From contig NZ_JANIBO010000001.1 in the NCBI RefSeq assembly GCF_024506395.1, positions 1,240,001 to 1,304,000 on the forward strand: a stretch of 64,000 nt of DNA. Reading direction: 5' to 3'. Within the stretch, counting starts at the first letter, position 1. Each line of letters begins with the position of its first letter. The stretch is from Cetobacterium sp. NK01. Lineage in GTDB: Bacteria; Fusobacteriota; Fusobacteriia; Fusobacteriales; Fusobacteriaceae. Made by a program: the position numbers and the translations under genes. Under the pieces are notes generated by a model. The model was given only the letters and a program-made list of their open reading frames with translations. It ran no database searches and was not told the origin of the DNA. Of the stretch, positions 1 to 64,000 are shown piece after piece.

Positions 1-396
1 GGTATAGATATGGTAATATCTAATGCTAAGGCGCATGAAATATATAACATTGGTGGATTTAACGAGGAGCAAAACATAAACATAGTGAAACTTACTATAG
101 ATACAATAGCTAGAATCATGAAAGAGGAACCTGAGTATCAAAAAGTATTGAGCACAGATTTAGCTAACATCAATTATGATTTGATAACTTACGTTCAAGA
201 TAGATTAGGCCATGATGCTCGTTATGCAATTGATCCAACTAAGATAGTAACAGAACTTGGATGGTATCCTGAAACACCATTTACAGAAGGGATAGAAAAG
301 ACTATTAGATGGTATTTAGATAATCAAGGATGGGTAGAGGAAGTAGCATCTGGAGACTATCAAAAATATTATGAAGAGATGTATAATAATAGATAG
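1..396 (+). CDS. rfbB: dTDP-glucose 4,6-dehydratase, C-terminal part
   Basis: The reading frame is open from the first base, so only the last 131 residues are visible and the start lies outside the window. The fragment has the typical RfbB ending: a core strand with EIYNIGGFNE, then a tail with DRLGHDARYAID and LGWYPETPF that completes the sugar-nucleotide pocket. The family converts dTDP-glucose to dTDP-4-keto-6-deoxyglucose in dTDP-rhamnose synthesis, in the cytoplasm. It fits the polysaccharide locus that resumes at 3.1 kb, so a rhamnose pathway probably lies just upstream. A strong terminator follows directly. Identification by residue pattern is firm; the catalytic YxxxK region is not visible. 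Confidence 0.93.
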   Translation, partial: GIDMVISNAKAHEIYNIGGFNEEQNINIVKLTIDTIARIMKEEPEYQKVLSTDLANINYDLITYVQDRLGHDARYAIDPTKIVTELGWYPETPFTEGIEKTIRWYLDNQGWVEEVASGDYQKYYEEMYNNR

Positions 397-402
397 TGTA
401 TG

Positions 403-430
403 AAGCTAGAGTCAATTAAGACTCTAGCTT
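403..430. terminator. Bidirectional rho-independent terminator
   Basis: A perfect 11-bp stem (403-413 with 420-430, AAGCTAGAGTC arm) has a six-base loop. A T-rich tract lies on the right, and A-rich sequence on the left serves the other strand. It lies between the convergent rfbB and the initiator-like gene and overlaps the last codons of the latter. Confidence 0.85.
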
Positions 431-1321
431 TTCTTTTAAATTTTTATAATAAATAGCCACTAATTTTTCATCATATTTTTGAGAATCAATTAAAAATTTT
501 GAGAAAATCTCATCTTTTGAAAAGCTACTATTTTTAAAAAGGTCTTGGAAATATATGACCTTACTATGTAAAATACGATGAATTTTATCATCCTCTTTAG
601 ATTCAGAAATAGATATTGGAAGAAAATTCCACTCACCTTTAATAGCTTTTACAAGGCATGCATTTACATTGTTACATCGTCCATTTTTAAACTCTAAATT
701 AGCTAAGTTATAGACTCTATTAAACTCATCTATTGTAAGATCTGGTTTAGCTGAAAGAAGATTAACAATTGTAAAGTCATCTAAGATATCTTTTAAATAT
801 GTTCTTATAGAAACACTAGAAGTTAGTAGAGTATTTTTTTTGTTATTATCATTTGTATCATTAGTATTATTATATGGCGGGTTTTCCGTATGCGGAAGTT
901 CCGTCGTAGGGGTTTCCGTCACTGCAATTTGCAGTGGCGGAATTTCAGATAAGGGGAGATGAAAAGTAGTCTCATCACTTCTAAAAATTTCTGTAGTCTT
1001 ATTCAGAAGTTCCTTATCGTCACAAAAATAATACACATTTTTTAACTCTCCTTTAGCTGTAAAAGTTATATCCTTTTTTTGGCGATACATATAGCCAAGG
1101 TCAATAAAGGTATTTATTAATCTCGCAATTTTATCTTTTCCAATATTTAGATCGCTTCGTATTTGGTGAGGATTAATAATCCAATTACTAGGCTTAGAAA
1201 GAAGATAGATACCAAATCCAATTAACTCTAGATTTAAGTTTTTATCTTGAATAAATTTATTATAAATTACTGTATAGTTTGTTTTGTGGTGATTTTTTAT
1301 TATAAAATTATTTTTAGTCAT
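416..1321 (-). CDS. Phage/plasmid-type replication initiator-like protein (winged HTH)
   Basis: 301 residues. Residues about 15-85 (YTVIYNKFIQDKNLNL, LLSKPSNW, IGKDKIARLINTFIDLGY) match the winged-helix N-terminus of phage, plasmid and ICE replication proteins of the HTH_36 type. A low-complexity Pro/Thr/Asn linker follows at about 120-160 (TETPTTELPHTENPP, then NTNDTNDNN). The C-terminal part resembles the helper-loader region of such proteins. The linker DNA carries TTCCG/CGGAA palindromes, as origins often lie inside initiator genes. It is last in a minus-strand run of four genes starting at 2266, with the stop inside the shared terminator. It could instead be a DnaD-like or regulatory protein. 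No integrase or relaxase is near. Function is inferred from fold-level pattern only. Confidence 0.6.
   Translation of the reverse strand: MTKNNFIIKNHHKTNYTVIYNKFIQDKNLNLELIGFGIYLLSKPSNWIINPHQIRSDLNIGKDKIARLINTFIDLGYMYRQKKDITFTAKGELKNVYYFCDDKELLNKTTEIFRSDETTFHLPLSEIPPLQIAVTETPTTELPHTENPPYNNTNDTNDNNKKNTLLTSSVSIRTYLKDILDDFTIVNLLSAKPDLTIDEFNRVYNLANLEFKNGRCNNVNACLVKAIKGEWNFLPISISESKEDDKIHRILHSKVIYFQDLFKNSSFSKDEIFSKFLIDSQKYDEKLVAIYYKNLKEKLES
884..942. repeat. Cluster of TTCCG/CGGAA palindromes inside the initiator-like gene (candidate origin)
   Basis: The 914-942 segment is a 29-bp near-perfect palindrome: 14-base arms starting TTCCGTCACTG, one mismatch, one-base centre. Just left of it, 884-903 holds TTCCG TATG CGGAA G TTCCG, two overlapping smaller palindromes sharing the same core. 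The block is visibly more GC-rich than its surroundings. Repeats within the linker-coding part of an initiator gene resemble the origin iterons of lambda-type O genes. That role is inference. Confidence 0.5.
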
Positions 1322-1340
1322 AATTAATCTCCTTTAACAA

Positions 1341-1766
1341 CTATTGAATTTTTGTAGAGGTTTTTAAAATCTTATAGTAGTTTTTTAGTTTTTTATTTAA
1401 TTCTTCCAATGAGTAGTAATAGTTTGAACCGATCTTGTGTATTTTTAGTTGTTTTATAACACACCAAGGTAAATTGATTGTTTTATTAACACGATTAACT
1501 CCGCAGTATAACTCTAAATGTCTTAAAGACTCATCTAAATCTGGTATTTGAGGTGGTATATACTTTTTGTTGATCAAGCTCTCAACATGGATTATATGAG
1601 TGTTTGATGAAAAGGTAGAAAAAATTGTTTTATCAATGATGTATCGAAGAATGCTTTTCTCACAGGTACGACAAATATAAGCTAAATCTTTAACAGAGAT
1701 AATTTCGCCGTAAATTTCTTTAACATAGGGATAGTTTTCAATAAGAGCGTATTTTTTAGTTTTCAT
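1341..1766 (-). CDS. Small protein with putative HTH segments, replication module
   Basis: 141 residues, not recognised. Two segments look like helix-turn-helix followed by a short wing: ISVKDLAYICRTCEKSILRYIID near residue 23, and NLPWCVIKQLKIHKIGSNYYYSLEELNKKL near the C-terminus, the latter like an excisionase/MerR-type domain. There are no membrane segments. The gene overlaps the end of the preceding gene by 11 bases and lies 19 bases before the initiator-like gene, so the four minus-strand genes are probably co-transcribed and translationally linked. A DNA-binding accessory role in replication or maintenance is plausible but not shown. Confidence 0.5.
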   Translation of the reverse strand: MKTKKYALIENYPYVKEIYGEIISVKDLAYICRTCEKSILRYIIDKTIFSTFSSNTHIIHVESLINKKYIPPQIPDLDESLRHLELYCGVNRVNKTINLPWCVIKQLKIHKIGSNYYYSLEELNKKLKNYYKILKTSTKIQ

Positions 1767-2067
1767 ATTTCACCTCAATTAAATTTTTGTAGTTATCGAA
1801 TATTAAAGTTGTAAGATCGGAAGTTTTAATGAAAACCTTTAAACCTGCTTTTAAAGTAGTTATACTTTTAGAGTCAATATGATATCTTAAAGTATGTGGT
1901 TTAATATTAAAAATTTCAGGGATATATGAAATTGGAATAAATTTCCCATAGCTTTTTGTCAAAAGTAAAGTCAATTTTTTCATTTTTTCATTTTTTGTTT
2001 TACACTTTTTAAATATGTTTAAGTTATTTTTTAAAAGGAGTTCTACATTGATAGAGTTTGTTAGCAA
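1756..2067 (-). CDS. Small HTH-like protein, TTG start
   Basis: 103 residues, no family recognised. The middle (YGKFIPISYIPEIFNIKPHTLRYHIDSKSITTLKAGLKVFIKTSDL) reads as helix-turn-helix plus a two-strand wing, like excisionase-type domains. The start is TTG at 2067: an AGGAGG sits six bases before it, and no ATG lies in frame until about residue 29. It begins two bases after the upstream gene stops and overlaps the next by 11 bases, indicating one operon. Its similarity in plan to its two neighbours suggests a family of tandem small DNA-binding proteins. Confidence 0.5.
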   Translation of the reverse strand: MLTNSINVELLLKNNLNIFKKCKTKNEKMKKLTLLLTKSYGKFIPISYIPEIFNIKPHTLRYHIDSKSITTLKAGLKVFIKTSDLTTLIFDNYKNLIEVKYEN

Positions 2068-2068
2068 A

Positions 2069-2266
2069 TTAAACCTCCTGAATAAATTTTTTTAAATCAG
2101 AGATTTTGATAAAATGACATCCGGAAATTTTAGTAGTTTTAATATCTCCCTTTGCAATTCGTCTATAAATTGTTCTTCTAGATAAATATAACCCTTTGCT
2201 TAAAGCCTCCACTGTAATAAAACTATTTGTGCTATTAAAGATGTTCTTAAAAAAATCATTTACCAT
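2069..2266 (-). CDS. Excisionase/MerR-like helix-turn-helix protein
   Basis: 65 residues, first gene of the minus-strand module. FITVEALSKGLYLSRRTIYRRIAKGDIKTTKISGCHFIKISDLKKFI is the standard HTH_17 excisionase fold: recognition helix SRRTIYRRI, then a wing ending in the IKxSDLxxFI signature. Such proteins act as excisionases or small regulators in mobile elements. The ribosome site AGGAGG sits five bases before the ATG. A TATAAT-like -10 lies in the AT-rich 190-bp divergent region. No integrase accompanies it here, so a regulatory role within the module is at least as likely as excision. Confidence 0.7.
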   Translation of the reverse strand: MVNDFFKNIFNSTNSFITVEALSKGLYLSRRTIYRRIAKGDIKTTKISGCHFIKISDLKKFIQEV

Positions 2267-2457
2267 GATTACCTCCTGAAAATTTTTATTATTATACTAA
2301 TACAATAAAAATGAAATTAAATCAAGACTAAACGGTTTCAAATAGGACAATAAAAAAGAAAAATATGTATGACAAGTATGCTAACTTTTATTTTTTAGTT
2401 ATGATATTCTAAAGCTATCTCGAGAGAAGAATAAAAAATAAAAAAGGAGGTAACAAA

Positions 2458-2769
2458 ATGAGTATAACAGTAGGAGGAGCAAAAGCAACATTAGAAGCAG
2501 TAATTATAAAAACGGAAAAGAGTATTGAAAGAGAGAACGCTTATCAGAAGGAGTTAGCAGATGATAGAGCAACACTTTCTTATATTGAAAAGTTACAAAC
2601 AGATGGAGAACCATTGCCAGCAGGAAGCCCATATCTTTCATTTACAGAGTGGAAAGAGCAGATAGAGAAAGAGATAAAAGCAGGACAGAACTCAATAGAT
2701 AGAATCTTAGTCGAAAAGGCAGAACTTATGGCTTTTAGATACTTTGTGGATAATGCTCCAGAGGCGTAG
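2458..2769 (+). CDS. Hypothetical protein, helical/coiled-coil
   Basis: 103 residues, not recognised. Strong ribosome site (AAGGAGG, seven bases before ATG). Predicted largely helical and charged: an N-terminal stretch KTEKSIERENAYQKELADDRATLSYIEKL, a Pro/Gly break (DGEPLPAGSPYLSFTEW), then EQIEKEIKAGQNSIDRILVEKAEL. This suggests two antiparallel helices. No signal peptide or membrane segment. It is followed by a small membrane-protein ORF and a terminator, so this is a short stand-alone unit between the replication-like module and wzz. It might belong to the same foreign element, since no polysaccharide function is apparent. Confidence 0.6.
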   Translation: MSITVGGAKATLEAVIIKTEKSIERENAYQKELADDRATLSYIEKLQTDGEPLPAGSPYLSFTEWKEQIEKEIKAGQNSIDRILVEKAELMAFRYFVDNAPEA

Positions 2770-2773
2770 GCCT

Positions 2774-2929
2774 ATGATGAAAATATTAAAAACAGTTTAC
2801 ACTGTACTAACTTTAATAGGAGTTTTAGTAACAGGAAACAATACCCTCGTTTTAAGAAATATAGGTGTGAAAGTTGAAAAGATGGCTATCCCCCAAGTCA
2901 CTTCTCACTCACAGATAAATATCAATTAA
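2774..2929 (+). CDS. Small single-span membrane protein (putative)
   Basis: 51 residues from the first of two adjacent ATGs. One hydrophobic segment (VYTVLTLIGVLVTG) after a positive N-terminus suggests a single-pass inner-membrane or secreted peptide. The tail has no known motif. It follows the 103-residue gene by four bases and ends just before a strong terminator, supporting a real co-transcribed gene. The ribosome site is weak (GAGG/TAGG), so coding status is moderate. Confidence 0.4.
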   Translation: MMKILKTVYTVLTLIGVLVTGNNTLVLRNIGVKVEKMAIPQVTSHSQININ

Positions 2930-2932
2930 ATT

Positions 2933-2958
2933 AAAGTCTAGACTTTTGTCTAGACTTT
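2933..2958 (+). terminator. Rho-independent terminator
   Basis: 11-bp perfect stem (AAAGTCTAGAC) with TTTT loop, followed by TTTGTTTTGTTTTTG. It ends the 2458-2929 unit and insulates the wzz operon. Confidence 0.85.
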
Positions 2959-3093
2959 GTTTTGTTTTTGTAGAAAAAAAATAGAAAACAAACACTTTTG
3001 AAGAAAAAATAAAATTAAATAAAAAAACTTCTACTTTTTTTTAGATAAAAAAAATGATATAATAACATGGATAAAAAAATGTAGGGGGATAAA

Positions 3094-4011
3094 ATGAGCA
3101 AGGAGTTAAAAGTAATGGAACCAAAGCAATATGATGACGAGATTGATCTTTATGAATTAATTGAGATACTAGTTAGGCATAAGTGGAGTATAGTTATAAC
3201 TACAGTGATTTGTACACTTTTATCACTGGGAGCAGCCCTTTATGTGCGTAGCAAAACACCTAACTATTTAATAAAAAGTATTCTTATTCAACAAGATACA
3301 TATGGATTAAAAGGAGTAAATAAATTAGATGTAGATTCGATACTTTTTAAAGATATAAATGTTGATAGAATTCTAGAGATAGAACCAATAAAGCAGAAAT
3401 ATCTAGAAAATACTTCAGAAAATATGAGAAATATGATATCAGAAAGAAAGTTTTTACAAGATATAATAACAGTATCTAAAAATGAGAAAAATCCGAATGA
3501 AATATCTATAAAAACAGAGATAATAGCTGATGAAAAAAGTGGTAGAGATATTATAAATACATATATGGATATTTTAAGAGAACAGGATAATTTATCAGAT
3601 GTTATAGGAAAAGAGAAAAAGCTAAAAAGCGATTCTTTAGAGAAAACTAAAATAGAAATTGAAAATATTCAAAATGAAATTTTAAATATTTTTAAAAATG
3701 ATAGTGATTTAAGAGTTTTAAAACCAGAAGAAAAGATATATTATATAGCTTCTAAATATCCAGAACTAAATTTAAGAAAAAGTGAAAAAGAAAAATATTA
3801 TAATACTTATGTTAATGAGTTACTTACATTAGATTCATTAAACGATAAACTAGAGACTGTTAAAGAAACAACAGATATATATTTTGTTAAGGGTCAAAGT
3901 AAAGCTAAATTAATTTTAGGTGTTGGAATAGTAATGGGACTGTTTTTAGGAATAATGATTACATTTTTAAAAGAGTTTATAGATGGATATAAAAGAAGAT
4001 ATCAAAAGTAA
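3094..4011 (+). CDS. Wzz-type polysaccharide chain-length determinant
   Basis: 305 residues. The N-terminal cytoplasmic IDLYELIEILVRHKWSI leads into a first transmembrane helix (about 30-52). A periplasmic, coiled-coil-rich domain follows (KSDSLEKTKIEIENIQNEILNIF), then a C-terminal helix (KLILGVGIVMGLFLGIMITF) and a basic tail. This is the Wzz/PCP topology that sets polymer length in Wzy-dependent pathways. It has no attached BY-kinase domain, so it belongs to the O-antigen-type PCP1 group rather than PCP2a. It is first in the polysaccharide operon. Ribosome site TAGGGGGAT precedes the ATG, and a TATAAT -10 sits at 3058-3063. Confidence 0.9.
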   Translation: MSKELKVMEPKQYDDEIDLYELIEILVRHKWSIVITTVICTLLSLGAALYVRSKTPNYLIKSILIQQDTYGLKGVNKLDVDSILFKDINVDRILEIEPIKQKYLENTSENMRNMISERKFLQDIITVSKNEKNPNEISIKTEIIADEKSGRDIINTYMDILREQDNLSDVIGKEKKLKSDSLEKTKIEIENIQNEILNIFKNDSDLRVLKPEEKIYYIASKYPELNLRKSEKEKYYNTYVNELLTLDSLNDKLETVKETTDIYFVKGQSKAKLILGVGIVMGLFLGIMITFLKEFIDGYKRRYQK

Positions 4012-4026
4012 GTAGGGGGATAAAAA

Positions 4027-5865
4027 GTGTTTAGAGAGAATGTGATAACAGAGCTATTTTCCAATAGAAGGAATATAGTGAAGTTGATAATAGACCTAGG
4101 AACAGTAATTGTTGGTATCTTTCTAGGCCTTTTAATAAGATTTGAAGGAAGATGGGAAGATAACATAGAAAGTAGCTATTTCATTGTATATGGAGTAGCA
4201 TTTTTGTGTTTCTATCTTATAAGAAAAAACTCTATGAAGAGCTGGAGCTATACAAACTCCTTAGATGTGTTAAATTTGACAGCAACTAACTTAGTAGCAT
4301 TAATGATAACCTTAGCATACTATGCAGTAAGTAGAGAGCATTATTCAAGAACAGTTGTATTGGTAGGATTTTTATTGGTAACTGTGTTACAACTACTTTG
4401 GAGATTTTTCTTTAGATTGAATAGATCGTACAGAGTGGTATTAGGAAAAAGTAAACCTAAACCAAATACATTGGTTTATGGAGCGGGAGAAGCAGGAGTA
4501 GCTTTAATTCGTGATGGGCTTACAAATCCTAACTATCCATATCATATTACAGCTATTATAGATGATGATAGACGTAAGCGTGGGACATATATAAATGGTG
4601 TAAAAGTTTATGGAGATTTTTATGATTTAGAAACAGCTATAAAAGAGTTAAGTATAGAAACTGTAGTTATAGCTATTCCTACTATAAAAAGAGATCGAAT
4701 AAAAGAGATTATAGATTTAACTAAGTGTTGTAATAATGTAAAAGTAAAGATACTGCCTGGACTTGATGAGATACTACAAGATGAGAACATAGCTAATCAA
4801 GTTCGTGATGTGAGTATAGAGGATCTTTTAGGAAGAGAGCAGATACTTGTTAATGGAGATAATATAAAAGAGATAATAGAAAATAAAACTGTATTTGTAA
4901 CAGGTGGAGCTGGAAGCATAGGAAGTGAACTTGCTCGTCAAATAGCTAAGTATAATCCTAAAAAGCTAGTTACAATAGATGTAAATGAAAATGACTTATA
5001 TTTTTTAGAGTTAGAACTAAAAAGAACATTTAAAAATCTTGATTTACAAAGTGAAATTTGTAATATTAGAGAGCAGGATAAAGTGGAACTTTTATTTGAT
5101 AGATATAAACCAAATATAGTGTTCCATGCAGCAGCTCATAAACATGTACCATTAATGGAGCATAATCCAGAGGAAGCTATAAAAAATAATATCTTTGGAA
5201 CTAAAAAAGTTGCAGAGATGGCTATAAAATATGGTGTAGATAGATTTGTACTTATTTCTACAGACAAAGCTGTAAATCCAACTAACGTTATGGGAGCTAC
5301 TAAAAGAGCCTGTGAGATAGTTGTAGAAACTATGAATAAAAAAGGTAGTACAAAATTCATGGCAGTACGTTTTGGAAATGTACTTGGAAGTAATGGATCA
5401 GTTATACCAATATTTAAAAAGCTTATTAGCGAAGGGAAAAATCTAACACTAACACATCCTGATATAACAAGATATTTTATGACTATACCTGAAGCAGCTC
5501 AACTTGTAATAGAAGCTGGAGCGCTAGGAAAAGGTGGAGAACTATTTATATTAGATATGGGAGAACCTGTAAAGATAATAGATCTTGCTAAAACTATGAT
5601 AAAGTTATCTAATGCTAATGTAGATATTGAGATAGTAGGATTACGTCCTGGAGAAAAGCTTTATGAAGAACTTCTTTATGACGTAAATGCAGCTCAAAAA
5701 ACAGAGAATAATAAGATATTTATAACTCACATAGATGAAACAGATGTGAATTTAGATGAGCATTTAAAAATACTAGGTGAAGCTATAAAAAATCCTAAGC
5801 AGAATGAATTAAAAGAGTTAATGAAAAAATTTGTAGTGACATATAAGGAGGCGACAAATGGCTAA
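4027..5865 (+). CDS. Membrane-anchored nucleotide-sugar 4,6-dehydratase (PglF/WbpM/CapD family)
   Basis: 612 residues, GTG start supported by AGGGGGAT. Four transmembrane helices fill about residues 15-130. A CoA-binding-like Rossmann domain (VYGAGEAGVALIRD, about 150) follows, then the extended SDR catalytic domain with TGGAGSIGSELARQI (about 292) and STDKAVNPTNVMGATKR (about 410). The family converts UDP-GlcNAc to the 4-keto-6-deoxy sugar, the first step towards bacillosamine-like residues. The next gene, which overlaps it by eight bases, is the matching aminotransferase. Full length and all motifs present. The substrate is assumed to be UDP-GlcNAc from family practice. Confidence 0.92.
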   Translation: MFRENVITELFSNRRNIVKLIIDLGTVIVGIFLGLLIRFEGRWEDNIESSYFIVYGVAFLCFYLIRKNSMKSWSYTNSLDVLNLTATNLVALMITLAYYAVSREHYSRTVVLVGFLLVTVLQLLWRFFFRLNRSYRVVLGKSKPKPNTLVYGAGEAGVALIRDGLTNPNYPYHITAIIDDDRRKRGTYINGVKVYGDFYDLETAIKELSIETVVIAIPTIKRDRIKEIIDLTKCCNNVKVKILPGLDEILQDENIANQVRDVSIEDLLGREQILVNGDNIKEIIENKTVFVTGGAGSIGSELARQIAKYNPKKLVTIDVNENDLYFLELELKRTFKNLDLQSEICNIREQDKVELLFDRYKPNIVFHAAAHKHVPLMEHNPEEAIKNNIFGTKKVAEMAIKYGVDRFVLISTDKAVNPTNVMGATKRACEIVVETMNKKGSTKFMAVRFGNVLGSNGSVIPIFKKLISEGKNLTLTHPDITRYFMTIPEAAQLVIEAGALGKGGELFILDMGEPVKIIDLAKTMIKLSNANVDIEIVGLRPGEKLYEELLYDVNAAQKTENNKIFITHIDETDVNLDEHLKILGEAIKNPKQNELKELMKKFVVTYKEATNG

Positions 5866-7030
5866 AACAATAGGATTATCAATCCCAAATTTAGATGTAG
5901 AACCAATTGTGCAAAATTTAAGAGAGTGTATAGAATCAGGGTGGGTTTCAACAGGTGGAAAGTTCATAGGGGAGTTTGAAGAAAAAATAGCTAAATATGT
6001 AGGAGTGAAAGAGGCTGTAGGAGTGCAATCTGGAACAGCTGGATTACATACTGCATTAAGGGTTTTAGGAGTAGAGCCTGGAGATGAGGTACTAGTTCCG
6101 ACTCTAACATTTATAGCAGCTGTAAATCCTGTAACATATCATGGAGCAACTCCTGTATTTATAGGGTGTGATGATACTCTTTGTATGGATCCAAATCTTT
6201 TAGAGAAGTTTTTAAGAGAAGAGTGTATTATAAAAGATGGAAAAACATATAATAAAAAAACAAATTCTAGAATAGCAGCCTTAGCAGTTGTTCATGTATT
6301 TGGAAACATGGCAAATATGGAAAGAATAATGGATTTAGCTAAAGAGTTTAATTTTAAAGTTTTAGAAGATGCTACAGAAGCTTTAGGAACTTATTATACA
6401 GAGGGAAGATATGTTCGGAAATATGCTGGAACAATAGGAGATGCTGGAGTTTATTCTTTTAATGCAAATAAAATAATTACTACAGGTGGAGGAGGAATGG
6501 TTGTATCTAATAATCAAGAGTTCTTAGATGAAATAAGATTTTTAACAACTCAAGCTAAAACAGATCAACTATACTTTATTCATGATGAGATAGGATATAA
6601 CTATAGAATGCTAAATCTTCAAGCGGCATTGGGAACAAGTCAAATAGATCAATTAGAAAATTTTATAAGTACTAAAATAAAGAATTATAATTTATATAAA
6701 GAATCTATAGAAAATATTGATGGGTTAACACTATTACCTTTTAATACAGATATAAGACCAAATTATTGGTTTTATTCAGTAGTTGTAGATGAAGAAAAGT
6801 ATGGTATGAATAAAGATGAATTATTAAAAAAATTAGTGGAAGCTAATATTCAAACAAGACCTATTTGGGGATTAATTCATGAACAAAAACCATATCAAAA
6901 ACATCAAACATATGGAATAGAAAAAGCTATTTGGTATCATGATAGAGTTTTAAATATACCATGTTCATCTAATTTGACTGAAGAGGATGCAAAATATGTA
7001 ATTGAAAAGTTAAAGGAGTTTAAAAGATAA
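5858..7030 (+). CDS. DegT/LegC-family PLP sugar aminotransferase (PglE-like)
   Basis: 390 residues. DegT/DnrJ/EryC1 fold with cofactor-binding SGTAGLHTAL, LEDATEALGT and the PLP lysine at residue 205 in NANKIITTGGGG. Sequence style is closest to LegC-type enzymes, which make UDP-4-amino-4,6-dideoxy sugars from the product of the dehydratase just upstream, using glutamate as donor. The start overlaps the preceding gene by eight bases, with AAGGAGG embedded in it; its stop overlaps the next gene by one base. No PglD-type acetyltransferase for the new amine is found in the window. Confidence 0.9.
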   Translation: MAKTIGLSIPNLDVEPIVQNLRECIESGWVSTGGKFIGEFEEKIAKYVGVKEAVGVQSGTAGLHTALRVLGVEPGDEVLVPTLTFIAAVNPVTYHGATPVFIGCDDTLCMDPNLLEKFLREECIIKDGKTYNKKTNSRIAALAVVHVFGNMANMERIMDLAKEFNFKVLEDATEALGTYYTEGRYVRKYAGTIGDAGVYSFNANKIITTGGGGMVVSNNQEFLDEIRFLTTQAKTDQLYFIHDEIGYNYRMLNLQAALGTSQIDQLENFISTKIKNYNLYKESIENIDGLTLLPFNTDIRPNYWFYSVVVDEEKYGMNKDELLKKLVEANIQTRPIWGLIHEQKPYQKHQTYGIEKAIWYHDRVLNIPCSSNLTEEDAKYVIEKLKEFKR

Positions 7031-8625
7031 TGTATAGATGTTTTTTTAAAAGATTTATAGATATTCTAGCTGCCTTAATAGCTTTTACATGTTTTTGGTG
7101 GGTATTTTTAATAGTTGGATATTTAGTAAAAACTAAATTGGGAAGTCCTGTGATTTTTAAACAAGCAAGACCTGGAAAAGATGGGAAAATTTTTACTATG
7201 TATAAGTTTCGTAGTATGACTGATGCTAAAGATAAAAATGGGAAGTTACTATCAGATGCAGAAAGATTACCTAAGTTTGGAAAACTTCTAAGAGCAACAA
7301 GCTTAGATGAGTTACCAGAGTTATGGAATGTACTAAAGGGAGAGATGAGTTTAGTTGGACCAAGACCTCTTTTAGTAGAATATTTAGAAAGGTACAATGA
7401 GTTTCAAGCTAGAAGGCATGAAGTATGTCCTGGTATAACTGGTTGGGCTCAGGTAAATGGGCGAAATGCAATATCATGGGATGAAAAATTTAGATTAGAT
7501 GTAGAGTATGTTGATAACTATAATTTTTTTCTTGATATTAAAATACTATTTTTAACAATAAAAAAAGTATTTGTGAAAGAGGGAATTTCACAACAAGGAG
7601 AAGCTACTATGGAAATATTTTATGGAAAGGATAAAAAAATGAGAAATAAGAATATTTTTATTTTAAGTGTTGGAAGAAGAGTTGAGCTTGTTAAACTTTT
7701 TAATAGAGCTAAAAAGAAGCTAAGTATAAATGGAAAAATAATAGGTGGAGATATGGATTTAAATGCTCCAGCTATGCATTTCGTAGATAAAGCAATTCAG
7801 CTACCAAAAATAACTGATAAAAATTATATAGATGAAATTATTAAAATTTCTAAACAAGAAAAAATTGATTTAATAATTCCAACAATAGATACAGAACTTT
7901 TAATATTAGCACAAAATAGAGATAGGATAGAAAAAGAGACGAATGTTAAGATAAATTTATCAGACCTGGAATTTATTGAAATTTGTAGAGATAAATATAA
8001 AACACAAGAATTTTTTGAAAAAAATGGCTTTGGAGTTCCTAAATTAATTACAAAGCAAATGATAGCTGAAAATAATTATACTTTTCCACTTTTTATTAAA
8101 CCTTTAAATGGGAGTTCAAGTATTAATACTTTTAAAATTAATACACAAAAAGAATTAGAATTTTTTAAAGATTATGTTCCAAATCCACTAATTCAAGAAT
8201 GTCTAGTTGGAGATGAATTTACTGTAGATGTATTTTGTGATTTTGAAAATAATCCAATAACAATTGTACCAAGAAAAAGATTAGCAACAAGATCAGGAGA
8301 AATATCAAAAGGTTTAATAAGTAAAGATAGAGAAATAATAGAGGATATAAAAAAGTTAGTAAAAGTTTTTAAAGTAAAAGGACATATAACAATTCAATGT
8401 ATGAAAACAAAGGATGGTATAAAATATATAGAAATAAACCCTAGATTTGGGGGTGGAGCTCCTATGAGTATAATGGCAGGAGCTGATTCACCAGAAAATT
8501 TATATAAGTTATTATTAAATGAAAAATTATTTTATAATGAAAATTATGAAGATAAATTATTGAGTTTGAGGTACGATGAAGCTGTATTTATATCAGAAAA
8601 TGGAAATGTGATAAAAAATGTCTAA
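7030..8625 (+). CDS. Fusion: phosphoglycosyl transferase (PglC type) + ATP-grasp ligase-like domain
   Basis: 531 residues in one unbroken frame. Residues 1 to about 200 are a complete monotopic phosphoglycosyl transferase: N-terminal re-entrant helix, KFRSM, catalytic Asp93-Glu94 in TSLDELPELWNVLKG, SLVGPRPL, and the usual end GISQQGEATMEIF. From Met204 (MRNKNIFILSVGRRVELV) a carbamoyl-phosphate-synthase-like ATP-grasp protein follows, with PLFIKPLNGSSSIN, GDEFTVDVFCD and the metal site YIEINPRFGGG. These are normally separate genes. The first half loads a sugar phosphate on undecaprenyl phosphate; the second probably forms an amide or similar bond on a sugar. A purine-rich stretch before Met204 could allow an internal start. 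No frameshift sign. Confidence 0.88.
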   Translation: MYRCFFKRFIDILAALIAFTCFWWVFLIVGYLVKTKLGSPVIFKQARPGKDGKIFTMYKFRSMTDAKDKNGKLLSDAERLPKFGKLLRATSLDELPELWNVLKGEMSLVGPRPLLVEYLERYNEFQARRHEVCPGITGWAQVNGRNAISWDEKFRLDVEYVDNYNFFLDIKILFLTIKKVFVKEGISQQGEATMEIFYGKDKKMRNKNIFILSVGRRVELVKLFNRAKKKLSINGKIIGGDMDLNAPAMHFVDKAIQLPKITDKNYIDEIIKISKQEKIDLIIPTIDTELLILAQNRDRIEKETNVKINLSDLEFIEICRDKYKTQEFFEKNGFGVPKLITKQMIAENNYTFPLFIKPLNGSSSINTFKINTQKELEFFKDYVPNPLIQECLVGDEFTVDVFCDFENNPITIVPRKRLATRSGEISKGLISKDREIIEDIKKLVKVFKVKGHITIQCMKTKDGIKYIEINPRFGGGAPMSIMAGADSPENLYKLLLNEKLFYNENYEDKLLSLRYDEAVFISENGNVIKNV

Positions 8626-9301
8626 AAAAATAATTGTGTTTGACTTAGATGACACTTTAATTTCAGAAAGAGATTATATAAATAGTGGTTTTAACATAAT
8701 TTCTAAAAAAATAGCAGAAGATTATAATTTAAATTCTGAAAAAATTAAAAAAAAAATGAGTGAGTTTTTTAATATAAATAGTGTAAATTTATTTAATAGA
8801 ATATTAGATTATTTTAAAGTTAAATATGATTTAGATTATATAAAAAAATTAGTATTTATTTATAGAAATCATATTCCAACAATAGAACTATATGATGATG
8901 CAAAGGAAATAATAGAGTATTTATCAAAAAATGGATATGAATTAGGAATAATAACAGATGGATATAAAGAAGCACAGAGAAATAAAATAAAAGTTTTAAA
9001 TATTAAAAAATATTTTAAACACATAGTTATAACAGATGAATTGGGAAGAGAATTTTGGAAACCAAGTGAAATACCTTACAAAGTAATTAAAGATAAATTT
9101 AAATGTGAATATAAAGATATAGTTTATATTGGAGATAATATAAAAAAAGATTTTATAACGGCTAATAAGCTTGGAATTATAACAATACAAATAGTTAGAG
9201 AAAATGGTATTTATAGCAAAGATTTAGCAAAAGAAAATGAATATCAAGCTAAATTAGTAATAGATAATTTAAATAAAATAGTAGGAGTAAATTTATTATG
9301 A
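8618..9301 (+). CDS. HAD-family hydrolase
   Basis: 227 residues. HAD motif I FDLDDT (Asp9, Asp11), motif II near IITDGY, a conserved lysine in WKPSEIPY, and motif IV YIGDNIKKDF are all visible, with a helical cap between. Small phosphatases of this kind often accompany CarB-like ATP-grasp genes in polysaccharide loci. Here the start overlaps the ATP-grasp end by eight bases, so the two are likely functional partners. It probably removes phosphate from a sugar or acyl intermediate in the cytoplasm; the substrate is unknown. The stop overlaps the next gene as ATGA. Confidence 0.85.
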   Translation: MSKKIIVFDLDDTLISERDYINSGFNIISKKIAEDYNLNSEKIKKKMSEFFNINSVNLFNRILDYFKVKYDLDYIKKLVFIYRNHIPTIELYDDAKEIIEYLSKNGYELGIITDGYKEAQRNKIKVLNIKKYFKHIVITDELGREFWKPSEIPYKVIKDKFKCEYKDIVYIGDNIKKDFITANKLGIITIQIVRENGIYSKDLAKENEYQAKLVIDNLNKIVGVNLL

Positions 9302-10425
9302 GAATATTAATTTTGGCAAAATTTTTTTTAAAAGATGGAGCAAGTACACACATTTTTACTTTAGCAGAAGAAGTAGCAAAAAAAAATAATGGTGTTTATA
9401 TAATGTCGGCAGGGGCAGCGCAAGATGAAAGTTCTAAAGAGTTTTTTAATAAAAATTTTCCCAAGAATGTAGAGCATTGTGAGATAAAGTTTCCAAATTA
9501 TTTTAATTATAAATTTTTTTCGAAAATAAAGCAATTTTTAACTTATATTATAGTAATTCCAAAAGCTTTGAAAAAAATAAAAGAAATAAATCCAGATGTG
9601 ATTCATGTTCATTATCCTATAACATCATATATGGCTTGGTTAGCAAATAAAATTTATAGAATACCATTTGTAACAACTTATCACATAAAAGGAATTCCAA
9701 ATACTATTTTACATAAACAGGCAAATATTTCTATTGCAATAAGTAGTGAAATGAAAGAAGAATTAATAGAAAGATGGAGTTATCCAAAAGAAAGAGTCGA
9801 ACTTGTTTTTAATGGAATATCAGAAAATAAATTTACTCAAAAAATAGAAGATGAGGAAAAAAATAAATTGAGAAAAAAATTAGGAATAAATTCAAAGGAT
9901 ATAATAATTGGATTTGTAGGAACTTATCAATATAAAAAAGGAATAGATATATTATTAAAAGCTGTGGCTAAAATAAAAAATATGAATATAAAATTAATAT
10001 TATTGGGTGCTGGTGAAGTTGAATGGTTAGAAAAAATTATAAAAGAGTTTAAAATAGAAGATAAAGTGATTTTTCAAAAATTTCAAGATCCTGTTATTTA
10101 TTATTCCATATTTGACATTTTTGTTTTACCATCAAGGAATGAAGGATTCCCATTAGTAGCTTTAGAAAGTATGATGATGGGTTGCTGTACAATAAGAAGC
10201 AATGTATCTGGAGCTTACGATATGATTGAGGATAAAAAAACTGGATTTATATTTCAAAATGAGAATATAGATGAATTAGCAAAAATCTTAATAACTCTTA
10301 TTGAAAGCGAAGACTTAAGAAAAGAAGTGGCATTAAATGGTAAAAAAAATGTAATAAGTAAATTTACAGAAAAGCATATGGTAGATAAAACAATAGCTGT
10401 ATATAAAAAGGCCATTTCAAATTAA
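9298..10425 (+). CDS. Glycosyltransferase family 4
   Basis: 375 residues. GT-B fold: N-terminal acceptor domain (LAKFFLKDGASTHIF, DVIHVHYPI), then the nucleotide-sugar domain with VGTYQYKKGIDILLKAVA and the ExxxxG-type signature SRNEGFPLVALESMM near residue 280. It adds one hexose or similar residue to the lipid-linked repeat at the inner membrane; donor and linkage cannot be read from sequence. ATGA overlap with the HAD gene shows translational coupling. Noticeably more AT-rich than the wzz-side genes, as are the following four. Confidence 0.88.
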   Translation: MRILILAKFFLKDGASTHIFTLAEEVAKKNNGVYIMSAGAAQDESSKEFFNKNFPKNVEHCEIKFPNYFNYKFFSKIKQFLTYIIVIPKALKKIKEINPDVIHVHYPITSYMAWLANKIYRIPFVTTYHIKGIPNTILHKQANISIAISSEMKEELIERWSYPKERVELVFNGISENKFTQKIEDEEKNKLRKKLGINSKDIIIGFVGTYQYKKGIDILLKAVAKIKNMNIKLILLGAGEVEWLEKIIKEFKIEDKVIFQKFQDPVIYYSIFDIFVLPSRNEGFPLVALESMMMGCCTIRSNVSGAYDMIEDKKTGFIFQNENIDELAKILITLIESEDLRKEVALNGKKNVISKFTEKHMVDKTIAVYKKAISN

Positions 10426-10475
10426 AAGACGATTGATTTAATAAAAAAATTATTAAATTTTTATAAGGAGAAACA

Positions 10476-11591
10476 ATGAAAATATTATTTGTTAATAATA
10501 ATATGTTTGGGTTAAATATATTTAGAGGAGAAGTCATAAAGTATTTAAAAGCAGAAGGTTATGAAATAAAAACTTGTTCACCAAGAGATGCTAAAAATAA
10601 ATTGGAAGAGTTTGGAATACCTCATATAGAAGTAGAATTAAAAGCTAGAGGGATAAATCCAGTTCAAGATTTAAAGTTTTTTTTTGAAATTTTCAGAATA
10701 TATAGAAAAGAGAAGCCAAATTTAATATTTCATTACACGATAAAGCCCAATATTTATGGAACTTTAGCAGCTAAATTAAATAATGTTAAATCTATAGCAT
10801 GTTTGGCAGGATTAGGACAGATGTTTGTTGAAAATACTATTAAATCAAAAATAGCAAGAAAATTGTATAAAATTTCATTAAACTTTTCTGAGGAAGTTTG
10901 GTTTTTAAATGAAGATGACAAATATAAAGCAATTTCTCTAGGAATAGTCAAAGAGACAAAAAGTTTTGTTTTACCTGGGGAAGGAATAAATACTAAGGAA
11001 TATAAAGCACTAGAAAAAAGTAAAGAGGAAAATAAAATTAAATTTTTAATGATATCAAGATTACTTTGGAATAAAGGATTTAAAGAATATGCGGAAGCAG
11101 CTAAAAATATAAAGCTAAAATATAAAAATGTTGAATTTCAATTATTAGGTGGATACTCAAACGAGGATCCATTAGGAGTTCCAGAAGAAGAGGTGAAAAA
11201 ATATATAGATAATAAAATTTTAAATTATTTAGGAACTACAGATGATGTGAGAAAAATTATAAAAGATGTTGATTGTGTTATACTACCTTCATTTTATAGA
11301 GAAGGAATGCCAAGAGTTTTATTAGAAGCTGCTTCAATGGAAAAAATAATAATAACTACAGATAATGTGGGGTGTAAAGAAGTAGTTGAAGATGAATATA
11401 ATGGATATTTGTGTCAAATAAAATCAGCTGAAGATTTAGAGAAAAAAATAGAAAAAGTTTTAAAATTATCCAATAAAAATAGAATACAAATGGGAAAAAA
11501 TTCAAGAATCTTAGTTAAAAAGAAGTATGATATTGAAATAATAAAAAATATATACTTAGAAAAAGTAAAAAAAATATTGATAGAAAGGTAA
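10476..11591 (+). CDS. Glycosyltransferase family 4 (PglA/CapM-like)
   Basis: 371 residues. The N-terminus KILFVNNNMFGLNIFRGEVIKYL and HYTIKPNIYGTLAAKL with SIACLAGLG are characteristic of PglA/CapM-like transferases that add the second sugar to an undecaprenyl-linked bacillosamine-type residue. The C-terminal domain has ISRLLWNKGFKEYAEAA and PSFYREGMPRVLLEAASM. This fits the PglF-PglE-PglC-like genes upstream, so it likely acts directly after the phosphoglycosyl transferase. Ribosome site AAGGAG six bases before ATG, 50 bp after the previous gene. Confidence 0.88.
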   Translation: MKILFVNNNMFGLNIFRGEVIKYLKAEGYEIKTCSPRDAKNKLEEFGIPHIEVELKARGINPVQDLKFFFEIFRIYRKEKPNLIFHYTIKPNIYGTLAAKLNNVKSIACLAGLGQMFVENTIKSKIARKLYKISLNFSEEVWFLNEDDKYKAISLGIVKETKSFVLPGEGINTKEYKALEKSKEENKIKFLMISRLLWNKGFKEYAEAAKNIKLKYKNVEFQLLGGYSNEDPLGVPEEEVKKYIDNKILNYLGTTDDVRKIIKDVDCVILPSFYREGMPRVLLEAASMEKIIITTDNVGCKEVVEDEYNGYLCQIKSAEDLEKKIEKVLKLSNKNRIQMGKNSRILVKKKYDIEIIKNIYLEKVKKILIER

Positions 11592-11594
11592 GAA

Positions 11595-12407
11595 ATGAGC
11601 TATAAAAATGAAAAAGTTTCAATAATAATTCCAACATATAAAAGACCTTTTTTTTTAAAAAGAATAATAGAAAATTTGAATGAGCAAACTTATAAAAATT
11701 TAGAAATAATAATAGTAGACGATAATAAAAAGGACTCTACAGAAAAAAAGGAAACTTCTAATGAAATTCAAAAGATAATTGAAATCTATAAAAATTTAGA
11801 GATAAAATATATATCAAATTATGATAATAAAGGAGCAAACTATTCGAGAAATGTTGGTGTAAAAAATGCACAAGGAAAATTTATTAGTTTTCTTGATGAT
11901 GATGATGAATATTTGAGCAATAGAATAGAAATAATGATGAAAAAAATAAATGAAAAAGATTTTGATATGGTTTGTTGTGATTGGGAAAAAGTTATTTTTA
12001 AAAGGAAGTCATTAAAAAAGTTGAATGTTAAAGATCAAATTAAAGATTTTGAGGTATCATTTGAACAAATATTAACTAATAATATTATAGGAGGTGCCTC
12101 TTTAGTTTTAATGAAAAAAGAAGTTTTTAATTCAATTCATGGATTTGATATAAATTTAGTATCTTGCCAAGATTGGGATTTATATATTCGTATAATAAAG
12201 TCAGGTTATAGAGTATTAAAATTAAAAGATAAATTAGTTAGATATAATATTCACTTAGGAGAACGTATTTCGACTAATAGAAACAAAGTTATAAAAGGAC
12301 ATTTGTATATAAAAAATAAATATTATGAAGATAGAAAGCAAATATCTAATATAAAAAAAATATTATTTAATTTAAAATTATTGAAACAATATTTAAAATT
12401 TATTTAA
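11595..12407 (+). CDS. Glycosyltransferase family 2
   Basis: 270 residues. GT-A fold: VSIIIPTYKRPFFLKRIIENL at the N-terminus, EIIIVDDNKKDS, SRNVGVKNAQGKFISFLDDDDEY (the metal-binding DxD region) and a C-terminal FDINLVSCQDWDLYIRI acceptor motif. It transfers a sugar to the growing lipid-linked repeat unit. It begins three bases after the preceding gene with an overlapping ribosome site (GAAAGGTAAG). Donor unknown. Full length for the compact GT2 type, with no membrane helices. Confidence 0.88.
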   Translation: MSYKNEKVSIIIPTYKRPFFLKRIIENLNEQTYKNLEIIIVDDNKKDSTEKKETSNEIQKIIEIYKNLEIKYISNYDNKGANYSRNVGVKNAQGKFISFLDDDDEYLSNRIEIMMKKINEKDFDMVCCDWEKVIFKRKSLKKLNVKDQIKDFEVSFEQILTNNIIGGASLVLMKKEVFNSIHGFDINLVSCQDWDLYIRIIKSGYRVLKLKDKLVRYNIHLGERISTNRNKVIKGHLYIKNKYYEDRKQISNIKKILFNLKLLKQYLKFI

Positions 12408-12420
12408 TCAAAAAGGATGA

Positions 12421-13503
12421 ATGATGAAAATTTATTATATTATAGGATTAATACTAATTAGTACAAATACTATTTTTTCAGAAAGAAAGTTAAAATTTTT
12501 TAACATAATAATAATTTTTTTTATAACAGCTTTTGCATATAAAATTCATAATGACTTTGCAATATATGAAAGAGTTTACAATTCTTTTAACTCTTTTTCA
12601 ATAGAACAAACTAGATTTGAAATAGGATATAAATCTATAAATTTAATTTTTAGTATGTTTTTAAATTTTTACGAATTTAAAGCGTTATTATATTTTGTTA
12701 ATATTATTTTAATTTATAAAGGAATTAAAGCAATATATCCTCAATATCAGAAATATGTTTGGTCTTTTTTATATTTTTATGGCCCTTATTATTTGTTCTG
12801 GTTAACAGCTATAAGACAATCGATAGCTATAAGTATAGTAATATATAGTTACCATTTTTTATATGAAAATAATGTAAAAAAGTATACACTGTGTATATTA
12901 ATAGCAACATTGTTTCATAAATCCGCATTACTAATGTTAGTCATGATATTTATTCAAAAAATAAGAATAAGTAGAACAAAAATTGTAGTAGGATATATTT
13001 TTAGTATTATTATTTTATTATTTGGGAATAGTAATTTTTTTAATACAATGTTTTCGTTAATAAAAGAAGATTTAGTAAAAAAAAATATTTCAATATTAAA
13101 TCTAGTTTTATATAGTATTTTATTGATAGCTTCTATTTTGACATATTTTAAAAATACAAAGTTCAAAGATAGAAGAGAAATATTTTTATTTAAAAATTAT
13201 ATAATGTTTATGATAGTATTTTTTTTGAGTCTTAGGTTAGATTTTATTTATCGTATATTACCATATTTATCTATATTTTTAGGAATTGAAATATCTGAAA
13301 TATTTGAGAGAATAAAATTAAAGAAAATAAAATTTATTTCTTTGATAATTATTTTTTTAATATTTCAAATAAATACAATAAAAAATCTTAATAGAAAAGA
13401 TGGACGTTTAGTACCATATAATTCTTATATAGAAACTTTTTTTTATAAAATTCCTTATGAAGAAACATCTGAATATAAGCATGTAAAATCGAGAGATAAA
13501 TAA
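12421..13503 (+). CDS. wzy: Polysaccharide polymerase, EpsG/Wzy type
   Basis: 360 residues, almost all hydrophobic, with roughly ten predicted membrane helices and a central loop containing FYGPYYLFWLTAIRQSIAISIV. That resembles the EpsG family motif (R-Q-x-(I/L)-A) of O-antigen/exopolysaccharide polymerases. The gene lies with flippase, chain-length and transferase genes and is the only polymerase candidate in the locus, so it probably links repeat units in the periplasm. Two adjacent ATGs (12421 and 12424) are possible starts after AAAAGGATG. Wzy proteins have little sequence conservation, so the assignment rests on topology, the RQ motif and context. Confidence 0.8.
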   Translation: MMKIYYIIGLILISTNTIFSERKLKFFNIIIIFFITAFAYKIHNDFAIYERVYNSFNSFSIEQTRFEIGYKSINLIFSMFLNFYEFKALLYFVNIILIYKGIKAIYPQYQKYVWSFLYFYGPYYLFWLTAIRQSIAISIVIYSYHFLYENNVKKYTLCILIATLFHKSALLMLVMIFIQKIRISRTKIVVGYIFSIIILLFGNSNFFNTMFSLIKEDLVKKNISILNLVLYSILLIASILTYFKNTKFKDRREIFLFKNYIMFMIVFFLSLRLDFIYRILPYLSIFLGIEISEIFERIKLKKIKFISLIIIFLIFQINTIKNLNRKDGRLVPYNSYIETFFYKIPYEETSEYKHVKSRDK

Positions 13504-13920
13504 ATTATTAAAAAGTGAAATGAAATAAGAATAAAAAGAGAATAATAATAGGAATTTTATATAAGTTTTGTATAGAGTTTTCTACATTATAAAATTAAAG
13601 CTTAGAAACTCTTGGATATAGCGAGATTTAAAATAAAAAAGATTTCTTTTAAGAAGTATAATTCTTATTAAACTTTGGAATATATTTTAATACATTATAA
13701 ATGGAAATTTTGTTGAGATATTTTGGTTAAGTAATAATTTTCAAATTATTTAATACTTCTAACTAAATTCTATTAGTAAAAAATTGGAGAATACCTTAGA
13801 TATATAATTTTTTTAGATATTTTGCAGAATGAAGTATTAAAATTTTTGAATTGTTTTATTGTTCAATTAAACTTCGTGAAGTTTATAGCGCTAAAATAAG
13901 TTTGTAAACATAAAATAAAT
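13504..13920. other. Non-coding AT-rich spacer
   Basis: About 400 bp after wzy with no credible ORF, hairpin terminator or promoter that I can support. It may be part of the decayed insertion sequence to the right or debris from polysaccharide gene exchange. Confidence 0.5.
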
Positions 13921-13929
13921 AAATCATAT

Positions 13930-14790
13930 AAACTAAATCTTAAAGAAATATCTAGTGAATATGGTATGCCTTCTTTATCTAATCTTATTCTTTGTAGAAA
14001 AAATATAATAATATAAATATCCAAAGTGATGAAATTGTAACTCTCGATAACTTTAAGAAACTTTAAAAAGAATGAGTTACTGCTAAAGAAGAGTGTGCTA
14101 TTCTAAAAAAGGCTTTGAAAATATTCATAAAAAACTAGATGATACTAAGATAACTGACCTTATCAAATAGTTAAAAAATAAATGTAGCTAAGAAAAAATA
14201 TTTAAAATTAGTAAAGCTATTTACTGTTATAATTTTAATAAAACTATTACCAAAATTCAAGAGAGATGCGAATTATTATTTTCTCAAATTAAAAGAATTT
14301 ATGGGAAAAATTCTAAAATATATGGGTTACTAATGTCTCATCAAATGAGAAAATAGTAGGGTATACTATATATGTTTACATAAAAAATTTTGATTTGACA
14401 TATTTAGCTTCACTTATAGATTTATGCATAAATAAAATCAAAAGTTGAAATAACTCAACGACAATGATAACAGATATCCTTTAAAAAACTCTTTCGAAAA
14501 ATAATTTAACAAGTTGTATCAATATACTAGTAAGGATACATAGCTAAGATTAAAAGCTTAGGTGCTATCAAGAAAGGGTAATTCTTATGATAATGCCTGT
14601 CGAGGTTTTTTATTTGGTTTTGAAAAAAGAGTTAATTGACTAAAGTAAACTAAAGACTTTTGAAGAAACAAAAAAATTTATTTAAACATATAGAAGACTG
14701 GTATATATAATCATATTTAGAAAAAACTAAGTTATTTATCTCTAACTAATTATCAAAAATAAACTGCACAATTTGTAAAATTTTGTTTAA
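13930..14790 (+). pseudogene. Decayed IS3-family (IS150-like) transposase
   Basis: Fragments in several frames, broken by many stops, read as an IS3-family OrfA/OrfB pair. LKEISSEYGMPSLSN (about 13935) is the OrfA HTH; EECAILKKALKIF (about 14090) is the OrfA end. SQIKRIYGKNSKIYG (about 14280) corresponds to the IKxIYxxxxxxYG start of the OrfB core; YQYTSKDT and SRKGNSYDNACRGF (about 14517-14610) are the hallmark region before the third catalytic acid. The catalytic glutamate after YDNA is lost and the C-terminal YIEDWY segment is out of phase. Ends and target duplication are not recognisable. It separates wzy from ugd within the polysaccharide locus. Confidence 0.82.
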
Positions 14791-14957
14791 AAACTTAACT
14801 TAATACTAAATCTCCTTAAAAAGTAGCTGAAAGCTTAATAAAGAAGAATAAAAATTCATAATTTTAATAATAGAATTGTACAATAAGTTTAAATAAAAAA
14901 TTAAAAAAAGGAGGATGTATAAATAAGTATTTATATATATTTATTATACAAGAAAAA

Positions 14958-16124
14958 ATGAGAATAGCTATAGTGGGAACAGGATATGTAGGGCTATCTA
15001 ATGCCATATTATTAGCACAAAATAATGAGGTTATAGCCTTAGATATAATAGATGAAAAAGTTGAAATGATAAATAAGAAAATTTCACCGATAGTTGATAA
15101 AGAAATTAGTGAATATTTGTGTACTAAAGAACTTAACTTGAAAGCAACTTTAGTTAAAGAAGAAGCATATAAAGGAGCAGAATTTGTAGTAATAGCAACA
15201 CCTACAGATTATGATCCAGAAAAAAATTACTTTAATACAAGTAGTGTTGAGGAGGTTATAAAAGATGTCTTATCAATTAACCCTAATGCTACGATGATAA
15301 TAAAATCAACAGTACCAGTGGGTTATACAGATAAAATAAAAAAAGAGTTTAAAATACATAATATAATATTTTCACCAGAATTCTTAAGAGAAGGAAAGGC
15401 TCTCTACGACAATTTATATCCAAGTAGAATAATTGTTGGAGAAAAATCAGAAAAAGCAAAAATATTTGCAAAGTTATTATTAAAAGGTAGTATAAAAAAA
15501 GATGCTAAAATTCTTTATATGAATAGTACAGAGGCAGAAGCTGTAAAACTATTTTCAAACACATATTTAGCGCTAAGAGTAGCATATTTTAATGAGTTAG
15601 ATACTTATGCAGAACTTAGAGAATTAAATACAAAAGATATAATAGAAGGAGTAAGTCTTGATCCAAGAATAGGAAATCATTACAACAATCCATCATTTGG
15701 TTATGGAGGATATTGCTTACCCAAAGATACAAAACAATTACGTGCAAATTATGCAGATGTACCAAATAATCTAATTGGAGCTATAGTTGATGCGAATACA
15801 ACAAGAAAGGACCATATAGCAGACTCTATTTTAAAAAGAGAGCCAAAGGTTGTTGGGATATATAGATTAACTATGAAAACAAACTCTGATAACTTCCGCG
15901 CTTCATCTATTCAAGGAGTTATGAAAAGATTAAAGGCTAAAGGGGTAGAAGTAGTTATATATGAGCCTGTATTAAAAGAGGAAAGTTTCTTTAACTCAAA
16001 AGTTATAAGGGACTTTGAAGAGTTTAAATCTATAAGTGATATTATTGTTACGAATAGAGTTAGTGATGAGTTAAAAGATGTAGAAGATAAAATATATACA
16101 AGGGATTTATATGGGAGAGATTAG
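14958..16124 (+). CDS. ugd: UDP-glucose 6-dehydrogenase
   Basis: 388 residues. N-terminal Rossmann motif [15 protein letters not shown], then [31 protein letters not shown], and catalytic Cys253 in [15 protein letters not shown]. It oxidises UDP-glucose twice to UDP-glucuronate using NAD+, supplying an acidic sugar to the polymer; galU at the end of the cluster makes its substrate. The start is fixed by the Rossmann motif. However, the ATG has no clear ribosome site: the nearest GGAGG lies some 40 bases upstream, before an AT-rich stretch. The upstream region is IS debris, so transcription may have been re-wired. Confidence 0.92.
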
Positions 16125-17045
16125 ATGAAAAATCTTTACTTAAAGCTGAAAAAATTAAAAACAATATTGAGAAATATTTATAGTATTGATCAGAAAATAA
16201 AACAAAATTTATTAACTATAGATTATGAGAAAGCTATTTTAGAAAATAATTTTAAAAATATTCTCAGCTATGAAGAGACAAAAGAACCTCAAATAATAGT
16301 TTCTTTAACAACTTACAATAAAAGAATTTATGACGTTCATTTGACAATTGAAAGTCTTTTTAGACAAACTATTATGCCGAATAAGATAATTCTTTGGTTA
16401 GCAGAGGATGAATTTAATGAGAATAGTATTCCAGAGATGTTAAAGAGACTACAAAAAAAAGGTTTAGAAATAGGGTTTTGTAAAGATTTAAAGTCATATA
16501 AAAAGCTTATTCCAACTTTAAAAAAATATCCAAATCAAATAGTGATAACGGTTGATGATGATGTTATTTATCCATATGATTTTCTTGAGAATATGTATAT
16601 AGAATATTTAAAAGATAAAGAATGTGTATATTTTTATAGAGGACATAAAATGACTTTTGATAAAAAAAGAAAAATTAATACTTATGATAATTGGATAGGT
16701 GATTATCAAGGTGAAGAAAAAACCTTTTTAACATTACCTACAGGAATAGGAGGAGTTTTGTATCCGCCTAAATGTTTTGATAAAGAAATTTTAGATGAAT
16801 CTCAATTTATGAAGTTAGCTCCTAGGGCAGATGATATATGGTTTAAAGCTATGACATTAAAAAATGGAGTTAAGTGCAAAAAAATAAAATTAACTAAAGA
16901 GTTTCATAAAAAATTTATTAATTTAGAAGATGGACAAGATATTGCTCTTTGTAAAGTTAATGTTAACGAAAATCAAAATAATATTCAACTAAAAGCTGTT
17001 TTTGATTATTATAATTTGTGGGATAAACTTGAAGGAGAAGAATAA
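16125..17045 (+). CDS. Putative GT2-like glycosyltransferase of polysaccharide loci
   Basis: 306 residues. After about 50 N-terminal residues, EPQIIVSLTTYNKRIYDVHLTIESLFRQT and IVITVDDDVIYPYDFLENM give a GT-A fold with a DDD metal site. Later come TGIGGVLYPP and LAPRADDIWFKAMTL. This matches a family of capsule/LPS-associated putative glycosyltransferases whose acceptors are unknown. It starts immediately after the ugd stop, sharing no spacer, with GGGAGAG as ribosome site. It probably builds the repeat unit; donor cannot be stated. Confidence 0.8.
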   Translation: MKNLYLKLKKLKTILRNIYSIDQKIKQNLLTIDYEKAILENNFKNILSYEETKEPQIIVSLTTYNKRIYDVHLTIESLFRQTIMPNKIILWLAEDEFNENSIPEMLKRLQKKGLEIGFCKDLKSYKKLIPTLKKYPNQIVITVDDDVIYPYDFLENMYIEYLKDKECVYFYRGHKMTFDKKRKINTYDNWIGDYQGEEKTFLTLPTGIGGVLYPPKCFDKEILDESQFMKLAPRADDIWFKAMTLKNGVKCKKIKLTKEFHKKFINLEDGQDIALCKVNVNENQNNIQLKAVFDYYNLWDKLEGEE

Positions 17046-18239
17046 ATGAAGATATTATTTATAACAGCAGGTGTTCTTCCAGTTCCAGTAACTAAAGGTG
17101 GAGCGGTAGAAACATTAGTTGAATATATTATTGATGAGAATGAAGTAGAGAAGAAGTTAGATATTGATTTAATAAGTTATTATGATAAAAAATCTTTTGA
17201 AAAATCAAAAAAATATAAAAAAACTAACTTTTATTTTATAAAAAGAAATAATAAAATAACAAAATTATTAGGATTGTTTGATAGAATATTAAAAAAGATA
17301 AAACTACAAAGATTTCAAAATATAGAAAATTATGACTATTTATTTCAACTAAAAAAAATAGTCCAAGAAAATAATTATGATAAAATAATAGTAGAAAATA
17401 GAAGTCCATATATCAACTATTTAAAAAAAATTACAAAGGATAAGTTATATTTACATTTACATAACGATTATTTAAATATAAAAAATCCTTTAGCTGATGA
17501 AGTCTATAATAACTGTGATGGAATTTTAACTGTAAGTGATTATATAAAAAAATGTGTGTATACAATAAATAAAAATGATACTAAAACAAAAACATTGATA
17601 AATTGTACTGATACAGATTTATTTAATAAAGAGAAAAATATCGTATATAGATCAAAATTAAGAGAACAATTAAACATAAGTGAAAAAGATTTTGTATTTC
17701 TATATAGCGGAAGATTGACACAAGAAAAAGGTATAAAAGAGTTGTTGAAGGCATTTAAAAATATAACTGATAAAAGTGTAAAATTGCTGGTATTAGGAAG
17801 TAGTTGGTATGGAAGCAATATAAAAAATAAATTTCAAATAGAACTAGAGGAATTAGCTGTTGATTTAAAGGATAAAATAATTTTTACAGGATTTATTGAT
17901 AGAGATAATGTGGCAAGGTACCATAGTATTGCAGACGTAGCTATAGTTCCATCTATGTGGGAAGAGCCAGCAGGTTTAGTAGTTTTAGAAGCACAGGCAT
18001 CTGGAATGCCTGTTATTTTAACGGATAGTGGAGGAATACCGGAATTAGCAAATAAAAATACTTCAATAATAATAAAAAGAGATACAGAGATAATTGAAAA
18101 AATATATGAAGCTATGAATGACTTTGTAATGAATAAAAATAAATCTTTGGAAATGGGAAAAGAAGCAAGAAAGAATGCAGAAAAGCATAATAAGAAATAT
18201 TATTATAATAATTTTATTGAAATTATGAAGGAGATATAA
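17046..18239 (+). CDS. Glycosyltransferase family 4
   Basis: 397 residues. GT-B fold with N-terminal GVLPVPVTKGGAVETLVEYI (glycine-rich acceptor-side loop), LHLHNDYLN and the donor domain YSGRLTQEKGIKELLKAF. Then VPSMWEEPAGLVVLEAQASGMPVILTDSGGIPE carries the EPAG(L)VxxE motif typical of GT4 enzymes. It adds a sugar to the repeat unit at the membrane. It abuts the neighbouring transferase, and its stop shares one base with the flippase start, so the three genes are one translational unit. Confidence 0.88.
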   Translation: MKILFITAGVLPVPVTKGGAVETLVEYIIDENEVEKKLDIDLISYYDKKSFEKSKKYKKTNFYFIKRNNKITKLLGLFDRILKKIKLQRFQNIENYDYLFQLKKIVQENNYDKIIVENRSPYINYLKKITKDKLYLHLHNDYLNIKNPLADEVYNNCDGILTVSDYIKKCVYTINKNDTKTKTLINCTDTDLFNKEKNIVYRSKLREQLNISEKDFVFLYSGRLTQEKGIKELLKAFKNITDKSVKLLVLGSSWYGSNIKNKFQIELEELAVDLKDKIIFTGFIDRDNVARYHSIADVAIVPSMWEEPAGLVVLEAQASGMPVILTDSGGIPELANKNTSIIIKRDTEIIEKIYEAMNDFVMNKNKSLEMGKEARKNAEKHNKKYYYNNFIEIMKEI

Positions 18240-19666
18240 TGAGCTTATTAAAGAAATTTCTTTCATTTTCTATTGGAGGATATATAAGTTTATTAATAGG
18301 ATTATTGACAACTCCAATAATAACCAGAATGATTTCGCCTGAAGAATATGGAATTTTTTCAATGTATAGTTTAACAATAAATATACTGATGTTTGTTGTT
18401 ATGTTAGGATTAGATCAAGGATTTGTTAGATTTTTTTATGAAGAAGATACATTTAATGCTAAAAGTGCATTATTAAAAAAATCGCTCAAACTTCCAATGG
18501 GGATATTAATTATTTTACTACCAATTTTATGGACTTTTAGAATTTTTTTAGTAAAGATTATATTTGATAATGAAAATTCAAGAGTTTTAATATTTTATAT
18601 ATTTATAGGATTATTATTTTCAATTTTAAATAGATTTTCAAATTTAGCGGTAAGAATGCAACAAAAAGGTAAGTTATATTCGTTTATTCAAGTGTTAAAT
18701 CAGATAGGAAATTTTATATTAATTTTAGTAATATATAAAATATATGGAGATAATTATAAAGTTTTAGTATTATCTTTAATAGGTTCAACTATGATAACAG
18801 CTGTAGTTTCTATATTTTTTGAAAAAAAAATGTGGTTTTCTTTTGAAAATAAAACTAAAGTAAAGTACAAAGAGTTATTAGAATATAGCTATCCTATTGC
18901 AATAACTGTTGTTGTAAGCTGGCTTTTTCAATCAGCAGATAAACTATTTATAAAATACTATAGTAATTTGGAGGAGTTGGGGTTATATGCAGCAGCCTTT
19001 AAAATAATAGCATTATTAAATATTATTCAAAGTGGTTTTAATACATTTTGGATTCCAGTTTCTTTTGAAAAATATGAAAAAGAAAAAGAAAATATAGAAT
19101 TTTTTCAAAAAATATTTAAATTGATATCTTTTGCAATGTTAATTGTTGGTATTTGTATTCTCTTAGGAAAGGATCTTTTAATATTGATATTAGGTAAAAA
19201 ATTCGAAGATGCTGTGAAAATATTTCCTGTTTTAATTTTTATGCCTATAATGAATACCGTTTCTGAAGTTACAGTTGTAGGAATAAATTTTAAAAAGAAA
19301 ACAAAATATCACTTAATAATATCGGTAATGATAACAATAGTTAATTTAATTGGAAATTATTTATTAGTTCCTATTTTAGGAGCTATTGGTGCTGCAATCT
19401 CAACAGGAACATCATTTTTTCTATTTTTTTTATTGAGAACATATTTTTCTAAGAAATCTTTTGATTGTAAATACAATATAAAAAAGTTTGTGATTTTAAG
19501 TATATTACTTTTGTTCTATTCAATATATTTATCATTTAATTTATCAAATTTTCAAGGTTATATTTATGGATGCGTGTTATTAATATTAACTTTATATTTT
19601 TATAAAGAAATAATTAATGAAATTTATATAGAATTTATAAAAAGTAAAGAGAGGAGAAAAGAATGA
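18239..19666 (+). CDS. wzx: Polysaccharide flippase (Wzx/MATE-like)
   Basis: 475 residues with about twelve to fourteen hydrophobic helices, beginning LKKFLSFSIGGYISLLIGLLTTPIITRMISPEEYGIFSM, the standard N-terminus of Wzx/RfbX flippases. Further marks are YAAAFKIIALLNIIQSGFNTFW and the late GAIGAAISTGTSFFLFF. It moves the undecaprenyl-linked repeat unit across the inner membrane for Wzy polymerisation and Wzz control. Overlaps the preceding gene by one base and galU by four (ATGA). Confidence 0.92.
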   Translation: MSLLKKFLSFSIGGYISLLIGLLTTPIITRMISPEEYGIFSMYSLTINILMFVVMLGLDQGFVRFFYEEDTFNAKSALLKKSLKLPMGILIILLPILWTFRIFLVKIIFDNENSRVLIFYIFIGLLFSILNRFSNLAVRMQQKGKLYSFIQVLNQIGNFILILVIYKIYGDNYKVLVLSLIGSTMITAVVSIFFEKKMWFSFENKTKVKYKELLEYSYPIAITVVVSWLFQSADKLFIKYYSNLEELGLYAAAFKIIALLNIIQSGFNTFWIPVSFEKYEKEKENIEFFQKIFKLISFAMLIVGICILLGKDLLILILGKKFEDAVKIFPVLIFMPIMNTVSEVTVVGINFKKKTKYHLIISVMITIVNLIGNYLLVPILGAIGAAISTGTSFFLFFLLRTYFSKKSFDCKYNIKKFVILSILLLFYSIYLSFNLSNFQGYIYGCVLLILTLYFYKEIINEIYIEFIKSKERRKE

Positions 19667-20538
19667 AAAAAGTAACTAAAGCAGTTATACCTGCAGCAGG
19701 ATTAGGAACTAGAGTTTTACCTGCAACAAAAGCACAGCCTAAGGAGATGTTAGTTATCGTTGATAAGCCATCGCTACAATATATAGTAGAGGAGTTAGTA
19801 GAATCAGGAATAGAAGATATACTAATTGTAACTGGAAGAAATAAAAATTCTATAGAGGATCACTTTGATCACTCTTATGAGCTAGAAAATACGCTAGCGA
19901 GACATGGAAAGGATGAACTTTTAGAAAAAGTAGAAACTATTCATGGAATGGCAAATATATACTATGTTAGACAAAATCACCCATTGGGGCTTGGACACGC
20001 AATACTAAAAGCAAAATCTTTTATAGGAGATGATCCTTTTGTTATAGCTCTTGGAGATGACATTATGTATAATCCAGAGAAAGAGGTAACTGCGCAATTA
20101 ATAGAGAAATATGAAGAGTACGGACACTCTATAATTGGAGTTCAAGAGGTTGAACCAAAAGATGTATCAAAATATGGAGTTATAAAACCAGTGGAAGATT
20201 TAGATTCTAAAACTGTAGTTATGTGTGACTTTGTAGAGAAACCAAAGTTAGAAGAAGCTCCATCATTAAAAGCTTGTTTAGGAAGATATCTATTAACTCC
20301 TGATGTGTTCCAATACTTAGAAAACACTGCTCCAGGTGCAGGTGGAGAAATTCAACTTACAGATGGAATATTAGCTATGATAAATGACAATAAAAAAGTT
20401 TTAGCTTATAATTTTGATGGAACAAGGTATGACATTGGAAATAAAATCGGATTATTAAAAGCTAATATAGAGTTTGGATTACGTAATAGTGAAACTAGTG
20501 AAGATTTAAAAGAGTATTTAAAAAGTATTAATTTGTAG
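19663..20538 (+). CDS. galU: UTP-glucose-1-phosphate uridylyltransferase
   Basis: 291 residues. KAVIPAAGLGTRVLPATKAQPKEMLVIVDKP is the nucleotide-binding signature, with GLGHAILKAKSFIGDDPFVIALGDDI, FVEKP, GRYLLTPDVF and GAGGEIQLTDGI following as in GalU. It makes UDP-glucose from UTP and glucose-1-phosphate, feeding ugd in the same operon. It overlaps wzx by four bases. Composition returns to that of the conserved flanks, marking the right boundary of the AT-rich variable cassette. A terminator follows. Confidence 0.95.
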   Translation: MKKVTKAVIPAAGLGTRVLPATKAQPKEMLVIVDKPSLQYIVEELVESGIEDILIVTGRNKNSIEDHFDHSYELENTLARHGKDELLEKVETIHGMANIYYVRQNHPLGLGHAILKAKSFIGDDPFVIALGDDIMYNPEKEVTAQLIEKYEEYGHSIIGVQEVEPKDVSKYGVIKPVEDLDSKTVVMCDFVEKPKLEEAPSLKACLGRYLLTPDVFQYLENTAPGAGGEIQLTDGILAMINDNKKVLAYNFDGTRYDIGNKIGLLKANIEFGLRNSETSEDLKEYLKSINL

Positions 20539-20541
20539 AGA

Positions 20542-20568
20542 AAAGCTAGGCAACTGTTGCCTAGCTTT
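20542..20568. terminator. Bidirectional terminator between galU and the MtlR-type gene
   Basis: 12-bp perfect stem AAAGCTAGGCAA with loop CTG. Its right arm overlaps the last codons of the convergent regulator. The T-tract on the + side is short; the A-rich left flank gives a U-tract to the minus transcript. Confidence 0.78.
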
Positions 20569-22669
20569 CCTTATAAAACTCATCTATTATTTGAAGTACC
20601 TCACTTTGAGTGGAGTACTCTATTTTATCTAGAATATTTTTTCGTTCAATTAAAGTTATAAAATCATTTAGAGCATCCATATGTTCCTTTTTATCCTTAC
20701 TTGAAAAACATAGAATAACTCTAACAATCTTATTTCCAGGAAACTCTATTGGAGTATCAAAACGTACCAAACTCATATCAGTTTTAAAAACCCCTTGACT
20801 AGCTCTAGCATGAGGAAAGGCAATTTTGTTATTCATAATCATATAACTTCCATTTTTATTGATAACCTCAATCATATCTTTAATATACTCCTCATTAACA
20901 GAACCATTTTTCATTAAAATAGCTCCAGCCTTTTTAATAGCTTCCTCCCAACTACTTGCACTTTCAGAAAAAGAGATAGATTTTAAATTTAAAAGAGTTT
21001 TCAAATTTGGATTTTTCCTATCTTCAAAATCATTGATATAGAAGTTTCTAAGATTTCTTTTTAGTCCAGCTAAGAGTTTTTCCTCATCTAAGATATTACA
21101 AGTCTCTTTAATTGTTTCAAGAACACTTTTTAAAGATACCTTTCTCTTTTGCTCACTTAATCCTAGAGATAGAAGTCTCTCCTTGTTTTCTTTAGAAAGT
21201 ATTGGGTGAACTTTAACTATAGGTACATGTATATCTAAATGTGATTCTAAATCCATTGTAGATATTATAATATCTACATCTTTAAAGTTTTTTAACTCTA
21301 AAAACTTATGATATGGAATAGTATCAATTATATTAACATCATATAACTCAGTTAACTTATGAGCTAAAATCTTTGAACTTCCATATCCAAGTCCACAAAC
21401 TAAAAGTAGATTTTTAGTCTTTCTATTACTACTTAAATATCTATCTGTAGCTGTTTTAAAATGTAGAGTTATATATGCAATCTCCTCCTCTGGAAGATCT
21501 TTTCCAAGGTATTTTTCTAAAATAGGTTTGCTTACTCTTTTAACTGTTGAGTAAAGATCAAAATATGTTGTTTCCACCTCTTTAGCTATTGGATTTTCCA
21601 AAGAGATATTGTTTTTAATTCTATAGTAAGCTGGTTTTAAATGATTAAGCAGCCCATCTATAAGAGTTTTATCTCCTGTTAAATCCATATTTAGTTGATA
21701 TCCCATAATTTTAATAATCTCAACTACAGTAGTTTCTAACTCAATCCAGTTCTCTAAAAAAGAGGAGTTAAAGTTATATGAGTGACTTCCTAAAAATAAC
21801 TCTGTTAAAACTAAAACTTCACTTTCGTTAAAAGTTATAGAAAACTCATTTTCAAGGTGACATATCTCTTGAGATATAACACTATACTCACTAGTTTTTA
21901 ATAAAAACTCACGATTTTGTTGACGGTTATCAATAATGTGACTACTTTTTATTCTTTCAATACATAGATTTATATAGAATGTTAAAATATTAAAAGCTTC
22001 ATCAGATATTATAATATCAAGTTTCTTTTCTATCCTTTTAATAAAGAACTTAATTAAACTTAAAATAGAATCGTCTAAACTTTCTATAATAGTATCAGCT
22101 ATAAAGTTTAAACCATAGGTTCCACCTGAAAGGTATCTTGATCTATATCTATTTTTATAGATTTCTACATATCTAGTTATATATCTAAGCTGAAGTTGTC
22201 TTATACTTTCCTCTTTTCCTTCTAAAACTACTCCCTGTTTAGAGATAAAGTTTAACTCTAAAGAGTTAGTATCAAAGAAAGTTTTAACCTCTTTTAAATC
22301 TAACTTTATAGTGCTCAAACTTACATCTAAATCTTCACCAATTTCTAAAAGTCTATTATTTTCACTAAAAAGAAATTTAATTTTTAAAAACTCTCGTCTT
22401 TCATCAGAGGTGAAAACATAGAATCTATGTAGTATCTCTTCTAAAAAAAGCTCTAGATTTTTAACACTCTCTTTTGTTGAATAGATGCCCTTTTGAAGTT
22501 TTTCAATCTCCATATACCCACTTTTTTCCAAGTGGTAGTTTATATTATCAATATCATATCTAATACTACGTTCACTAATATTAAAAAAACTAGCAGCCTC
22601 TTTTAAAGAAAGCTGTAAATCATTATCAATTAAATATTTTATTATTTCAATACAACGTTTATTTAACAT
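20561..22669 (-). CDS. PRD-containing PTS-regulated transcriptional activator (MtlR-like)
   Basis: 702 residues from the ATG at 22669. An earlier in-frame ATG exists at 22681, but GGAGG sits between the two ATGs, so the downstream one is chosen. Domains: two N-terminal HTHs (LSLKEAASFFNISERSIRYDIDNI), two PRD domains (about 190-410), an EIIB-like domain with Cys425 (LLLVCGLGYGSSK) and a C-terminal EIIA-like domain with His620 (IAFPHARA). These activators are controlled by phosphorylation through the PTS and switch on hexitol operons. It overlaps the upstream EIICBA gene by 11 bases. Targets are probably both EIICBA genes and mtlD. Confidence 0.9.
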   Translation of the reverse strand: MLNKRCIEIIKYLIDNDLQLSLKEAASFFNISERSIRYDIDNINYHLEKSGYMEIEKLQKGIYSTKESVKNLELFLEEILHRFYVFTSDERREFLKIKFLFSENNRLLEIGEDLDVSLSTIKLDLKEVKTFFDTNSLELNFISKQGVVLEGKEESIRQLQLRYITRYVEIYKNRYRSRYLSGGTYGLNFIADTIIESLDDSILSLIKFFIKRIEKKLDIIISDEAFNILTFYINLCIERIKSSHIIDNRQQNREFLLKTSEYSVISQEICHLENEFSITFNESEVLVLTELFLGSHSYNFNSSFLENWIELETTVVEIIKIMGYQLNMDLTGDKTLIDGLLNHLKPAYYRIKNNISLENPIAKEVETTYFDLYSTVKRVSKPILEKYLGKDLPEEEIAYITLHFKTATDRYLSSNRKTKNLLLVCGLGYGSSKILAHKLTELYDVNIIDTIPYHKFLELKNFKDVDIIISTMDLESHLDIHVPIVKVHPILSKENKERLLSLGLSEQKRKVSLKSVLETIKETCNILDEEKLLAGLKRNLRNFYINDFEDRKNPNLKTLLNLKSISFSESASSWEEAIKKAGAILMKNGSVNEEYIKDMIEVINKNGSYMIMNNKIAFPHARASQGVFKTDMSLVRFDTPIEFPGNKIVRVILCFSSKDKKEHMDALNDFITLIERKNILDKIEYSTQSEVLQIIDEFYKES

Positions 22670-24413
22670 ATATACCTCCATTAAACGCTTTTATAAAATC
22701 CTCTTCACAATCTGAAAGTATAAGGTTTTCAATCAGTTCCTCATCTTCAATACTATTTATAATATTAGCTATATAATCTAAACGAAGATTTTGATTTTTT
22801 ATAGTGATTCCAATTAAAATATAAACCTTTTCACCATTTTCAAAATCAACTCCATATGGGTAGTGATGAATAACCACTCCATTTTTACAAATGAGATTTA
22901 AAGATGAGTGTGAACCGTGAGGAATAGCTATACCATTACCAATATATGTAGAGCAAGTTATCTCCCTTTCTACCAAACTATCTTTATAACCACTCATAAC
23001 AAAACCAAAGTTTTCAAGATCCTCCCCTAAAGCTTTAAGAGCTTCAGATTTAGAAGTAGACTTTAAAGAGAGTTTTAACCTCATCTCTAAACATTCATTT
23101 TTTAAAAATCTATCTATATAAAACTCTTTATCTAAAAAATCCTCTAAATAAAGTTTAGGTATATTTGGATACTCTTGAATTACACGATTTTTTAGTTTTT
23201 CATGGGTAATAATTAAATCAACCTCAGAGAGGCTATCACCTATATAACTATTAGTAATATCTATATCTTTAAACTTAGTTTTTTCAAAAATAGTTTTTAA
23301 CATATTAGCTCCAATAGCACTAGATCCCATTCCTGCATCACATAGAAAAACTATTTTTTTAATATTTTGTACATTAGGTACTGGTATATCATCTACCTCT
23401 TTTTTAACTTTTAAAGAGGTAGTCTCTACTTTAGGTTTTTTCAAAATAATATAGGTTATAAAAAATGACACTCCTGTTGAAACTCCAAAACCCAAAAGTA
23501 TATAGATATAATCTCTATCCTTTGAAAGTAGAATAAGATTTAAAATACTTCCAGGAGAGGCCACCCCTATAAGACCAGTTTTAAAAATATAAAAAATCAG
23601 ATTACCAACTAGTCCCCCTAGAGATACAGCCCAAAGAAGCTTTAAATTTTTTAGAATATATGGGAAATAAACCTCATGTATTCCACCAATAACTTGAACA
23701 AATATATTTGATAATAGATTTACTCTTTGAGATGTTCTAGATCTTATTAAAAGTAGTCCTAAAAGAACTCCTAATCCAGGACCAGGATTTGTTTCTAGTA
23801 GAAAAAGAAGTGATTTTCCCTTTTCACTCAGATCATTAAAACCTAAAATAGAAAGTATTCCATGGTTTATAATGTTATTGAAAAAGAAAACTTTTCCAAT
23901 CTCTAAAATAGGTGTAAGAATAATTAAGCCATAAATATTTTGAACAACTCCTATTAAAAACTTAGAGATAGTTTCAAGGTAGTAGTTAGCATGCTTTAAA
24001 ATAAAGTAAAAAGCTTCACCTGTAATAAGTGCAATTAGAGGGTATAAAAAATTAAAAAGAAACATTTGAAAACCACTGTACACATATTTTTTTATAAATA
24101 TATTTAGATATTTAATTAAAAAACCAGATGTAACTCCCACAACAATCCCCTGATTAATAGTGGAATCTGGATATAAAAATATAGATATGCTCATAGAGAT
24201 AATAGCTACAATACCTCCTCCATTTTTTTCTAAAATGTTTCCAGCACTATAAGCAAGAGCCATAGGTAAAAGATAGATTTCAAAATATGTTCCATATAAC
24301 TCTAAGTTTGGAAAATAATATAAGCTCCAACGGATAATTCCAAGAGCTATAAATAGATATATATTTTTTAAAATAAGTTTACTAAAGAAATTTCCTATTT
24401 TATAAATCATCAA
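22659..24413 (-). CDS. Divergent MtlA-like PTS EIICBA transporter
   Basis: 584 residues from TTG at 24413 (GGAGG nine bases upstream; ATG at 24410 is equally possible). EIIC membrane domain (about 1-330) with GIHEVYFPYIL and NPGPGLGVLLGLLLI; EIIB with phospho-Cys358 (FLCDAGMGSS); EIIA with phospho-His499 (GIAIPHGSH). The arrangement equals that of the mannitol transporter downstream at 25558. However, the first EIIC helices differ strongly: NIYLFIALGIIRW replaces NIGVFIAWGLLTA, and the GYNGGKLIAGDRG loop becomes AYSAGNILEKNGGG. It probably takes up another polyol or sugar. It is in one operon with the MtlR-like gene and divergent from nagB. Confidence 0.85.
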   Translation of the reverse strand: MMIYKIGNFFSKLILKNIYLFIALGIIRWSLYYFPNLELYGTYFEIYLLPMALAYSAGNILEKNGGGIVAIISMSISIFLYPDSTINQGIVVGVTSGFLIKYLNIFIKKYVYSGFQMFLFNFLYPLIALITGEAFYFILKHANYYLETISKFLIGVVQNIYGLIILTPILEIGKVFFFNNIINHGILSILGFNDLSEKGKSLLFLLETNPGPGLGVLLGLLLIRSRTSQRVNLLSNIFVQVIGGIHEVYFPYILKNLKLLWAVSLGGLVGNLIFYIFKTGLIGVASPGSILNLILLSKDRDYIYILLGFGVSTGVSFFITYIILKKPKVETTSLKVKKEVDDIPVPNVQNIKKIVFLCDAGMGSSAIGANMLKTIFEKTKFKDIDITNSYIGDSLSEVDLIITHEKLKNRVIQEYPNIPKLYLEDFLDKEFYIDRFLKNECLEMRLKLSLKSTSKSEALKALGEDLENFGFVMSGYKDSLVEREITCSTYIGNGIAIPHGSHSSLNLICKNGVVIHHYPYGVDFENGEKVYILIGITIKNQNLRLDYIANIINSIEDEELIENLILSDCEEDFIKAFNGGIYVK

Positions 24414-24458
24414 AATGTGCTACCTCCAAATAAATTATAAAATATTTTAACATATTGC

Positions 24459-24496
24459 TTCAAAAAAAGTGTGACTGTTTATTTCAAAAAAAAGTG
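24459..24496. promoter_or_regulatory. Direct repeat TTCAAAAAAA(A)GTG, candidate activator box
   Basis: Two near-identical copies (24459-24471 and 24483-24496), 24 bp apart, lie in the divergent region between the EIICBA gene and nagB. An inverted variant is present before mtlA. A 6-bp inverted repeat AAGGTT TT AACCTT follows at about 24499-24512. Binding by the MtlR-like protein is inference. Confidence 0.35.
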
Positions 24497-24571
24497 AAAG
24501 GTTTTAACCTTGATATTTTAATTCAAATCAATTAAAGTTAAAAGTAATAAAATTTCAAAAGGGGTGTTTGT

Positions 24572-25387
24572 ATGAGATTAATAATTCCAGGAGCAAATAT
24601 TGGAGATTGGGCAGCAGCTTATGTAGTGAAAAAGATAAAAGAGTTTAATCCAACAAAGGAGAAACCATTTGTTTTAGGACTACCTACGGGAAGTACACCA
24701 GAGAAGATGTATAAAAGATTAGTTGAGCTATATAAAGAGGGAGTTATCTCTTTTGAAAATGTAATTACATTTAATATGGATGAGTATGTTGGATTAGGAC
24801 CTAACGATGAGCAAAGTTATCACTACTATATGCATGAGCACTTTTTTAATCATGTGAATATACCTAAAGAGAATATAAATATTTTAAATGGACTTTGTGA
24901 AGATTTGAAAGCAGAAGCCAAAAGGTATGAGGAAAAGATAAAGTCAGTTGGAGGGATTCACCTTTTTGTTGGAGGAATAGGGCCAGATGGGCACTTAGCT
25001 TTCAATGAACCAGGATCATCTTTAAGTTCAAGAACTAGAGATAAGGAGCTAACTCAAGATACAATTATAGCTAACTCAAGATTTTTTGGTGGGGATATAA
25101 ATAGAGTTCCAAAGGTTGCAATGACAGTTGGAGTTGCTACAGTTTTAGATTCAGAGGAGGTTATGATTTTAGTTGATACTCATGCTAAAGCTCTTGCTTT
25201 ACATAAAGCTGTTGAGTGTGGAATAAACCATATGTGGACAGTGTCAGCTCTGCAACTTCATAGAAAGGGTATTATAGTTGCAACAGAGGAAGCTTGTAGT
25301 GAACTAAAAGTTTCAACATATAGATATTTTAAAGATATAGAAAAGGATAACTTAGATACAGAGAAGTTTTTAAATAGTGTTAAATAA
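24572..25387 (+). CDS. nagB: Glucosamine-6-phosphate deaminase
   Basis: 271 residues. [15 protein letters not shown] (phosphate loop), FNMDEYVGL (catalytic Asp), [23 protein letters not shown] and [15 protein letters not shown] are full NagB signatures. It converts glucosamine-6-phosphate to fructose-6-phosphate and ammonia. A single-gene unit with its own terminator, divergent from the odd MtlA-like EIICBA, suggesting an amino-sugar link for that transporter. It also supplies the last step of sialic acid breakdown encoded 10 kb downstream. Confidence 0.95.
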
Positions 25388-25409
25388 AGTAAAAAAATAT
25401 GAATTTTTC

Positions 25410-25430
25410 AGCTACCAATTTTTGGTAGCT
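25410..25430 (+). terminator. Terminator after nagB
   Basis: 9-bp stem AGCTACCAA with TTT loop, then TTTTTATTTC. It separates nagB from the mtlA-mtlD operon. Confidence 0.85.
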
Positions 25431-25440
25431 TTTTTATTTC

Positions 25441-25453
25441 CATTTTTTTTGAA
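25441..25453 (-). promoter_or_regulatory. Inverted copy of the TTCAAAAAAA box before mtlA
   Basis: On the minus strand this reads TTTCAAAAAAAATG, matching the paired box at 24459-24496 except GTG to ATG. About 105 bp before the mtlA start. Possible activator site for the MtlR-like protein; weak because of low complexity. Confidence 0.28.
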
Positions 25454-25557
25454 ACTTAAGAGGTAAATTTTCTTTGAAGCTATTGAACTTTGAAGGTTTT
25501 CAAGGTTTTTAGTATCATTGGGACAGAAAGATCAAAGAGAAACAGGAGGGAGAAAAA

Positions 25558-27402
25558 ATGAAAAGTTCAGAGTTTAAAGTGAGAGTTCAAGCTTTTGGAA
25601 GATTCTTAAGTGGAATGGTTATGCCAAACATTGGGGTGTTTATAGCTTGGGGACTTTTAACAGCACTATTTATACCAACAGGTTGGTTTCCAAATGAGCA
25701 GTTAGCAAAGATGGTAGGACCAATGATTACATATATACTTCCACTACTTATAGGGTATAACGGAGGAAAGTTAATAGCAGGAGATAGAGGAGCAGTTGTA
25801 GGAGCTATAACAACTGTGGGAGTTATCTGTGGAACATCAATTCCTATGTTTATAGGAGCTATGATTGCAGGTCCAGTTGGTGGATATGTAATTAAAAAGT
25901 TTGATGAAAAGATGAAAGGAAAGATAAAGTCAGGATTTGAGATGTTAGTAAATAACTTCTCAGCAGGAATTGTGGGACTAATCCTAGCAGTTATATTTTT
26001 CTATGGTGTAGGACCAGTGGTAGAGCAGCTAAATACACTTCTTGGAGTTGGAGTAAATAGACTAGTTCAAGCGGGATTATTACCATTAACATCATTAGTT
26101 GTTGAGCCAGCAAAAGTTCTATTTTTAAATAATGCTATAAATCACGGCGTATTTGGACCACTTGGAATTCAACAAGTTTCAGAAACAGGAAAATCACTAT
26201 TCTTCCTAATTGAAGCAAATCCAGGTCCAGGATTAGGAGTACTTTTAGCTTATATGATGTTTGGTAAGGGAGCTTCGAAAGATTCAGCTTCTGGAGCAGC
26301 TATAATACACTTCTTTGGAGGGATACACGAAATCTACTTCCCATATATTTTAATGAAACCAATGCTAATAGTATCACTAGTATTTGGAGGAATGACAGGG
26401 GTATTTATAAATGTTCTATTTGGTGGAGGGTTAGTAGCACCACCATCACCAGGAAGTATCTTTGCAATAATGGCTTTAGCACCAAAGGGTGAGATGTTAC
26501 CAGTACTTTTATCAGTGGTTGGAGCTACGGCAGTTACTTTTGTAACAGCAGCAATAGTTTTAAAAAGTTCAAAAGAGATAGAAGAGGATATGAAATCTAT
26601 AAAGAGTTTTGTAGCTGAAAGTAAAACCTTAGAAACAATATCAAGAATAATAGTTGCATGTGATGCTGGAATGGGATCAAGTGCTATGGGAGCTGGAGTT
26701 TTAAGAAAGAAGATAGAAGCAGCTAACTTACCAATAGAGGTTGCAAACTGTTCAATCTCAAATTTAACAGAGGATATGGATATAGTAATAACTCATAAGG
26801 ATTTAACAGAGAGAGCGAAGAAAACTGTGTCTTCACCAATGCATATATCAATAGATAACTTTATGAATCATAAGTTTTATGATCATTTAGTTGAAAATTT
26901 AAAAGAGAGATTTAAAGATGTTCATATTGAAATTGAAAATAATGAGAAAAAAATAGTTAAAAAAGGTAGTGTAAATCCTGATATCTTAAGAAAAGATGGG
27001 GTTTTAATAGGATTAGAGAGTGTTAGTAAAGAGAAAGCTATTGATGAAGTAGCAGCACACTTAGAGAAGTTAGGTTATGTTGGAAAAGGTTATGGGAAAT
27101 ATATGCAGGAGAGAGAGAAGGTTTCAACTACGTATATTGGAAACTATGTGGCTATTCCTCATGGGACAGTAGAAGGGAAAAAAAAGGTACTAAAATCTGG
27201 AATTGTAATTTTACAGTATCCAAATGGAATAGATTTTGGAAATGGAAACAAGGCATATTTCCTAATTGGAATAGCTGGAAAAAATGATGAACATGTGGAG
27301 ATAATCTCTAAAATTGCAGATGTAATTGAGGATGAAGATGAGGTTTTAGTTTTAAAAGATGAGAAAAAAGCTGAAAAAATATATAAGATATTTAATGTTT
27401 AA
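25558..27402 (+). CDS. mtlA: Mannitol-specific PTS EIICBA
   Basis: 614 residues. EIIC: SGMVMPNIGVFIAWGLLTALFIPTGWFPNEQLA, GYNGGKLIAGDRG, NNAINHGVFGPLG, GIHEIYFPYIL, all as in MtlA. EIIB: phospho-Cys368 in VACDAGMGSSAMGAG. EIIA: phospho-His535 in VAIPHGTVEG. It imports mannitol and releases mannitol-1-phosphate in the cytoplasm. AGGAGG seven bases before the ATG. mtlD follows 13 bases after the stop, forming a classic mtlA-mtlD operon. Confidence 0.95.
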   Translation: MKSSEFKVRVQAFGRFLSGMVMPNIGVFIAWGLLTALFIPTGWFPNEQLAKMVGPMITYILPLLIGYNGGKLIAGDRGAVVGAITTVGVICGTSIPMFIGAMIAGPVGGYVIKKFDEKMKGKIKSGFEMLVNNFSAGIVGLILAVIFFYGVGPVVEQLNTLLGVGVNRLVQAGLLPLTSLVVEPAKVLFLNNAINHGVFGPLGIQQVSETGKSLFFLIEANPGPGLGVLLAYMMFGKGASKDSASGAAIIHFFGGIHEIYFPYILMKPMLIVSLVFGGMTGVFINVLFGGGLVAPPSPGSIFAIMALAPKGEMLPVLLSVVGATAVTFVTAAIVLKSSKEIEEDMKSIKSFVAESKTLETISRIIVACDAGMGSSAMGAGVLRKKIEAANLPIEVANCSISNLTEDMDIVITHKDLTERAKKTVSSPMHISIDNFMNHKFYDHLVENLKERFKDVHIEIENNEKKIVKKGSVNPDILRKDGVLIGLESVSKEKAIDEVAAHLEKLGYVGKGYGKYMQEREKVSTTYIGNYVAIPHGTVEGKKKVLKSGIVILQYPNGIDFGNGNKAYFLIGIAGKNDEHVEIISKIADVIEDEDEVLVLKDEKKAEKIYKIFNV

Positions 27403-27415
27403 TGGAGGGATAGAG

Positions 27416-28564
27416 ATGAAAAAAGCGATACAGTTTGGAGCAGGAAATATTGGTAGAGGATTTATTGGAAAGATACTATCTCAAAGTGGATATGAGGTAT
27501 GTTTTGCAGATGTAGTAAAGGATATTATAGATGAGTTAAATAAAAATCATGAGTATAATGTTGAGATTGTTGGAGCTAATAGGAAAGTTGTAAAAGTGAA
27601 AAATGTTTTAGGTGTTATGTCAAATGGTGATGAGATAATTGAAAAAATAAAAGAGTCAGAACTTATAACAACTGCTGTTGGACCAAATGTTTTAAAGATA
27701 ATTGCTAAGACTTTAGCTAAGGGAATAGAGGCTAGAGAGGCAGCTGGAATAAATGAGTACCTGAATATAATAGCGTGTGAAAATATGATAAATGGAACAT
27801 CATTTTTAAAAGAGGAGATAGAGAAATATCTATCAAAAGAAATAGTGGATGGTTATATGAAAAAGTATGTGGGATTTCCTAACTCTGCTGTAGATAGAAT
27901 AGTTCCTCCAATGGATAGTAAAGAGAATATCTTAGATGTTAAGGTTGAGGAGTTTAGAGAGTGGATAGTGCAGCAAGCTGCTTTTAAAGGGGAGATTCCT
28001 AAAATTGAGGGAATGGAGCTAACAAATAACCTTATGGCTTTTGTTGAAAGAAAGCTATTTACTCTAAATACAGGGCACGCTATAACTGCTTATCTTGGAG
28101 TATTAAATGGACATAATACAGTGAAAGAGAGTATTGAAAACCCTGATATTAGAGAGGTTGTGATAGATGCAATGAAAGAGAGTGGGGAGGTTTTAATAAA
28201 AAGATATAACTTTGAAAAGGATGTTCATGAAAAGTATATCAATAAGATACTTACTAGATTTGAGAACCCACACTTAAAGGATGAAGTATTTAGAGTTGGA
28301 AGAGAACCTCTTAGAAAATTAAGTTTTAATGATAGACTGATAAAGCCACTTAGAGGAACGCTAGATTATGAGTTGAAGAATGAGAGTTTAGTAAAGGGGA
28401 TAGCTGCAGCGATGAAGTATCAAAATGAAAACGATCCTCAGGCTTTAGAGTTAAATGGGATGATCAATGAGTTAGGAATAAAGGAAACTTTTAAAAAGAT
28501 ATCAGGGTTAGAAAATAGTTATGGACTTGAAGATAGAGTTTCTTATCATTACAACATGATATAG
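27416..28564 (+). CDS. mtlD: Mannitol-1-phosphate 5-dehydrogenase
   Basis: 382 residues, the length of E. coli MtlD, from the ATG at 27416 with TGGAGGG before it. An upstream start at 27359 would overlap mtlA and add non-family residues. KKAIQFGAGNIGRGFIGKIL is the NAD site; NTGHAITAYLG and the polyol-dehydrogenase lysine region SAVDRIVPP are present. It oxidises mannitol-1-phosphate to fructose-6-phosphate with NAD+. Confidence 0.95.
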   Translation: MKKAIQFGAGNIGRGFIGKILSQSGYEVCFADVVKDIIDELNKNHEYNVEIVGANRKVVKVKNVLGVMSNGDEIIEKIKESELITTAVGPNVLKIIAKTLAKGIEAREAAGINEYLNIIACENMINGTSFLKEEIEKYLSKEIVDGYMKKYVGFPNSAVDRIVPPMDSKENILDVKVEEFREWIVQQAAFKGEIPKIEGMELTNNLMAFVERKLFTLNTGHAITAYLGVLNGHNTVKESIENPDIREVVIDAMKESGEVLIKRYNFEKDVHEKYINKILTRFENPHLKDEVFRVGREPLRKLSFNDRLIKPLRGTLDYELKNESLVKGIAAAMKYQNENDPQALELNGMINELGIKETFKKISGLENSYGLEDRVSYHYNMI

Positions 28565-28588
28565 ATAAATAAAGAGAAAATAAAAAAA

Positions 28589-28617
28589 TTGACAAAAGAG
28601 TTTTAATATAGTAATAT
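28589..28617 (+). promoter_or_regulatory. Promoter of the mgtA leader
   Basis: TTGACA (28589-28594), 17-bp spacer, TAATAT (28612-28617). The transcript would begin just before the M-box. Confidence 0.7.
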
Positions 28618-28627
28618 CAAGTCAGAT

Positions 28628-28785
28628 AAAGAAATCGGTAGGTGAGGCTACCATAGGGATAAGGGTTACTGCCGCGAAATAGTGGAGACACTATGAGTTG
28701 GTTAACAGTCTATGTCGAAAAACAAGGCATAGAATAATGTAATTTCATCGCCCTATGAAGCTAAAGCTCAAACGGTGACTAATGT
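28628..28785 (+). ncRNA. M-box (ykoK-type) magnesium riboswitch
   Basis: The conserved M-box elements occur in order: TAGGTGAGGCTACC, then GGTTACTGCCGCGAAA, GAGTTGGTTAACAG, a variable hairpin near 28712-28733, then CATCGCCCTATGAAGCTAA and AGCTC. Their order and spacing match the Bacillus mgtE-type leader. In the family, Mg2+ compacts the RNA and favours a downstream terminator. Here a terminator at 28806-28838 precedes a magnesium-type P-type ATPase, so low Mg2+ should allow read-through. Confidence 0.88.
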
Positions 28786-28805
28786 AAAAGACTATTTTGT
28801 TATTT

Positions 28806-28838
28806 ACCTTATTACTGTTTGAGTAATAAGGTTTTTTT
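28806..28838 (+). terminator. Riboswitch-controlled terminator
   Basis: 11-bp perfect stem ACCTTATTACT with loop GTTTG, followed by seven Ts. It lies directly after the M-box, as an expression platform. Confidence 0.88.
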
Positions 28839-28869
28839 ATTTTAAATTTTAAAATTTGGAGGTGTAAAA

Positions 28870-28974
28870 ATGGAAGGCGAGGTCCAGAGTAGTAAGAGAA
28901 GTACCCATTATTTAAAATATTATTCCAGAATAGATTTAAACTCTCTTATGAAAAAAGATCTATTCTATTTTTAG
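28870..28974 (+). CDS. 34-residue leader peptide candidate before mgtA
   Basis: ATG with an excellent ribosome site (GGAGG, seven bases upstream), 34 codons beginning MEGEVQSSKRS and ending LMKKDLFYF, stop TAG. No proline cluster as in enterobacterial MgtL. It is basic and Tyr/Ser-rich. The ORF overlaps two nested inverted repeats (28896-28905 with 28990-28999, and 28927-28935 with 28958-28966). The inner one is followed by ATTTTTA, so ribosome movement could decide whether a second terminator-like hairpin forms. Whether it is translated is unknown. Confidence 0.45.
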   Translation: MEGEVQSSKRSTHYLKYYSRIDLNSLMKKDLFYF

Positions 28975-28999
28975 CATTGAAAAATTTAGGTACTTCTCA
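28896..28999 (+). promoter_or_regulatory. Nested inverted repeats in the mgtA leader
   Basis: Outer arms GAGAAGTACC (28896-28905) and GGTACTTCTC (28990-28999), perfect. Inner arms AGAATAGAT (28927-28935) and ATCTATTCT (28958-28966), perfect and followed by a T-rich tract. The outer stem ends about 20 bases before the mgtA ribosome site. Candidate secondary attenuator below the riboswitch. Confidence 0.45.
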
Positions 29000-29034
29000 T
29001 TTGAAAAAAATCAAATTATGAGGAGGAATTTAAA

Positions 29035-31680
29035 ATGAAAACACTAAAAACACTAAATGCTCAAAATATGTTGAGCTGGGCTATGAAGGAAAATATTGAA
29101 GATATTTTTAAGAAATTAAAAACAGGTATATCAGGTTTAAATGAGGAATCGGTTATACCTATGAGAGAGATTTTTGGTAAAAATAAATTGTCAGAACAAA
29201 AGAAAGAGTCACTGATAAAAAAATTTATTTTGTCATTTATCAACCCATTTACAGTTATACTTTTTGTTTTAGCTGGAGTTTCATTTTTTACTGAAGTTGT
29301 TTTAGCTAATCCAGGAGAACAGGATTTTACAGGAGTTATAATAATCTCAACTATGGTTATAACAAGTGGTCTTTTAAGATTTATTCAAGAATCTCGTTCA
29401 GATAGTGCTGTTGAAAAATTAAATGAACTAATTGAAACAACAGCACTTATAACAAGAGGAGATATATCAAAAGAGATACCTGTGGATGAGATAGTAGTGG
29501 GAGATCTAATAACTTTAAAAGCAGGAGATATCATTCCAGCAGATATAAGACTGTTTCAAGCAAAGGATCTATTTATAAGTCAATCCTCTTTAACTGGAGA
29601 GAGTGAACCAGTGGAAAAATTTATATTTGATTCTAGTGAGAGTCAATCTCCCTTGGAATCAAAAAACCTAATTTTTATGGGAAGCAATGTAGTTAGTGGA
29701 TCTGCTAAAGGGATAGTTGTAACTGTTGGAGATGGAACAATATTAGGAAATTTAGCAAAAGATTTAAACCATAAAAAAGGAGTGACAAGTTTTGAAAAAG
29801 GAGTGAATTCTGTTTCTAAACTACTTGTGACTTTCATGCTTTTTATGGTACCTTTTATCTTTTTAATAAATGGAGTTGTAAAAGGGGATTGGTTTGAAGC
29901 ATTTTTATTTGCTTTATCCATAGCAGTTGGGTTGACGCCTGAGATGCTACCTATGATTGTTTCTGCAAACTTGGCTAAAGGTGCTAGAAAAATGGCTAAG
30001 CAAAAAGTTATTGTAAAAAATCTAAATGCTATCCAAGATCTAGGTGCAATGGATATCTTATGTACAGATAAAACAGGAACTTTAACTCAAGATGAGATTG
30101 TTCTTGAAAGATATTTAAATACTTTTGGAAAAGAGGATAAAAATGTTTTAAAATATGCATTTTTAAATAGTTTCTATCAAACAGGATTAAAAAATCTTAT
30201 AGATGTTGCCATAATAAATCATGCCAACGAAAAAGATATAAAAGTGTTGATAGAAAATTGTAAAAAAATAGATGAGATACCTTTTGATTTCAATCGTAGA
30301 AAAATGAGTGTTCTAATTGAAAATGAAAAAGAGATTGAATTGGTGACAAAAGGCGCTGTTGAAGAGATGATAAACATTTCAAGCTTTATTCAACAAGGCA
30401 ATGATATAGTTCCTTTAACTGAGGATATAGAGAGTGAAATAATAGAGGAAGTTAAAAAATTTAATAACCAAGGGCTAAGAATTATAGGTGTTTCTAAAAA
30501 GATGATGAATAAAAAAGAATGCTCGCTAAGTGATGAAAACGACATGATTTTCATAGGATATTTAGCATTTTTAGATCCTCCTAAACCTAGTACAAAAGAG
30601 GCTATTAAATCACTTCTTAATCACAATGTCAATGTTAAAATTTTAACTGGTGACAATGATGCAGTGACATCATATATCTGCTCTAAAGTTGGTTTAGAGA
30701 ATAATGGAATACTTTTAGGCTCTCAGCTAGTGGGGTTATCTACAACTGAGCTAAAAAAAGCTGTAGAAAATAATAGCATCTTTGCAAAGTTGTCTCCAAG
30801 TCAAAAGACATTGATAGTAAAGACACTTAAAGAGAATGGTCATACAGTTGGATTTATGGGAGATGGAATTAATGATGCCTCAGCAATGAAAGAAGCTGAC
30901 GTTGGAATATCAGTGGATACTGCTGTGGATATTGCAAAAGAGTCGGCTGATATAATACTTTTGGAAAAAAGTTTAATGGTATTAGAAGATGGAATAATTG
31001 AGGGAAGAAAGATATATGGAAATATAATTAAATATATAAAAATGACAGCAAGTTCAAACTTTGGAAATATGTTTTCAATGTTAGTTGCAAGTGCTTTTTT
31101 ACCATTTTTACCAATGTTTCCAATTCAGATTTTAATGCTAAATTTAATATATGATATCTCTTGTGTTGCTATCCCTTGGGATAATGTAGATGAAGAGTTT
31201 ATAAAGAGTCCTAAGAAATGGGATGCATCATCTATTAAGAACTTTATGCTTTGGATAGGTCCTAGTAGCTCGATCTTTGATATAACAACATATGCAATTA
31301 TGTATTTTATAATAGGGCCATATATTTTAAAAGGAAATTTCCATGCTTTAGATGCTTTAGGACAAGAGAGATTTATCTCTATTTTCAATACAGCTTGGTT
31401 TATTGAATCTCTGTGGTCTCAAACTCTTGTTATATATTTAATAAGAACATCTAAAGTATCATTTTTAAAGCATAGACCATCTTGGCAAGTTATGCTTTTG
31501 ACTACTTTAGGAATTGGGATAGGAACAGTTATTCCATTTACATTTTTAGGAGATAAGTTAGGAATGACAACTTTACCTTACTACTATTTTATATTTTTAT
31601 TTATTACGATAGTTTCATATATATCTCTAGTTTCAGTGTTAAAAATAAAGTTTATAAAGAGATATAAAGAGTTATTATAA
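29035..31680 (+). CDS. mgtA: Magnesium-translocating P-type ATPase
   Basis: 881 residues, near family length. Cytoplasmic N-terminus with LSEQKKESLIKKFILSFINPF. Actuator motif LTGES; phosphorylated Asp345 in CTDKTGTLTQD; KGA in the nucleotide domain; TGDN and MGDGINDASAMKEADVGIS hinge. Ten helices, with the P3B-specific ends (PWDNVDEEFIKSPKKW). It imports Mg2+ at the expense of ATP. The M-box upstream independently supports magnesium as substrate. AGGAGGAATTTAAA before the ATG. A P-type Ca2+/Ni2+ role is unlikely given the riboswitch. Confidence 0.93.
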   Translation: MKTLKTLNAQNMLSWAMKENIEDIFKKLKTGISGLNEESVIPMREIFGKNKLSEQKKESLIKKFILSFINPFTVILFVLAGVSFFTEVVLANPGEQDFTGVIIISTMVITSGLLRFIQESRSDSAVEKLNELIETTALITRGDISKEIPVDEIVVGDLITLKAGDIIPADIRLFQAKDLFISQSSLTGESEPVEKFIFDSSESQSPLESKNLIFMGSNVVSGSAKGIVVTVGDGTILGNLAKDLNHKKGVTSFEKGVNSVSKLLVTFMLFMVPFIFLINGVVKGDWFEAFLFALSIAVGLTPEMLPMIVSANLAKGARKMAKQKVIVKNLNAIQDLGAMDILCTDKTGTLTQDEIVLERYLNTFGKEDKNVLKYAFLNSFYQTGLKNLIDVAIINHANEKDIKVLIENCKKIDEIPFDFNRRKMSVLIENEKEIELVTKGAVEEMINISSFIQQGNDIVPLTEDIESEIIEEVKKFNNQGLRIIGVSKKMMNKKECSLSDENDMIFIGYLAFLDPPKPSTKEAIKSLLNHNVNVKILTGDNDAVTSYICSKVGLENNGILLGSQLVGLSTTELKKAVENNSIFAKLSPSQKTLIVKTLKENGHTVGFMGDGINDASAMKEADVGISVDTAVDIAKESADIILLEKSLMVLEDGIIEGRKIYGNIIKYIKMTASSNFGNMFSMLVASAFLPFLPMFPIQILMLNLIYDISCVAIPWDNVDEEFIKSPKKWDASSIKNFMLWIGPSSSIFDITTYAIMYFIIGPYILKGNFHALDALGQERFISIFNTAWFIESLWSQTLVIYLIRTSKVSFLKHRPSWQVMLLTTLGIGIGTVIPFTFLGDKLGMTTLPYYYFIFLFITIVSYISLVSVLKIKFIKRYKELL

Positions 31681-31692
31681 ATAAAATTAAAA

Positions 31693-31721
31693 AGTGAGCT
31701 CATGAGATTTATGAGCTCACT
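31693..31721. terminator. Terminator between convergent mgtA and symporter genes
   Basis: 11-bp perfect stem AGTGAGCTCAT with 7-base loop. The minus-strand product ends in TTTTAATTTTAT, so it mainly serves the symporter; the + tail is A-rich. Confidence 0.75.
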
Positions 31722-31737
31722 GAAAAATATAGCAATT

Positions 31738-33327
31738 TTAACTTATAACTTTATGAAAACTTTTTTTATATTCATTAGACTCTTTTTTCTCTTTTCTAAT
31801 AATCTCATCTTTTAAAGTGAAATATGTAAGCCCTGCAATATTTTCCTCTTTAGCTTTACCTAAAACAAATGATGCAATCCAAGCTGGAATGATACAAGCT
31901 AACATAATAATTAAAGAGATTAAAAGCTCAAATACAGCAGGTTTTGTATAACCAGGAATAAATTTAGTTAATAACCCAGCAGGATTTCCAATATAAACAG
32001 CAACAGCAACAGAGATAATAAATCCAATCCAAGCAGCTCTATTGTCAATTCTTTTACTGAAGATACCAATTAAGAATAATCCAGCAATTGGTCCACCTAA
32101 TAACCCTGTAATAGCTTGGAAGTATAAGAACATATCCCCTTGACCACTTTGTAAAAATCTAATAGCTAAAATTGTACTTAATAGACCAGCTCCCCAGCTA
32201 ACCCCTTTAGCTATATTTAACTTATCTTTATCTGTTAATCCCTTTTTTAAAGGAGCGATAATATCAGAAGTAACACAAGTAGATAGAGAGTTTAAGCTAG
32301 ATGAAACAGTTGATTGAGCTGCAGCAAAGATAGCTGCTAGTATAATTCCTGAGAAACCAACTGGAATGTAGTTTATAACAAAATAAGGTAATAGAGCATT
32401 TCCATTTATATTAGATGGTAGAGCTACTTTAAATTTAAAGAATAGATAAAGTGCAGTTCCCATACCACAGAAAATTAAAACACTTATACATAATAAAGGT
32501 ACATTCATAAATAAACTTTTTTTAGCTTCATGATCATTTTTAGTTGTATTGTATCTTTGAACGATATCTTGAGAACCAACATATGAATAGATAGCGTTAA
32601 AGAATCCTCCAAATAAGATACCCACAAAAGTAGTTCCTGTAAAAGACAGTTTTAATGCTGAATCAGGAATAGTTTTTCCATCTTTAACAAGAGTTTCAAA
32701 AGCTACAGATAGACCACCAGGAGTAGCATTGTAACCGATAATTATAATTAAAAAAGCTCCAAGTAGTAAGATAATTGTTTGAATAGCGTCAGACCAAACA
32801 ACAGCCTCTATACCACCCATAGATGTATATACAACACATAAAAACGATACTATCCCCAGAAGTAAAGTTGGATTAATAGATGGTAAAGCCTCTTTTAAAG
32901 CCAGTGTTGGAAGATAAAGAACAACAGCCATTCTAATTAAATGGAAAAGAATGAAAGATAAACTACCAACCCATCTAAAACCATTATCAAATCTTCTTCC
33001 TAAATATTCATAAGCAGTTGTAACATTTACAGTCCTAAAAAATGGAACAAAAACAATTGCTGCCCATATAACCATTAAAATAATACCAAGAGGAGCCATT
33101 CCCATTATAGCACCCTCTTTAAAAACCGATGCGGGAATCGCTATGAATGATATCGAAGAAAGAGCAGTAGCATATATACTACATGCTGTTACCCACGATG
33201 GAATTCTTCCACTTGCAGTAAAGTAATCTTCAGTTGAATTATTTTTTTTAGAAAAGTATACCCCAATTCCAACCATTGCTAAAAAGTAAAAAGCTAAAAC
33301 AAGCCAGTTAAACCAATGCCAAGCCAT
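31738..33327 (-). CDS. Sodium:solute symporter, probable sialic acid transporter
   Basis: 529 residues with about 13 membrane helices. SSS-family signatures: KKNNSTEDYFTASGRIPSW at the N-terminus, SMGGIEAVVWSDAIQTIILLLGA in the core and AAAQSTVSSSLNSLSTC in the sodium-site region. SSS members in nan loci (SiaT/NanT type) carry N-acetylneuraminate. It is divergent from a LacI regulator and shares its 16-bp operator with nanA, so the sialic acid assignment rests on context. Ribosome site AGGAGG before the ATG. A glucose- or proline-type role is the alternative. Confidence 0.82.
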   Translation of the reverse strand: MAWHWFNWLVLAFYFLAMVGIGVYFSKKNNSTEDYFTASGRIPSWVTACSIYATALSSISFIAIPASVFKEGAIMGMAPLGIILMVIWAAIVFVPFFRTVNVTTAYEYLGRRFDNGFRWVGSLSFILFHLIRMAVVLYLPTLALKEALPSINPTLLLGIVSFLCVVYTSMGGIEAVVWSDAIQTIILLLGAFLIIIIGYNATPGGLSVAFETLVKDGKTIPDSALKLSFTGTTFVGILFGGFFNAIYSYVGSQDIVQRYNTTKNDHEAKKSLFMNVPLLCISVLIFCGMGTALYLFFKFKVALPSNINGNALLPYFVINYIPVGFSGIILAAIFAAAQSTVSSSLNSLSTCVTSDIIAPLKKGLTDKDKLNIAKGVSWGAGLLSTILAIRFLQSGQGDMFLYFQAITGLLGGPIAGLFLIGIFSKRIDNRAAWIGFIISVAVAVYIGNPAGLLTKFIPGYTKPAVFELLISLIIMLACIIPAWIASFVLGKAKEENIAGLTYFTLKDEIIRKEKKESNEYKKSFHKVIS

Positions 33328-33343
33328 AACAACCTCCTAAATT

Positions 33344-33405
33344 TGTTCGCGCGTTCATAAATCTTTTTATGGTTCGATAATAAACCTATTGTACTGTTTT
33401 GTCAA
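33344..33405 (-). promoter_or_regulatory. Symporter promoter with LacI-type operator
   Basis: On the minus strand: TTGACA (33400-33405), 17-bp spacer, TATTAT (33377-33382), then the 16-mer (plus-strand TGTTCGCGCGTTCATA, 33344-33359) in the untranslated leader just before the ribosome site. The identical 16-mer follows the nanA promoter. A repressor there would block elongation or initiation. Confidence 0.72.
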
Positions 33406-33500
33406 GTTTTTTTTTTGAATATTACAACTATATTTTTATTTTACAAAGTTGAAAAATCAATTATAATATAATAGATAAAATAAACAGCAGGAGGTTAGTT

Positions 33501-34493
33501 GTGCTTAAACAAGAAGATATTGCAAGATTAGCAGGCGTGAGTAGAGCAACTGTTTCGAGGGTTTTAAACAATGAAAAAAGTGTGAAAAAAATAACACGTG
33601 AAAAAATATTAGAAATCATTGAAAAGCATGGGTATGAAAAAAATTATATCAGTAGTACCTTAGCCACTAAAAATGAAAAGATAGTTTATGCCTTTCTTTT
33701 AAAATCTGTGATCAACTATTATAGTGATGAGTTAAAAAAGGGATTGAAAGAGATAGAGGAAGAATACAAAGGATTTGGTTATAAAATAAAAGTGATAGAA
33801 ACATCTATAAATGAACCTGAAAATCAACTTAAAGAGTTAGATCAAGTTTTAGAGAGAAAAGATGTGGCGGGTATTATTATAACTCCTCTAATAAAAACTG
33901 AAATTTTAAAAAGAGTACAAAGTAATGAAAAAGTAAAATTTTTATCTTTAGATAACTTTTTATGTGAAACAGTGGCACATGTGGGAGCAAACTACCATAA
34001 TAGTGGACAGGTTGCAGGAGATATATTTAGAGGAATTTTAAGAGAGGATGAAAAAGTTTTAGTATTGAAGTTTCCTGGAGATAAGGTTTCTGTAGAGGAG
34101 TATTACAAAGGGCTAGCAATATCAATTCCAAGGAATCAACTGAGAGTTGTTGAAGTTAGAAAAAATATTCTCCAATTAGATAATTTTTTAGAGGAGTATT
34201 TAGATGACAGTATAAAAGGGATTTTTTCCAATAGATATACTTTGGAATTAATAGATAAAAATTTAGAAATTTTAACAAAAGAAAAAAAATATAAAATAGT
34301 GGGAATAGCAGGAAATCCAAAAATAAATAATTACGTAAAAGAGGAGATTATGTATGCCTCTATAAATGAGCAGTTTTCTACAATAAGCTATATTGCTGGG
34401 AAAACTATGTTTGAATCTCTATATAAAAATAGAAAATCCATAGAACATACTTTTATAAATCCAGTTGTTGCATTTAAATCTCTCATAAAATAA
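33501..34493 (+). CDS. LacI-family repressor of the sialic acid locus
   Basis: 330 residues, GTG start with AGGAGG seven bases upstream. LKQEDIARLAGVSRATVSRVLNNEKSVKKITREKIL is the LacI HTH plus hinge; the remainder is a periplasmic-binding-like sensor domain. It lies between the symporter and nanA, both of which carry an identical operator after their promoters, so it probably represses them until sialic acid or a derivative binds. Use of a LacI member instead of the usual NanR (GntR or RpiR) is notable. Confidence 0.85.
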   Translation: MLKQEDIARLAGVSRATVSRVLNNEKSVKKITREKILEIIEKHGYEKNYISSTLATKNEKIVYAFLLKSVINYYSDELKKGLKEIEEEYKGFGYKIKVIETSINEPENQLKELDQVLERKDVAGIIITPLIKTEILKRVQSNEKVKFLSLDNFLCETVAHVGANYHNSGQVAGDIFRGILREDEKVLVLKFPGDKVSVEEYYKGLAISIPRNQLRVVEVRKNILQLDNFLEEYLDDSIKGIFSNRYTLELIDKNLEILTKEKKYKIVGIAGNPKINNYVKEEIMYASINEQFSTISYIAGKTMFESLYKNRKSIEHTFINPVVAFKSLIK

Positions 34494-34501
34494 AAAAAAG
34501 G

Positions 34502-34561
34502 TTGACATTTGAAAAAAAATGGATTATTCTAAACTCAAATAAAAATGTTCGCGCGTTCATA
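34502..34561 (+). promoter_or_regulatory. nanA promoter with LacI-type operator
   Basis: TTGACA (34502-34507), 17-bp spacer, TATTCT (34525-34530), then TGTTCGCGCGTTCATA (34546-34561), identical to the copy before the symporter. GC-rich in an AT-rich region, so chance repetition is very unlikely. Confidence 0.75.
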
Positions 34562-34611
34562 TGTTCTGAAAATATGAAAAATGCAAGAATAGAAAAAGGA
34601 GAGTAAAGAAA

Positions 34612-35487
34612 ATGGATAATTTAAAAGGGATTTTTTCAGCATTACTTGTAGCTTTTGATGAGAACGGAAATATTAATGAAAAGGGAATTAGAGAAACAGT
34701 AAGACATAATATCGATAACATGAAAGTTGATGGATTATACGTAGGTGGATCAACAGGAGAGAACTTCATGTTACCAATTGAAGATAAAAAAAGAATTTTT
34801 CAAATAGCGATGGACGAATGTAAAGGGCAAGTAGCAATGATCGCTCAAGTTGGATCACTTGATTTAAAAGAAGCTGTGGAATTAGGAAAATACGCAACAG
34901 ATTTAGGATATGATGCTCTTTCTGCAGTAACACCATTCTACTATAAGTTTACTTTTGAAGAGATAAAAAATTACTACAATACAATAGTTAATGAAACTAA
35001 CAATAAAATGATCGTTTATTCAATCTCTCTTTTAACAGGAGTTAGTATGAGCGTAGATCAATTTGCAGAATTATTTGAGAATAAGAATATTATTGGAGTT
35101 AAGTTTACAGAAGGAAACTTCTATTTAATGGAGAGATTAAGACATGCTTTCCCTGATAAATTATTATACTCAGGATTTGATGAGATGTTACTATCTGCAA
35201 CAGTTTTAAATGTTGATGGTGCAATAGGAAGTACATACAATGTAAACGGTGCTAATGCTAAGAAGATCTTTACTTTAGCTAAAGAGGGAAAAATTGATGA
35301 GGCAAGAGAGTTACAAAGACAAGCAAATAATATGATTGAAGCTGTTTTAGGAAATGGATTATTCCAAACTTTAAAAGAGATTTTAAAGTGTCAAGGAGTA
35401 GATGCAGGATACTGTAAAGAACCTTTAGGAAAATTACCTGCTGAAAAAGTTGAAAGAGCAAAAGAGATCTATAAAAATTATCTATAA
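34612..35487 (+). CDS. nanA: N-acetylneuraminate lyase
   Basis: 291 residues. LKGIFSALLVAFDENG, DGLYVGGSTGENFML (carboxylate loop), Tyr136 in YSISLLTGV, Schiff-base Lys164 in GVKFTEGNFYLMERL and GAIGSTYNVNG agree with NanA rather than dihydrodipicolinate synthase. It splits N-acetylneuraminate to N-acetylmannosamine and pyruvate. The usual YSIP is YSIS here, a change next to the active-site Tyr. No nanE or separate nanK is adjacent; the ROK kinase downstream may take the kinase role. Confidence 0.92.
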   Translation: MDNLKGIFSALLVAFDENGNINEKGIRETVRHNIDNMKVDGLYVGGSTGENFMLPIEDKKRIFQIAMDECKGQVAMIAQVGSLDLKEAVELGKYATDLGYDALSAVTPFYYKFTFEEIKNYYNTIVNETNNKMIVYSISLLTGVSMSVDQFAELFENKNIIGVKFTEGNFYLMERLRHAFPDKLLYSGFDEMLLSATVLNVDGAIGSTYNVNGANAKKIFTLAKEGKIDEARELQRQANNMIEAVLGNGLFQTLKEILKCQGVDAGYCKEPLGKLPAEKVERAKEIYKNYL

Positions 35488-35497
35488 GAATATTCTG

Positions 35498-35519
35498 AGA
35501 GAGAGGTAAAACTCTCTCT
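35498..35519 (+). terminator. Weak hairpin between nanA and the flavoprotein gene
   Basis: 8-bp stem AGAGAGAG/CTCTCTCT with a six-base loop, then TTTTTC. Probably an intra-operon attenuator lowering expression of the downstream genes. Confidence 0.6.
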
Positions 35520-35557
35520 TTTTCATAGAGATATTTAATTGTAAGTGGGGTGTTTAA

Positions 35558-37183
35558 ATGGGGATAAAAGTTTTAGAAGATAAAGATATAATCATTGTGG
35601 GAAGTGGTATTGGTGGATTAGTAGCAGCTAAAAAAGCTTCTGATCAAGGATTAGATGTAATGTTAGTGTCGAGCTCTAAATTTGGAGGTGGTGCTAGTTT
35701 CTTCCCTCTAAAGGGAACTTTGGGTATACAAGCAACAGCTTCTTTTCAAAAAGATGAGAAATTATTCTATGAAGATATAGCCAGGGTTGGATTAAGAATG
35801 GATAATCCACATATGGTTCAAGGGTATATAAAAAATATTAGAAAAAGCATAGATTATTTAAAAGAGATTGGTTTTGAACCTTGGTTAAGAGGAGATAATA
35901 GACCAGCTTGCTTTGCTAAATATCCTAGAGACATATACTTAATAAACAACTGGGATAAAGCTAGAGACAATGGAAAGAAGATATTTGATTCCATTGAAAA
36001 TATAACAATAAAAGAGGAATGTAAAATTGTTAAAATTTTACAAAGAGATGGTGCTGTTAAAGGCGTTATTTTCCAAAATGGTGAAGAAGAGTTTTTTCTA
36101 GTGAGAACAAAAGCTATTATAATGGCGACTGGTGGAGTTGCAGGACTTTATAAACATAACTTATATCCAACTGATGTGGATGGTACAGGACATATAGTTG
36201 CTTTAGATGCTGGAGCTAAGGTTGTAAATATGGAGTTTATACAGTTTATACCAGCGTTTATAAGCCCTAAATATAATACATTATACGGAGAACATACAGC
36301 AAAATACGTTTTAGGGATGTATGACTTAAATGGTAAGCTTATATACCCTGGAATAGACAGTGACAAAAAAGATTATTGGTTGGAGAGAAGTTCTTATGCT
36401 CCTTTTAGCTGTGATTTTAAAAGTTTTGAAATTGATTTGGCTATGATAAAAGCCATTGGTGAAGGTAGTGAAGGTGTAGAATTGAAATTTCATAAGGATC
36501 TCTATGAAGATAAGGGAGAGTTTTATACAGTTTACCTTAGTTGGCTAAAAGATAGCTTAAATATAGATATGTGTAGAGATAAAATTGTCATAGCTCCATT
36601 TGCACATGGATGCAATGGCGGAGTTATGGTGACTGACTGTGGAGAGACTGGTGTAAAAGGATTATTTGCTATAGGTGAGCTTTCTTCTAGTGTGGAAGGT
36701 GCAAATAGATTAGGAGGAAATTCTGTTGGTGGAGCCCTTGTTTTTGGAAATAGAGCAGCATTAAAAGCTTGGGAATATATTGCAAATCTTCCTAACGAAA
36801 CAATCTTAACTGAAGATCTTATAGATGAGTTTATAAGTTGGAAAAATGAAATTTTAAAAGATAATAAAAATACATCATCTTTAAAAGAGAACGAAAAAAA
36901 TATTTTAGAGTTAAAAAAAATTATGACTTTACATGGTGGAATAAAACGAGAGGAAAAAAGTTTAGATGAAGGATTGGAAAAATTAAAAAATATAAAGCCA
37001 AATTCTATAGAACTTTATTTAAAAATAGAGAGCGCAAAATTACTATTAAACTCTATGAAAATGAGAAAAGAGAGTCGAGGAGCTCATTATAGAGAGGATT
37101 TTCCAAAAAGAGATAGTAAAACATATAGAGTTATAGTATCAAGATTAAATAATAAATTTAAAGTAGAAAAGGAGTATCTATGA
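35558..37183 (+). CDS. FAD-dependent oxidoreductase, fumarate reductase/aspartate oxidase-like
   Basis: 541 residues. FAD Rossmann site IIIVGSGIGGLVAAKKA, GGGASFFPLKG, ATGGVAGLYKHN, FIQFIPAFI, and the C-terminal flavin contact SVEGANRLGGNSVGGALVFGNRAA place it in the FrdA/NadB flavoprotein superfamily. No signal peptide or haem domain. It follows nanA and overlaps the ROK kinase by ATGA, so it is part of the sialic acid operon. No step of the standard Neu5Ac pathway needs such an enzyme. It may oxidise a sialic acid variant or pass electrons to pyruvate- or fumarate-type acceptors. The true substrate is not readable from the sequence. Confidence 0.75.
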   Translation: MGIKVLEDKDIIIVGSGIGGLVAAKKASDQGLDVMLVSSSKFGGGASFFPLKGTLGIQATASFQKDEKLFYEDIARVGLRMDNPHMVQGYIKNIRKSIDYLKEIGFEPWLRGDNRPACFAKYPRDIYLINNWDKARDNGKKIFDSIENITIKEECKIVKILQRDGAVKGVIFQNGEEEFFLVRTKAIIMATGGVAGLYKHNLYPTDVDGTGHIVALDAGAKVVNMEFIQFIPAFISPKYNTLYGEHTAKYVLGMYDLNGKLIYPGIDSDKKDYWLERSSYAPFSCDFKSFEIDLAMIKAIGEGSEGVELKFHKDLYEDKGEFYTVYLSWLKDSLNIDMCRDKIVIAPFAHGCNGGVMVTDCGETGVKGLFAIGELSSSVEGANRLGGNSVGGALVFGNRAALKAWEYIANLPNETILTEDLIDEFISWKNEILKDNKNTSSLKENEKNILELKKIMTLHGGIKREEKSLDEGLEKLKNIKPNSIELYLKIESAKLLLNSMKMRKESRGAHYREDFPKRDSKTYRVIVSRLNNKFKVEKEYL

Positions 37184-38046
37184 AATTAGGAGCGATTGAG
37201 GCTGGAGGAACAAAATTTGTATGTGGAATTGCCGATGAAAATGGGAGTGTTTTAGAAAGAGTTAGTTTTTCTACTGAAACACCTGAGATTACTTTACAAA
37301 AAGTTTATGATTTTTTTAAAGATAAAGGAGTTGAAGCCATTGGAGTAGGTTCGTTTGGACCTATTGATCCAAATCCAAATTCTGAGACTTATGGATACAT
37401 AACTAAAACTCCTAAAAAATATTGGAGCGATTTTAACTTAATTGGAGAGTTACAAAAAAATTTAAATGTTCCTCTAGCTTTTGATACAGATGTAAATGGA
37501 GCTGCACTGGGAGAAGCTACTTGGGGAGCAGCAAAAGGATTGAAAAACTGTCTTTATTTAACTGTTGGAACTGGGATAGGAGGGGGAGCATTAGTTTCTG
37601 GAAAGTTAGTCCATGGAATGCTTCACCCTGAGATGGGACATATTATTGTTAAAAGACATCCAGAGGATATATATGAAGGAAAATGTCCATTTCACAAGGA
37701 TTGTTTTGAAGGATTGGCATCTGGACCAGCTATTGAGGAGAGATGGGGAACAAAGGCTTATGAACTTCCAGTTGACCATAAAGCTTGGGAATTAGAAGCA
37801 TACTATATAGCTCAAGCTCTTGTAAACTATATCTTGATAGTTTCACCAGAGAAAATAGTTCTTGGAGGAGGAGTAATGAAACAACTGCAATTATTCCCTT
37901 TGATTAGAAAAAATATAAAAGAGATATTAAATAATTATGTTCAAACTAAAGAAATTTTAGAAAATATAGATGAATATATTGTTAGTCCTAAGCTTGGAGA
38001 TAATGCTGGACTGTTAGGTGGTATAGCTTTAGCTTTAAAAATTTAG
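37180..38046 (+). CDS. ROK-family sugar kinase (fructokinase-like or ManNAc kinase)
   Basis: 288 residues. ATP site EAGGTKFVCG, catalytic DTDVNGAALGE, TVGTGIGGGALVSGK, and the zinc motif HPEMGHIIVKRH with CPFHKDCFEGLASGPAIE. Sequence style resembles ScrK/YdhR-type fructokinases more than E. coli NanK, but context would call for N-acetylmannosamine phosphorylation. Translationally coupled to the flavoprotein gene by ATGA. Last gene of the nan operon; the GntR gene 70 bp downstream has its own apparent promoter region. Confidence 0.82.
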   Translation: MKLGAIEAGGTKFVCGIADENGSVLERVSFSTETPEITLQKVYDFFKDKGVEAIGVGSFGPIDPNPNSETYGYITKTPKKYWSDFNLIGELQKNLNVPLAFDTDVNGAALGEATWGAAKGLKNCLYLTVGTGIGGGALVSGKLVHGMLHPEMGHIIVKRHPEDIYEGKCPFHKDCFEGLASGPAIEERWGTKAYELPVDHKAWELEAYYIAQALVNYILIVSPEKIVLGGGVMKQLQLFPLIRKNIKEILNNYVQTKEILENIDEYIVSPKLGDNAGLLGGIALALKI

Positions 38047-38116
38047 TATGACTAGTATACATTCTTTTAAATTGCTGTTATAATATAAATATCAAACAAC
38101 GACAGGAGAGAAAAGG

Positions 38117-38812
38117 ATGAGATTACAAGGGGTAAGTAAAAATTCTAAAGAAAACACTAGACAGTATATCTATAGAGTATTAAGAGAGAATATAATGAAT
38201 CTAAATTTAAAGCCAGGGGAATCTATAGGGGAGATAGAGTTAAGTAAAATGTTAAATGTGAGTAGAACTCCACTTAGAGAGGCAATAGTTCAGCTAGTGG
38301 AAGAAAAGTTATTAGAAGTTTTTCCACAGAGAGGTTCTTTTGTTTCTAAGATAAACCTAAACCTAGTTGAGGAAGCTATTTTTGTGAGAGAAACTTGCGA
38401 GGAGAGAATTTTAAAAATGGCTTGTCAAGATGAAAATATAGATGAACTGGTAATGAAATTGGAAAAAAATATTGAATATCAAAAGATAATTTTGAATTTT
38501 GATGGAGATCTACATGAGTTCTTTACTTTAGATAATGAGTTCCACTATATCTTATTTGATCACTACAATAAAAAGAATAGTTGGAAAGCTATAAAAAGAT
38601 TATCTACTCACTATGATAGACTTAGACTTTTAGATGCTCTAGAAAAAACAAATATTGAAGCTACACTAAATCAACATATAAAAATAGTTGATTCAATAAA
38701 AAACGTAAACAATGAGAATATAGGTAATTTAATAGAAAAGCATCTTTTAAACTATAAAGATGTGATAAAAAAATATGAAGCTAAGTACCCAGAATATTTT
38801 TGTAACAAATAA
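38117..38812 (+). CDS. GntR/FadR-type regulator (FCD domain) of glucuronate genes
   Basis: 231 residues. N-terminal winged HTH (REALVQL-type segment: IGEIELSKMLNVSRTPLREAIVQLVEE) then an all-helical FCD ligand domain with metal-binding residues (DNEFHYILF). UxuR/ExuR proteins that sense hexuronates are of this type. It lies just before uxaC-uxuA-uxuB and is separated from them by a terminator, so the operon has its own promoter. Probable repressor of the uronate genes. Confidence 0.85.
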   Translation: MRLQGVSKNSKENTRQYIYRVLRENIMNLNLKPGESIGEIELSKMLNVSRTPLREAIVQLVEEKLLEVFPQRGSFVSKINLNLVEEAIFVRETCEERILKMACQDENIDELVMKLEKNIEYQKIILNFDGDLHEFFTLDNEFHYILFDHYNKKNSWKAIKRLSTHYDRLRLLDALEKTNIEATLNQHIKIVDSIKNVNNENIGNLIEKHLLNYKDVIKKYEAKYPEYFCNK

Positions 38813-38832
38813 AATTAAAGATAATATAAGAT

Positions 38833-38874
38833 AAGCACTTGAAGTATGGTTCGAACACTATGTTTCAAGTGCTT
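38833..38874 (+). terminator. Terminator after the GntR gene
   Basis: 11-bp perfect stem AAGCACTTGAA with a 20-base loop that contains GTTCGAAC, followed by TTTATTT. Confidence 0.75.
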
Positions 38875-38897
38875 TTTATTTAAAAATGAACAATATA

Positions 38898-38939
38898 GTT
38901 CTAAAATAGAACGAAAAAAAATGTTGACAAAATGTGAAA
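38898..38939 (+). promoter_or_regulatory. uxaC operon promoter region with palindrome
   Basis: A perfect inverted repeat GTTCTA AAA TAGAAC (38898-38912) lies just before a TTGACA (38934-38939). I do not find a convincing -10 at 17 bp; TATCAT and CATACT are nearby but too close. Candidate regulator site only. Confidence 0.4.
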
Positions 38940-38997
38940 GATTGGTTATCATACTTGCATACAACTAATACAAAGATAGTTTTAAAAAGGAGTTTCT

Positions 38998-40401
38998 ATG
39001 AGAAAATTTATGGATTCAGATTTTTTATTAAAAAATGATGTGAGTAAAAAACTGTATGAATACGCAGAGAAAATGCCAATATTCGATTATCACTGTCACC
39101 TTAATCCAAAGGAGATAGCTGAGAATAAAAGCTATGAAAATATAACACAAATTTGGCTTTATGGTGATCACTACAAGTGGAGAGCTATGAGATCAAATGG
39201 TGTGGATGAAAAATACATTACAGGAGATGCAACTGACTATGAGAAGTTCTTAGCTTTTGCAGAAACTATGGAATACGCTTATGGAAACCCACTTTTTCAC
39301 TGGTCTCATTTAGAGCTTAAGAGATTCTTTGGAATAGAAGAGGTATTAAATAGAAAGACTGCTGAGAGCATCTGGAACAAAGCTAATGAGCTTTTAAAAA
39401 CAAGTGAGTTTACAGCTAAAAGACTTATTGAAAGATCAAATGTAAAAGCACTTTGTACAACAGATGATCCTGCTGATACATTAGAGTTCCACCAAGAGAT
39501 TTTAAAAGATGAGAACTTTAAAGTAAAAGTTTTACCAACTTTTAGACCTGATAAAGCTATCTATTTAGAAAAAGATGATTACTTAATCTGGTTAGAAAAA
39601 TTAGAAACTGTTTCAAATGAAAAGATAGATTCTTTCAAAAAACTAGTAGAAGTTTTAGAAAGTAGAGTGCAGTTCTTCGTTGAAAATGGTTGTGTTGTAA
39701 CTGATCACAGTTTAGAGGCACCTTTTTATAGAAGAGACACTGAGAATAAGATAGAGAAGATCTTCGCTAAGAGATTAGCAGGAGAGGTTTTAACAAAAGA
39801 GGAAGCAGATACATATAAAACTGAGATCTTCTTAGCACTTGGAAAGATCTACTACAAAAATGATTTAGGAATGCAACTGCACATGGGTGCTCTTAGAAAT
39901 AACAACGAAAGAATGTTTAAAAAACTAGGTGCAGATGTTGGTTTTGATTCAATAGCAGATAATAACTATGGAGAGGTTTTATCAAAAGTGTTAAACAGCT
40001 TAGATAAGAATGGAGAACTTCCAAAAACAATTCTTTACTGTTTAAATCCAAAGGACAACGAAGTTCTTGGAACAATGATTGGTAACTTCCAAAATAGTGA
40101 TACTCCAGGAAAGATTCAGTTTGGATCTGGATGGTGGTTTAACGACCAAAAGGATGGAATGATTCGTCAAATGACAGCTCTATCTCAACTGGGACTTTTA
40201 AGAAGATTTGTGGGAATGCTTACAGACTCTAGAAGTTTCCTATCTTACACAAGACATGAGTACTTCAGAAGAATACTTTGTAACTTAGTGGGAACTTGGG
40301 TAGAGGATGGAGAGGTTCCATATGATGAGGAGATTTTAAAAGCGATGATTGAAGAGATATGTTTCATCAATGCAAAGAACTACTTTAAGTTAGAAATTTA
40401 A
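38998..40401 (+). CDS. uxaC: Glucuronate/galacturonate isomerase
   Basis: 467 residues, full UxaC length. FDYHCHLNPKEIAEN holds the metal-binding HxH; later CTTDDPADTLEFH, PTFRPDKA, LHMGALRNNN and FVGMLTDSRSFLSYTRHEYFRRILC are family blocks. It converts D-glucuronate to D-fructuronate (or galacturonate to tagaturonate) in the cytoplasm. Because uxuA and uxuB follow and no altronate genes are present, the glucuronate branch is the one served. AAGGAG before the ATG. Confidence 0.95.
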   Translation: MRKFMDSDFLLKNDVSKKLYEYAEKMPIFDYHCHLNPKEIAENKSYENITQIWLYGDHYKWRAMRSNGVDEKYITGDATDYEKFLAFAETMEYAYGNPLFHWSHLELKRFFGIEEVLNRKTAESIWNKANELLKTSEFTAKRLIERSNVKALCTTDDPADTLEFHQEILKDENFKVKVLPTFRPDKAIYLEKDDYLIWLEKLETVSNEKIDSFKKLVEVLESRVQFFVENGCVVTDHSLEAPFYRRDTENKIEKIFAKRLAGEVLTKEEADTYKTEIFLALGKIYYKNDLGMQLHMGALRNNNERMFKKLGADVGFDSIADNNYGEVLSKVLNSLDKNGELPKTILYCLNPKDNEVLGTMIGNFQNSDTPGKIQFGSGWWFNDQKDGMIRQMTALSQLGLLRRFVGMLTDSRSFLSYTRHEYFRRILCNLVGTWVEDGEVPYDEEILKAMIEEICFINAKNYFKLEI

Positions 40402-40429
40402 TTAATATAGATATTTTAAGGAGGAGAAA

Positions 40430-41476
40430 GTGAAATTATCATTTAGATGGTATGGAGAATCTGATCCAGTAAAACTGGAATATATAAAGCAGATTCCAAC
40501 AATGGATAGTATTGTAACAGCTATATATGATGTTCCAGTTGGAGATGTTTGGCCAATGGATAAGATATTAGCTTTAAAGGAGACAGTTGAAAAAGCTGGA
40601 CTAAAATTTGATGTTATAGAGAGTGTACCAGTACATGAAGATATAAAATTAGGTATTGGAAAAAGAGATGAGTATATAGCAAACTACAAGCAGAACATAA
40701 GAAATTTAGGAGCTGCAGGAGTTAAAGTTATATGTTACAACTTCATGCCTGTATTTGACTGGACAAGATCACAGTTAGATAAAGAGTTAGAGGATGGGTC
40801 AACAGCACTTGTTTACTACAAGGACCAAGTGGATGCATTAGATCCATTAAACAGCAACCTATCACTTCCAGGATGGGATTCAAGCTACACAAAAGAGCAA
40901 TTAGCAGAGCTATTTGCAGGATATAAAAGTATAGGACAAGAGGGACTTTGGGCTAATTTAGAGTATTTCTTAAAAGAGATTATTCCAGTAGCTGAAGAGG
41001 CTGATGTAAAAATGGCTATTCACCCGGACGATCCACCTTGGCCAATCTTTGGACTTCCAAGAATCATAACATGTGAAGAAAATGTTGATAGATTCTTAAG
41101 TCTAGTTGATAGCAAGTACAACGGATTAACTCTTTGTACAGGATCATTAGGATGTGCTAACTTCAACAATATGGAGAAATTAGTAGACAAGTACAGTGCA
41201 ATGGGAAGAATTCACTTTATGCATGTAAGAAACGTAAAACTTCTTGAGGATGGAGTAAGCTTTGAAGAGTCAGCTCACTACTCAGGGTGTGGATCATTAG
41301 ATATAGTTAAGATTATGGCAGCACTTCATAAAAACAACTTTGATGGATACTTAAGACCAGATCACGGAAGAATGATTTGGGGAGAAACAGGAAAGCCAGG
41401 ATACGGATTATATGATAGAGCTTTAGGAGCAAGTTATATAACAGGAATCTGGGAAACTCTTTCTAAGTTAAAGTAA
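40430..41476 (+). CDS. uxuA: Mannonate dehydratase
   Basis: 348 residues, GTG start with GGAGGAG seven bases upstream. [66 protein letters not shown] (metal ligands) and [11 protein letters not shown] define UxuA. It dehydrates D-mannonate to 2-keto-3-deoxygluconate using Mn2+/Fe2+. Third step of glucuronate catabolism; 28 bp after uxaC. KDG kinase and aldolase are not in the window. Confidence 0.95.
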
Positions 41477-41503
41477 CAGTTAGTAACAAAAGGAGATAGC
41501 AAG

Positions 41504-43108
41504 ATGAAATTAAACTTAAAGGATATAAAAAACATAGATGGTTCATTAGGGGTAATAGTACCAAAATATGATATTGAAAAGGTAAAAGAGGAGACTTTAA
41601 AAACACCAAAGTGGTTACACTTTGGTGCTGGAAATATCTTTAGAGCATACATGGGGAAAGTGCAACAAGTTTTAATTGAAAAAGATCTAGAGAATACAGG
41701 GATTATTGTAGCTGAGGGGTTTGATACAGAGATTATAGATAAGGCTTACACACCATTTGATAACTTAACGATTTTAACAACGTTAAATAAAAATGGGGAT
41801 TTCCAAAATGAGATCATAGGTAGTATCGTTGAGTCGATAAAAGCTACTGACGAAAACTTCAATACTTTAGAGGAGATTGTAAAAAAAGATTCACTTCAGA
41901 TGATCAGTTTTACAATAACTGAAAAAGGATATAACTTAAAGGATCCTTCAGGAAACTACTTTGGAGTTATCTTAGAGGATTTCAAAAATGGATTTACTTC
42001 TCCAAAACATGTAATGGCTTTAATTACAAAACTACTTTATTCAAGATTCAAAACTAATGGAACACCAATAAGTTTAGTTAGTATGGATAACTGTTCTGGA
42101 AACGGGGATAAAATAAGAGAGGCTGTTTTAGAAATAGCTACAGCTTGGAACACTAATGGATATGTTGAGGATGCTTTCTTAGCATATTTAAAAGATGAGT
42201 CTAAAGTTTCTTACCCTGTAACTATGATAGATAAAATCACTCCAAGACCAGCTGAAGAGGTAAAGATCTCTTTAGAGAAGTTAGGATTTGAGGATATGTC
42301 ACCAGTTATTACAAATAGAAACAGCTTTGTGGCTCCTTTTGTTAACGCTGAAATACCAGAGTACTTTATAGTTGAGGATAAATTCCCTAATGGAAGACCA
42401 AACTTAGAGGCAGCTGGAGTGTTCTTAACAGATAGAGAAACTGTTGAGAAAACAGAGAAAATGAAAGTAACTACATGTTTAAACCCATTACATACAACAC
42501 TTGCAATATTTGGATGTATTCTAAATAAAAAATCAGTTTATGATGCTGCAAGTGATGAGGATTTAAACAGATTAATAAAAGAGGTTGGTTATAACGAGGC
42601 TTTAAAAGTTGTTGAAAGTCCAAAGATAATCGATCCAAAGGCCTTTATAGATGAGGTTATAGATGAGAGATTCCTAAATCCATATATTCCAGATCAACCA
42701 GAAAGAATAGCTACAGATACATCTCAAAAGATAGCTATCAGATTTGGAGAGACTATAAAGTCATATGTGGCTGATGAGAACTTAGATGTTAAATCGTTAA
42801 AATATATTCCACTTGTATTAGCAGGATGGTTTAGATACCTTTTAGGAGTGGATGATAAGGGATTAGAGAGATCAATTAGTAATGACCCGATGTTAGAGAT
42901 GCTTAAAAAGGAGCTAGCAGGAATTGAGTTTGGAAAACCTGAAAGTTATAAAGGGCAATTAAAAAATGTACTTACAAATGAGAGAATCTTTGGAGTTAAT
43001 TTAGAGGAGATTGGTCTTTCAGAATTAGTAGAAAATTATTTTGTAGAAATGCTATCTGGGGAGGATGCAGTAAGAAATACTTTACATAAATATTTAGAAA
43101 CAAAATAA
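41504..43108 (+). CDS. uxuB: Fructuronate reductase (mannitol dehydrogenase family)
   Basis: 534 residues. HFGAGNIFRAYMGKVQQ is the NAD(P) site; SMDNCSGNGDKI, YPVTMIDKITPRP (catalytic Lys region) and CLNPLHTTLAIFGC match long-chain polyol dehydrogenases of the UxuB group. It reduces D-fructuronate to D-mannonate. The gene sits third in uxaC-uxuA-uxuB with short spacers. Slightly longer than E. coli UxuB, within the range of clostridial/fusobacterial forms. Confidence 0.9.
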   Translation: MKLNLKDIKNIDGSLGVIVPKYDIEKVKEETLKTPKWLHFGAGNIFRAYMGKVQQVLIEKDLENTGIIVAEGFDTEIIDKAYTPFDNLTILTTLNKNGDFQNEIIGSIVESIKATDENFNTLEEIVKKDSLQMISFTITEKGYNLKDPSGNYFGVILEDFKNGFTSPKHVMALITKLLYSRFKTNGTPISLVSMDNCSGNGDKIREAVLEIATAWNTNGYVEDAFLAYLKDESKVSYPVTMIDKITPRPAEEVKISLEKLGFEDMSPVITNRNSFVAPFVNAEIPEYFIVEDKFPNGRPNLEAAGVFLTDRETVEKTEKMKVTTCLNPLHTTLAIFGCILNKKSVYDAASDEDLNRLIKEVGYNEALKVVESPKIIDPKAFIDEVIDERFLNPYIPDQPERIATDTSQKIAIRFGETIKSYVADENLDVKSLKYIPLVLAGWFRYLLGVDDKGLERSISNDPMLEMLKKELAGIEFGKPESYKGQLKNVLTNERIFGVNLEEIGLSELVENYFVEMLSGEDAVRNTLHKYLETK

Positions 43109-43136
43109 AAATTAAAATTTATGGGGAGCAAAAGAT

Positions 43137-44111
43137 ATGAAAAAAATAATTTTTTTAATTGCCACACTTTTTACATTCTTGGGTTGCAATAAAAATGAAA
43201 GCAGTGGGGATTTAAATTTAAAATTAGCTCACGGTTTAAGTGAGACACATCCAGTTCATAAAGGAATGCTAAAGTTTATTGAACTAGTGGAAACAAAAAC
43301 AAATGGAGAGGTAAAGATTCAAATATTTCCAAATGGTCAGTTAGGTCAGGAGAGAGAGTTAATTGAATTGATGCAAGCAGGGGCTATAGATATGACTAAA
43401 GCCAGTGCTTCTCCAATAGAGGGATTCGTTAAAGAGTATGCTATATTTTCAATGCCATACCTATTTAACAGCTATGAGCACTTCTTAAGAGTTTTAAAAA
43501 GTCCTGTGGGAGATGAGTTCTTAGGGATGACTGAAAAAAGTGGATTCGTAGGATTAGGTTACTTTACAGCAGGAACTAGAAACTTCTACGGTTCAAAACC
43601 TATTGAATCACCTGATGATTTAAAAGGATTAAAAATAAGAGTTCAGCCAAGTAACACAGCTATTAAAATGGTTGAGTACTTAGGTGGGACTGCCACTCCT
43701 CTATCTTATGGTGAATTATATACAGCATTACAACAAAGAGTTGTAGATGGAGCTGAAAATAACATCTCAGCTATAACAACAGATAGACATGGAGAGGTTT
43801 CAAAGTTTTATTCATATGATGAGCATACAATTGTACCAGACGTTTTCTTTATTAGTAACTCTACTTGGAAAAAGTTAAATGATGAGCAAAAGAAAATCTT
43901 CAAAGAATCAGCAGAAGAAGCTTTTGAATATCAAGTGGCTCTATGGGATGAAATGGAAAAAATACAAATAGAGCAGGCTAAAGAGATGAATGTAAAGTTT
44001 GTGTATCCAGATAAAAAGCCATTTCAAGAGAAAGTTAAACCTATGTATGATGAGTTGATGAAAAATGAGACAATGGCAAGATTAATCAATTCTATTAGGG
44101 ATACAAAATAA
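43137..44111 (+). CDS. TRAP transporter substrate-binding protein (DctP), lipoprotein
   Basis: 324 residues. Signal peptide IIFLIATLFTFLGC ends in a lipobox with Cys17, so it is probably lipid-anchored. Mature part begins LNLKLAHGLSETHPVHKG; QIFPNGQLGQERELIELMQAGAIDM and KGLKIRVQPSNTAIKMVEYLGGTATPL carry the conserved carboxylate-binding Arg. It captures an acidic ligand outside the inner membrane for DctQM. Within the glucuronate operon the ligand is most likely a hexuronate. Confidence 0.9.
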   Translation: MKKIIFLIATLFTFLGCNKNESSGDLNLKLAHGLSETHPVHKGMLKFIELVETKTNGEVKIQIFPNGQLGQERELIELMQAGAIDMTKASASPIEGFVKEYAIFSMPYLFNSYEHFLRVLKSPVGDEFLGMTEKSGFVGLGYFTAGTRNFYGSKPIESPDDLKGLKIRVQPSNTAIKMVEYLGGTATPLSYGELYTALQQRVVDGAENNISAITTDRHGEVSKFYSYDEHTIVPDVFFISNSTWKKLNDEQKKIFKESAEEAFEYQVALWDEMEKIQIEQAKEMNVKFVYPDKKPFQEKVKPMYDELMKNETMARLINSIRDTK

Positions 44112-44123
44112 AGGGGGCTAATA

Positions 44124-44606
44124 ATGGAAAGCTTAAGAAATAGAATAAATCAAATAATAATTTTATTTTCTTCATTAGTTTTAACGTTGCTAGTTTTAGC
44201 AGTTACTTGGCAAGTTATATCAAGATATGTATTAAATAATCCAAGTACATTTACAGATGAATTTTCAAGATTTAGTTTAATTTGGATAGGATTATTAGGA
44301 GCTACTTACGCTTTTGGAGTAAAAGCTCACCTATCAATAGATCTTCTTGTAAGTAAACTACCAAAGGAGAAGATAACAAAGTTACAGATGTTAATTTCAG
44401 TAATTGTTTTAATCTTCATACTGCTAGTTCAAGTAATTGGTGGAGGGCAACTTTCACTGAACACAATGGGACAGTTATCACCATCACTACAGATTCCTAT
44501 GGGAGTTGTCTACTCAATACTTCCTATATCAGGAATAATCAATTTATTATATATGTTAATAGACATAGTTGAATTAAAAGGTATGTTAAAGGAGGGAAAT
44601 AAATAA
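44124..44606 (+). CDS. TRAP transporter small subunit (DctQ)
   Basis: 160 residues with four membrane helices, containing the DctQ pattern VLAVTWQVISRYVLNNPSTFTDEFSRFSLIWIGLLGATYAFG. It bridges the large subunit in the symporter. Twelve bases after the binding protein, and its stop overlaps the DctM start by one base (TAATG). Confidence 0.92.
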   Translation: MESLRNRINQIIILFSSLVLTLLVLAVTWQVISRYVLNNPSTFTDEFSRFSLIWIGLLGATYAFGVKAHLSIDLLVSKLPKEKITKLQMLISVIVLIFILLVQVIGGGQLSLNTMGQLSPSLQIPMGVVYSILPISGIINLLYMLIDIVELKGMLKEGNK

Positions 44607-45904
44607 TGGCTCTAACGGTAAGCGTTTTATTTATAAGTTTTTTCATTCTATTAGCAATAGGAACACCTATATCTATTGGAATTGGACTGGCTTCTTTTTT
44701 AACAATACTTATTAATCTTCCTTTTGATGTGGCAGTTATAGCTTCAGCTCAAAAGATGATAACTGGAATGGACAGTTTCACACTACTGGCAATACCATTT
44801 TTCATCCTTTCAGGAAGTATAATGAACACAGGAGGAATAGCAATAAAGCTAGTTAACTTTGCAAAGTTACTTGGAGGAAGACTACCAGGATCACTTGCTC
44901 AGGTTAACGTTTTAGGAAATATGTTATTTGGATCAATATCTGGATCAGCAGTAGCGGCAGCAGCAGCTATTGGAGGAACATTAGATCCTCTACAGAAAAA
45001 AGAGGGATATGATCCAAAATTCTCAGCAGCAGTAAATATAGCGTCATCTCCAACAGGATTACTTATTCCACCAAGTGGATCTCTAATTGTTTTCTCACTA
45101 GTTAGTGGAGGAACATCAATAGGAGCTCTATTCGTAGCAGGATATGTACCTGGAATACTTATGGGACTTAGTGTTATGATAATAGCTTACTTTATAGCTA
45201 AAAAGAATAACTATCCAGTTGAAGGAAAAGTTTCATTTGGAGAAGCTACAAAAGTTATATTAGATGCAATTCCAAGTTTACTATTAATAGTTATAGTAAT
45301 TGGTGGAATAATAGCTGGAATATTCACTGCAACAGAGGCATCTGCAATATCAGTAGTTTATACACTGTTTCTATCAGTTGTAGTTTATAAAAGCTTAACT
45401 TTTGAACATATGCAAACAATTTTTAAAGATACTATAAAAATGACTGGAATAATAATGTTTCTAATAGGTGCATCAAGCATCATGTCTTGGGCAATGGCGT
45501 TTTCAACTATACCTCAATTCATAACAAACGCTATTTTAGGATTATCAGATAACAAAATAATAATCCTACTATTAATGAATGTTATTTTATTAATAACTGG
45601 AACATTTATGGATTTAACACCAGCAATCTTAATATTTACACCGATATTTTTACCAATTGCAACAAAATTAGGACTACACCCAGTACACTTTGGTATAATG
45701 TTAGTATCAAACCTATGTATTGGAATATGTACTCCACCAGTGGGAAGTGTTTTATTTATAGGGTGTGGAATAGCCAAGGTTAAAATTGAAGAGGTAATAA
45801 AAGAATTAATACCGTTCTTTATAGGTTTAATTATAACTCTTTTAATGATAACGTATATTCCGTGGATAAGTTTAGGATTACCAAAACTATTTAAGTTAAT
45901 ATAA
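44606..45904 (+). CDS. TRAP transporter large subunit (DctM)
   Basis: 432 residues, about twelve helices. PFFILSGSIMNTGGIA, GSISGSAVAAAAAIGG, GYDPKFSAAVNIASSPTGLLIPPSGSLIVFSLVSGG and the late PPVGSVLFIGCGIAK are DctM family blocks. It forms the sodium-coupled channel for the hexuronate presumed from context. Third gene of the complete PQM set; the GH31 gene follows after 58 bp. Confidence 0.93.
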   Translation: MALTVSVLFISFFILLAIGTPISIGIGLASFLTILINLPFDVAVIASAQKMITGMDSFTLLAIPFFILSGSIMNTGGIAIKLVNFAKLLGGRLPGSLAQVNVLGNMLFGSISGSAVAAAAAIGGTLDPLQKKEGYDPKFSAAVNIASSPTGLLIPPSGSLIVFSLVSGGTSIGALFVAGYVPGILMGLSVMIIAYFIAKKNNYPVEGKVSFGEATKVILDAIPSLLLIVIVIGGIIAGIFTATEASAISVVYTLFLSVVVYKSLTFEHMQTIFKDTIKMTGIIMFLIGASSIMSWAMAFSTIPQFITNAILGLSDNKIIILLLMNVILLITGTFMDLTPAILIFTPIFLPIATKLGLHPVHFGIMLVSNLCIGICTPPVGSVLFIGCGIAKVKIEEVIKELIPFFIGLIITLLMITYIPWISLGLPKLFKLI

Positions 45905-45928
45905 AAAGATTGTATAAATAAGGAGGGT

Positions 45929-45951
45929 GAGGGTAAAGTAAATTTACCCTC
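45929..45951 (+). promoter_or_regulatory. Hairpin between ribosome site and start of the GH31 gene
   Basis: 9-bp perfect stem GAGGGTAAA/TTTACCCTC, loop GTAAA, directly after AGGAGG (45921-45926) and 11 bases before the ATG. Without folding, the ribosome site is 36 bases from the start; with the stem closed, about 13. No T-tract follows, so it is not a terminator. Confidence 0.5.
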
Positions 45952-45962
45952 ATAAGTATATT

Positions 45963-48314
45963 ATGGGAATAAAATTAAATTATCTATTTGAAAAAATAGA
46001 CAATAGAGAAAATATAGTAACATTTGCTTCAAAAGAGTTAAACTTAGAAGTGAAACTTTCAATTTTAGAAAAAGATATCTTTAAAGTAACATTTTTAAAA
46101 GAGGGTAAATTAAAGCTTGGAAAAACTTGGACTGTAACACCTGGAATGGAGGACTTTCCAATAGAGGGAAGAGATAGATTTGATCACTCTGTATTCCAAC
46201 TACCTCAATTTGAAATTGTAGAAGCTGAAGGAACAGTAACTATTTCAACTGAGCTTTTAAAAGTTATTGTAGACCTTAATGGTATGAAGATGACTTGGTT
46301 TGGAAAATCAGAAAATGAGTGGGTAAAGATAGCTCAAGATAGAAAAACTCAAGCTTATAACTTTGGATATTGGGATGAAAACATATACCACTACTTAGAG
46401 AGAGATTTAAAGGAGCAATACTTTGGATTTGGAGAGAAAAGTGGAAAATTAAATAAACACTTTAGAAGAATGAGAATGAAAAACCTAGATCCAATGGGTT
46501 ATGATGCTGAGTATAGTGATCCATTATACAAGCATATACCATTTTATATAACTAGAAATCCAAAGACTAAATACTCATTTGGATTATTCTATGATAACTT
46601 CTCAACAGTTACTTTTGAGATGGGAACAGAGCTAGATAACTACCACGGATTATACAGATATTTTGAAGCTAAAGATGGGGATTTAGACTATTATGTTATC
46701 GCTGGACCACAAGTAAAAGATGTAACAGAGAGATTCTCTTGGTTAACTGGAAAAACTATATTCTCACCTAAGTGGAGTATTGGTTATTCAGGATCAACTA
46801 TGACTTACACAGATTTACCAGAGTCACAAAAACTTTTAAATAACTTCTTAGATGATTGTAAAAAGCATGAGATTCCATGTGATTCATTCCAACTATCTTC
46901 AGGATATACTTCTATTGGAGACAAGAGATATGTATTTAACTGGAATAATGAGAAGTTCCCAGATGTAAAAGAGTTCACAAATAACTACCACGCAAATGGA
47001 GTTAGACTTTGTGCAAACATAAAACCAGCATTTTTACATGACCATCCAAAATTTGCTGAAATGAAAGAGAAAGGACTATTTGTAAAAGAGAGAAATAGTG
47101 ATGAGCCTGAGTTAGTTCAATTCTGGGATGACAATGGAGCTTACATAGACTTTACAAATAAAGATGCTGTTAACTGGTGGAAAGAGAATGTAAAAGAGAA
47201 GCTTTTAGAATTAGGAATAGATTCAACTTGGAACGATAATAATGAGTATGAGATTTGGGATCCAAAAGCTAGATGTAATGGATTTGGAGAGGGGTTAGAC
47301 ATAGAGTTAATAAGACCTATTCAAACTTTACTTATGATGAAATCATCTTTTGAAGCTCAAAAAGAGTTTGATGGTAACATGAGACCTTACCTAATCTCAA
47401 GAGCAGGATGTCCAGGGATGCAAAAGTATGTTCAAACATGGTCTGGAGATAACAGAACAGAGTGGAAAACATTGAGATATAATAATTACATGGCAATAAG
47501 TTTAGCACTTTCAGGAGTTTATAACTTAGGACATGACGTTGGAGGATTCTCAGGTCCAGCACCAACACCTGAGCTATTTGTAAGATGGGTACAAAATGGA
47601 ATTTTCTATCCAAGATTTACAATTCACTCATGGAACGATGATAAGTCAGTTAATGTACCATGGATGTATCCAGAAGTTTTAGCTGAGATAAAAAAGGCTA
47701 TGGACTTTAGAAGAAAGATAACTCCTTACATATATAACTTACTATATAGAGCTCACACAGAGGGAACTCCAATAATGAAGCCAACTTTCTATAACTACGA
47801 AAACGACAGAAATACATTTAATGAAAATGATGAGTTCTTATTAGGTGACGATATGTTAGTAGCAACAGTGGTTACAGAGGGAGAAAAAGTAAGAAAAGTG
47901 TACTTACCAGAAGGAAACTCATGGTATGATTACAACACTAACAAGCTTTATAAAGGTGGACAAACTATAGAGGTTGAAGTGGAGTTAGGTACATTCCCAC
48001 TATTTATAAGAGAGGGAGCAATTATACCTATAAATGATACTGATGACTATAGCTTTGAAACAAAGGATCAAGATAAGAGAGCCTTTATCATCTATGCAAA
48101 TGAAACTACTGGAGTATCAGAATTCACATCTTTTGAAGATGATGGATTAACTCAAAGTTACAAGACAGGAAACTGTGCAAAAGTAACAGTTAGAGTAGAA
48201 ACACAAGAAGATACTGTAAAAATAAACATTGAAAAAGATGGAGATCAAGCATTTATTCAAGATAACTATGAGATCTATGTAGTAGATTCTAAAAATAGAA
48301 AAATAATAAAATAA
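45963..48314 (+). CDS. GH31 family glycoside hydrolase (alpha-glucosidase/xylosidase-like)
   Basis: 783 residues. N-terminal beta domain, then the (beta/alpha)8 barrel. Nucleophile Asp425 in STWNDNNEYEIWD, acid/base Asp496 in TWSGDNRTEWKTLRYN; LGHDVGGFSG and FYPRFTIHSW follow, then beta C-domains. No signal peptide, so it works in the cytoplasm on an imported oligosaccharide. GH31 enzymes cleave alpha-glucosides or alpha-xylosides. At the end of a glucuronate operon it may release a hexuronate from an alpha-linked disaccharide brought in by the TRAP system. Start choice: only ATG near the family start, but its ribosome site is displaced by a hairpin. Confidence 0.88.
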   Translation: MGIKLNYLFEKIDNRENIVTFASKELNLEVKLSILEKDIFKVTFLKEGKLKLGKTWTVTPGMEDFPIEGRDRFDHSVFQLPQFEIVEAEGTVTISTELLKVIVDLNGMKMTWFGKSENEWVKIAQDRKTQAYNFGYWDENIYHYLERDLKEQYFGFGEKSGKLNKHFRRMRMKNLDPMGYDAEYSDPLYKHIPFYITRNPKTKYSFGLFYDNFSTVTFEMGTELDNYHGLYRYFEAKDGDLDYYVIAGPQVKDVTERFSWLTGKTIFSPKWSIGYSGSTMTYTDLPESQKLLNNFLDDCKKHEIPCDSFQLSSGYTSIGDKRYVFNWNNEKFPDVKEFTNNYHANGVRLCANIKPAFLHDHPKFAEMKEKGLFVKERNSDEPELVQFWDDNGAYIDFTNKDAVNWWKENVKEKLLELGIDSTWNDNNEYEIWDPKARCNGFGEGLDIELIRPIQTLLMMKSSFEAQKEFDGNMRPYLISRAGCPGMQKYVQTWSGDNRTEWKTLRYNNYMAISLALSGVYNLGHDVGGFSGPAPTPELFVRWVQNGIFYPRFTIHSWNDDKSVNVPWMYPEVLAEIKKAMDFRRKITPYIYNLLYRAHTEGTPIMKPTFYNYENDRNTFNENDEFLLGDDMLVATVVTEGEKVRKVYLPEGNSWYDYNTNKLYKGGQTIEVEVELGTFPLFIREGAIIPINDTDDYSFETKDQDKRAFIIYANETTGVSEFTSFEDDGLTQSYKTGNCAKVTVRVETQEDTVKINIEKDGDQAFIQDNYEIYVVDSKNRKIIK

Positions 48315-48320
48315 AAATAA

Positions 48321-48345
48321 GGGTAGTATCTTTAAGATACTACCC
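48321..48345. terminator. Bidirectional terminator after GH31 and aldolase genes
   Basis: 11-bp stem GGGTAGTATCT with TTA loop; CTTTTTATTTT on the + side and an AT-rich U-tract on the minus side. It separates the convergent uronate and DHAP-shunt operons. Confidence 0.88.
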
Positions 48346-48354
48346 CTTTTTATT

Positions 48355-49020
48355 TTAAATTTCTTCGTGTTCCTCAACTCTTTTTCCATAGGTTTTAAAT
48401 CGTTCCATCATAGAAGTCATCTCTTCAACAGATAGTGAAACAGGTTCTCCCATAGATTTAGCTCTACAGAAAAGCTCAGAGCAAAACTCAACATCTAAAG
48501 CCACAGAGAAAGCCTCTTTTAAAGTTTTTCCCCCTGTTATTAATCCATGATTTGCAAGTAGCGCAGCATTTCTATCCTTCATAGCTTCAAAGGCATTTTT
48601 AGCTAGTCTCACAGTTCCATAAGTTGCATACTCAGCACATCTAACATCTATACCAGCAGTTGCTAGGATGTAGTGAATAGGAGGAAGATTTATATTAAGA
48701 CATGAGATTGTTGTAGAAAAAGTACTGTGAGTGTGAACAACAGCATCAATATCATCTCTATATTTATAGAAAATTCTATGCATATCACATTCACTTGAAG
48801 GAACTCTATGTCCATCTACAATTTTTCCAGTAGCCACATCAATAATAACAATATCCTCTGGTGTTATATCAAAATAACCAATACCACTAGGAGTAATAGC
48901 CATTAAATTTTTCTCTCTATTAAAGATACTTAAGTTTCCTCCAGTACCCTTAGTTAGATTTTCTGTAATCATTTTTTTACCGTAAACAATAAGTTCTTCT
49001 CTCTCTTTTTCTAAAAGCAT
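48355..49020 (-). CDS. Class II aldolase (FucA/AraD family), probable 5-methylthioribulose/5-deoxyribulose-1-phosphate aldolase
   Basis: 221 residues. GTGGNLSIFNRE, PSSECDMH, zinc ligands in VVHTHSTFSTT, and NHGLITGGKTLKEAF are FucA-type motifs. In an operon with mtnA and mtnK the fitting role is Ald2 of the DHAP shunt. It would split 5-methylthioribulose-1-phosphate or 5-deoxyribulose-1-phosphate into DHAP plus (methylthio)acetaldehyde or acetaldehyde. L-fuculose-phosphate aldolase activity is the alternative, but no fucose genes are present. AAGGAG before ATG. Confidence 0.85.
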   Translation of the reverse strand: MLLEKEREELIVYGKKMITENLTKGTGGNLSIFNREKNLMAITPSGIGYFDITPEDIVIIDVATGKIVDGHRVPSSECDMHRIFYKYRDDIDAVVHTHSTFSTTISCLNINLPPIHYILATAGIDVRCAEYATYGTVRLAKNAFEAMKDRNAALLANHGLITGGKTLKEAFSVALDVEFCSELFCRAKSMGEPVSLSVEEMTSMMERFKTYGKRVEEHEEI

Positions 49021-49034
49021 AGTTTTTTTCTCCT

Positions 49035-50213
49035 TTAAAAAAGTTCTCTATAGTCTTTTCCACATTTGAATTTTTCTTGGTTAAATAGTATTTGTAAAGC
49101 TAAAGTGATGTTTTTCATTTGAGCTTTCTTTTGTATATCTTTATCGTTGTAATCATCCATCTCTTTAACGTGAGATGAACCAGTTGTTCTTCTTATCATT
49201 TCACAAGCACAATACCCTGCAGTATCTTTTAAAACGTTGTTTAAATACCAGAACTTAAACTCCTCATTAGTTTTAGCAAAGTGTTCAGTTGCGTATGTAT
49301 CCCAAACTTCAATGAACTCCTTTTTAAAGTTATCTATAAAGCTTTCAATTTGATTTAAAACATAGTTTTTATACTGTATATTTCCAAGAGCTTTATGGTA
49401 ACAAGCATTCATAAAAAGGTTAGCTAAAAACATACCAACATCAAATCCCATAGGACCGTAGAATGAAAACTCAGTGTCAATGAATTTTAAGCTGTTATCC
49501 TTGGCAAATATACTACCTATATGAGCATCTCCGTGAAGAAGAGCTTGAGCGTTACACATAAAGTTATGTTTTAGCTTTGCCACTTCAAAAGCTACTTTTT
49601 TATCATTGAAAACATTTTCTTTAACGAAATCTAGAAGATGATCATCAATTTTATTTCTAGAAGCTAAAAATGCTGAGTTAGTTAAAACTAGATGCTCTGT
49701 TAAATCACAAAGATCTTTATTGATAAACTTTAGTACCTCATCTTTTTTTGTTTTGCTATCTAGAACAATATCACTAGTTCTAAGAAGTGTATTAGCAAAG
49801 AAGCTAGCTGCATCTTTTCCTAAATTTGGAAATATAACACCATTTATCATAGCAGTTCTAAGAATCTCATGACCTGTTAAATCCTCCATAGCTATAATAT
49901 ATTTAGAGGGATCATAGTTATAGACAATAGGAACCATGTTAGGAGATAGTTTTCCTTGAGTCATAAGGCCCATAGCTTCAATCTCTCCTCTTTTAGCATC
50001 TAACTTCATCTCCACAGAGGTTCTAGCATATGGAAGAGATTGCTTTAAAATTAGAGACTTTCCAGAGGTAGAATCTACAATTCTAAAGACATTATTTAGA
50101 TTACCATCTCCAATCTCTTTACAAGTTAAACAATTTTTATCATTAAAAAAATTTAAAGTTTCAACTGAATATATAAGTGCAGAATCCTCATTTAAAATCT
50201 CATAAGCAGCCAT
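49035..50213 (-). CDS. mtnK: S-methyl-5-thioribose kinase (MtnK)
   Basis: 392 residues, APH/choline-kinase fold. CKEIGDGNLNNVFRIV (ATP loop), SLILKQSLPYART, LLHGDAHIGSIF (catalytic loop) and FIDTEFSFYGPMGFDVG (metal DFG-like) are MtnK signatures. It phosphorylates 5-methylthioribose, and in related systems 5-deoxyribose, at C1. It is placed between mtnA and the aldolase with short spacers. No mtnN-type nucleosidase is in the window; it may be elsewhere. Confidence 0.92.
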   Translation of the reverse strand: MAAYEILNEDSALIYSVETLNFFNDKNCLTCKEIGDGNLNNVFRIVDSTSGKSLILKQSLPYARTSVEMKLDAKRGEIEAMGLMTQGKLSPNMVPIVYNYDPSKYIIAMEDLTGHEILRTAMINGVIFPNLGKDAASFFANTLLRTSDIVLDSKTKKDEVLKFINKDLCDLTEHLVLTNSAFLASRNKIDDHLLDFVKENVFNDKKVAFEVAKLKHNFMCNAQALLHGDAHIGSIFAKDNSLKFIDTEFSFYGPMGFDVGMFLANLFMNACYHKALGNIQYKNYVLNQIESFIDNFKKEFIEVWDTYATEHFAKTNEEFKFWYLNNVLKDTAGYCACEMIRRTTGSSHVKEMDDYNDKDIQKKAQMKNITLALQILFNQEKFKCGKDYRELF

Positions 50214-50217
50214 ATTA

Positions 50218-51276
50218 CTATTCCTCCCCTTTCATTTTAGCTAAGCTCTCTTTGTAGTTAGGTCTAGCAATTCCCTTTTCACAGATAATAGCTGTGATTA
50301 ACTCGTTAGGAGTAACATCAAAACAAGGGTTATAAACCTTTATACCATAAGGAGCAGTTCTTTTTCCAAATCCCTCAGTGATCTCCTCGTCAGGTCTAAG
50401 CTCAATAGGTACATCGCTACCTTTTTCCATACTGAAATCCACACTGGCAAAAGTTGAAGCTACATAGAAAGGGATGTTGTGATATTTAGCTAAAACAGCC
50501 ACATTGTAAGTTCCTATTTTATTAATTGTATCTCCATTTGCAGCGATTCTATCACTAGATACAACAACAGCATCTATAAGTCCTTGCTGCATACAGTAAG
50601 CAGCCATATTATCACAGATTAAAGTTACATCTACTCCAGCTTTTTGAAGCTCATGAGCAGTTAATCTAGAACCTTGTAAAAGAGGTCTAGTTTCATCTAC
50701 AAAAGCTTTGATATTCATTCCTCTCTCTTTAGCAAGGTAAAATGGAGCTAATGCAGAACCTCTTATAACAGTTGCATAACTTCCAGCGTTACAGTGAGTT
50801 AAAACAGTCATTCCATCCTTTAAAAGAGAGAGAGCATACTCACCAACTTTAGCGCAATCATCTATATTTTCCTGTCTTATCTCATGACATCTATTTAAAA
50901 TAGCTGCTTTTATCTCAGGCACAGAAAGATGAGCATTTTTTAAAGCACACTTTCTGATTTTATCAACCATTACAAATAACTTAACAGCAGTGGGTCTAGC
51001 TGTATCCATATAGTCACAAACTTCAAGAACTTTATCTACAAATTTTTTAGGGTCTGTTTCCTCTGATTTCCAAACTCCTAAGTAAACACCGTAAGCTCCA
51101 CCAATACTTAAAGCACCAGCTCCTCTAATTGTTAGAGTTTTTATATAGTGATGCATCTGTTTCTCATCTGTCACTGTTAAAAAAACAGTCTCTGTAGGAA
51201 GTTTAGTTTGATCTAAAATAATAGCTCCGTCCTCGCTCCACTCTATAGAATAGATAAAATCTTTTTCAGTTTTCAT
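50218..51276 (-). CDS. mtnA: S-methyl-5-thioribose-1-phosphate isomerase (MtnA)
   Basis: 352 residues, eIF2B-like fold. IRGAGALSIGGAYGVYLG, catalytic Cys162 in THCNAGSYATVIRGSALAP (normally CNTG, here CNAG) and Asp242 in SSDRIAANGDTINKIGTY; both key residues are kept. It isomerises methylthioribose- or deoxyribose-1-phosphate to the ribulose form. Overlaps the alcohol dehydrogenase stop as ATGA, with GGGAGG inside that gene's last codons. Confidence 0.93.
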   Translation of the reverse strand: MKTEKDFIYSIEWSEDGAIILDQTKLPTETVFLTVTDEKQMHHYIKTLTIRGAGALSIGGAYGVYLGVWKSEETDPKKFVDKVLEVCDYMDTARPTAVKLFVMVDKIRKCALKNAHLSVPEIKAAILNRCHEIRQENIDDCAKVGEYALSLLKDGMTVLTHCNAGSYATVIRGSALAPFYLAKERGMNIKAFVDETRPLLQGSRLTAHELQKAGVDVTLICDNMAAYCMQQGLIDAVVVSSDRIAANGDTINKIGTYNVAVLAKYHNIPFYVASTFASVDFSMEKGSDVPIELRPDEEITEGFGKRTAPYGIKVYNPCFDVTPNELITAIICEKGIARPNYKESLAKMKGEE

Positions 51277-52418
51277 ATGTTTCCTCCCATTGCAATCTCT
51301 AGTATATTTGTAATATCTTTGGCATTTAATTTAACATAATTTCCCATAGTCCCTCTATTTCCTAAAGCTTTTTTAGCCATGAAATCAAAGCTTTCATTAG
51401 GTATGTTTAGCTCTTTTAATGTAGTTACTAAACCAAAGGACTTAAAGAAGTTTTCTAAAGCTTCAATTCCATTTTCACAGTGGAATACATTTTTTGAGAA
51501 GCTCTGGATTTTTTTAGGATTTATATCTTTAACATATTTTAACCAAGCTGGGAAAATAACAGCCATTCCAGCTCCGTGATTTAAGTCGTAAATAGCACTG
51601 ATCTCATGTTCAATTCTATGTGATGACCAATCAGCAACTCTTCCACAAGCAATCATACCATTGTGAGCAACAGTGGCTGTCCACATGATCTGTGCACAAG
51701 TGTTGTAATCCTTTGGATTTTCCAAATACTTAGGTCCAAGATCTACAATAGTTCTCATAGCTCCTTCTAAAAGAGAATCACTTAATTCAACATTTTCAGT
51801 GGGAGAGAAGTATCTTTCCATAAGGTGAGATAAAATATCTACAATTCCACAGCACATAAGTTTTGTTGGAATAGAGTAGCAAACTTGAGGATCAAGTATT
51901 GCAAACTCAGGAATATTAAATTCAGTGTCGCAAACTGCTTTAGTTAAATCCTCCTCCCTTGTAATGATGCTACTTTCAGACATCTCTGATCCAGCCCCAG
52001 GAATTGTTAGAATAACTCCAACTTTTAAAGAGGTAGTAGGCTCATCTTTTCCAGTAAAAAAGTTCCAAACATCCCCAATATATGGAGTTCCAAGAGCGAT
52101 AGCCTTAGATGAATCAATAACGCTACCTCCACCAACAGCTAGTATAAAATCAATATCGTTATCTATACATATATCGATACCTTTTTCCACAAGAGATAGT
52201 CTTGGATTTGGTACCACTCCTGATAGTTCAATAAAATCAATATCATTTTCTTTTAAAGAGTTAACTACAGTGTCGTATATACCTAGTTTTTTAATTAACT
52301 CTCCCTCATAATGTAGTAATATTTTTGAAGAATGAGGTTTTATATATTTACCAACATCTTTAAAACTATCTTTCCCAAAAATTATTCTAGTGGAACTTTT
52401 AAAATTAAAACTCTCCAT
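51273..52418 (-). CDS. Iron-containing alcohol dehydrogenase of the DHAP-shunt operon
   Basis: 381 residues. NAD site AVGGGSVIDSSKAIALG; metal histidines in HRIEHEISAIYDLNHGAGMAVIFPAWLKY. Family III iron-type dehydrogenase, close in style to butanol dehydrogenases (BdhA/YugJ). First gene of the operon, coupled to mtnA by ATGA. Its aldehyde substrate is probably the product of the aldolase: acetaldehyde from 5-deoxyribose or methylthioacetaldehyde from methylthioribose. It would reduce it to ethanol or 2-(methylthio)ethanol while regenerating NAD+. Confidence 0.85.
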   Translation of the reverse strand: MESFNFKSSTRIIFGKDSFKDVGKYIKPHSSKILLHYEGELIKKLGIYDTVVNSLKENDIDFIELSGVVPNPRLSLVEKGIDICIDNDIDFILAVGGGSVIDSSKAIALGTPYIGDVWNFFTGKDEPTTSLKVGVILTIPGAGSEMSESSIITREEDLTKAVCDTEFNIPEFAILDPQVCYSIPTKLMCCGIVDILSHLMERYFSPTENVELSDSLLEGAMRTIVDLGPKYLENPKDYNTCAQIMWTATVAHNGMIACGRVADWSSHRIEHEISAIYDLNHGAGMAVIFPAWLKYVKDINPKKIQSFSKNVFHCENGIEALENFFKSFGLVTTLKELNIPNESFDFMAKKALGNRGTMGNYVKLNAKDITNILEIAMGGNI

Positions 52419-52430
52419 CTATGCCTCCCC

Positions 52431-52482
52431 TTGAAATATGTTATAATATAATATATATAATTCTAAAACTGAAAAAAATCAA
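52431..52482. promoter_or_regulatory. Overlapping divergent promoters of the DHAP-shunt operon and mocR
   Basis: Plus strand: TTGAAA (52431-52436), 17-bp spacer, TATATA (52454-52459). Minus strand: TTGATT (52477-52482), 17-bp spacer, the same TATATA. The two transcription units share one -10 region, so their expression may be mutually exclusive or jointly controlled by MocR. Confidence 0.5.
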
Positions 52483-52496
52483 GTAAAGGGGGCATT

Positions 52497-52514
52497 AAGT
52501 GTTTTACAACACTT
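52497..52514. promoter_or_regulatory. Palindrome AAGTGTT TTAC AACACTT in the mocR leader
   Basis: 7-bp perfect arms, 4-base centre. A second copy with 8-bp arms and the same spacing lies at the end of mocR, before nhaC. Candidate MocR operator. It also contains a tiny ORF (GTG at 52499, five codons) with AAAGGGGG six bases before it; the mocR ATG follows nine bases after that ORF's stop. Confidence 0.5.
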
Positions 52515-52524
52515 AGACAAAATT

Positions 52525-53922
52525 ATGAAAAGAGGGTCTTGTTTAGATGTTTATGAGTATTTTAAAGAAAAAATATTAAATGGAGATTTAAAAGCAGGAG
52601 AAAAACTGCCATCTCTAAGACAGATATCTATAAAAAAGGGGTTAAATACAACAACTGTGTTAAAAGGTTATGAGATGCTTGAAAGTGAAGGGTACATTTT
52701 TAAAGTTTTAGGAAAGGGAAGTTTTGTAAGTGAAAATAGAGATTTTTCCATAAATTTAGATAATAGACTAATTTTAGAAAGGGCTTTAATAACTGAAGAG
52801 GAAAAGAAAAATCTTATAGATTTTTCAAAGGATGAGATAGATTCAATAAAACTTATAGGTTTAGATTTGAGAAATATAATGCTTAAAGTTTTGGTTTTAA
52901 ATGATGATATATTTGAAGAGGAAAATTTAAAGGGAAGTAAAGATTTAAGAGACACAATAGCGGATCACTTAGAGGATTCAGACATATTTATATCAAGTGG
53001 AGAGATAGTGGTTTTAAATAGTTCTCAGCAGTGTTTAAATACTGTTTTAAAACTATTTTTTAAGAAAAAAGGAGAGAGAACTATAGTAGTTTCAGATCCT
53101 ACAAAGTACAAGGCTTTAAATTTATTTAAAGAGAGAGCTATTGTTAATGGAATCCATCTTTTAGAGGATGGTTGGGATTTTAAAGATTTTGAAGAGGTTT
53201 TAAAAAATAGTAAAATAGACTTTGTATATGAGAGTTTTAACTATCAAAATCCATCTGGAATAGTGTGGTCTAGTGAGAAAAAAGAGAAATTACTTAAATT
53301 GGCACAAGAGTATGATTTTTATATAATTGAAGAGGATAACAGTTCAGACTTTTACTACCTAGAGGAGAAACCAAAATCTTTAAAAAGCTATGATAGAGCT
53401 GGAAGAGAGCGAGTTTTTTATATAAAAGATCTAGCTAAATGTATCCATAAAGAGATGAAGATATCCTATATGATTGTACCTCCTATATTTAGAGAGAGGT
53501 TGGATTTTGAAGTTCTAAATTCAGAGATAACTCCAAGTAATTTCACTCAGAAAACTTTAGAGTATTTAATAAAAAATGGGATATATGAAGAGAGTCTAGC
53601 AAAAATAAGAGAGAAGATAAAAGAGCAATATGAATATATGATAGAGAGATTAAAGAAAATAGAGGGAGTAAGACTTATGCATAGTCCAGGAGGAGGAAGG
53701 TCAATTTGGATTAAGCTAAATAAGGATATTGATGAAAAGGAGTTCTATTATCTTTGTAAAAAAAATGGAGTTTCTTTTCTTCCTGGAACTATTTTTTACT
53801 GGGATAAAAGAGTGGACTCAAAAATTAGGTTGAGTTTTGTTGGGTTAAAAAAAGATGAGATAGAAAAAGGTTTAAACATAATTGAAAATGCCATAAAGGA
53901 GATAAATAATAAAGTGTTATAG
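52525..53922 (+). CDS. MocR-type regulator (GntR HTH + aminotransferase-like domain)
   Basis: 465 residues. N-terminal winged HTH: FKEKILNGDLKAGEKLPSLRQISIKKGLNTTTVLKGYEMLESEGYI. Then a class I aminotransferase-like domain with YESFNYQNPSGIVWS, a lysine in IKDLAKCIHKEMKISYM where the PLP lysine normally sits, and MHSPGGGRSIWIKL near the end. The residue that is usually Arg (PLP phosphate contact) appears as Lys here. MocR proteins sense PLP or an amine. No ribosome site next to the ATG; the AAAGGGGG upstream serves either a five-codon ORF or, if the palindrome folds, this start. Likely autoregulated; targets nhaC and perhaps the divergent operon. Confidence 0.87.
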   Translation: MKRGSCLDVYEYFKEKILNGDLKAGEKLPSLRQISIKKGLNTTTVLKGYEMLESEGYIFKVLGKGSFVSENRDFSINLDNRLILERALITEEEKKNLIDFSKDEIDSIKLIGLDLRNIMLKVLVLNDDIFEEENLKGSKDLRDTIADHLEDSDIFISSGEIVVLNSSQQCLNTVLKLFFKKKGERTIVVSDPTKYKALNLFKERAIVNGIHLLEDGWDFKDFEEVLKNSKIDFVYESFNYQNPSGIVWSSEKKEKLLKLAQEYDFYIIEEDNSSDFYYLEEKPKSLKSYDRAGRERVFYIKDLAKCIHKEMKISYMIVPPIFRERLDFEVLNSEITPSNFTQKTLEYLIKNGIYEESLAKIREKIKEQYEYMIERLKKIEGVRLMHSPGGGRSIWIKLNKDIDEKEFYYLCKKNGVSFLPGTIFYWDKRVDSKIRLSFVGLKKDEIEKGLNIIENAIKEINNKVL

Positions 53923-53930
53923 AACACTTT
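53911..53930. promoter_or_regulatory. Palindrome AAAGTGTT ATAG AACACTTT before nhaC
   Basis: 8-bp perfect arms, 4-base centre, overlapping the mocR stop codon. Same core and spacing as the mocR leader palindrome at 52497-52514. A further half-site AAGCACTT lies at about 53934. Candidate MocR operator for nhaC; hairpin attenuator is the alternative. Confidence 0.5.
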
Positions 53931-54006
53931 GTTAAGCACTTTCTTGATTTTAAAAAACTTATGAGTTAATATCGTAGCACTAAGTTTTTAAGGGGAGTGA
54001 GTAAAG

Positions 54007-55353
54007 ATGTTGAATGAAAAAGATAATTACAAAAGCTTTATGGGATTAACACCTTTAATTTTATTTGTGATAATGTTTTTAGTGACAGGAATAGTTACAA
54101 ATAATTTTTCAAGTATGCCTGTTTTAGTTGGTTTCATGTTTGTATTAGCATACGCATTATCACTGAATAGAAAAGATAAAAAAATATCACTTGAAGAAAA
54201 AGTTGAGATTTTTGCTAGAGGTGGAGGAGAATCAACAATAATTTTAATGGTTACAATTTTCATTTTAGCAGGAGCCTTTTACTCTGTTGCAAATGCTATG
54301 GGGTCAGTGGATGCAACAGTAAACTTTGGTTTAAGTATTTTACCATCAAAGGCAATACTGCCAGGAATTTTTGTTATTAGTTGTATTATCTCTTTTGCTA
54401 TGGGAACATCTATGGGAACAATTACAGCGATAGTTCCAATTGCAATAGGAATGGCTCAACAAACTGGTTTAGATCTATCTCTTTTAATGGGAACTGTTGT
54501 TGGAGGAGCAATGTTTGGAGACAATCTATCTTTTGTTTCTGATACAACAATTGCAGCTGCAAGAACTCAAGGAATAGAGCTTAGAGATAAATTTAAAATG
54601 AATGCGTTAATAGTTTTACCTGCAGTAATAGTTACAATTATAATTTTATCATTAGTTCCTGAAGCAAGTGGAACTGTTGCAGTGGGAGATTATTCTTTAA
54701 TAAAAATACTTCCATATATCTCGATTATAGTGAGTGCTTTAATTGGATTAAATGTAATGGTTGTTTTAGCAATTGGTATAGGAACTGGATCTATTTTAGG
54801 GTTAGCTCTTGGAGCTTTCAATTTTGTAGAGTTATTAGGATTTATTCAAAGAGGATTTGGATGGATGCAAGATCTATGTTTAATTGCTATTACAATAGGT
54901 GGAATAATAGCTCTTATGAATTACTATGGAGGAGTTAACTATCTACTTGATAAAATAACATCTAAAATAAAGAGTAAAAAAGGAGCAGAAGCTGGAATAG
55001 CTACATTAGCTGCATTAATCGACGTTGCAACAGCTAATAATACAATCTCTATTGTAACTGCAGGACCACTATCTAAAAATATATCAAAGCAATATTCAAT
55101 AGATTTAAGAAGAACTGCTAGTTTATTAGATATTTTCTCTTCAGCTTTCCAAGGATTACTTCCATATGGAGGTCAACTTCTTGTAGCTGCAGGATTAGCT
55201 CAAATATCTCCAATGCAGATAGTACCTTATAACTATTATTCATTTTTAATGATTCTATTTGGTGGATTGTCAATTGTATTCAATGTGCCAAGATTAAAAG
55301 CATATCAAAAAGAAACAATAATAGAGCAAGAGGTTGAAAAAGAGGTATTCTAA
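54007..55353 (+). CDS. NhaC-family Na+/H+ antiporter-like transporter
   Basis: 448 residues, about eleven helices. GGGESTIILMVTIFILAGAFYSVANAMG, FAMGTSMGTITAIVPIA, GGAMFGDNLSFVSDTTIAAARTQG and LIDVATANNTISIVTAGPLS are NhaC/Na-H antiporter superfamily blocks. Members exchange sodium for protons or organic substrates. GGGGAG before the ATG. It follows mocR by 84 bp with a shared palindrome between. Position next to the DHAP-shunt operon leaves open whether the substrate is an ion or a small amine or sugar. Confidence 0.87.
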   Translation: MLNEKDNYKSFMGLTPLILFVIMFLVTGIVTNNFSSMPVLVGFMFVLAYALSLNRKDKKISLEEKVEIFARGGGESTIILMVTIFILAGAFYSVANAMGSVDATVNFGLSILPSKAILPGIFVISCIISFAMGTSMGTITAIVPIAIGMAQQTGLDLSLLMGTVVGGAMFGDNLSFVSDTTIAAARTQGIELRDKFKMNALIVLPAVIVTIIILSLVPEASGTVAVGDYSLIKILPYISIIVSALIGLNVMVVLAIGIGTGSILGLALGAFNFVELLGFIQRGFGWMQDLCLIAITIGGIIALMNYYGGVNYLLDKITSKIKSKKGAEAGIATLAALIDVATANNTISIVTAGPLSKNISKQYSIDLRRTASLLDIFSSAFQGLLPYGGQLLVAAGLAQISPMQIVPYNYYSFLMILFGGLSIVFNVPRLKAYQKETIIEQEVEKEVF

Positions 55354-55361
55354 AAAAATAA

Positions 55362-55400
55362 AAAGACCAATTTAAAATTTTAGATTTTAAGTTGGTCTTT
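55362..55400 (+). terminator. Terminator after nhaC
   Basis: 17-bp stem (AAAGACCAATTTAAAAT arm) with one G-T pair and loop TTTAG, then TTTCTTG. Confidence 0.88.
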
Positions 55401-55465
55401 TTTCTTGCTAAATTTTAGAAAAAAAAGTATCATATGAGATATAAAAAGACTAGGAGACTATAATA

Positions 55466-56095
55466 ATGAGAAAGAGTAGTAGTGATAATATCTATGAAAC
55501 AATAAAAAATGATCTATTAGTTGGAAATATCGATTTTGGAGATAAAGTAGTAGAGATTGACTATGCAAATAAACTAAATGTTAGTAGAACTCCTTTGAGA
55601 GAAGCTATAAAAAAGTTAGAAATTGAGGACATAATTGAAAGATTGCCAAATGGTAGATTAAGAATTATGGAGATAACTCAACAAAAAATTGATGAAATAT
55701 TTGAGATTAGAATATGTCTTGAGGGAATTTTATTTGATTCTATTGCAAAAAATAAAAGTGGAATAGATAGGATATACCAAAATTTGATTTTGACAAAATA
55801 TCTTATAGATACTGAAAATTGGGAAGAAGCAAGAAGACTATTTTTAGAGTATAACTCTTTAGTTTACTCAGCATCATCTTTAGAGTATGCTGTGAAAATA
55901 TTGAGACACTATGATTTTATAATATCAGCATTAAAGAGAAAATCTTTAAAAAGTGAAAATAGAGTTTTAAAAGCTTATAACGAACATTTTGAAATTATAA
56001 GTTTATTGAGAGATGGAGAGTTAGAAAAAGCTAAAGAAGCCAATAGACTTCATCTGTTAAATGCAAAAGAAGTAGTAAAAAAGACCATCAAATAA
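55466..56095 (+). CDS. GntR/FadR-type regulator (FCD domain), probable tricarboxylate regulator
   Basis: 209 residues. HTH: VVEIDYANKLNVSRTPLREAIKKLEIEDIIERLPNGRLRIMEI, then a helical FCD domain. Weak ribosome site (AGGAGACTATA). Convergent with the CitMHS transporter gene, which together with the divergent hydratase carries AATTGTATACAATT-type palindromes typical of FCD regulators. So it is the probable repressor or activator of that pair, sensing the imported acid. Confidence 0.82.
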   Translation: MRKSSSDNIYETIKNDLLVGNIDFGDKVVEIDYANKLNVSRTPLREAIKKLEIEDIIERLPNGRLRIMEITQQKIDEIFEIRICLEGILFDSIAKNKSGIDRIYQNLILTKYLIDTENWEEARRLFLEYNSLVYSASSLEYAVKILRHYDFIISALKRKSLKSENRVLKAYNEHFEIISLLRDGELEKAKEANRLHLLNAKEVVKKTIK

Positions 56096-56112
56096 GTTTG
56101 ACGGTCTTTTTT
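56077..56112. terminator. Bidirectional terminator overlapping the GntR gene end
   Basis: Stem AAAAGACC-A-TCAAA with TTTGA-C-GGTCTTTT, one mismatch, loop TAAG, then TTTATT. It begins in the last codons of the regulator and ends just before the CitMHS stop. Confidence 0.75.
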
Positions 56113-56114
56113 TA

Positions 56115-57428
56115 TTAGAACATATTTATAGATAGTGCAAATACCATCATAATTAAAGATACACCAAATAAACCAGCAAATGAGTATTTAATGTGATCTT
56201 TTAACTCAATACCAGCAAGTCCTATTCCTAAGAAAGTAGCAGGAACTAAAGGACTTATGAAAAGAGAAAGGTTTTTTCCAATAGTCATAGCTACAGCCAT
56301 ATTTAAAGGAGCAATTTCAAAGTTTTTACCAACTTCAATAGCAAGAGGCATCAATCCATAAAAATATGAATCTGTTCCTAAAACTAATCCAAGAGGTAGA
56401 GATAAAACTCCCATTAATATATGTAACTGAGAAGCAATAAATGATGGAATAACCTTTAGTAGAGGTATAGTCATAGCTTCTAGCATTCCACTATTACCTA
56501 AAATTCCAACCATAACTCCAGCTCCAAGCATAACAGATGATACATCAAGGGCTGCAGGAGCATGAGCTTTTAATCTATTTTTTTGATCTTTAGGATTAGG
56601 ATAGTTAACTACAAGTGCAACAGCACATCCAATCATAAATACAAAATATGGAGGGAAAGTATTAATCAGTAATAAAACTAAAATTCCAAGAGTTAAAAGC
56701 ATATTAAAAGCTGTTAACTTAGGTCTTTTTAATTCATTCTCTTTCTTTTGAGAGATATGAGTTCCCTCTTCTATTTCAAATTCAGGAGATGTTTTTTCCA
56801 AAACACCAGCACCATTAAATTTAATCTCTCTCATAGCACCAAAAACAGCTAGACCAATTGTAGTAGCAACTCCTAAAATTTGAATAGGAATCATGATATG
56901 CCACAAATCATTTGGATTCATCCCTAAAACTGTAGCTGCTCTAGCAACAGGACCACCCCAAGGTAAAAGATTCATAACACCCATTCCAGCTCCAACAATC
57001 ATAAGTAAAAGTTGTGGACGGATATTTAATTTTTTATAAAGTGGTAATAGAGCTGGAACTGTAACTAAAACAGTTGTAACAGTGGCACCATCAAGGTGGG
57101 AGAAAATGGCAACAATGGCAGTGACAACGGCAACTGCAATAACATTTGTTCCAGCTTTTTTTACCAACTTATCAACAATAACGTCAAACATCCCGGCATC
57201 AGACATTAGACCGAAGAAAGTAACTGAGAAAATAAATAGAACGGCCATTTCACTAGTTTTTCCGACACCTTTTTTTACAAAAGTGACAATCTCTGGAAAT
57301 GAAAAACCAGCTAAAACAGCAGCAATAAATGGAATTGTGATAAAAACAACCAAAGGTATAGTTTTTGATTTAAAAAGAAAATACATCATAGCAAATAACA
57401 TAATAAAACCAGCAACGGCTAGTAACAT
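56115..57428 (-). CDS. CitMHS-family tricarboxylate transporter
   Basis: 437 residues from the ATG at 57428, which has GGGGAGG eight bases upstream. An upstream ATG at 57479 lies inside the operator and adds non-family residues, so it is rejected. MLLAVAGFIMLFAMMYFLF, SHLDGATVTTVLVTVPALLPLYKKL, NLLPWGGPVARAATVLGM and GTDSYFYGLMPLAIEVG are CitMHS motifs; about twelve helices. Members import metal-citrate or similar acids with protons. Divergent from an aconitase-type hydratase. Confidence 0.9.
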   Translation of the reverse strand: MLLAVAGFIMLFAMMYFLFKSKTIPLVVFITIPFIAAVLAGFSFPEIVTFVKKGVGKTSEMAVLFIFSVTFFGLMSDAGMFDVIVDKLVKKAGTNVIAVAVVTAIVAIFSHLDGATVTTVLVTVPALLPLYKKLNIRPQLLLMIVGAGMGVMNLLPWGGPVARAATVLGMNPNDLWHIMIPIQILGVATTIGLAVFGAMREIKFNGAGVLEKTSPEFEIEEGTHISQKKENELKRPKLTAFNMLLTLGILVLLLINTFPPYFVFMIGCAVALVVNYPNPKDQKNRLKAHAPAALDVSSVMLGAGVMVGILGNSGMLEAMTIPLLKVIPSFIASQLHILMGVLSLPLGLVLGTDSYFYGLMPLAIEVGKNFEIAPLNMAVAMTIGKNLSLFISPLVPATFLGIGLAGIELKDHIKYSFAGLFGVSLIMMVFALSINMF

Positions 57429-57469
57429 AAATAAAACCTCCCCAAAACTATCAAAATTAAATTGAACAA

Positions 57470-57479
57470 TTGTATACAA
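57470..57479. promoter_or_regulatory. TTGTATACAA palindrome before the CitMHS gene
   Basis: 10-bp perfect palindrome within AATTGTATACAAAA. Same core as the operator before the hydratase gene. FCD-type regulator site, probable. Confidence 0.6.
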
Positions 57480-57594
57480 AAATTCTTGTTGTGCAAATTA
57501 TAAATTTTTGTTTTAAAAAAGTCAATATATTTTTTTTAAAAACATTTTTTACTAAAAAGTAACATATTAATTAAAAAATAAAATAAAAAAACAG

Positions 57595-57638
57595 TTGACA
57601 AAATTAAAAAAATATATAAAATATAATTGTATACAATT
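57595..57638 (+). promoter_or_regulatory. Hydratase promoter with AATTGTATACAATT operator
   Basis: TTGACA (57595-57600), 16-bp spacer, TAAAAT (57617-57622), then the 14-bp perfect palindrome (57625-57638) over the likely transcription start. Confidence 0.65.
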
Positions 57639-57667
57639 ATTCAAAAGTGAAATTTGCGGGAGGACTT

Positions 57668-59911
57668 ATGATATCTTTATATAATAATGGAGTATTTTTA
57701 ATTAATGGAAAAGAGATTATATCAGAGGAATCTGGTGTAAAATATAATAAAGAGGTTTCAAAGAAAGGAACAATAGCTTATAAAATTTTAGAAAAGCACA
57801 ATGTTTCAAATAATATGGAAGATTTAAATTTAAAATTTGATTGCTTAGCTTCTCATGATATAACGTACGTAGGAATAATACAAACTGCTAGAGCAAGCGG
57901 TCTTGAAAAATTTCCAATTCCTTATGTCTTAACAAATTGCCACAACACTCTTTGTGCTGTTGGAGGAACAATAAATGAGGATGATCACATGTTTGGTCTT
58001 TCAGCGGCTAAGAAATACGGTGGAATATATGTACCACCTCATCAAGGTGTAATTCATCAATATATGAGAGAAACTATGGCTGGGTGTGGAAAGATGATCT
58101 TAGGTTCTGATAGTCATACAAGATATGGGGCGTTGGGAACTATGGCTATAGGTGAAGGTGGAGGAGAACTGGTAAAGCAGATTCTAAGCAAAACTTATGA
58201 TATAAAATACCCAGGAGTAGTGGGAATATATTTAAAAGGAGCACCTAAAAAAGGTATAGGACCTCAAGATATAGCTTTAACAATAATCAAAGCTGTTTTC
58301 AAAAATGGATTTGTAAAAAATAAAGTTATGGAGTTTGTGGGAGAGGGAATATCAAACTTAGATGTTGAATTTAGAAATGGTATAGATGTTATGACAACTG
58401 AGACAACATGCTTAACTTCAATTTGGAAAACTGATGAAAAAGTTAAGGAGTATCTAAAGGAGCACAATAGATCTGAGGAGTATTCAGAGTTATCTCCAGA
58501 GAATGTAGCTTATTATGATGGAATGGTTGTAATTGATTTAGATAAAATTGAATCTATGATAGCACTTCCTTTCCATCCAAGTAATGTTTATTCAATAAAA
58601 GAGTTACAAAGTAACTTAGATGAGATACTAACAAAAGTAGAAGAGGAAGCTTTAGAGCAGGGAATAAAAATAGATCTTAAAAGTAAGATAAAAGATGGAT
58701 CTCTTTTTGCTGAGCAAGGAGTTATAGCAGGATGTGCAGGTGGAACTTATGACAATATAGTGGATGCTGCAGATATTTTAAAAGATAAATCTGTGGGAGT
58801 GGACTTTACATTAAGTGTGTATCCATCAAGCCAACCAACATATATAAATCTTAATAAAAATGGTTCAATAGGAACTATAATGGAAAGTGGAGCAGTTGTT
58901 AGATCTGCATTTTGTGGACCGTGTTTTGGAGCGGGAGATACACCTGCAAATGGACAATTAAGTCTAAGACATACAACTAGAAACTTCCCAAATAGAGAAG
59001 GATCAAAACCAGGAGATGGACAAATATCAATGGTAGCACTAATGGATGCTAGGTCTATTGCAGCAACAGCAATCAATGGAGGAAAGTTAACAGCAGCTAC
59101 AGATATTGATGTAGAGTTTACTAAGCCAAAGTATGAGTTTAGTGATAAAGTTTATAAAAATAAAGTTTATGATGGATTTGAAGAGTCTAAATCATCAGAC
59201 TTAATCTATGGACCAAATATAATTGATTGGCCAAAAATGCCAGCACTTACAGAAAATATGCTTTTAAAAGTTTGTGCAGTTATAAATGACCCTGTTACAA
59301 CAACAGATGAGCTTATACCTTCAGGAGAGACATCATCATATCGTTCGAATCCAATGAGACTTGCTGAATTTACTCTTTCAAGAAGAGTACCTGATTATAC
59401 GAAAAAGGCAAAAGAGATTCATAGATTTGAGTTACAAAGAGAAAATGGAGAAAATCCTTTTGTGGGAGAGTTAGAAAAAGTTTTAAACAAAATAAAAACT
59501 ATTGATAGTAATATAAAACCTTTGGAGATTGGAATAGGAAGTACAATATATGCAAATAAACCAGGAGATGGATCAGCTAGAGAGCAAGCTGCATCTTGTC
59601 AGAAAGTTTTAGGTGGATGGGCAAATATAGCTAGAGAGTATGCAACAAAACGTTACAGATCAAACCTAATTAACTGGGGAATGATTCCATTTATTATAAA
59701 GCAAGATGTAAACTTTGCAAATGATGACTATATCTATATAAAAGATGTAAAATCAGCTATTGAAAATAAAGTGGATACAGTGAAAGGGTATGTAATATCA
59801 AGTGGAAGTGACGAAATAAAAGAGCTTGAATTAAAGTTAGAGGCATTAACTGATACAGAGAGAAAAATTCTAGTAGATGGGTGTTTAATTAACTACTATA
59901 AAGAGAACTAA
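57668..59911 (+). CDS. Aconitase-superfamily hydratase (YbhJ-like)
   Basis: 747 residues from the ATG at 57668, where GGGAGGA fits; an in-frame GTG 21 bases earlier lies before that site and is rejected. Aconitase blocks: [38 protein letters not shown], and an iron-sulphur Cys pair in [19 protein letters not shown], followed by [30 protein letters not shown]-terminal swivel domain with [37 protein letters not shown]. It resembles the uncharacterised E. coli YbhJ rather than AcnA/AcnB. It probably hydrates or isomerises the acid brought in by the divergent CitMHS carrier. Confidence 0.85.
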
Positions 59912-59920
59912 AATATAAAA

Positions 59921-59950
59921 GAAAGCTAGATATTAATTTATCTAGCTTTC
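59921..59950. terminator. Bidirectional terminator between the hydratase and transaldolase genes
   Basis: 12-bp stem GAAAGCTAGATA with a 6-base loop. The minus product ends in TTTTATATTTT; the + tail is weaker. Confidence 0.82.
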
Positions 59951-59978
59951 TCTATAATAAAGTGTGTGTGTATAAAGT

Positions 59979-60614
59979 TTATCTATTCCAATCAGCTAGG
60001 AACTTAGCTATACCAGCATCTGTAAGAGGGTGTTCTAGCATTTTACAAAGCACAGAGTATGGAATAGTTCCAATGTGTGCTCCAGCTTTAGCAGCTTCTT
60101 TAGCATGGTAAGGGTTTCTAATACTAGCAGCTATAATCTCACTTTCAATATTATGAGCTTTAAAAATCTCAGAGATCTCCTTTATAAGATCAATACCGTT
60201 TACTCCAGTGTCATCAAGTCTTCCAAGGAATGGACTAACGTAAGTAGCACCAGCTCTAGCAGCTAAAAGAGCTTGGTTAGCAGAGAAAATAAGAGTTAAA
60301 TTCGTTTTGATTCCTCTATCTACAAGGTGTCTACAAGCTTCTAAACCATCCTTTGTAATAGGAAGTTTTATTACTATATTACTATGAATCTTACTAAGTT
60401 CCATAGCTTCTGCTATCATCTCATCAGCTTTTAAAGAGATAACCTCAGCACTTACAGGACCATCTACAATTTCTGTAATCTCAGTGACAACCTCTTTAAA
60501 ATCTCTACCCTCTCTAGCAATTAAAGATGGATTTGTTGTAACTCCTGAGATATACCCCATCTTAGCAGCGTCTCTAATCTCTTCAACATTGGCAGTATCA
60601 ATAAAAATCTTCAT
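59979..60614 (-). CDS. Transaldolase-like / fructose-6-phosphate aldolase (TalC/FSA family)
   Basis: 211 residues, the short transaldolase type. [31 protein letters not shown], Schiff-base Lys83 in [37 protein letters not shown] and [23 protein letters not shown] are TalC/FSA signatures. Sequence cannot separate transaldolase from fructose-6-phosphate aldolase activity. It follows a split transketolase in one operon, which favours a pentose phosphate role. TTTAG-type ribosome region is AGGGAGG before the ATG. Confidence 0.9.
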
Positions 60615-60626
60615 ATTTGTTCCTCC

Positions 60627-61568
60627 CTAAGCAAGCTCACTTGCTTTTTCTATAATTTTTTCAGCTGTTAAACCATACTCTTTTTGTAAAAAGTCTTGAG
60701 TACCAACTTGTCCAAATCTATCCTCTACTCCAATTCTTCTCATGGGGACTGGATAATTTTCAACAAGAACCTCTGCAATAGCACTTCCAAGACCACCTAA
60801 AACATTATGATTTTCAGCTGTTATAATTTTTCCTGTTTTTTTAGCATACTCAATAATTAAATCTTTATCTAGTGGTTTAATGGTAAACATATCAATAACA
60901 GCTGCACTAATTCCTTGTTTTTCAAGTTCTTCAGCAGCTTTTAAAGCTTCTGCAACCATAATTCCACTACTAATTATCGTTAAGTCTTTACCATCTTTTA
61001 AGACTTTTCCTTTTCCAATTTCAAACTTTTCATTTTCATCATATATTTTATAAGCATTTTTTCTAATTGTTGTTATATAGTGGATTCCATAGATATTTTT
61101 TATCTCACGAATTAGATATTTTAACATAGTAGAATCTGTGGCTGTCATAACTGTAGCTCCAGGAACCTCTCTCATAAGAGCTATATCTTCAAAGGATGTG
61201 TGTGTTCCTCCATTATATTGAGAGGTTATACCAGTATCAGAGCCTAAAATTTTAATATTTGTTTCAGCATAAGCTCCAGATAAAAATATCTGGTCATAAC
61301 ATCTTCTAGTAGCAAAAGGACTAAAAGTATGTATAAAAGGGATTTTTCCCAGAAGAGACAAGCCACTTGCAACTCCTACCATATTGGCTTCCATAATTCC
61401 ACAGTTTACAAAGTTATCTGGAAACTCATCACCAATAGTTGTTGTAGTTATAGCTTCAGAAAGATCAGCTTCTAAGACATAGACATTTTTATCATTTTTT
61501 ATAAGTTCCTTCAGTGTTTCACTATAAGCTCTTCTCATCTCTAAACTATCTAATACAAGGTTACTCAT
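60627..61568 (-). CDS. Transketolase, C-terminal subunit
   Basis: 313 residues from the ATG at 61568, with AAGGAGG six bases upstream; an earlier ATG at 61595 lies before that site and is rejected. RRAYSETLKELIKNDKNVYVLEADLSEA, NCGIMEANMVGVASGLSLLGKIPFIHTFSPFATRR (pyrimidine-binding domain) and the transketolase C-domain with FGQVGTQDFLQKEYGLT. It pairs with the upstream N-terminal subunit, overlapping it by eight bases, to form an active TPP enzyme. Confidence 0.92.
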   Translation of the reverse strand: MSNLVLDSLEMRRAYSETLKELIKNDKNVYVLEADLSEAITTTTIGDEFPDNFVNCGIMEANMVGVASGLSLLGKIPFIHTFSPFATRRCYDQIFLSGAYAETNIKILGSDTGITSQYNGGTHTSFEDIALMREVPGATVMTATDSTMLKYLIREIKNIYGIHYITTIRKNAYKIYDENEKFEIGKGKVLKDGKDLTIISSGIMVAEALKAAEELEKQGISAAVIDMFTIKPLDKDLIIEYAKKTGKIITAENHNVLGGLGSAIAEVLVENYPVPMRRIGVEDRFGQVGTQDFLQKEYGLTAEKIIEKASELA

Positions 61569-62400
61569 TTTCATCCTCCTTATCACCCTGTTCAAAATTT
61601 TGAATCTCCCAAAGAAGAACTCCCTTCATCTCATCATTAAATCTAACATGGTGATTTGCTTTTAAATCTTCAAAGTATTTAACTCCTTGCCCTTTAATAG
61701 TATCTAAAACAATAGCTTTAGGTTTCCCAAAGTTATCTCCTTTTAAAGCTGTATAAATCTCCCCTACAGAGTCTCCTTTAACTTGCATAGAGTGAAATCC
61801 AAAACTTCTAAGTTTTTCTAAGATACTAAAAGTTTCACAGATTTCATTAGTTGTTCCATCTAGTTGCTTTTTGTTGTTATCTACAAAAAGTGTAAAGTTA
61901 GTTAATTTAAAGTGAGCAGCAAACTGAATAGCTTCCCAGCACTGTCCCTCATTTAGCTCACCATCTCCAACAATACAGTAAACATGTCTTTCACTGCTAT
62001 CTCTTAAAAGTCCTAAAGCGATTCCAACAGCAGCAGAAACTCCTTGTCCTAAAGAACCAGTTGTCATATCTATTCCTGGAGTTAAGTTTCTATTTGGATG
62101 ACTAGGTAAAGTAGTACCATTATCATTTAAAGTCATCAGAGTCTCTAAAGGAAAAAATCCTTTTAAAGCAAGAGTGGAGTAAAGGCTTGGTCCTGCATGC
62201 CCTTTTGAAAGTACAAAAAAATCTCTATCTAAATTTTTAGGATCTTGAGGGTTTATTTTCATAGTTGAATATAGCACTGCAAGAGTTTCTACAATGGACA
62301 TAGCTCCGCCAATGTGTCCAAAACCTCTATTTAAAAGCATTTTTAAAGTTTCTTTTCGAATATCTTTAGCAAATTTTTCCATTTGGATAATATCAGGCAT
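61561..62400 (-). CDS. Transketolase, N-terminal subunit
   Basis: 279 residues. FGHIGGAMSIVETLAVLY, VLSKGHAGPSLYSTLAL, TGSLGQGVSAAVGIALG and the TPP motif GDGELNEGQCWEAIQFAAHF with NNKKQLDGTT. It supplies the diphosphate- and Mg-binding half of the split transketolase. AGGAGG five bases before the ATG. First gene of the three-gene pentose phosphate operon. It interconverts pentose, tetrose and hexose phosphates with its partner. Confidence 0.92.
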   Translation of the reverse strand: MPDIIQMEKFAKDIRKETLKMLLNRGFGHIGGAMSIVETLAVLYSTMKINPQDPKNLDRDFFVLSKGHAGPSLYSTLALKGFFPLETLMTLNDNGTTLPSHPNRNLTPGIDMTTGSLGQGVSAAVGIALGLLRDSSERHVYCIVGDGELNEGQCWEAIQFAAHFKLTNFTLFVDNNKKQLDGTTNEICETFSILEKLRSFGFHSMQVKGDSVGEIYTALKGDNFGKPKAIVLDTIKGQGVKYFEDLKANHHVRFNDEMKGVLLWEIQNFEQGDKEDENE

Positions 62401-62537
62401 AAAAACCTCCTAAGTTTAGGTATTTACTATATAATTCTATAAATTTTAGAAATAACCTACAAAATATTTTTTATTTTTCATAATTATGTGAAGATGGGCG
62501 ATGTGATATAATGTAGGAAAACATTAGGAGGGATTGA

Positions 62538-64000
62538 GTGGAATTTTTAAAAAATTTATTAGATAAAGTCGGTTCAATAATGTATAAACGTGGGGAAGAG
62601 TATTATAAAAAGGGAAAGATATTAAAACTTCAAATAGAGAGTGTGGAAGAGGAATACTATGGAGAGGGTGTTCGTAATTTAACTGGAACTATAAAGGGTA
62701 GTAGTGGATATTTAAACTACAGAACTGATGTTATATTTAACTATAAAGAGGTTGTTGATTACAACTGTAGTTGTATGTATTTTAGAGAGAATATGTCTCC
62801 GTGTAAGCATATAGCTGCAGTGGGAATGGCAGCTTATAACCTAGTGCTAAAAAAAGAGATGAGTTCAAAATCAGAGGCAGATACTCATTTAGAATTTTTT
62901 AAAAAACCAACTTTAGAGAAAATGAATCCAATATTTTTAAAAATAACTCCAGAGGTAGAGGTAATAATAGGGCATAAAAGTCTTACTTTTAATATGGAGA
63001 TAATTTCAAAGGGAAAAAAATATAAATTAACAAATAAATTTGCAAAATTTTTAGAAGCTTATGAGGCTGAGGAGTTTAGTTTTGGAAAAGCCTACAGCTA
63101 CAACCCAAAAACAGATTATTTTCAAGGATGGGAAAAAAAATTCTTAGATTTTTTTAAAGAGTATGAAGGCATATTCAAAAGAAGTTATCATGGAGAGTTA
63201 AATTTAAATGAAGTTTTAGGAAATAAAAGAAGTTTTGATAGATTTATTGATATTTTAGGAGAAGGGAATCAAGCTATTGTAAAGGAAGTTTCATTAAAAG
63301 ATATTTTAGATGTGGAGATGAAAGAGAGTGAAGATGAAACGGTAGCTGTGGAGTTTAAAAATGTAGATGATTTTATATTGAAAGGAGAAAGAACTCTTTT
63401 AAGTGTTATAAATAAAAATGAACCAGTTTTTTATAGAATTTCATCTTTAGATATGGAGATGTATAAAAATATTTTAAGAAGAACAAGTCGAAGTAAAGCT
63501 ATGATAGTAAGTGAAAAAAACCTTCCAGTAGTTATAAATTCAGCTCAAAATATGGGAAGATTAGAGATATCTAAAAAATTAGAGGAAAAGATATATACCC
63601 CTAAAGTTATAGAGGATAAAATATATATAGACTCATATAACACATATGGTTTAAAGATTTATTCTAAGAGATTTTATGATGGAAAATCAGAAAGTGAGTT
63701 AGAGGATGTTATACTTTTAAATAACTCTTTAGAGGAGGAGTCCCTATATAGTAAAGTTTTAAAAGTGTATCACAATAATTTTGAAAATGGGTTTTACCAT
63801 ATTACAAATTTAGAAAGTATCTATAGGTTTGTTGTAGAAGCTATACCTGAACTTGAGAAAAAATATGAAATCTACTACTCAGAGGAGTTTAAAAATAAAA
63901 GCTACTCAACGGCAAGTTGTAGAGTAGAAACAAAGGTTACAGATATACTAGAGATAAAGTTTAATATAGATAATATAGATAAAAGTGAATTAAATGGAAT
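62538..64000 (+). CDS. SWIM zinc-finger protein, probable SNF2-type helicase (partial)
   Basis: Open to the window end (487 codons seen). Start is GTG at 62538 with AGGAGG six bases upstream; the only competing TTG hits an early stop. FLKNLLDKVGSIMYKRGEEYYKKGKILKL leads to a SWIM finger with NCSCMYFRENMSPCKHIAAVG (CxC-xn-CxH). A long charged region follows. In bacteria this N-terminus is usually followed by SNF2 ATPase domains (RapA/HepA-like), which would lie outside the window. Helicase assignment is therefore from family habit. Confidence 0.75.
   Translation, partial: MEFLKNLLDKVGSIMYKRGEEYYKKGKILKLQIESVEEEYYGEGVRNLTGTIKGSSGYLNYRTDVIFNYKEVVDYNCSCMYFRENMSPCKHIAAVGMAAYNLVLKKEMSSKSEADTHLEFFKKPTLEKMNPIFLKITPEVEVIIGHKSLTFNMEIISKGKKYKLTNKFAKFLEAYEAEEFSFGKAYSYNPKTDYFQGWEKKFLDFFKEYEGIFKRSYHGELNLNEVLGNKRSFDRFIDILGEGNQAIVKEVSLKDILDVEMKESEDETVAVEFKNVDDFILKGERTLLSVINKNEPVFYRISSLDMEMYKNILRRTSRSKAMIVSEKNLPVVINSAQNMGRLEISKKLEEKIYTPKVIEDKIYIDSYNTYGLKIYSKRFYDGKSESELEDVILLNNSLEEESLYSKVLKVYHNNFENGFYHITNLESIYRFVVEAIPELEKKYEIYYSEEFKNKSYSTASCRVETKVTDILEIKFNIDNIDKSELNG

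Follow-up and report, generated by a model that had tools for sequence, protein, structure and literature searches.

The leader of mgtA in Cetobacterium sp. NK01 probably places two Mg2+ controls in series (a probability of about 0.68): transcriptional control by an M-box riboswitch and, below it, an attenuator that would act through aborted translation of a leader ORF. Both lie within the window, the whole 64,000-nucleotide stretch of DNA that was analysed. Sequence comparison and RNA folding identify a conserved leader ORF with an acidic start, located between the M-box with its terminator (T1) and mgtA, together with three mutually exclusive RNA arms that run from inside this ORF to the mgtA Shine-Dalgarno (SD) sequence. 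The elements of the locus are as follows.

28589..28617, + strand: candidate promoter, TTGACA-17 nt-TAATAT, directly 5' of the aptamer (consensus scan, 10/12 positions).
28627..28786, + strand: M-box (ykoK-type) Mg2+ riboswitch aptamer (Rfam RF00380, 107 bits against a gathering score of 44).
28806..28838, + strand: riboswitch terminator T1, a predicted intrinsic terminator with an 11-bp stem (28806-28832) and a T run.
28858..28864, + strand: SD of the leader ORF, GGAGGTG, identified in the sequence.
28870..28974, + strand: leader ORF of 34 codons (ATG, 28870; TAG, 28972-28974), MEGEVQSSKRSTHYLKYYSRIDLNSLMKKDLFYF, with acidic codons 2 and 4.
28895..28916, + strand: arm 1, inside the leader ORF (nt 26-47); 1:2 duplex of -17.8 kcal/mol, P of 0.013 against codon shuffles.
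28927..28966, + strand: inner hairpin at the end of the ORF (28927-28937/28956-28966), 11 pairs, one of them G-U, -10.2 kcal/mol.
28976..28999, + strand: arm 2, 3' of the ORF stop, predicted partner of arm 1 or arm 3, with the shared core CUUCUC (28993-28998).
29018..29026, + strand: arm 3, the mgtA SD region, AUGAGGAGG, within which AUGAGGAG (29018-29025) is predicted to pair with CUUCUCAU (28993-29000) in the OFF form.
29035..31680, + strand: mgtA, magnesium-translocating P-type ATPase of 881 aa (NCBIfam TIGR01524, 1100 bits against a cut-off of 611).

The aptamer scores above the gathering cut-off of RF00380 and is located upstream of a Mg2+ transport gene, mgtA. Its 3' strand contains CTCAAAC (28767-28773), complementary to GTTTGAG (28817-28823) in the loop and 3' arm of T1; judged by complementarity, this pairing is a candidate antiterminator, the normal arrangement for such a riboswitch. 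The TTGACA/TAATAT site is likely the promoter of the leader, a call that rests on position because the scan yields no more sites than chance expects. A second MgtA-like ATPase is encoded elsewhere in the same genome (G000:C1:93092-93646, L054), with neither an M-box nor a leader ORF, and may be under different control.

A first-pass annotation of this DNA had described, after the M-box and its terminator, an ORF of 34 codons behind a strong ribosome site, and had proposed that the ORF forms a second control layer, to be checked by the conservation of ORF and stems in relatives. The arrangement was confirmed, both ORF and stems are conserved, and the proposed second layer is supported. An M-box was present in 14/61 genomes of the family to which the window belongs, and behind each of the 14 came an ORF with a strong SD (24-40 codons), itself followed by mgtA. 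Elsewhere in the phylum, M-boxes were found in only one further genus, in which the four that precede mgtA all carry the ORF (32-41 codons). Each of the 18 M-box-mgtA leaders that the search recovered from Fusobacteriota, in three genera, thus has the leader ORF in the same place, which argues strongly against chance; these 18 leaders represent only about five independent lineages, such that the counts overstate independence. The ORF lists were mechanical and the SD patterns permissive, and controls were scored under the same rules. No leader ORF was found before mgtA paralogues that lack an M-box. In the same phylum, tandem M-box aptamers (L058/L061, G090:C1:2726594-2726983), each with a terminator-like stem, precede an mgtC-like gene, and no leader ORF was found before that gene.

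Folding of the region 3' of the ORF stop revealed that the mgtA SD pairs with a sequence inside the 3' arm of an outer inverted repeat overlapping the ORF. Since the 1:2 and 2:3 pairings both use CUUCUC at 28993-28998, they are mutually exclusive. In the window, codon-shuffled versions of the ORF rarely matched the pairing of the real ORF with the post-stop region (P = 0.013), and across the set the 1:2 duplex outperformed codon-shuffled ORFs with P of at most 0.06 in 17/18 leaders, the exception being L057 (P = 0.31). The mgtA SD had three to five of its five bases paired across the 18 leaders, and in 16 of them the partner positions of the SD region fell entirely or for the most part within arm 2 (only 6/13 in L014 and L015). 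The sequences of the arms vary by lineage (GAGAAGUACC, AGUAGUAUAUAUUUAAA, ACAGACCUGAAAGGGCAGAG and GGAGAAUUACAUAUAAUAU) while the same pairings recur, showing that the architecture is conserved and not the sequence. Within lineages, pairing is kept by some one-sided and few two-sided compensatory changes. In erm leaders, arms 1:2 compete with arms 2:3, the downstream ribosome site is the last arm, and induction is brought about by drug-stalled ribosomes. The fusobacterial leader shares with such attenuators the leader ORF and the three-arm layout, with a predicted choice between arm 1:2 and arm 2:SD; it differs in that early ribosome drop-off is the proposed inducer. The output of this switch, as modelled, is likely the translation of mgtA.

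The informative folding comparison was between a ribosome held at the start of the ORF and an ORF masked in its entirety as translated. With the whole ORF masked, the mgtA SD was mostly paired, according to equilibrium estimates. A start-held ribosome freed the SD to a greater extent in 16/18 leaders and to a lesser extent in none, with two leaders showing no difference; this release was lost with codon-shuffled tails (P of at most 0.06 in 16/18). The effect in the window was small under equilibrium folding, from 0.01 to 0.15, and it was large in three leaders of the genus whose peptides begin with MPEEP, from 0.01 to 0.8. Arm 1 begins at nt 16-30 of the ORF in leaders outside the MPEEP genus, just beyond a ribosome sitting on the first codons. 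Equilibrium folding of whole leaders without a ribosome was rejected as a readout; it gave no clean ON state because of competition from the leader SD region.

From this arrangement, we infer the following sequence of events. At low Mg2+, the M-box would admit RNA polymerase past T1 into the leader. When Mg2+ is sufficient, ribosomes would translate past the start of the ORF and keep arm 1 open, leaving arm 2 to mask the mgtA ribosome site, and mgtA would be off. When Mg2+ is low, the acidic nascent start would destabilize the ribosome, as in MgtL and MgtQ, and cause it to drop off before arm 1; arm 1 would then capture arm 2, the mgtA SD would be freed, and mgtA would be translated. Arm 2 is transcribed before arm 3, an order that would favour the 1:2 pairing whenever arm 1 is free. 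Both layers would point the same way, OFF at high and ON at low Mg2+. A point against the proposed direction comes from MgtQ, in which a ribosome occupying stem region 1 raises expression (PMC8092293); identical parts can thus be connected in different ways.

The inverted repeats that overlap the ORF are largely as first described, that is, two nested repeats with a T-tract after the inner one. The outer repeat is perfect (GAGAAGTACC, 28896-28905; GGTACTTCTC, 28989-28998), and the inner repeat is perfect over 9 nt (AGAATAGAT, 28927-28935; ATCTATTCT, 28958-28966). The nested element has a folding energy of -27.0 kcal/mol, with a z score of -3.7 against dinucleotide shuffles, 1/200 of which were as good. 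A short, weak match to 28907-28940 (36 nt, L007) occurs on contig 4 of the same genome. The inner hairpin is followed by A-TTTTT, the TTTTT (28968-28972) entering the stop codon of the leader ORF, and the first-pass annotation had implied a second terminator here. On that reading, mgtA would be controlled by transcription attenuation, with the inner hairpin and its T-tract terminating transcription under the control of leader-ORF translation. The stability of the hairpin and the five T residues overlapping the stop codon are consistent with this, as is the recurrence of such a hairpin, with a T-run at the stop, in the remaining M-box leaders of the window's genus and in roughly half of those from the second genus. 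The T-tract is absent, however, from four leaders of the second genus (CTGTAAAAATA) and from the third genus, and with two lineages lacking it the hairpin was rejected as a general, conserved second terminator; from this distribution, the T-tract appears to be lineage-specific. Furthermore, ribosomes dropping off early at low Mg2+ would allow the terminator to form and so turn mgtA off, which is the wrong direction, and the conserved pairing between arm 2 and the SD would be left unexplained. By the same token, a real terminator at this position would oppose the proposed mechanism once ribosomes drop off. We therefore consider transcription attenuation unlikely. The structure that matters is instead the 3' arm of the outer repeat, which is predicted to switch between the ORF and the mgtA SD, and the inner hairpin with its T-tract may be a pause site or a weak terminator.

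The signal that the three-arm attenuator reads is suggested by the start of the leader peptide. The ORF is short, is preceded by an SD, lies in the leader of a gene for a Mg2+ P-type ATPase and has acidic residues within its first five codons, as expected of an MgtL/MgtQ-like leader ORF. The N-terminus was acidic in all 18 fusobacterial M-box-mgtA leader peptides (MEGEV, MDVEN, MDTEN and MPEEP among them), and the 16 distinct peptides start with MEGEV, MEGDV, MDAGV, MDVGV, MDTGN, MDTEN, MDVEN or MPEEP. Aspartate or glutamate occurred at codon 2 or 3 in 16/16 distinct peptides versus 7/46 SD-preceded genes of the window (P = 9e-10). The acidic positions move, from codons 2 and 4 to codons 3 and 4 in MPEEP, which argues for the residues themselves and not for a nucleotide motif.

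Acidic starts were also frequent before mgtA outside the phylum, in a sample of 80 MgtA loci of other bacteria, one of which was a Cetobacterium relative. In the 300 nt upstream of mgtA, these loci contained 43 strong-SD ORFs with lengths of 15-50 codons, of which 81% had an acidic codon 2 (25/32 after removal of near-copies); the corresponding figures were 6% for 160 short SD-preceded ORFs from other parts of these loci and 11% for 445 genes. Codons 2 and 4 were both acidic in 46% of the ORFs before mgtA, versus 0-0.7% in controls. Examples include MDSDGSPRR in Lachnospiraceae and Oscillospiraceae, MDDSSQ in Enterococcus, MDPDGSS in a Syntrophorhabdaceae genome and MDAGPAK in a coriobacterium. 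Leaders with an acidic start are found among loci L063-L142, for instance L095, L085, L117, L064 and L103 (Bacillota, Coriobacteriia and Syntrophorhabdaceae). At a frequency far above that in controls, acid-start ORFs before mgtA probably constitute a widespread class of leader peptides. The combination of M-box, acid-start ORF and mgtA also occurs in L105 and L138. In the Erysipelothrix order, an M-box comes directly before mgtA in 11 cases; an acidic residue falls within ORF codons 2-6 in about nine of these leaders (an uncontrolled count), L152 and L161 being less clear. Three leaders of this order (L149, L151 and L155) have an acid-start ORF soon after the aptamer (MDEYRRYKNW, MDDYLSMNFKRW and MDGYQWCKW), and in L151 and L155 it precedes a second acid-start ORF closer to mgtA. 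The three-arm pattern was also seen in leaders of Enterococcus and Terrisporobacter (P of 0.005-0.055). Lachnospiraceae leaders have a different layout, in which the ORF ends at the mgtA SD.

These observations bear on whether the same three-arm attenuator might instead respond to another signal, such as amino-acid supply, general ribosome stress or antibiotics. Leader ORFs are able to sense many ribosome stresses, and the Salmonella mgtA and mgtCBR leaders respond to proline supply as well (PMC3641672). Against this, no run of a single amino acid was found in the leader ORF, and what is kept is mainly the acidic N-terminus, which recurs upstream of mgtA in several phyla. A signal other than Mg2+ is accordingly a doubtful alternative, and we rate it slightly below transcription attenuation.

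Beyond its start, the peptide is poorly conserved. Within lineages, the first nine residues are alike at six to eight positions, while identity in the tails ranges from 24/31 down to 0/15, and in one species the frame of the leader ORF shifts after about codon 18; between lineages, the tails have almost nothing in common. Values of pN/pS were about 0.3-1.7 in pairs, indicating that the peptide overall is weakly constrained, although by itself this ratio is uninformative because RNA pairing constrains the codons too. With an N-terminus that is kept and tails that drift or change frame, the start appears to matter as peptide and the rest mainly as an RNA track. For this reason, and with the arms inside the ORF being kept, it is highly improbable that the ORF encodes a functional small protein with MgtA or the membrane as its target, the RNA structure being incidental, even though the frame is kept in most genomes at similar lengths (24-41 codons).

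The M-box leader with its proposed translation-abort attenuator was compared with known Mg2+-responsive leaders. In MgtL, low Mg2+ leads to ribosome drop-off at an EPDP motif (PMC11282234; PMC11552253). Like the fusobacterial ORF, MgtL is encoded upstream of mgtA (in E. coli and Salmonella) by a short ORF with acidic residues in the first codons (EPDP, beside MPEEP in one fusobacterial genus), and poor translation is expected to switch mgtA on. MgtL differs in its reported Rho-dependent transcription termination, an unrelated RNA and a proline-rich start; in the fusobacterial leader, a genuine M-box is followed by a predicted three-arm switch that involves the mgtA ribosome site. MgtQ, of Salmonella mgtCBR, carries Asp2 and Glu5 and has alternative stems over the mgtB ribosome-binding site (PMC8092293). 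Its acidic codons (2 and 5), its translational output and its ORF-overlapping alternative stems, which hide or expose the ribosome site of a gene for a Mg2+ P-type ATPase, are points of likeness; in contrast to the fusobacterial ORF it has 8 codons and is intergenic, with four stem regions, no riboswitch and an unrelated sequence (PMC8092293). The initial view that this leader is unlike that of enterobacterial mgtA therefore holds for the RNA but not for the peptide, given that the acidic N-terminus (MPEEPS in one genus) resembles EPDP and Asp2/Glu5. By analogy, the sensing principle is probably shared with MgtL and MgtQ even if the RNA itself is an independent design. The tails look unrelated to MgtL and MgtQ, so we propose an analogue that works alike and not an orthologue. 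By covariance model, layer 1 belongs to RF00380, like the M-box of B. subtilis mgtE, and it has a terminator; what sets it apart is the proposed leader-ORF attenuator that comes after this terminator. The M-box of M. tuberculosis pe20 is likewise followed by a conserved small ORF (uORF2/rv1805A), but in that case it is the small ORF whose translation the M-box controls, pe20 lies downstream, and there is no mgtA SD switch (PMC12810186). On these comparisons, the fusobacterial leader would be MgtL-like in its sensing principle and MgtQ-like in its output, with a layout closer to that of erm-type attenuators. A search of openly accessible literature returned no fusobacterial or Gram-positive MgtL-like leader and no report of this design.

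That bacteria in general sense Mg2+ for mgtA by translation-aborting leaders with an acidic start, present in at least four phyla and recurrently in series with an M-box, is a proposition to which we give about even odds. Sensing of Mg2+ through destabilization of the ribosome by the nascent chain has been described only for enterobacteria in the literature surveyed, and if the leaders of Fusobacteriota and Bacillota work in this way the principle would be far more widespread. Some 60 natural leader variants are available for testing what makes nascent peptides destabilize ribosomes. If the general reading is true, a single transcript would read both free Mg2+, through RNA folding, and the integrity of the ribosome, through translation, and the M-box, the textbook single riboswitch, would often be just the first of two Mg2+ checks.
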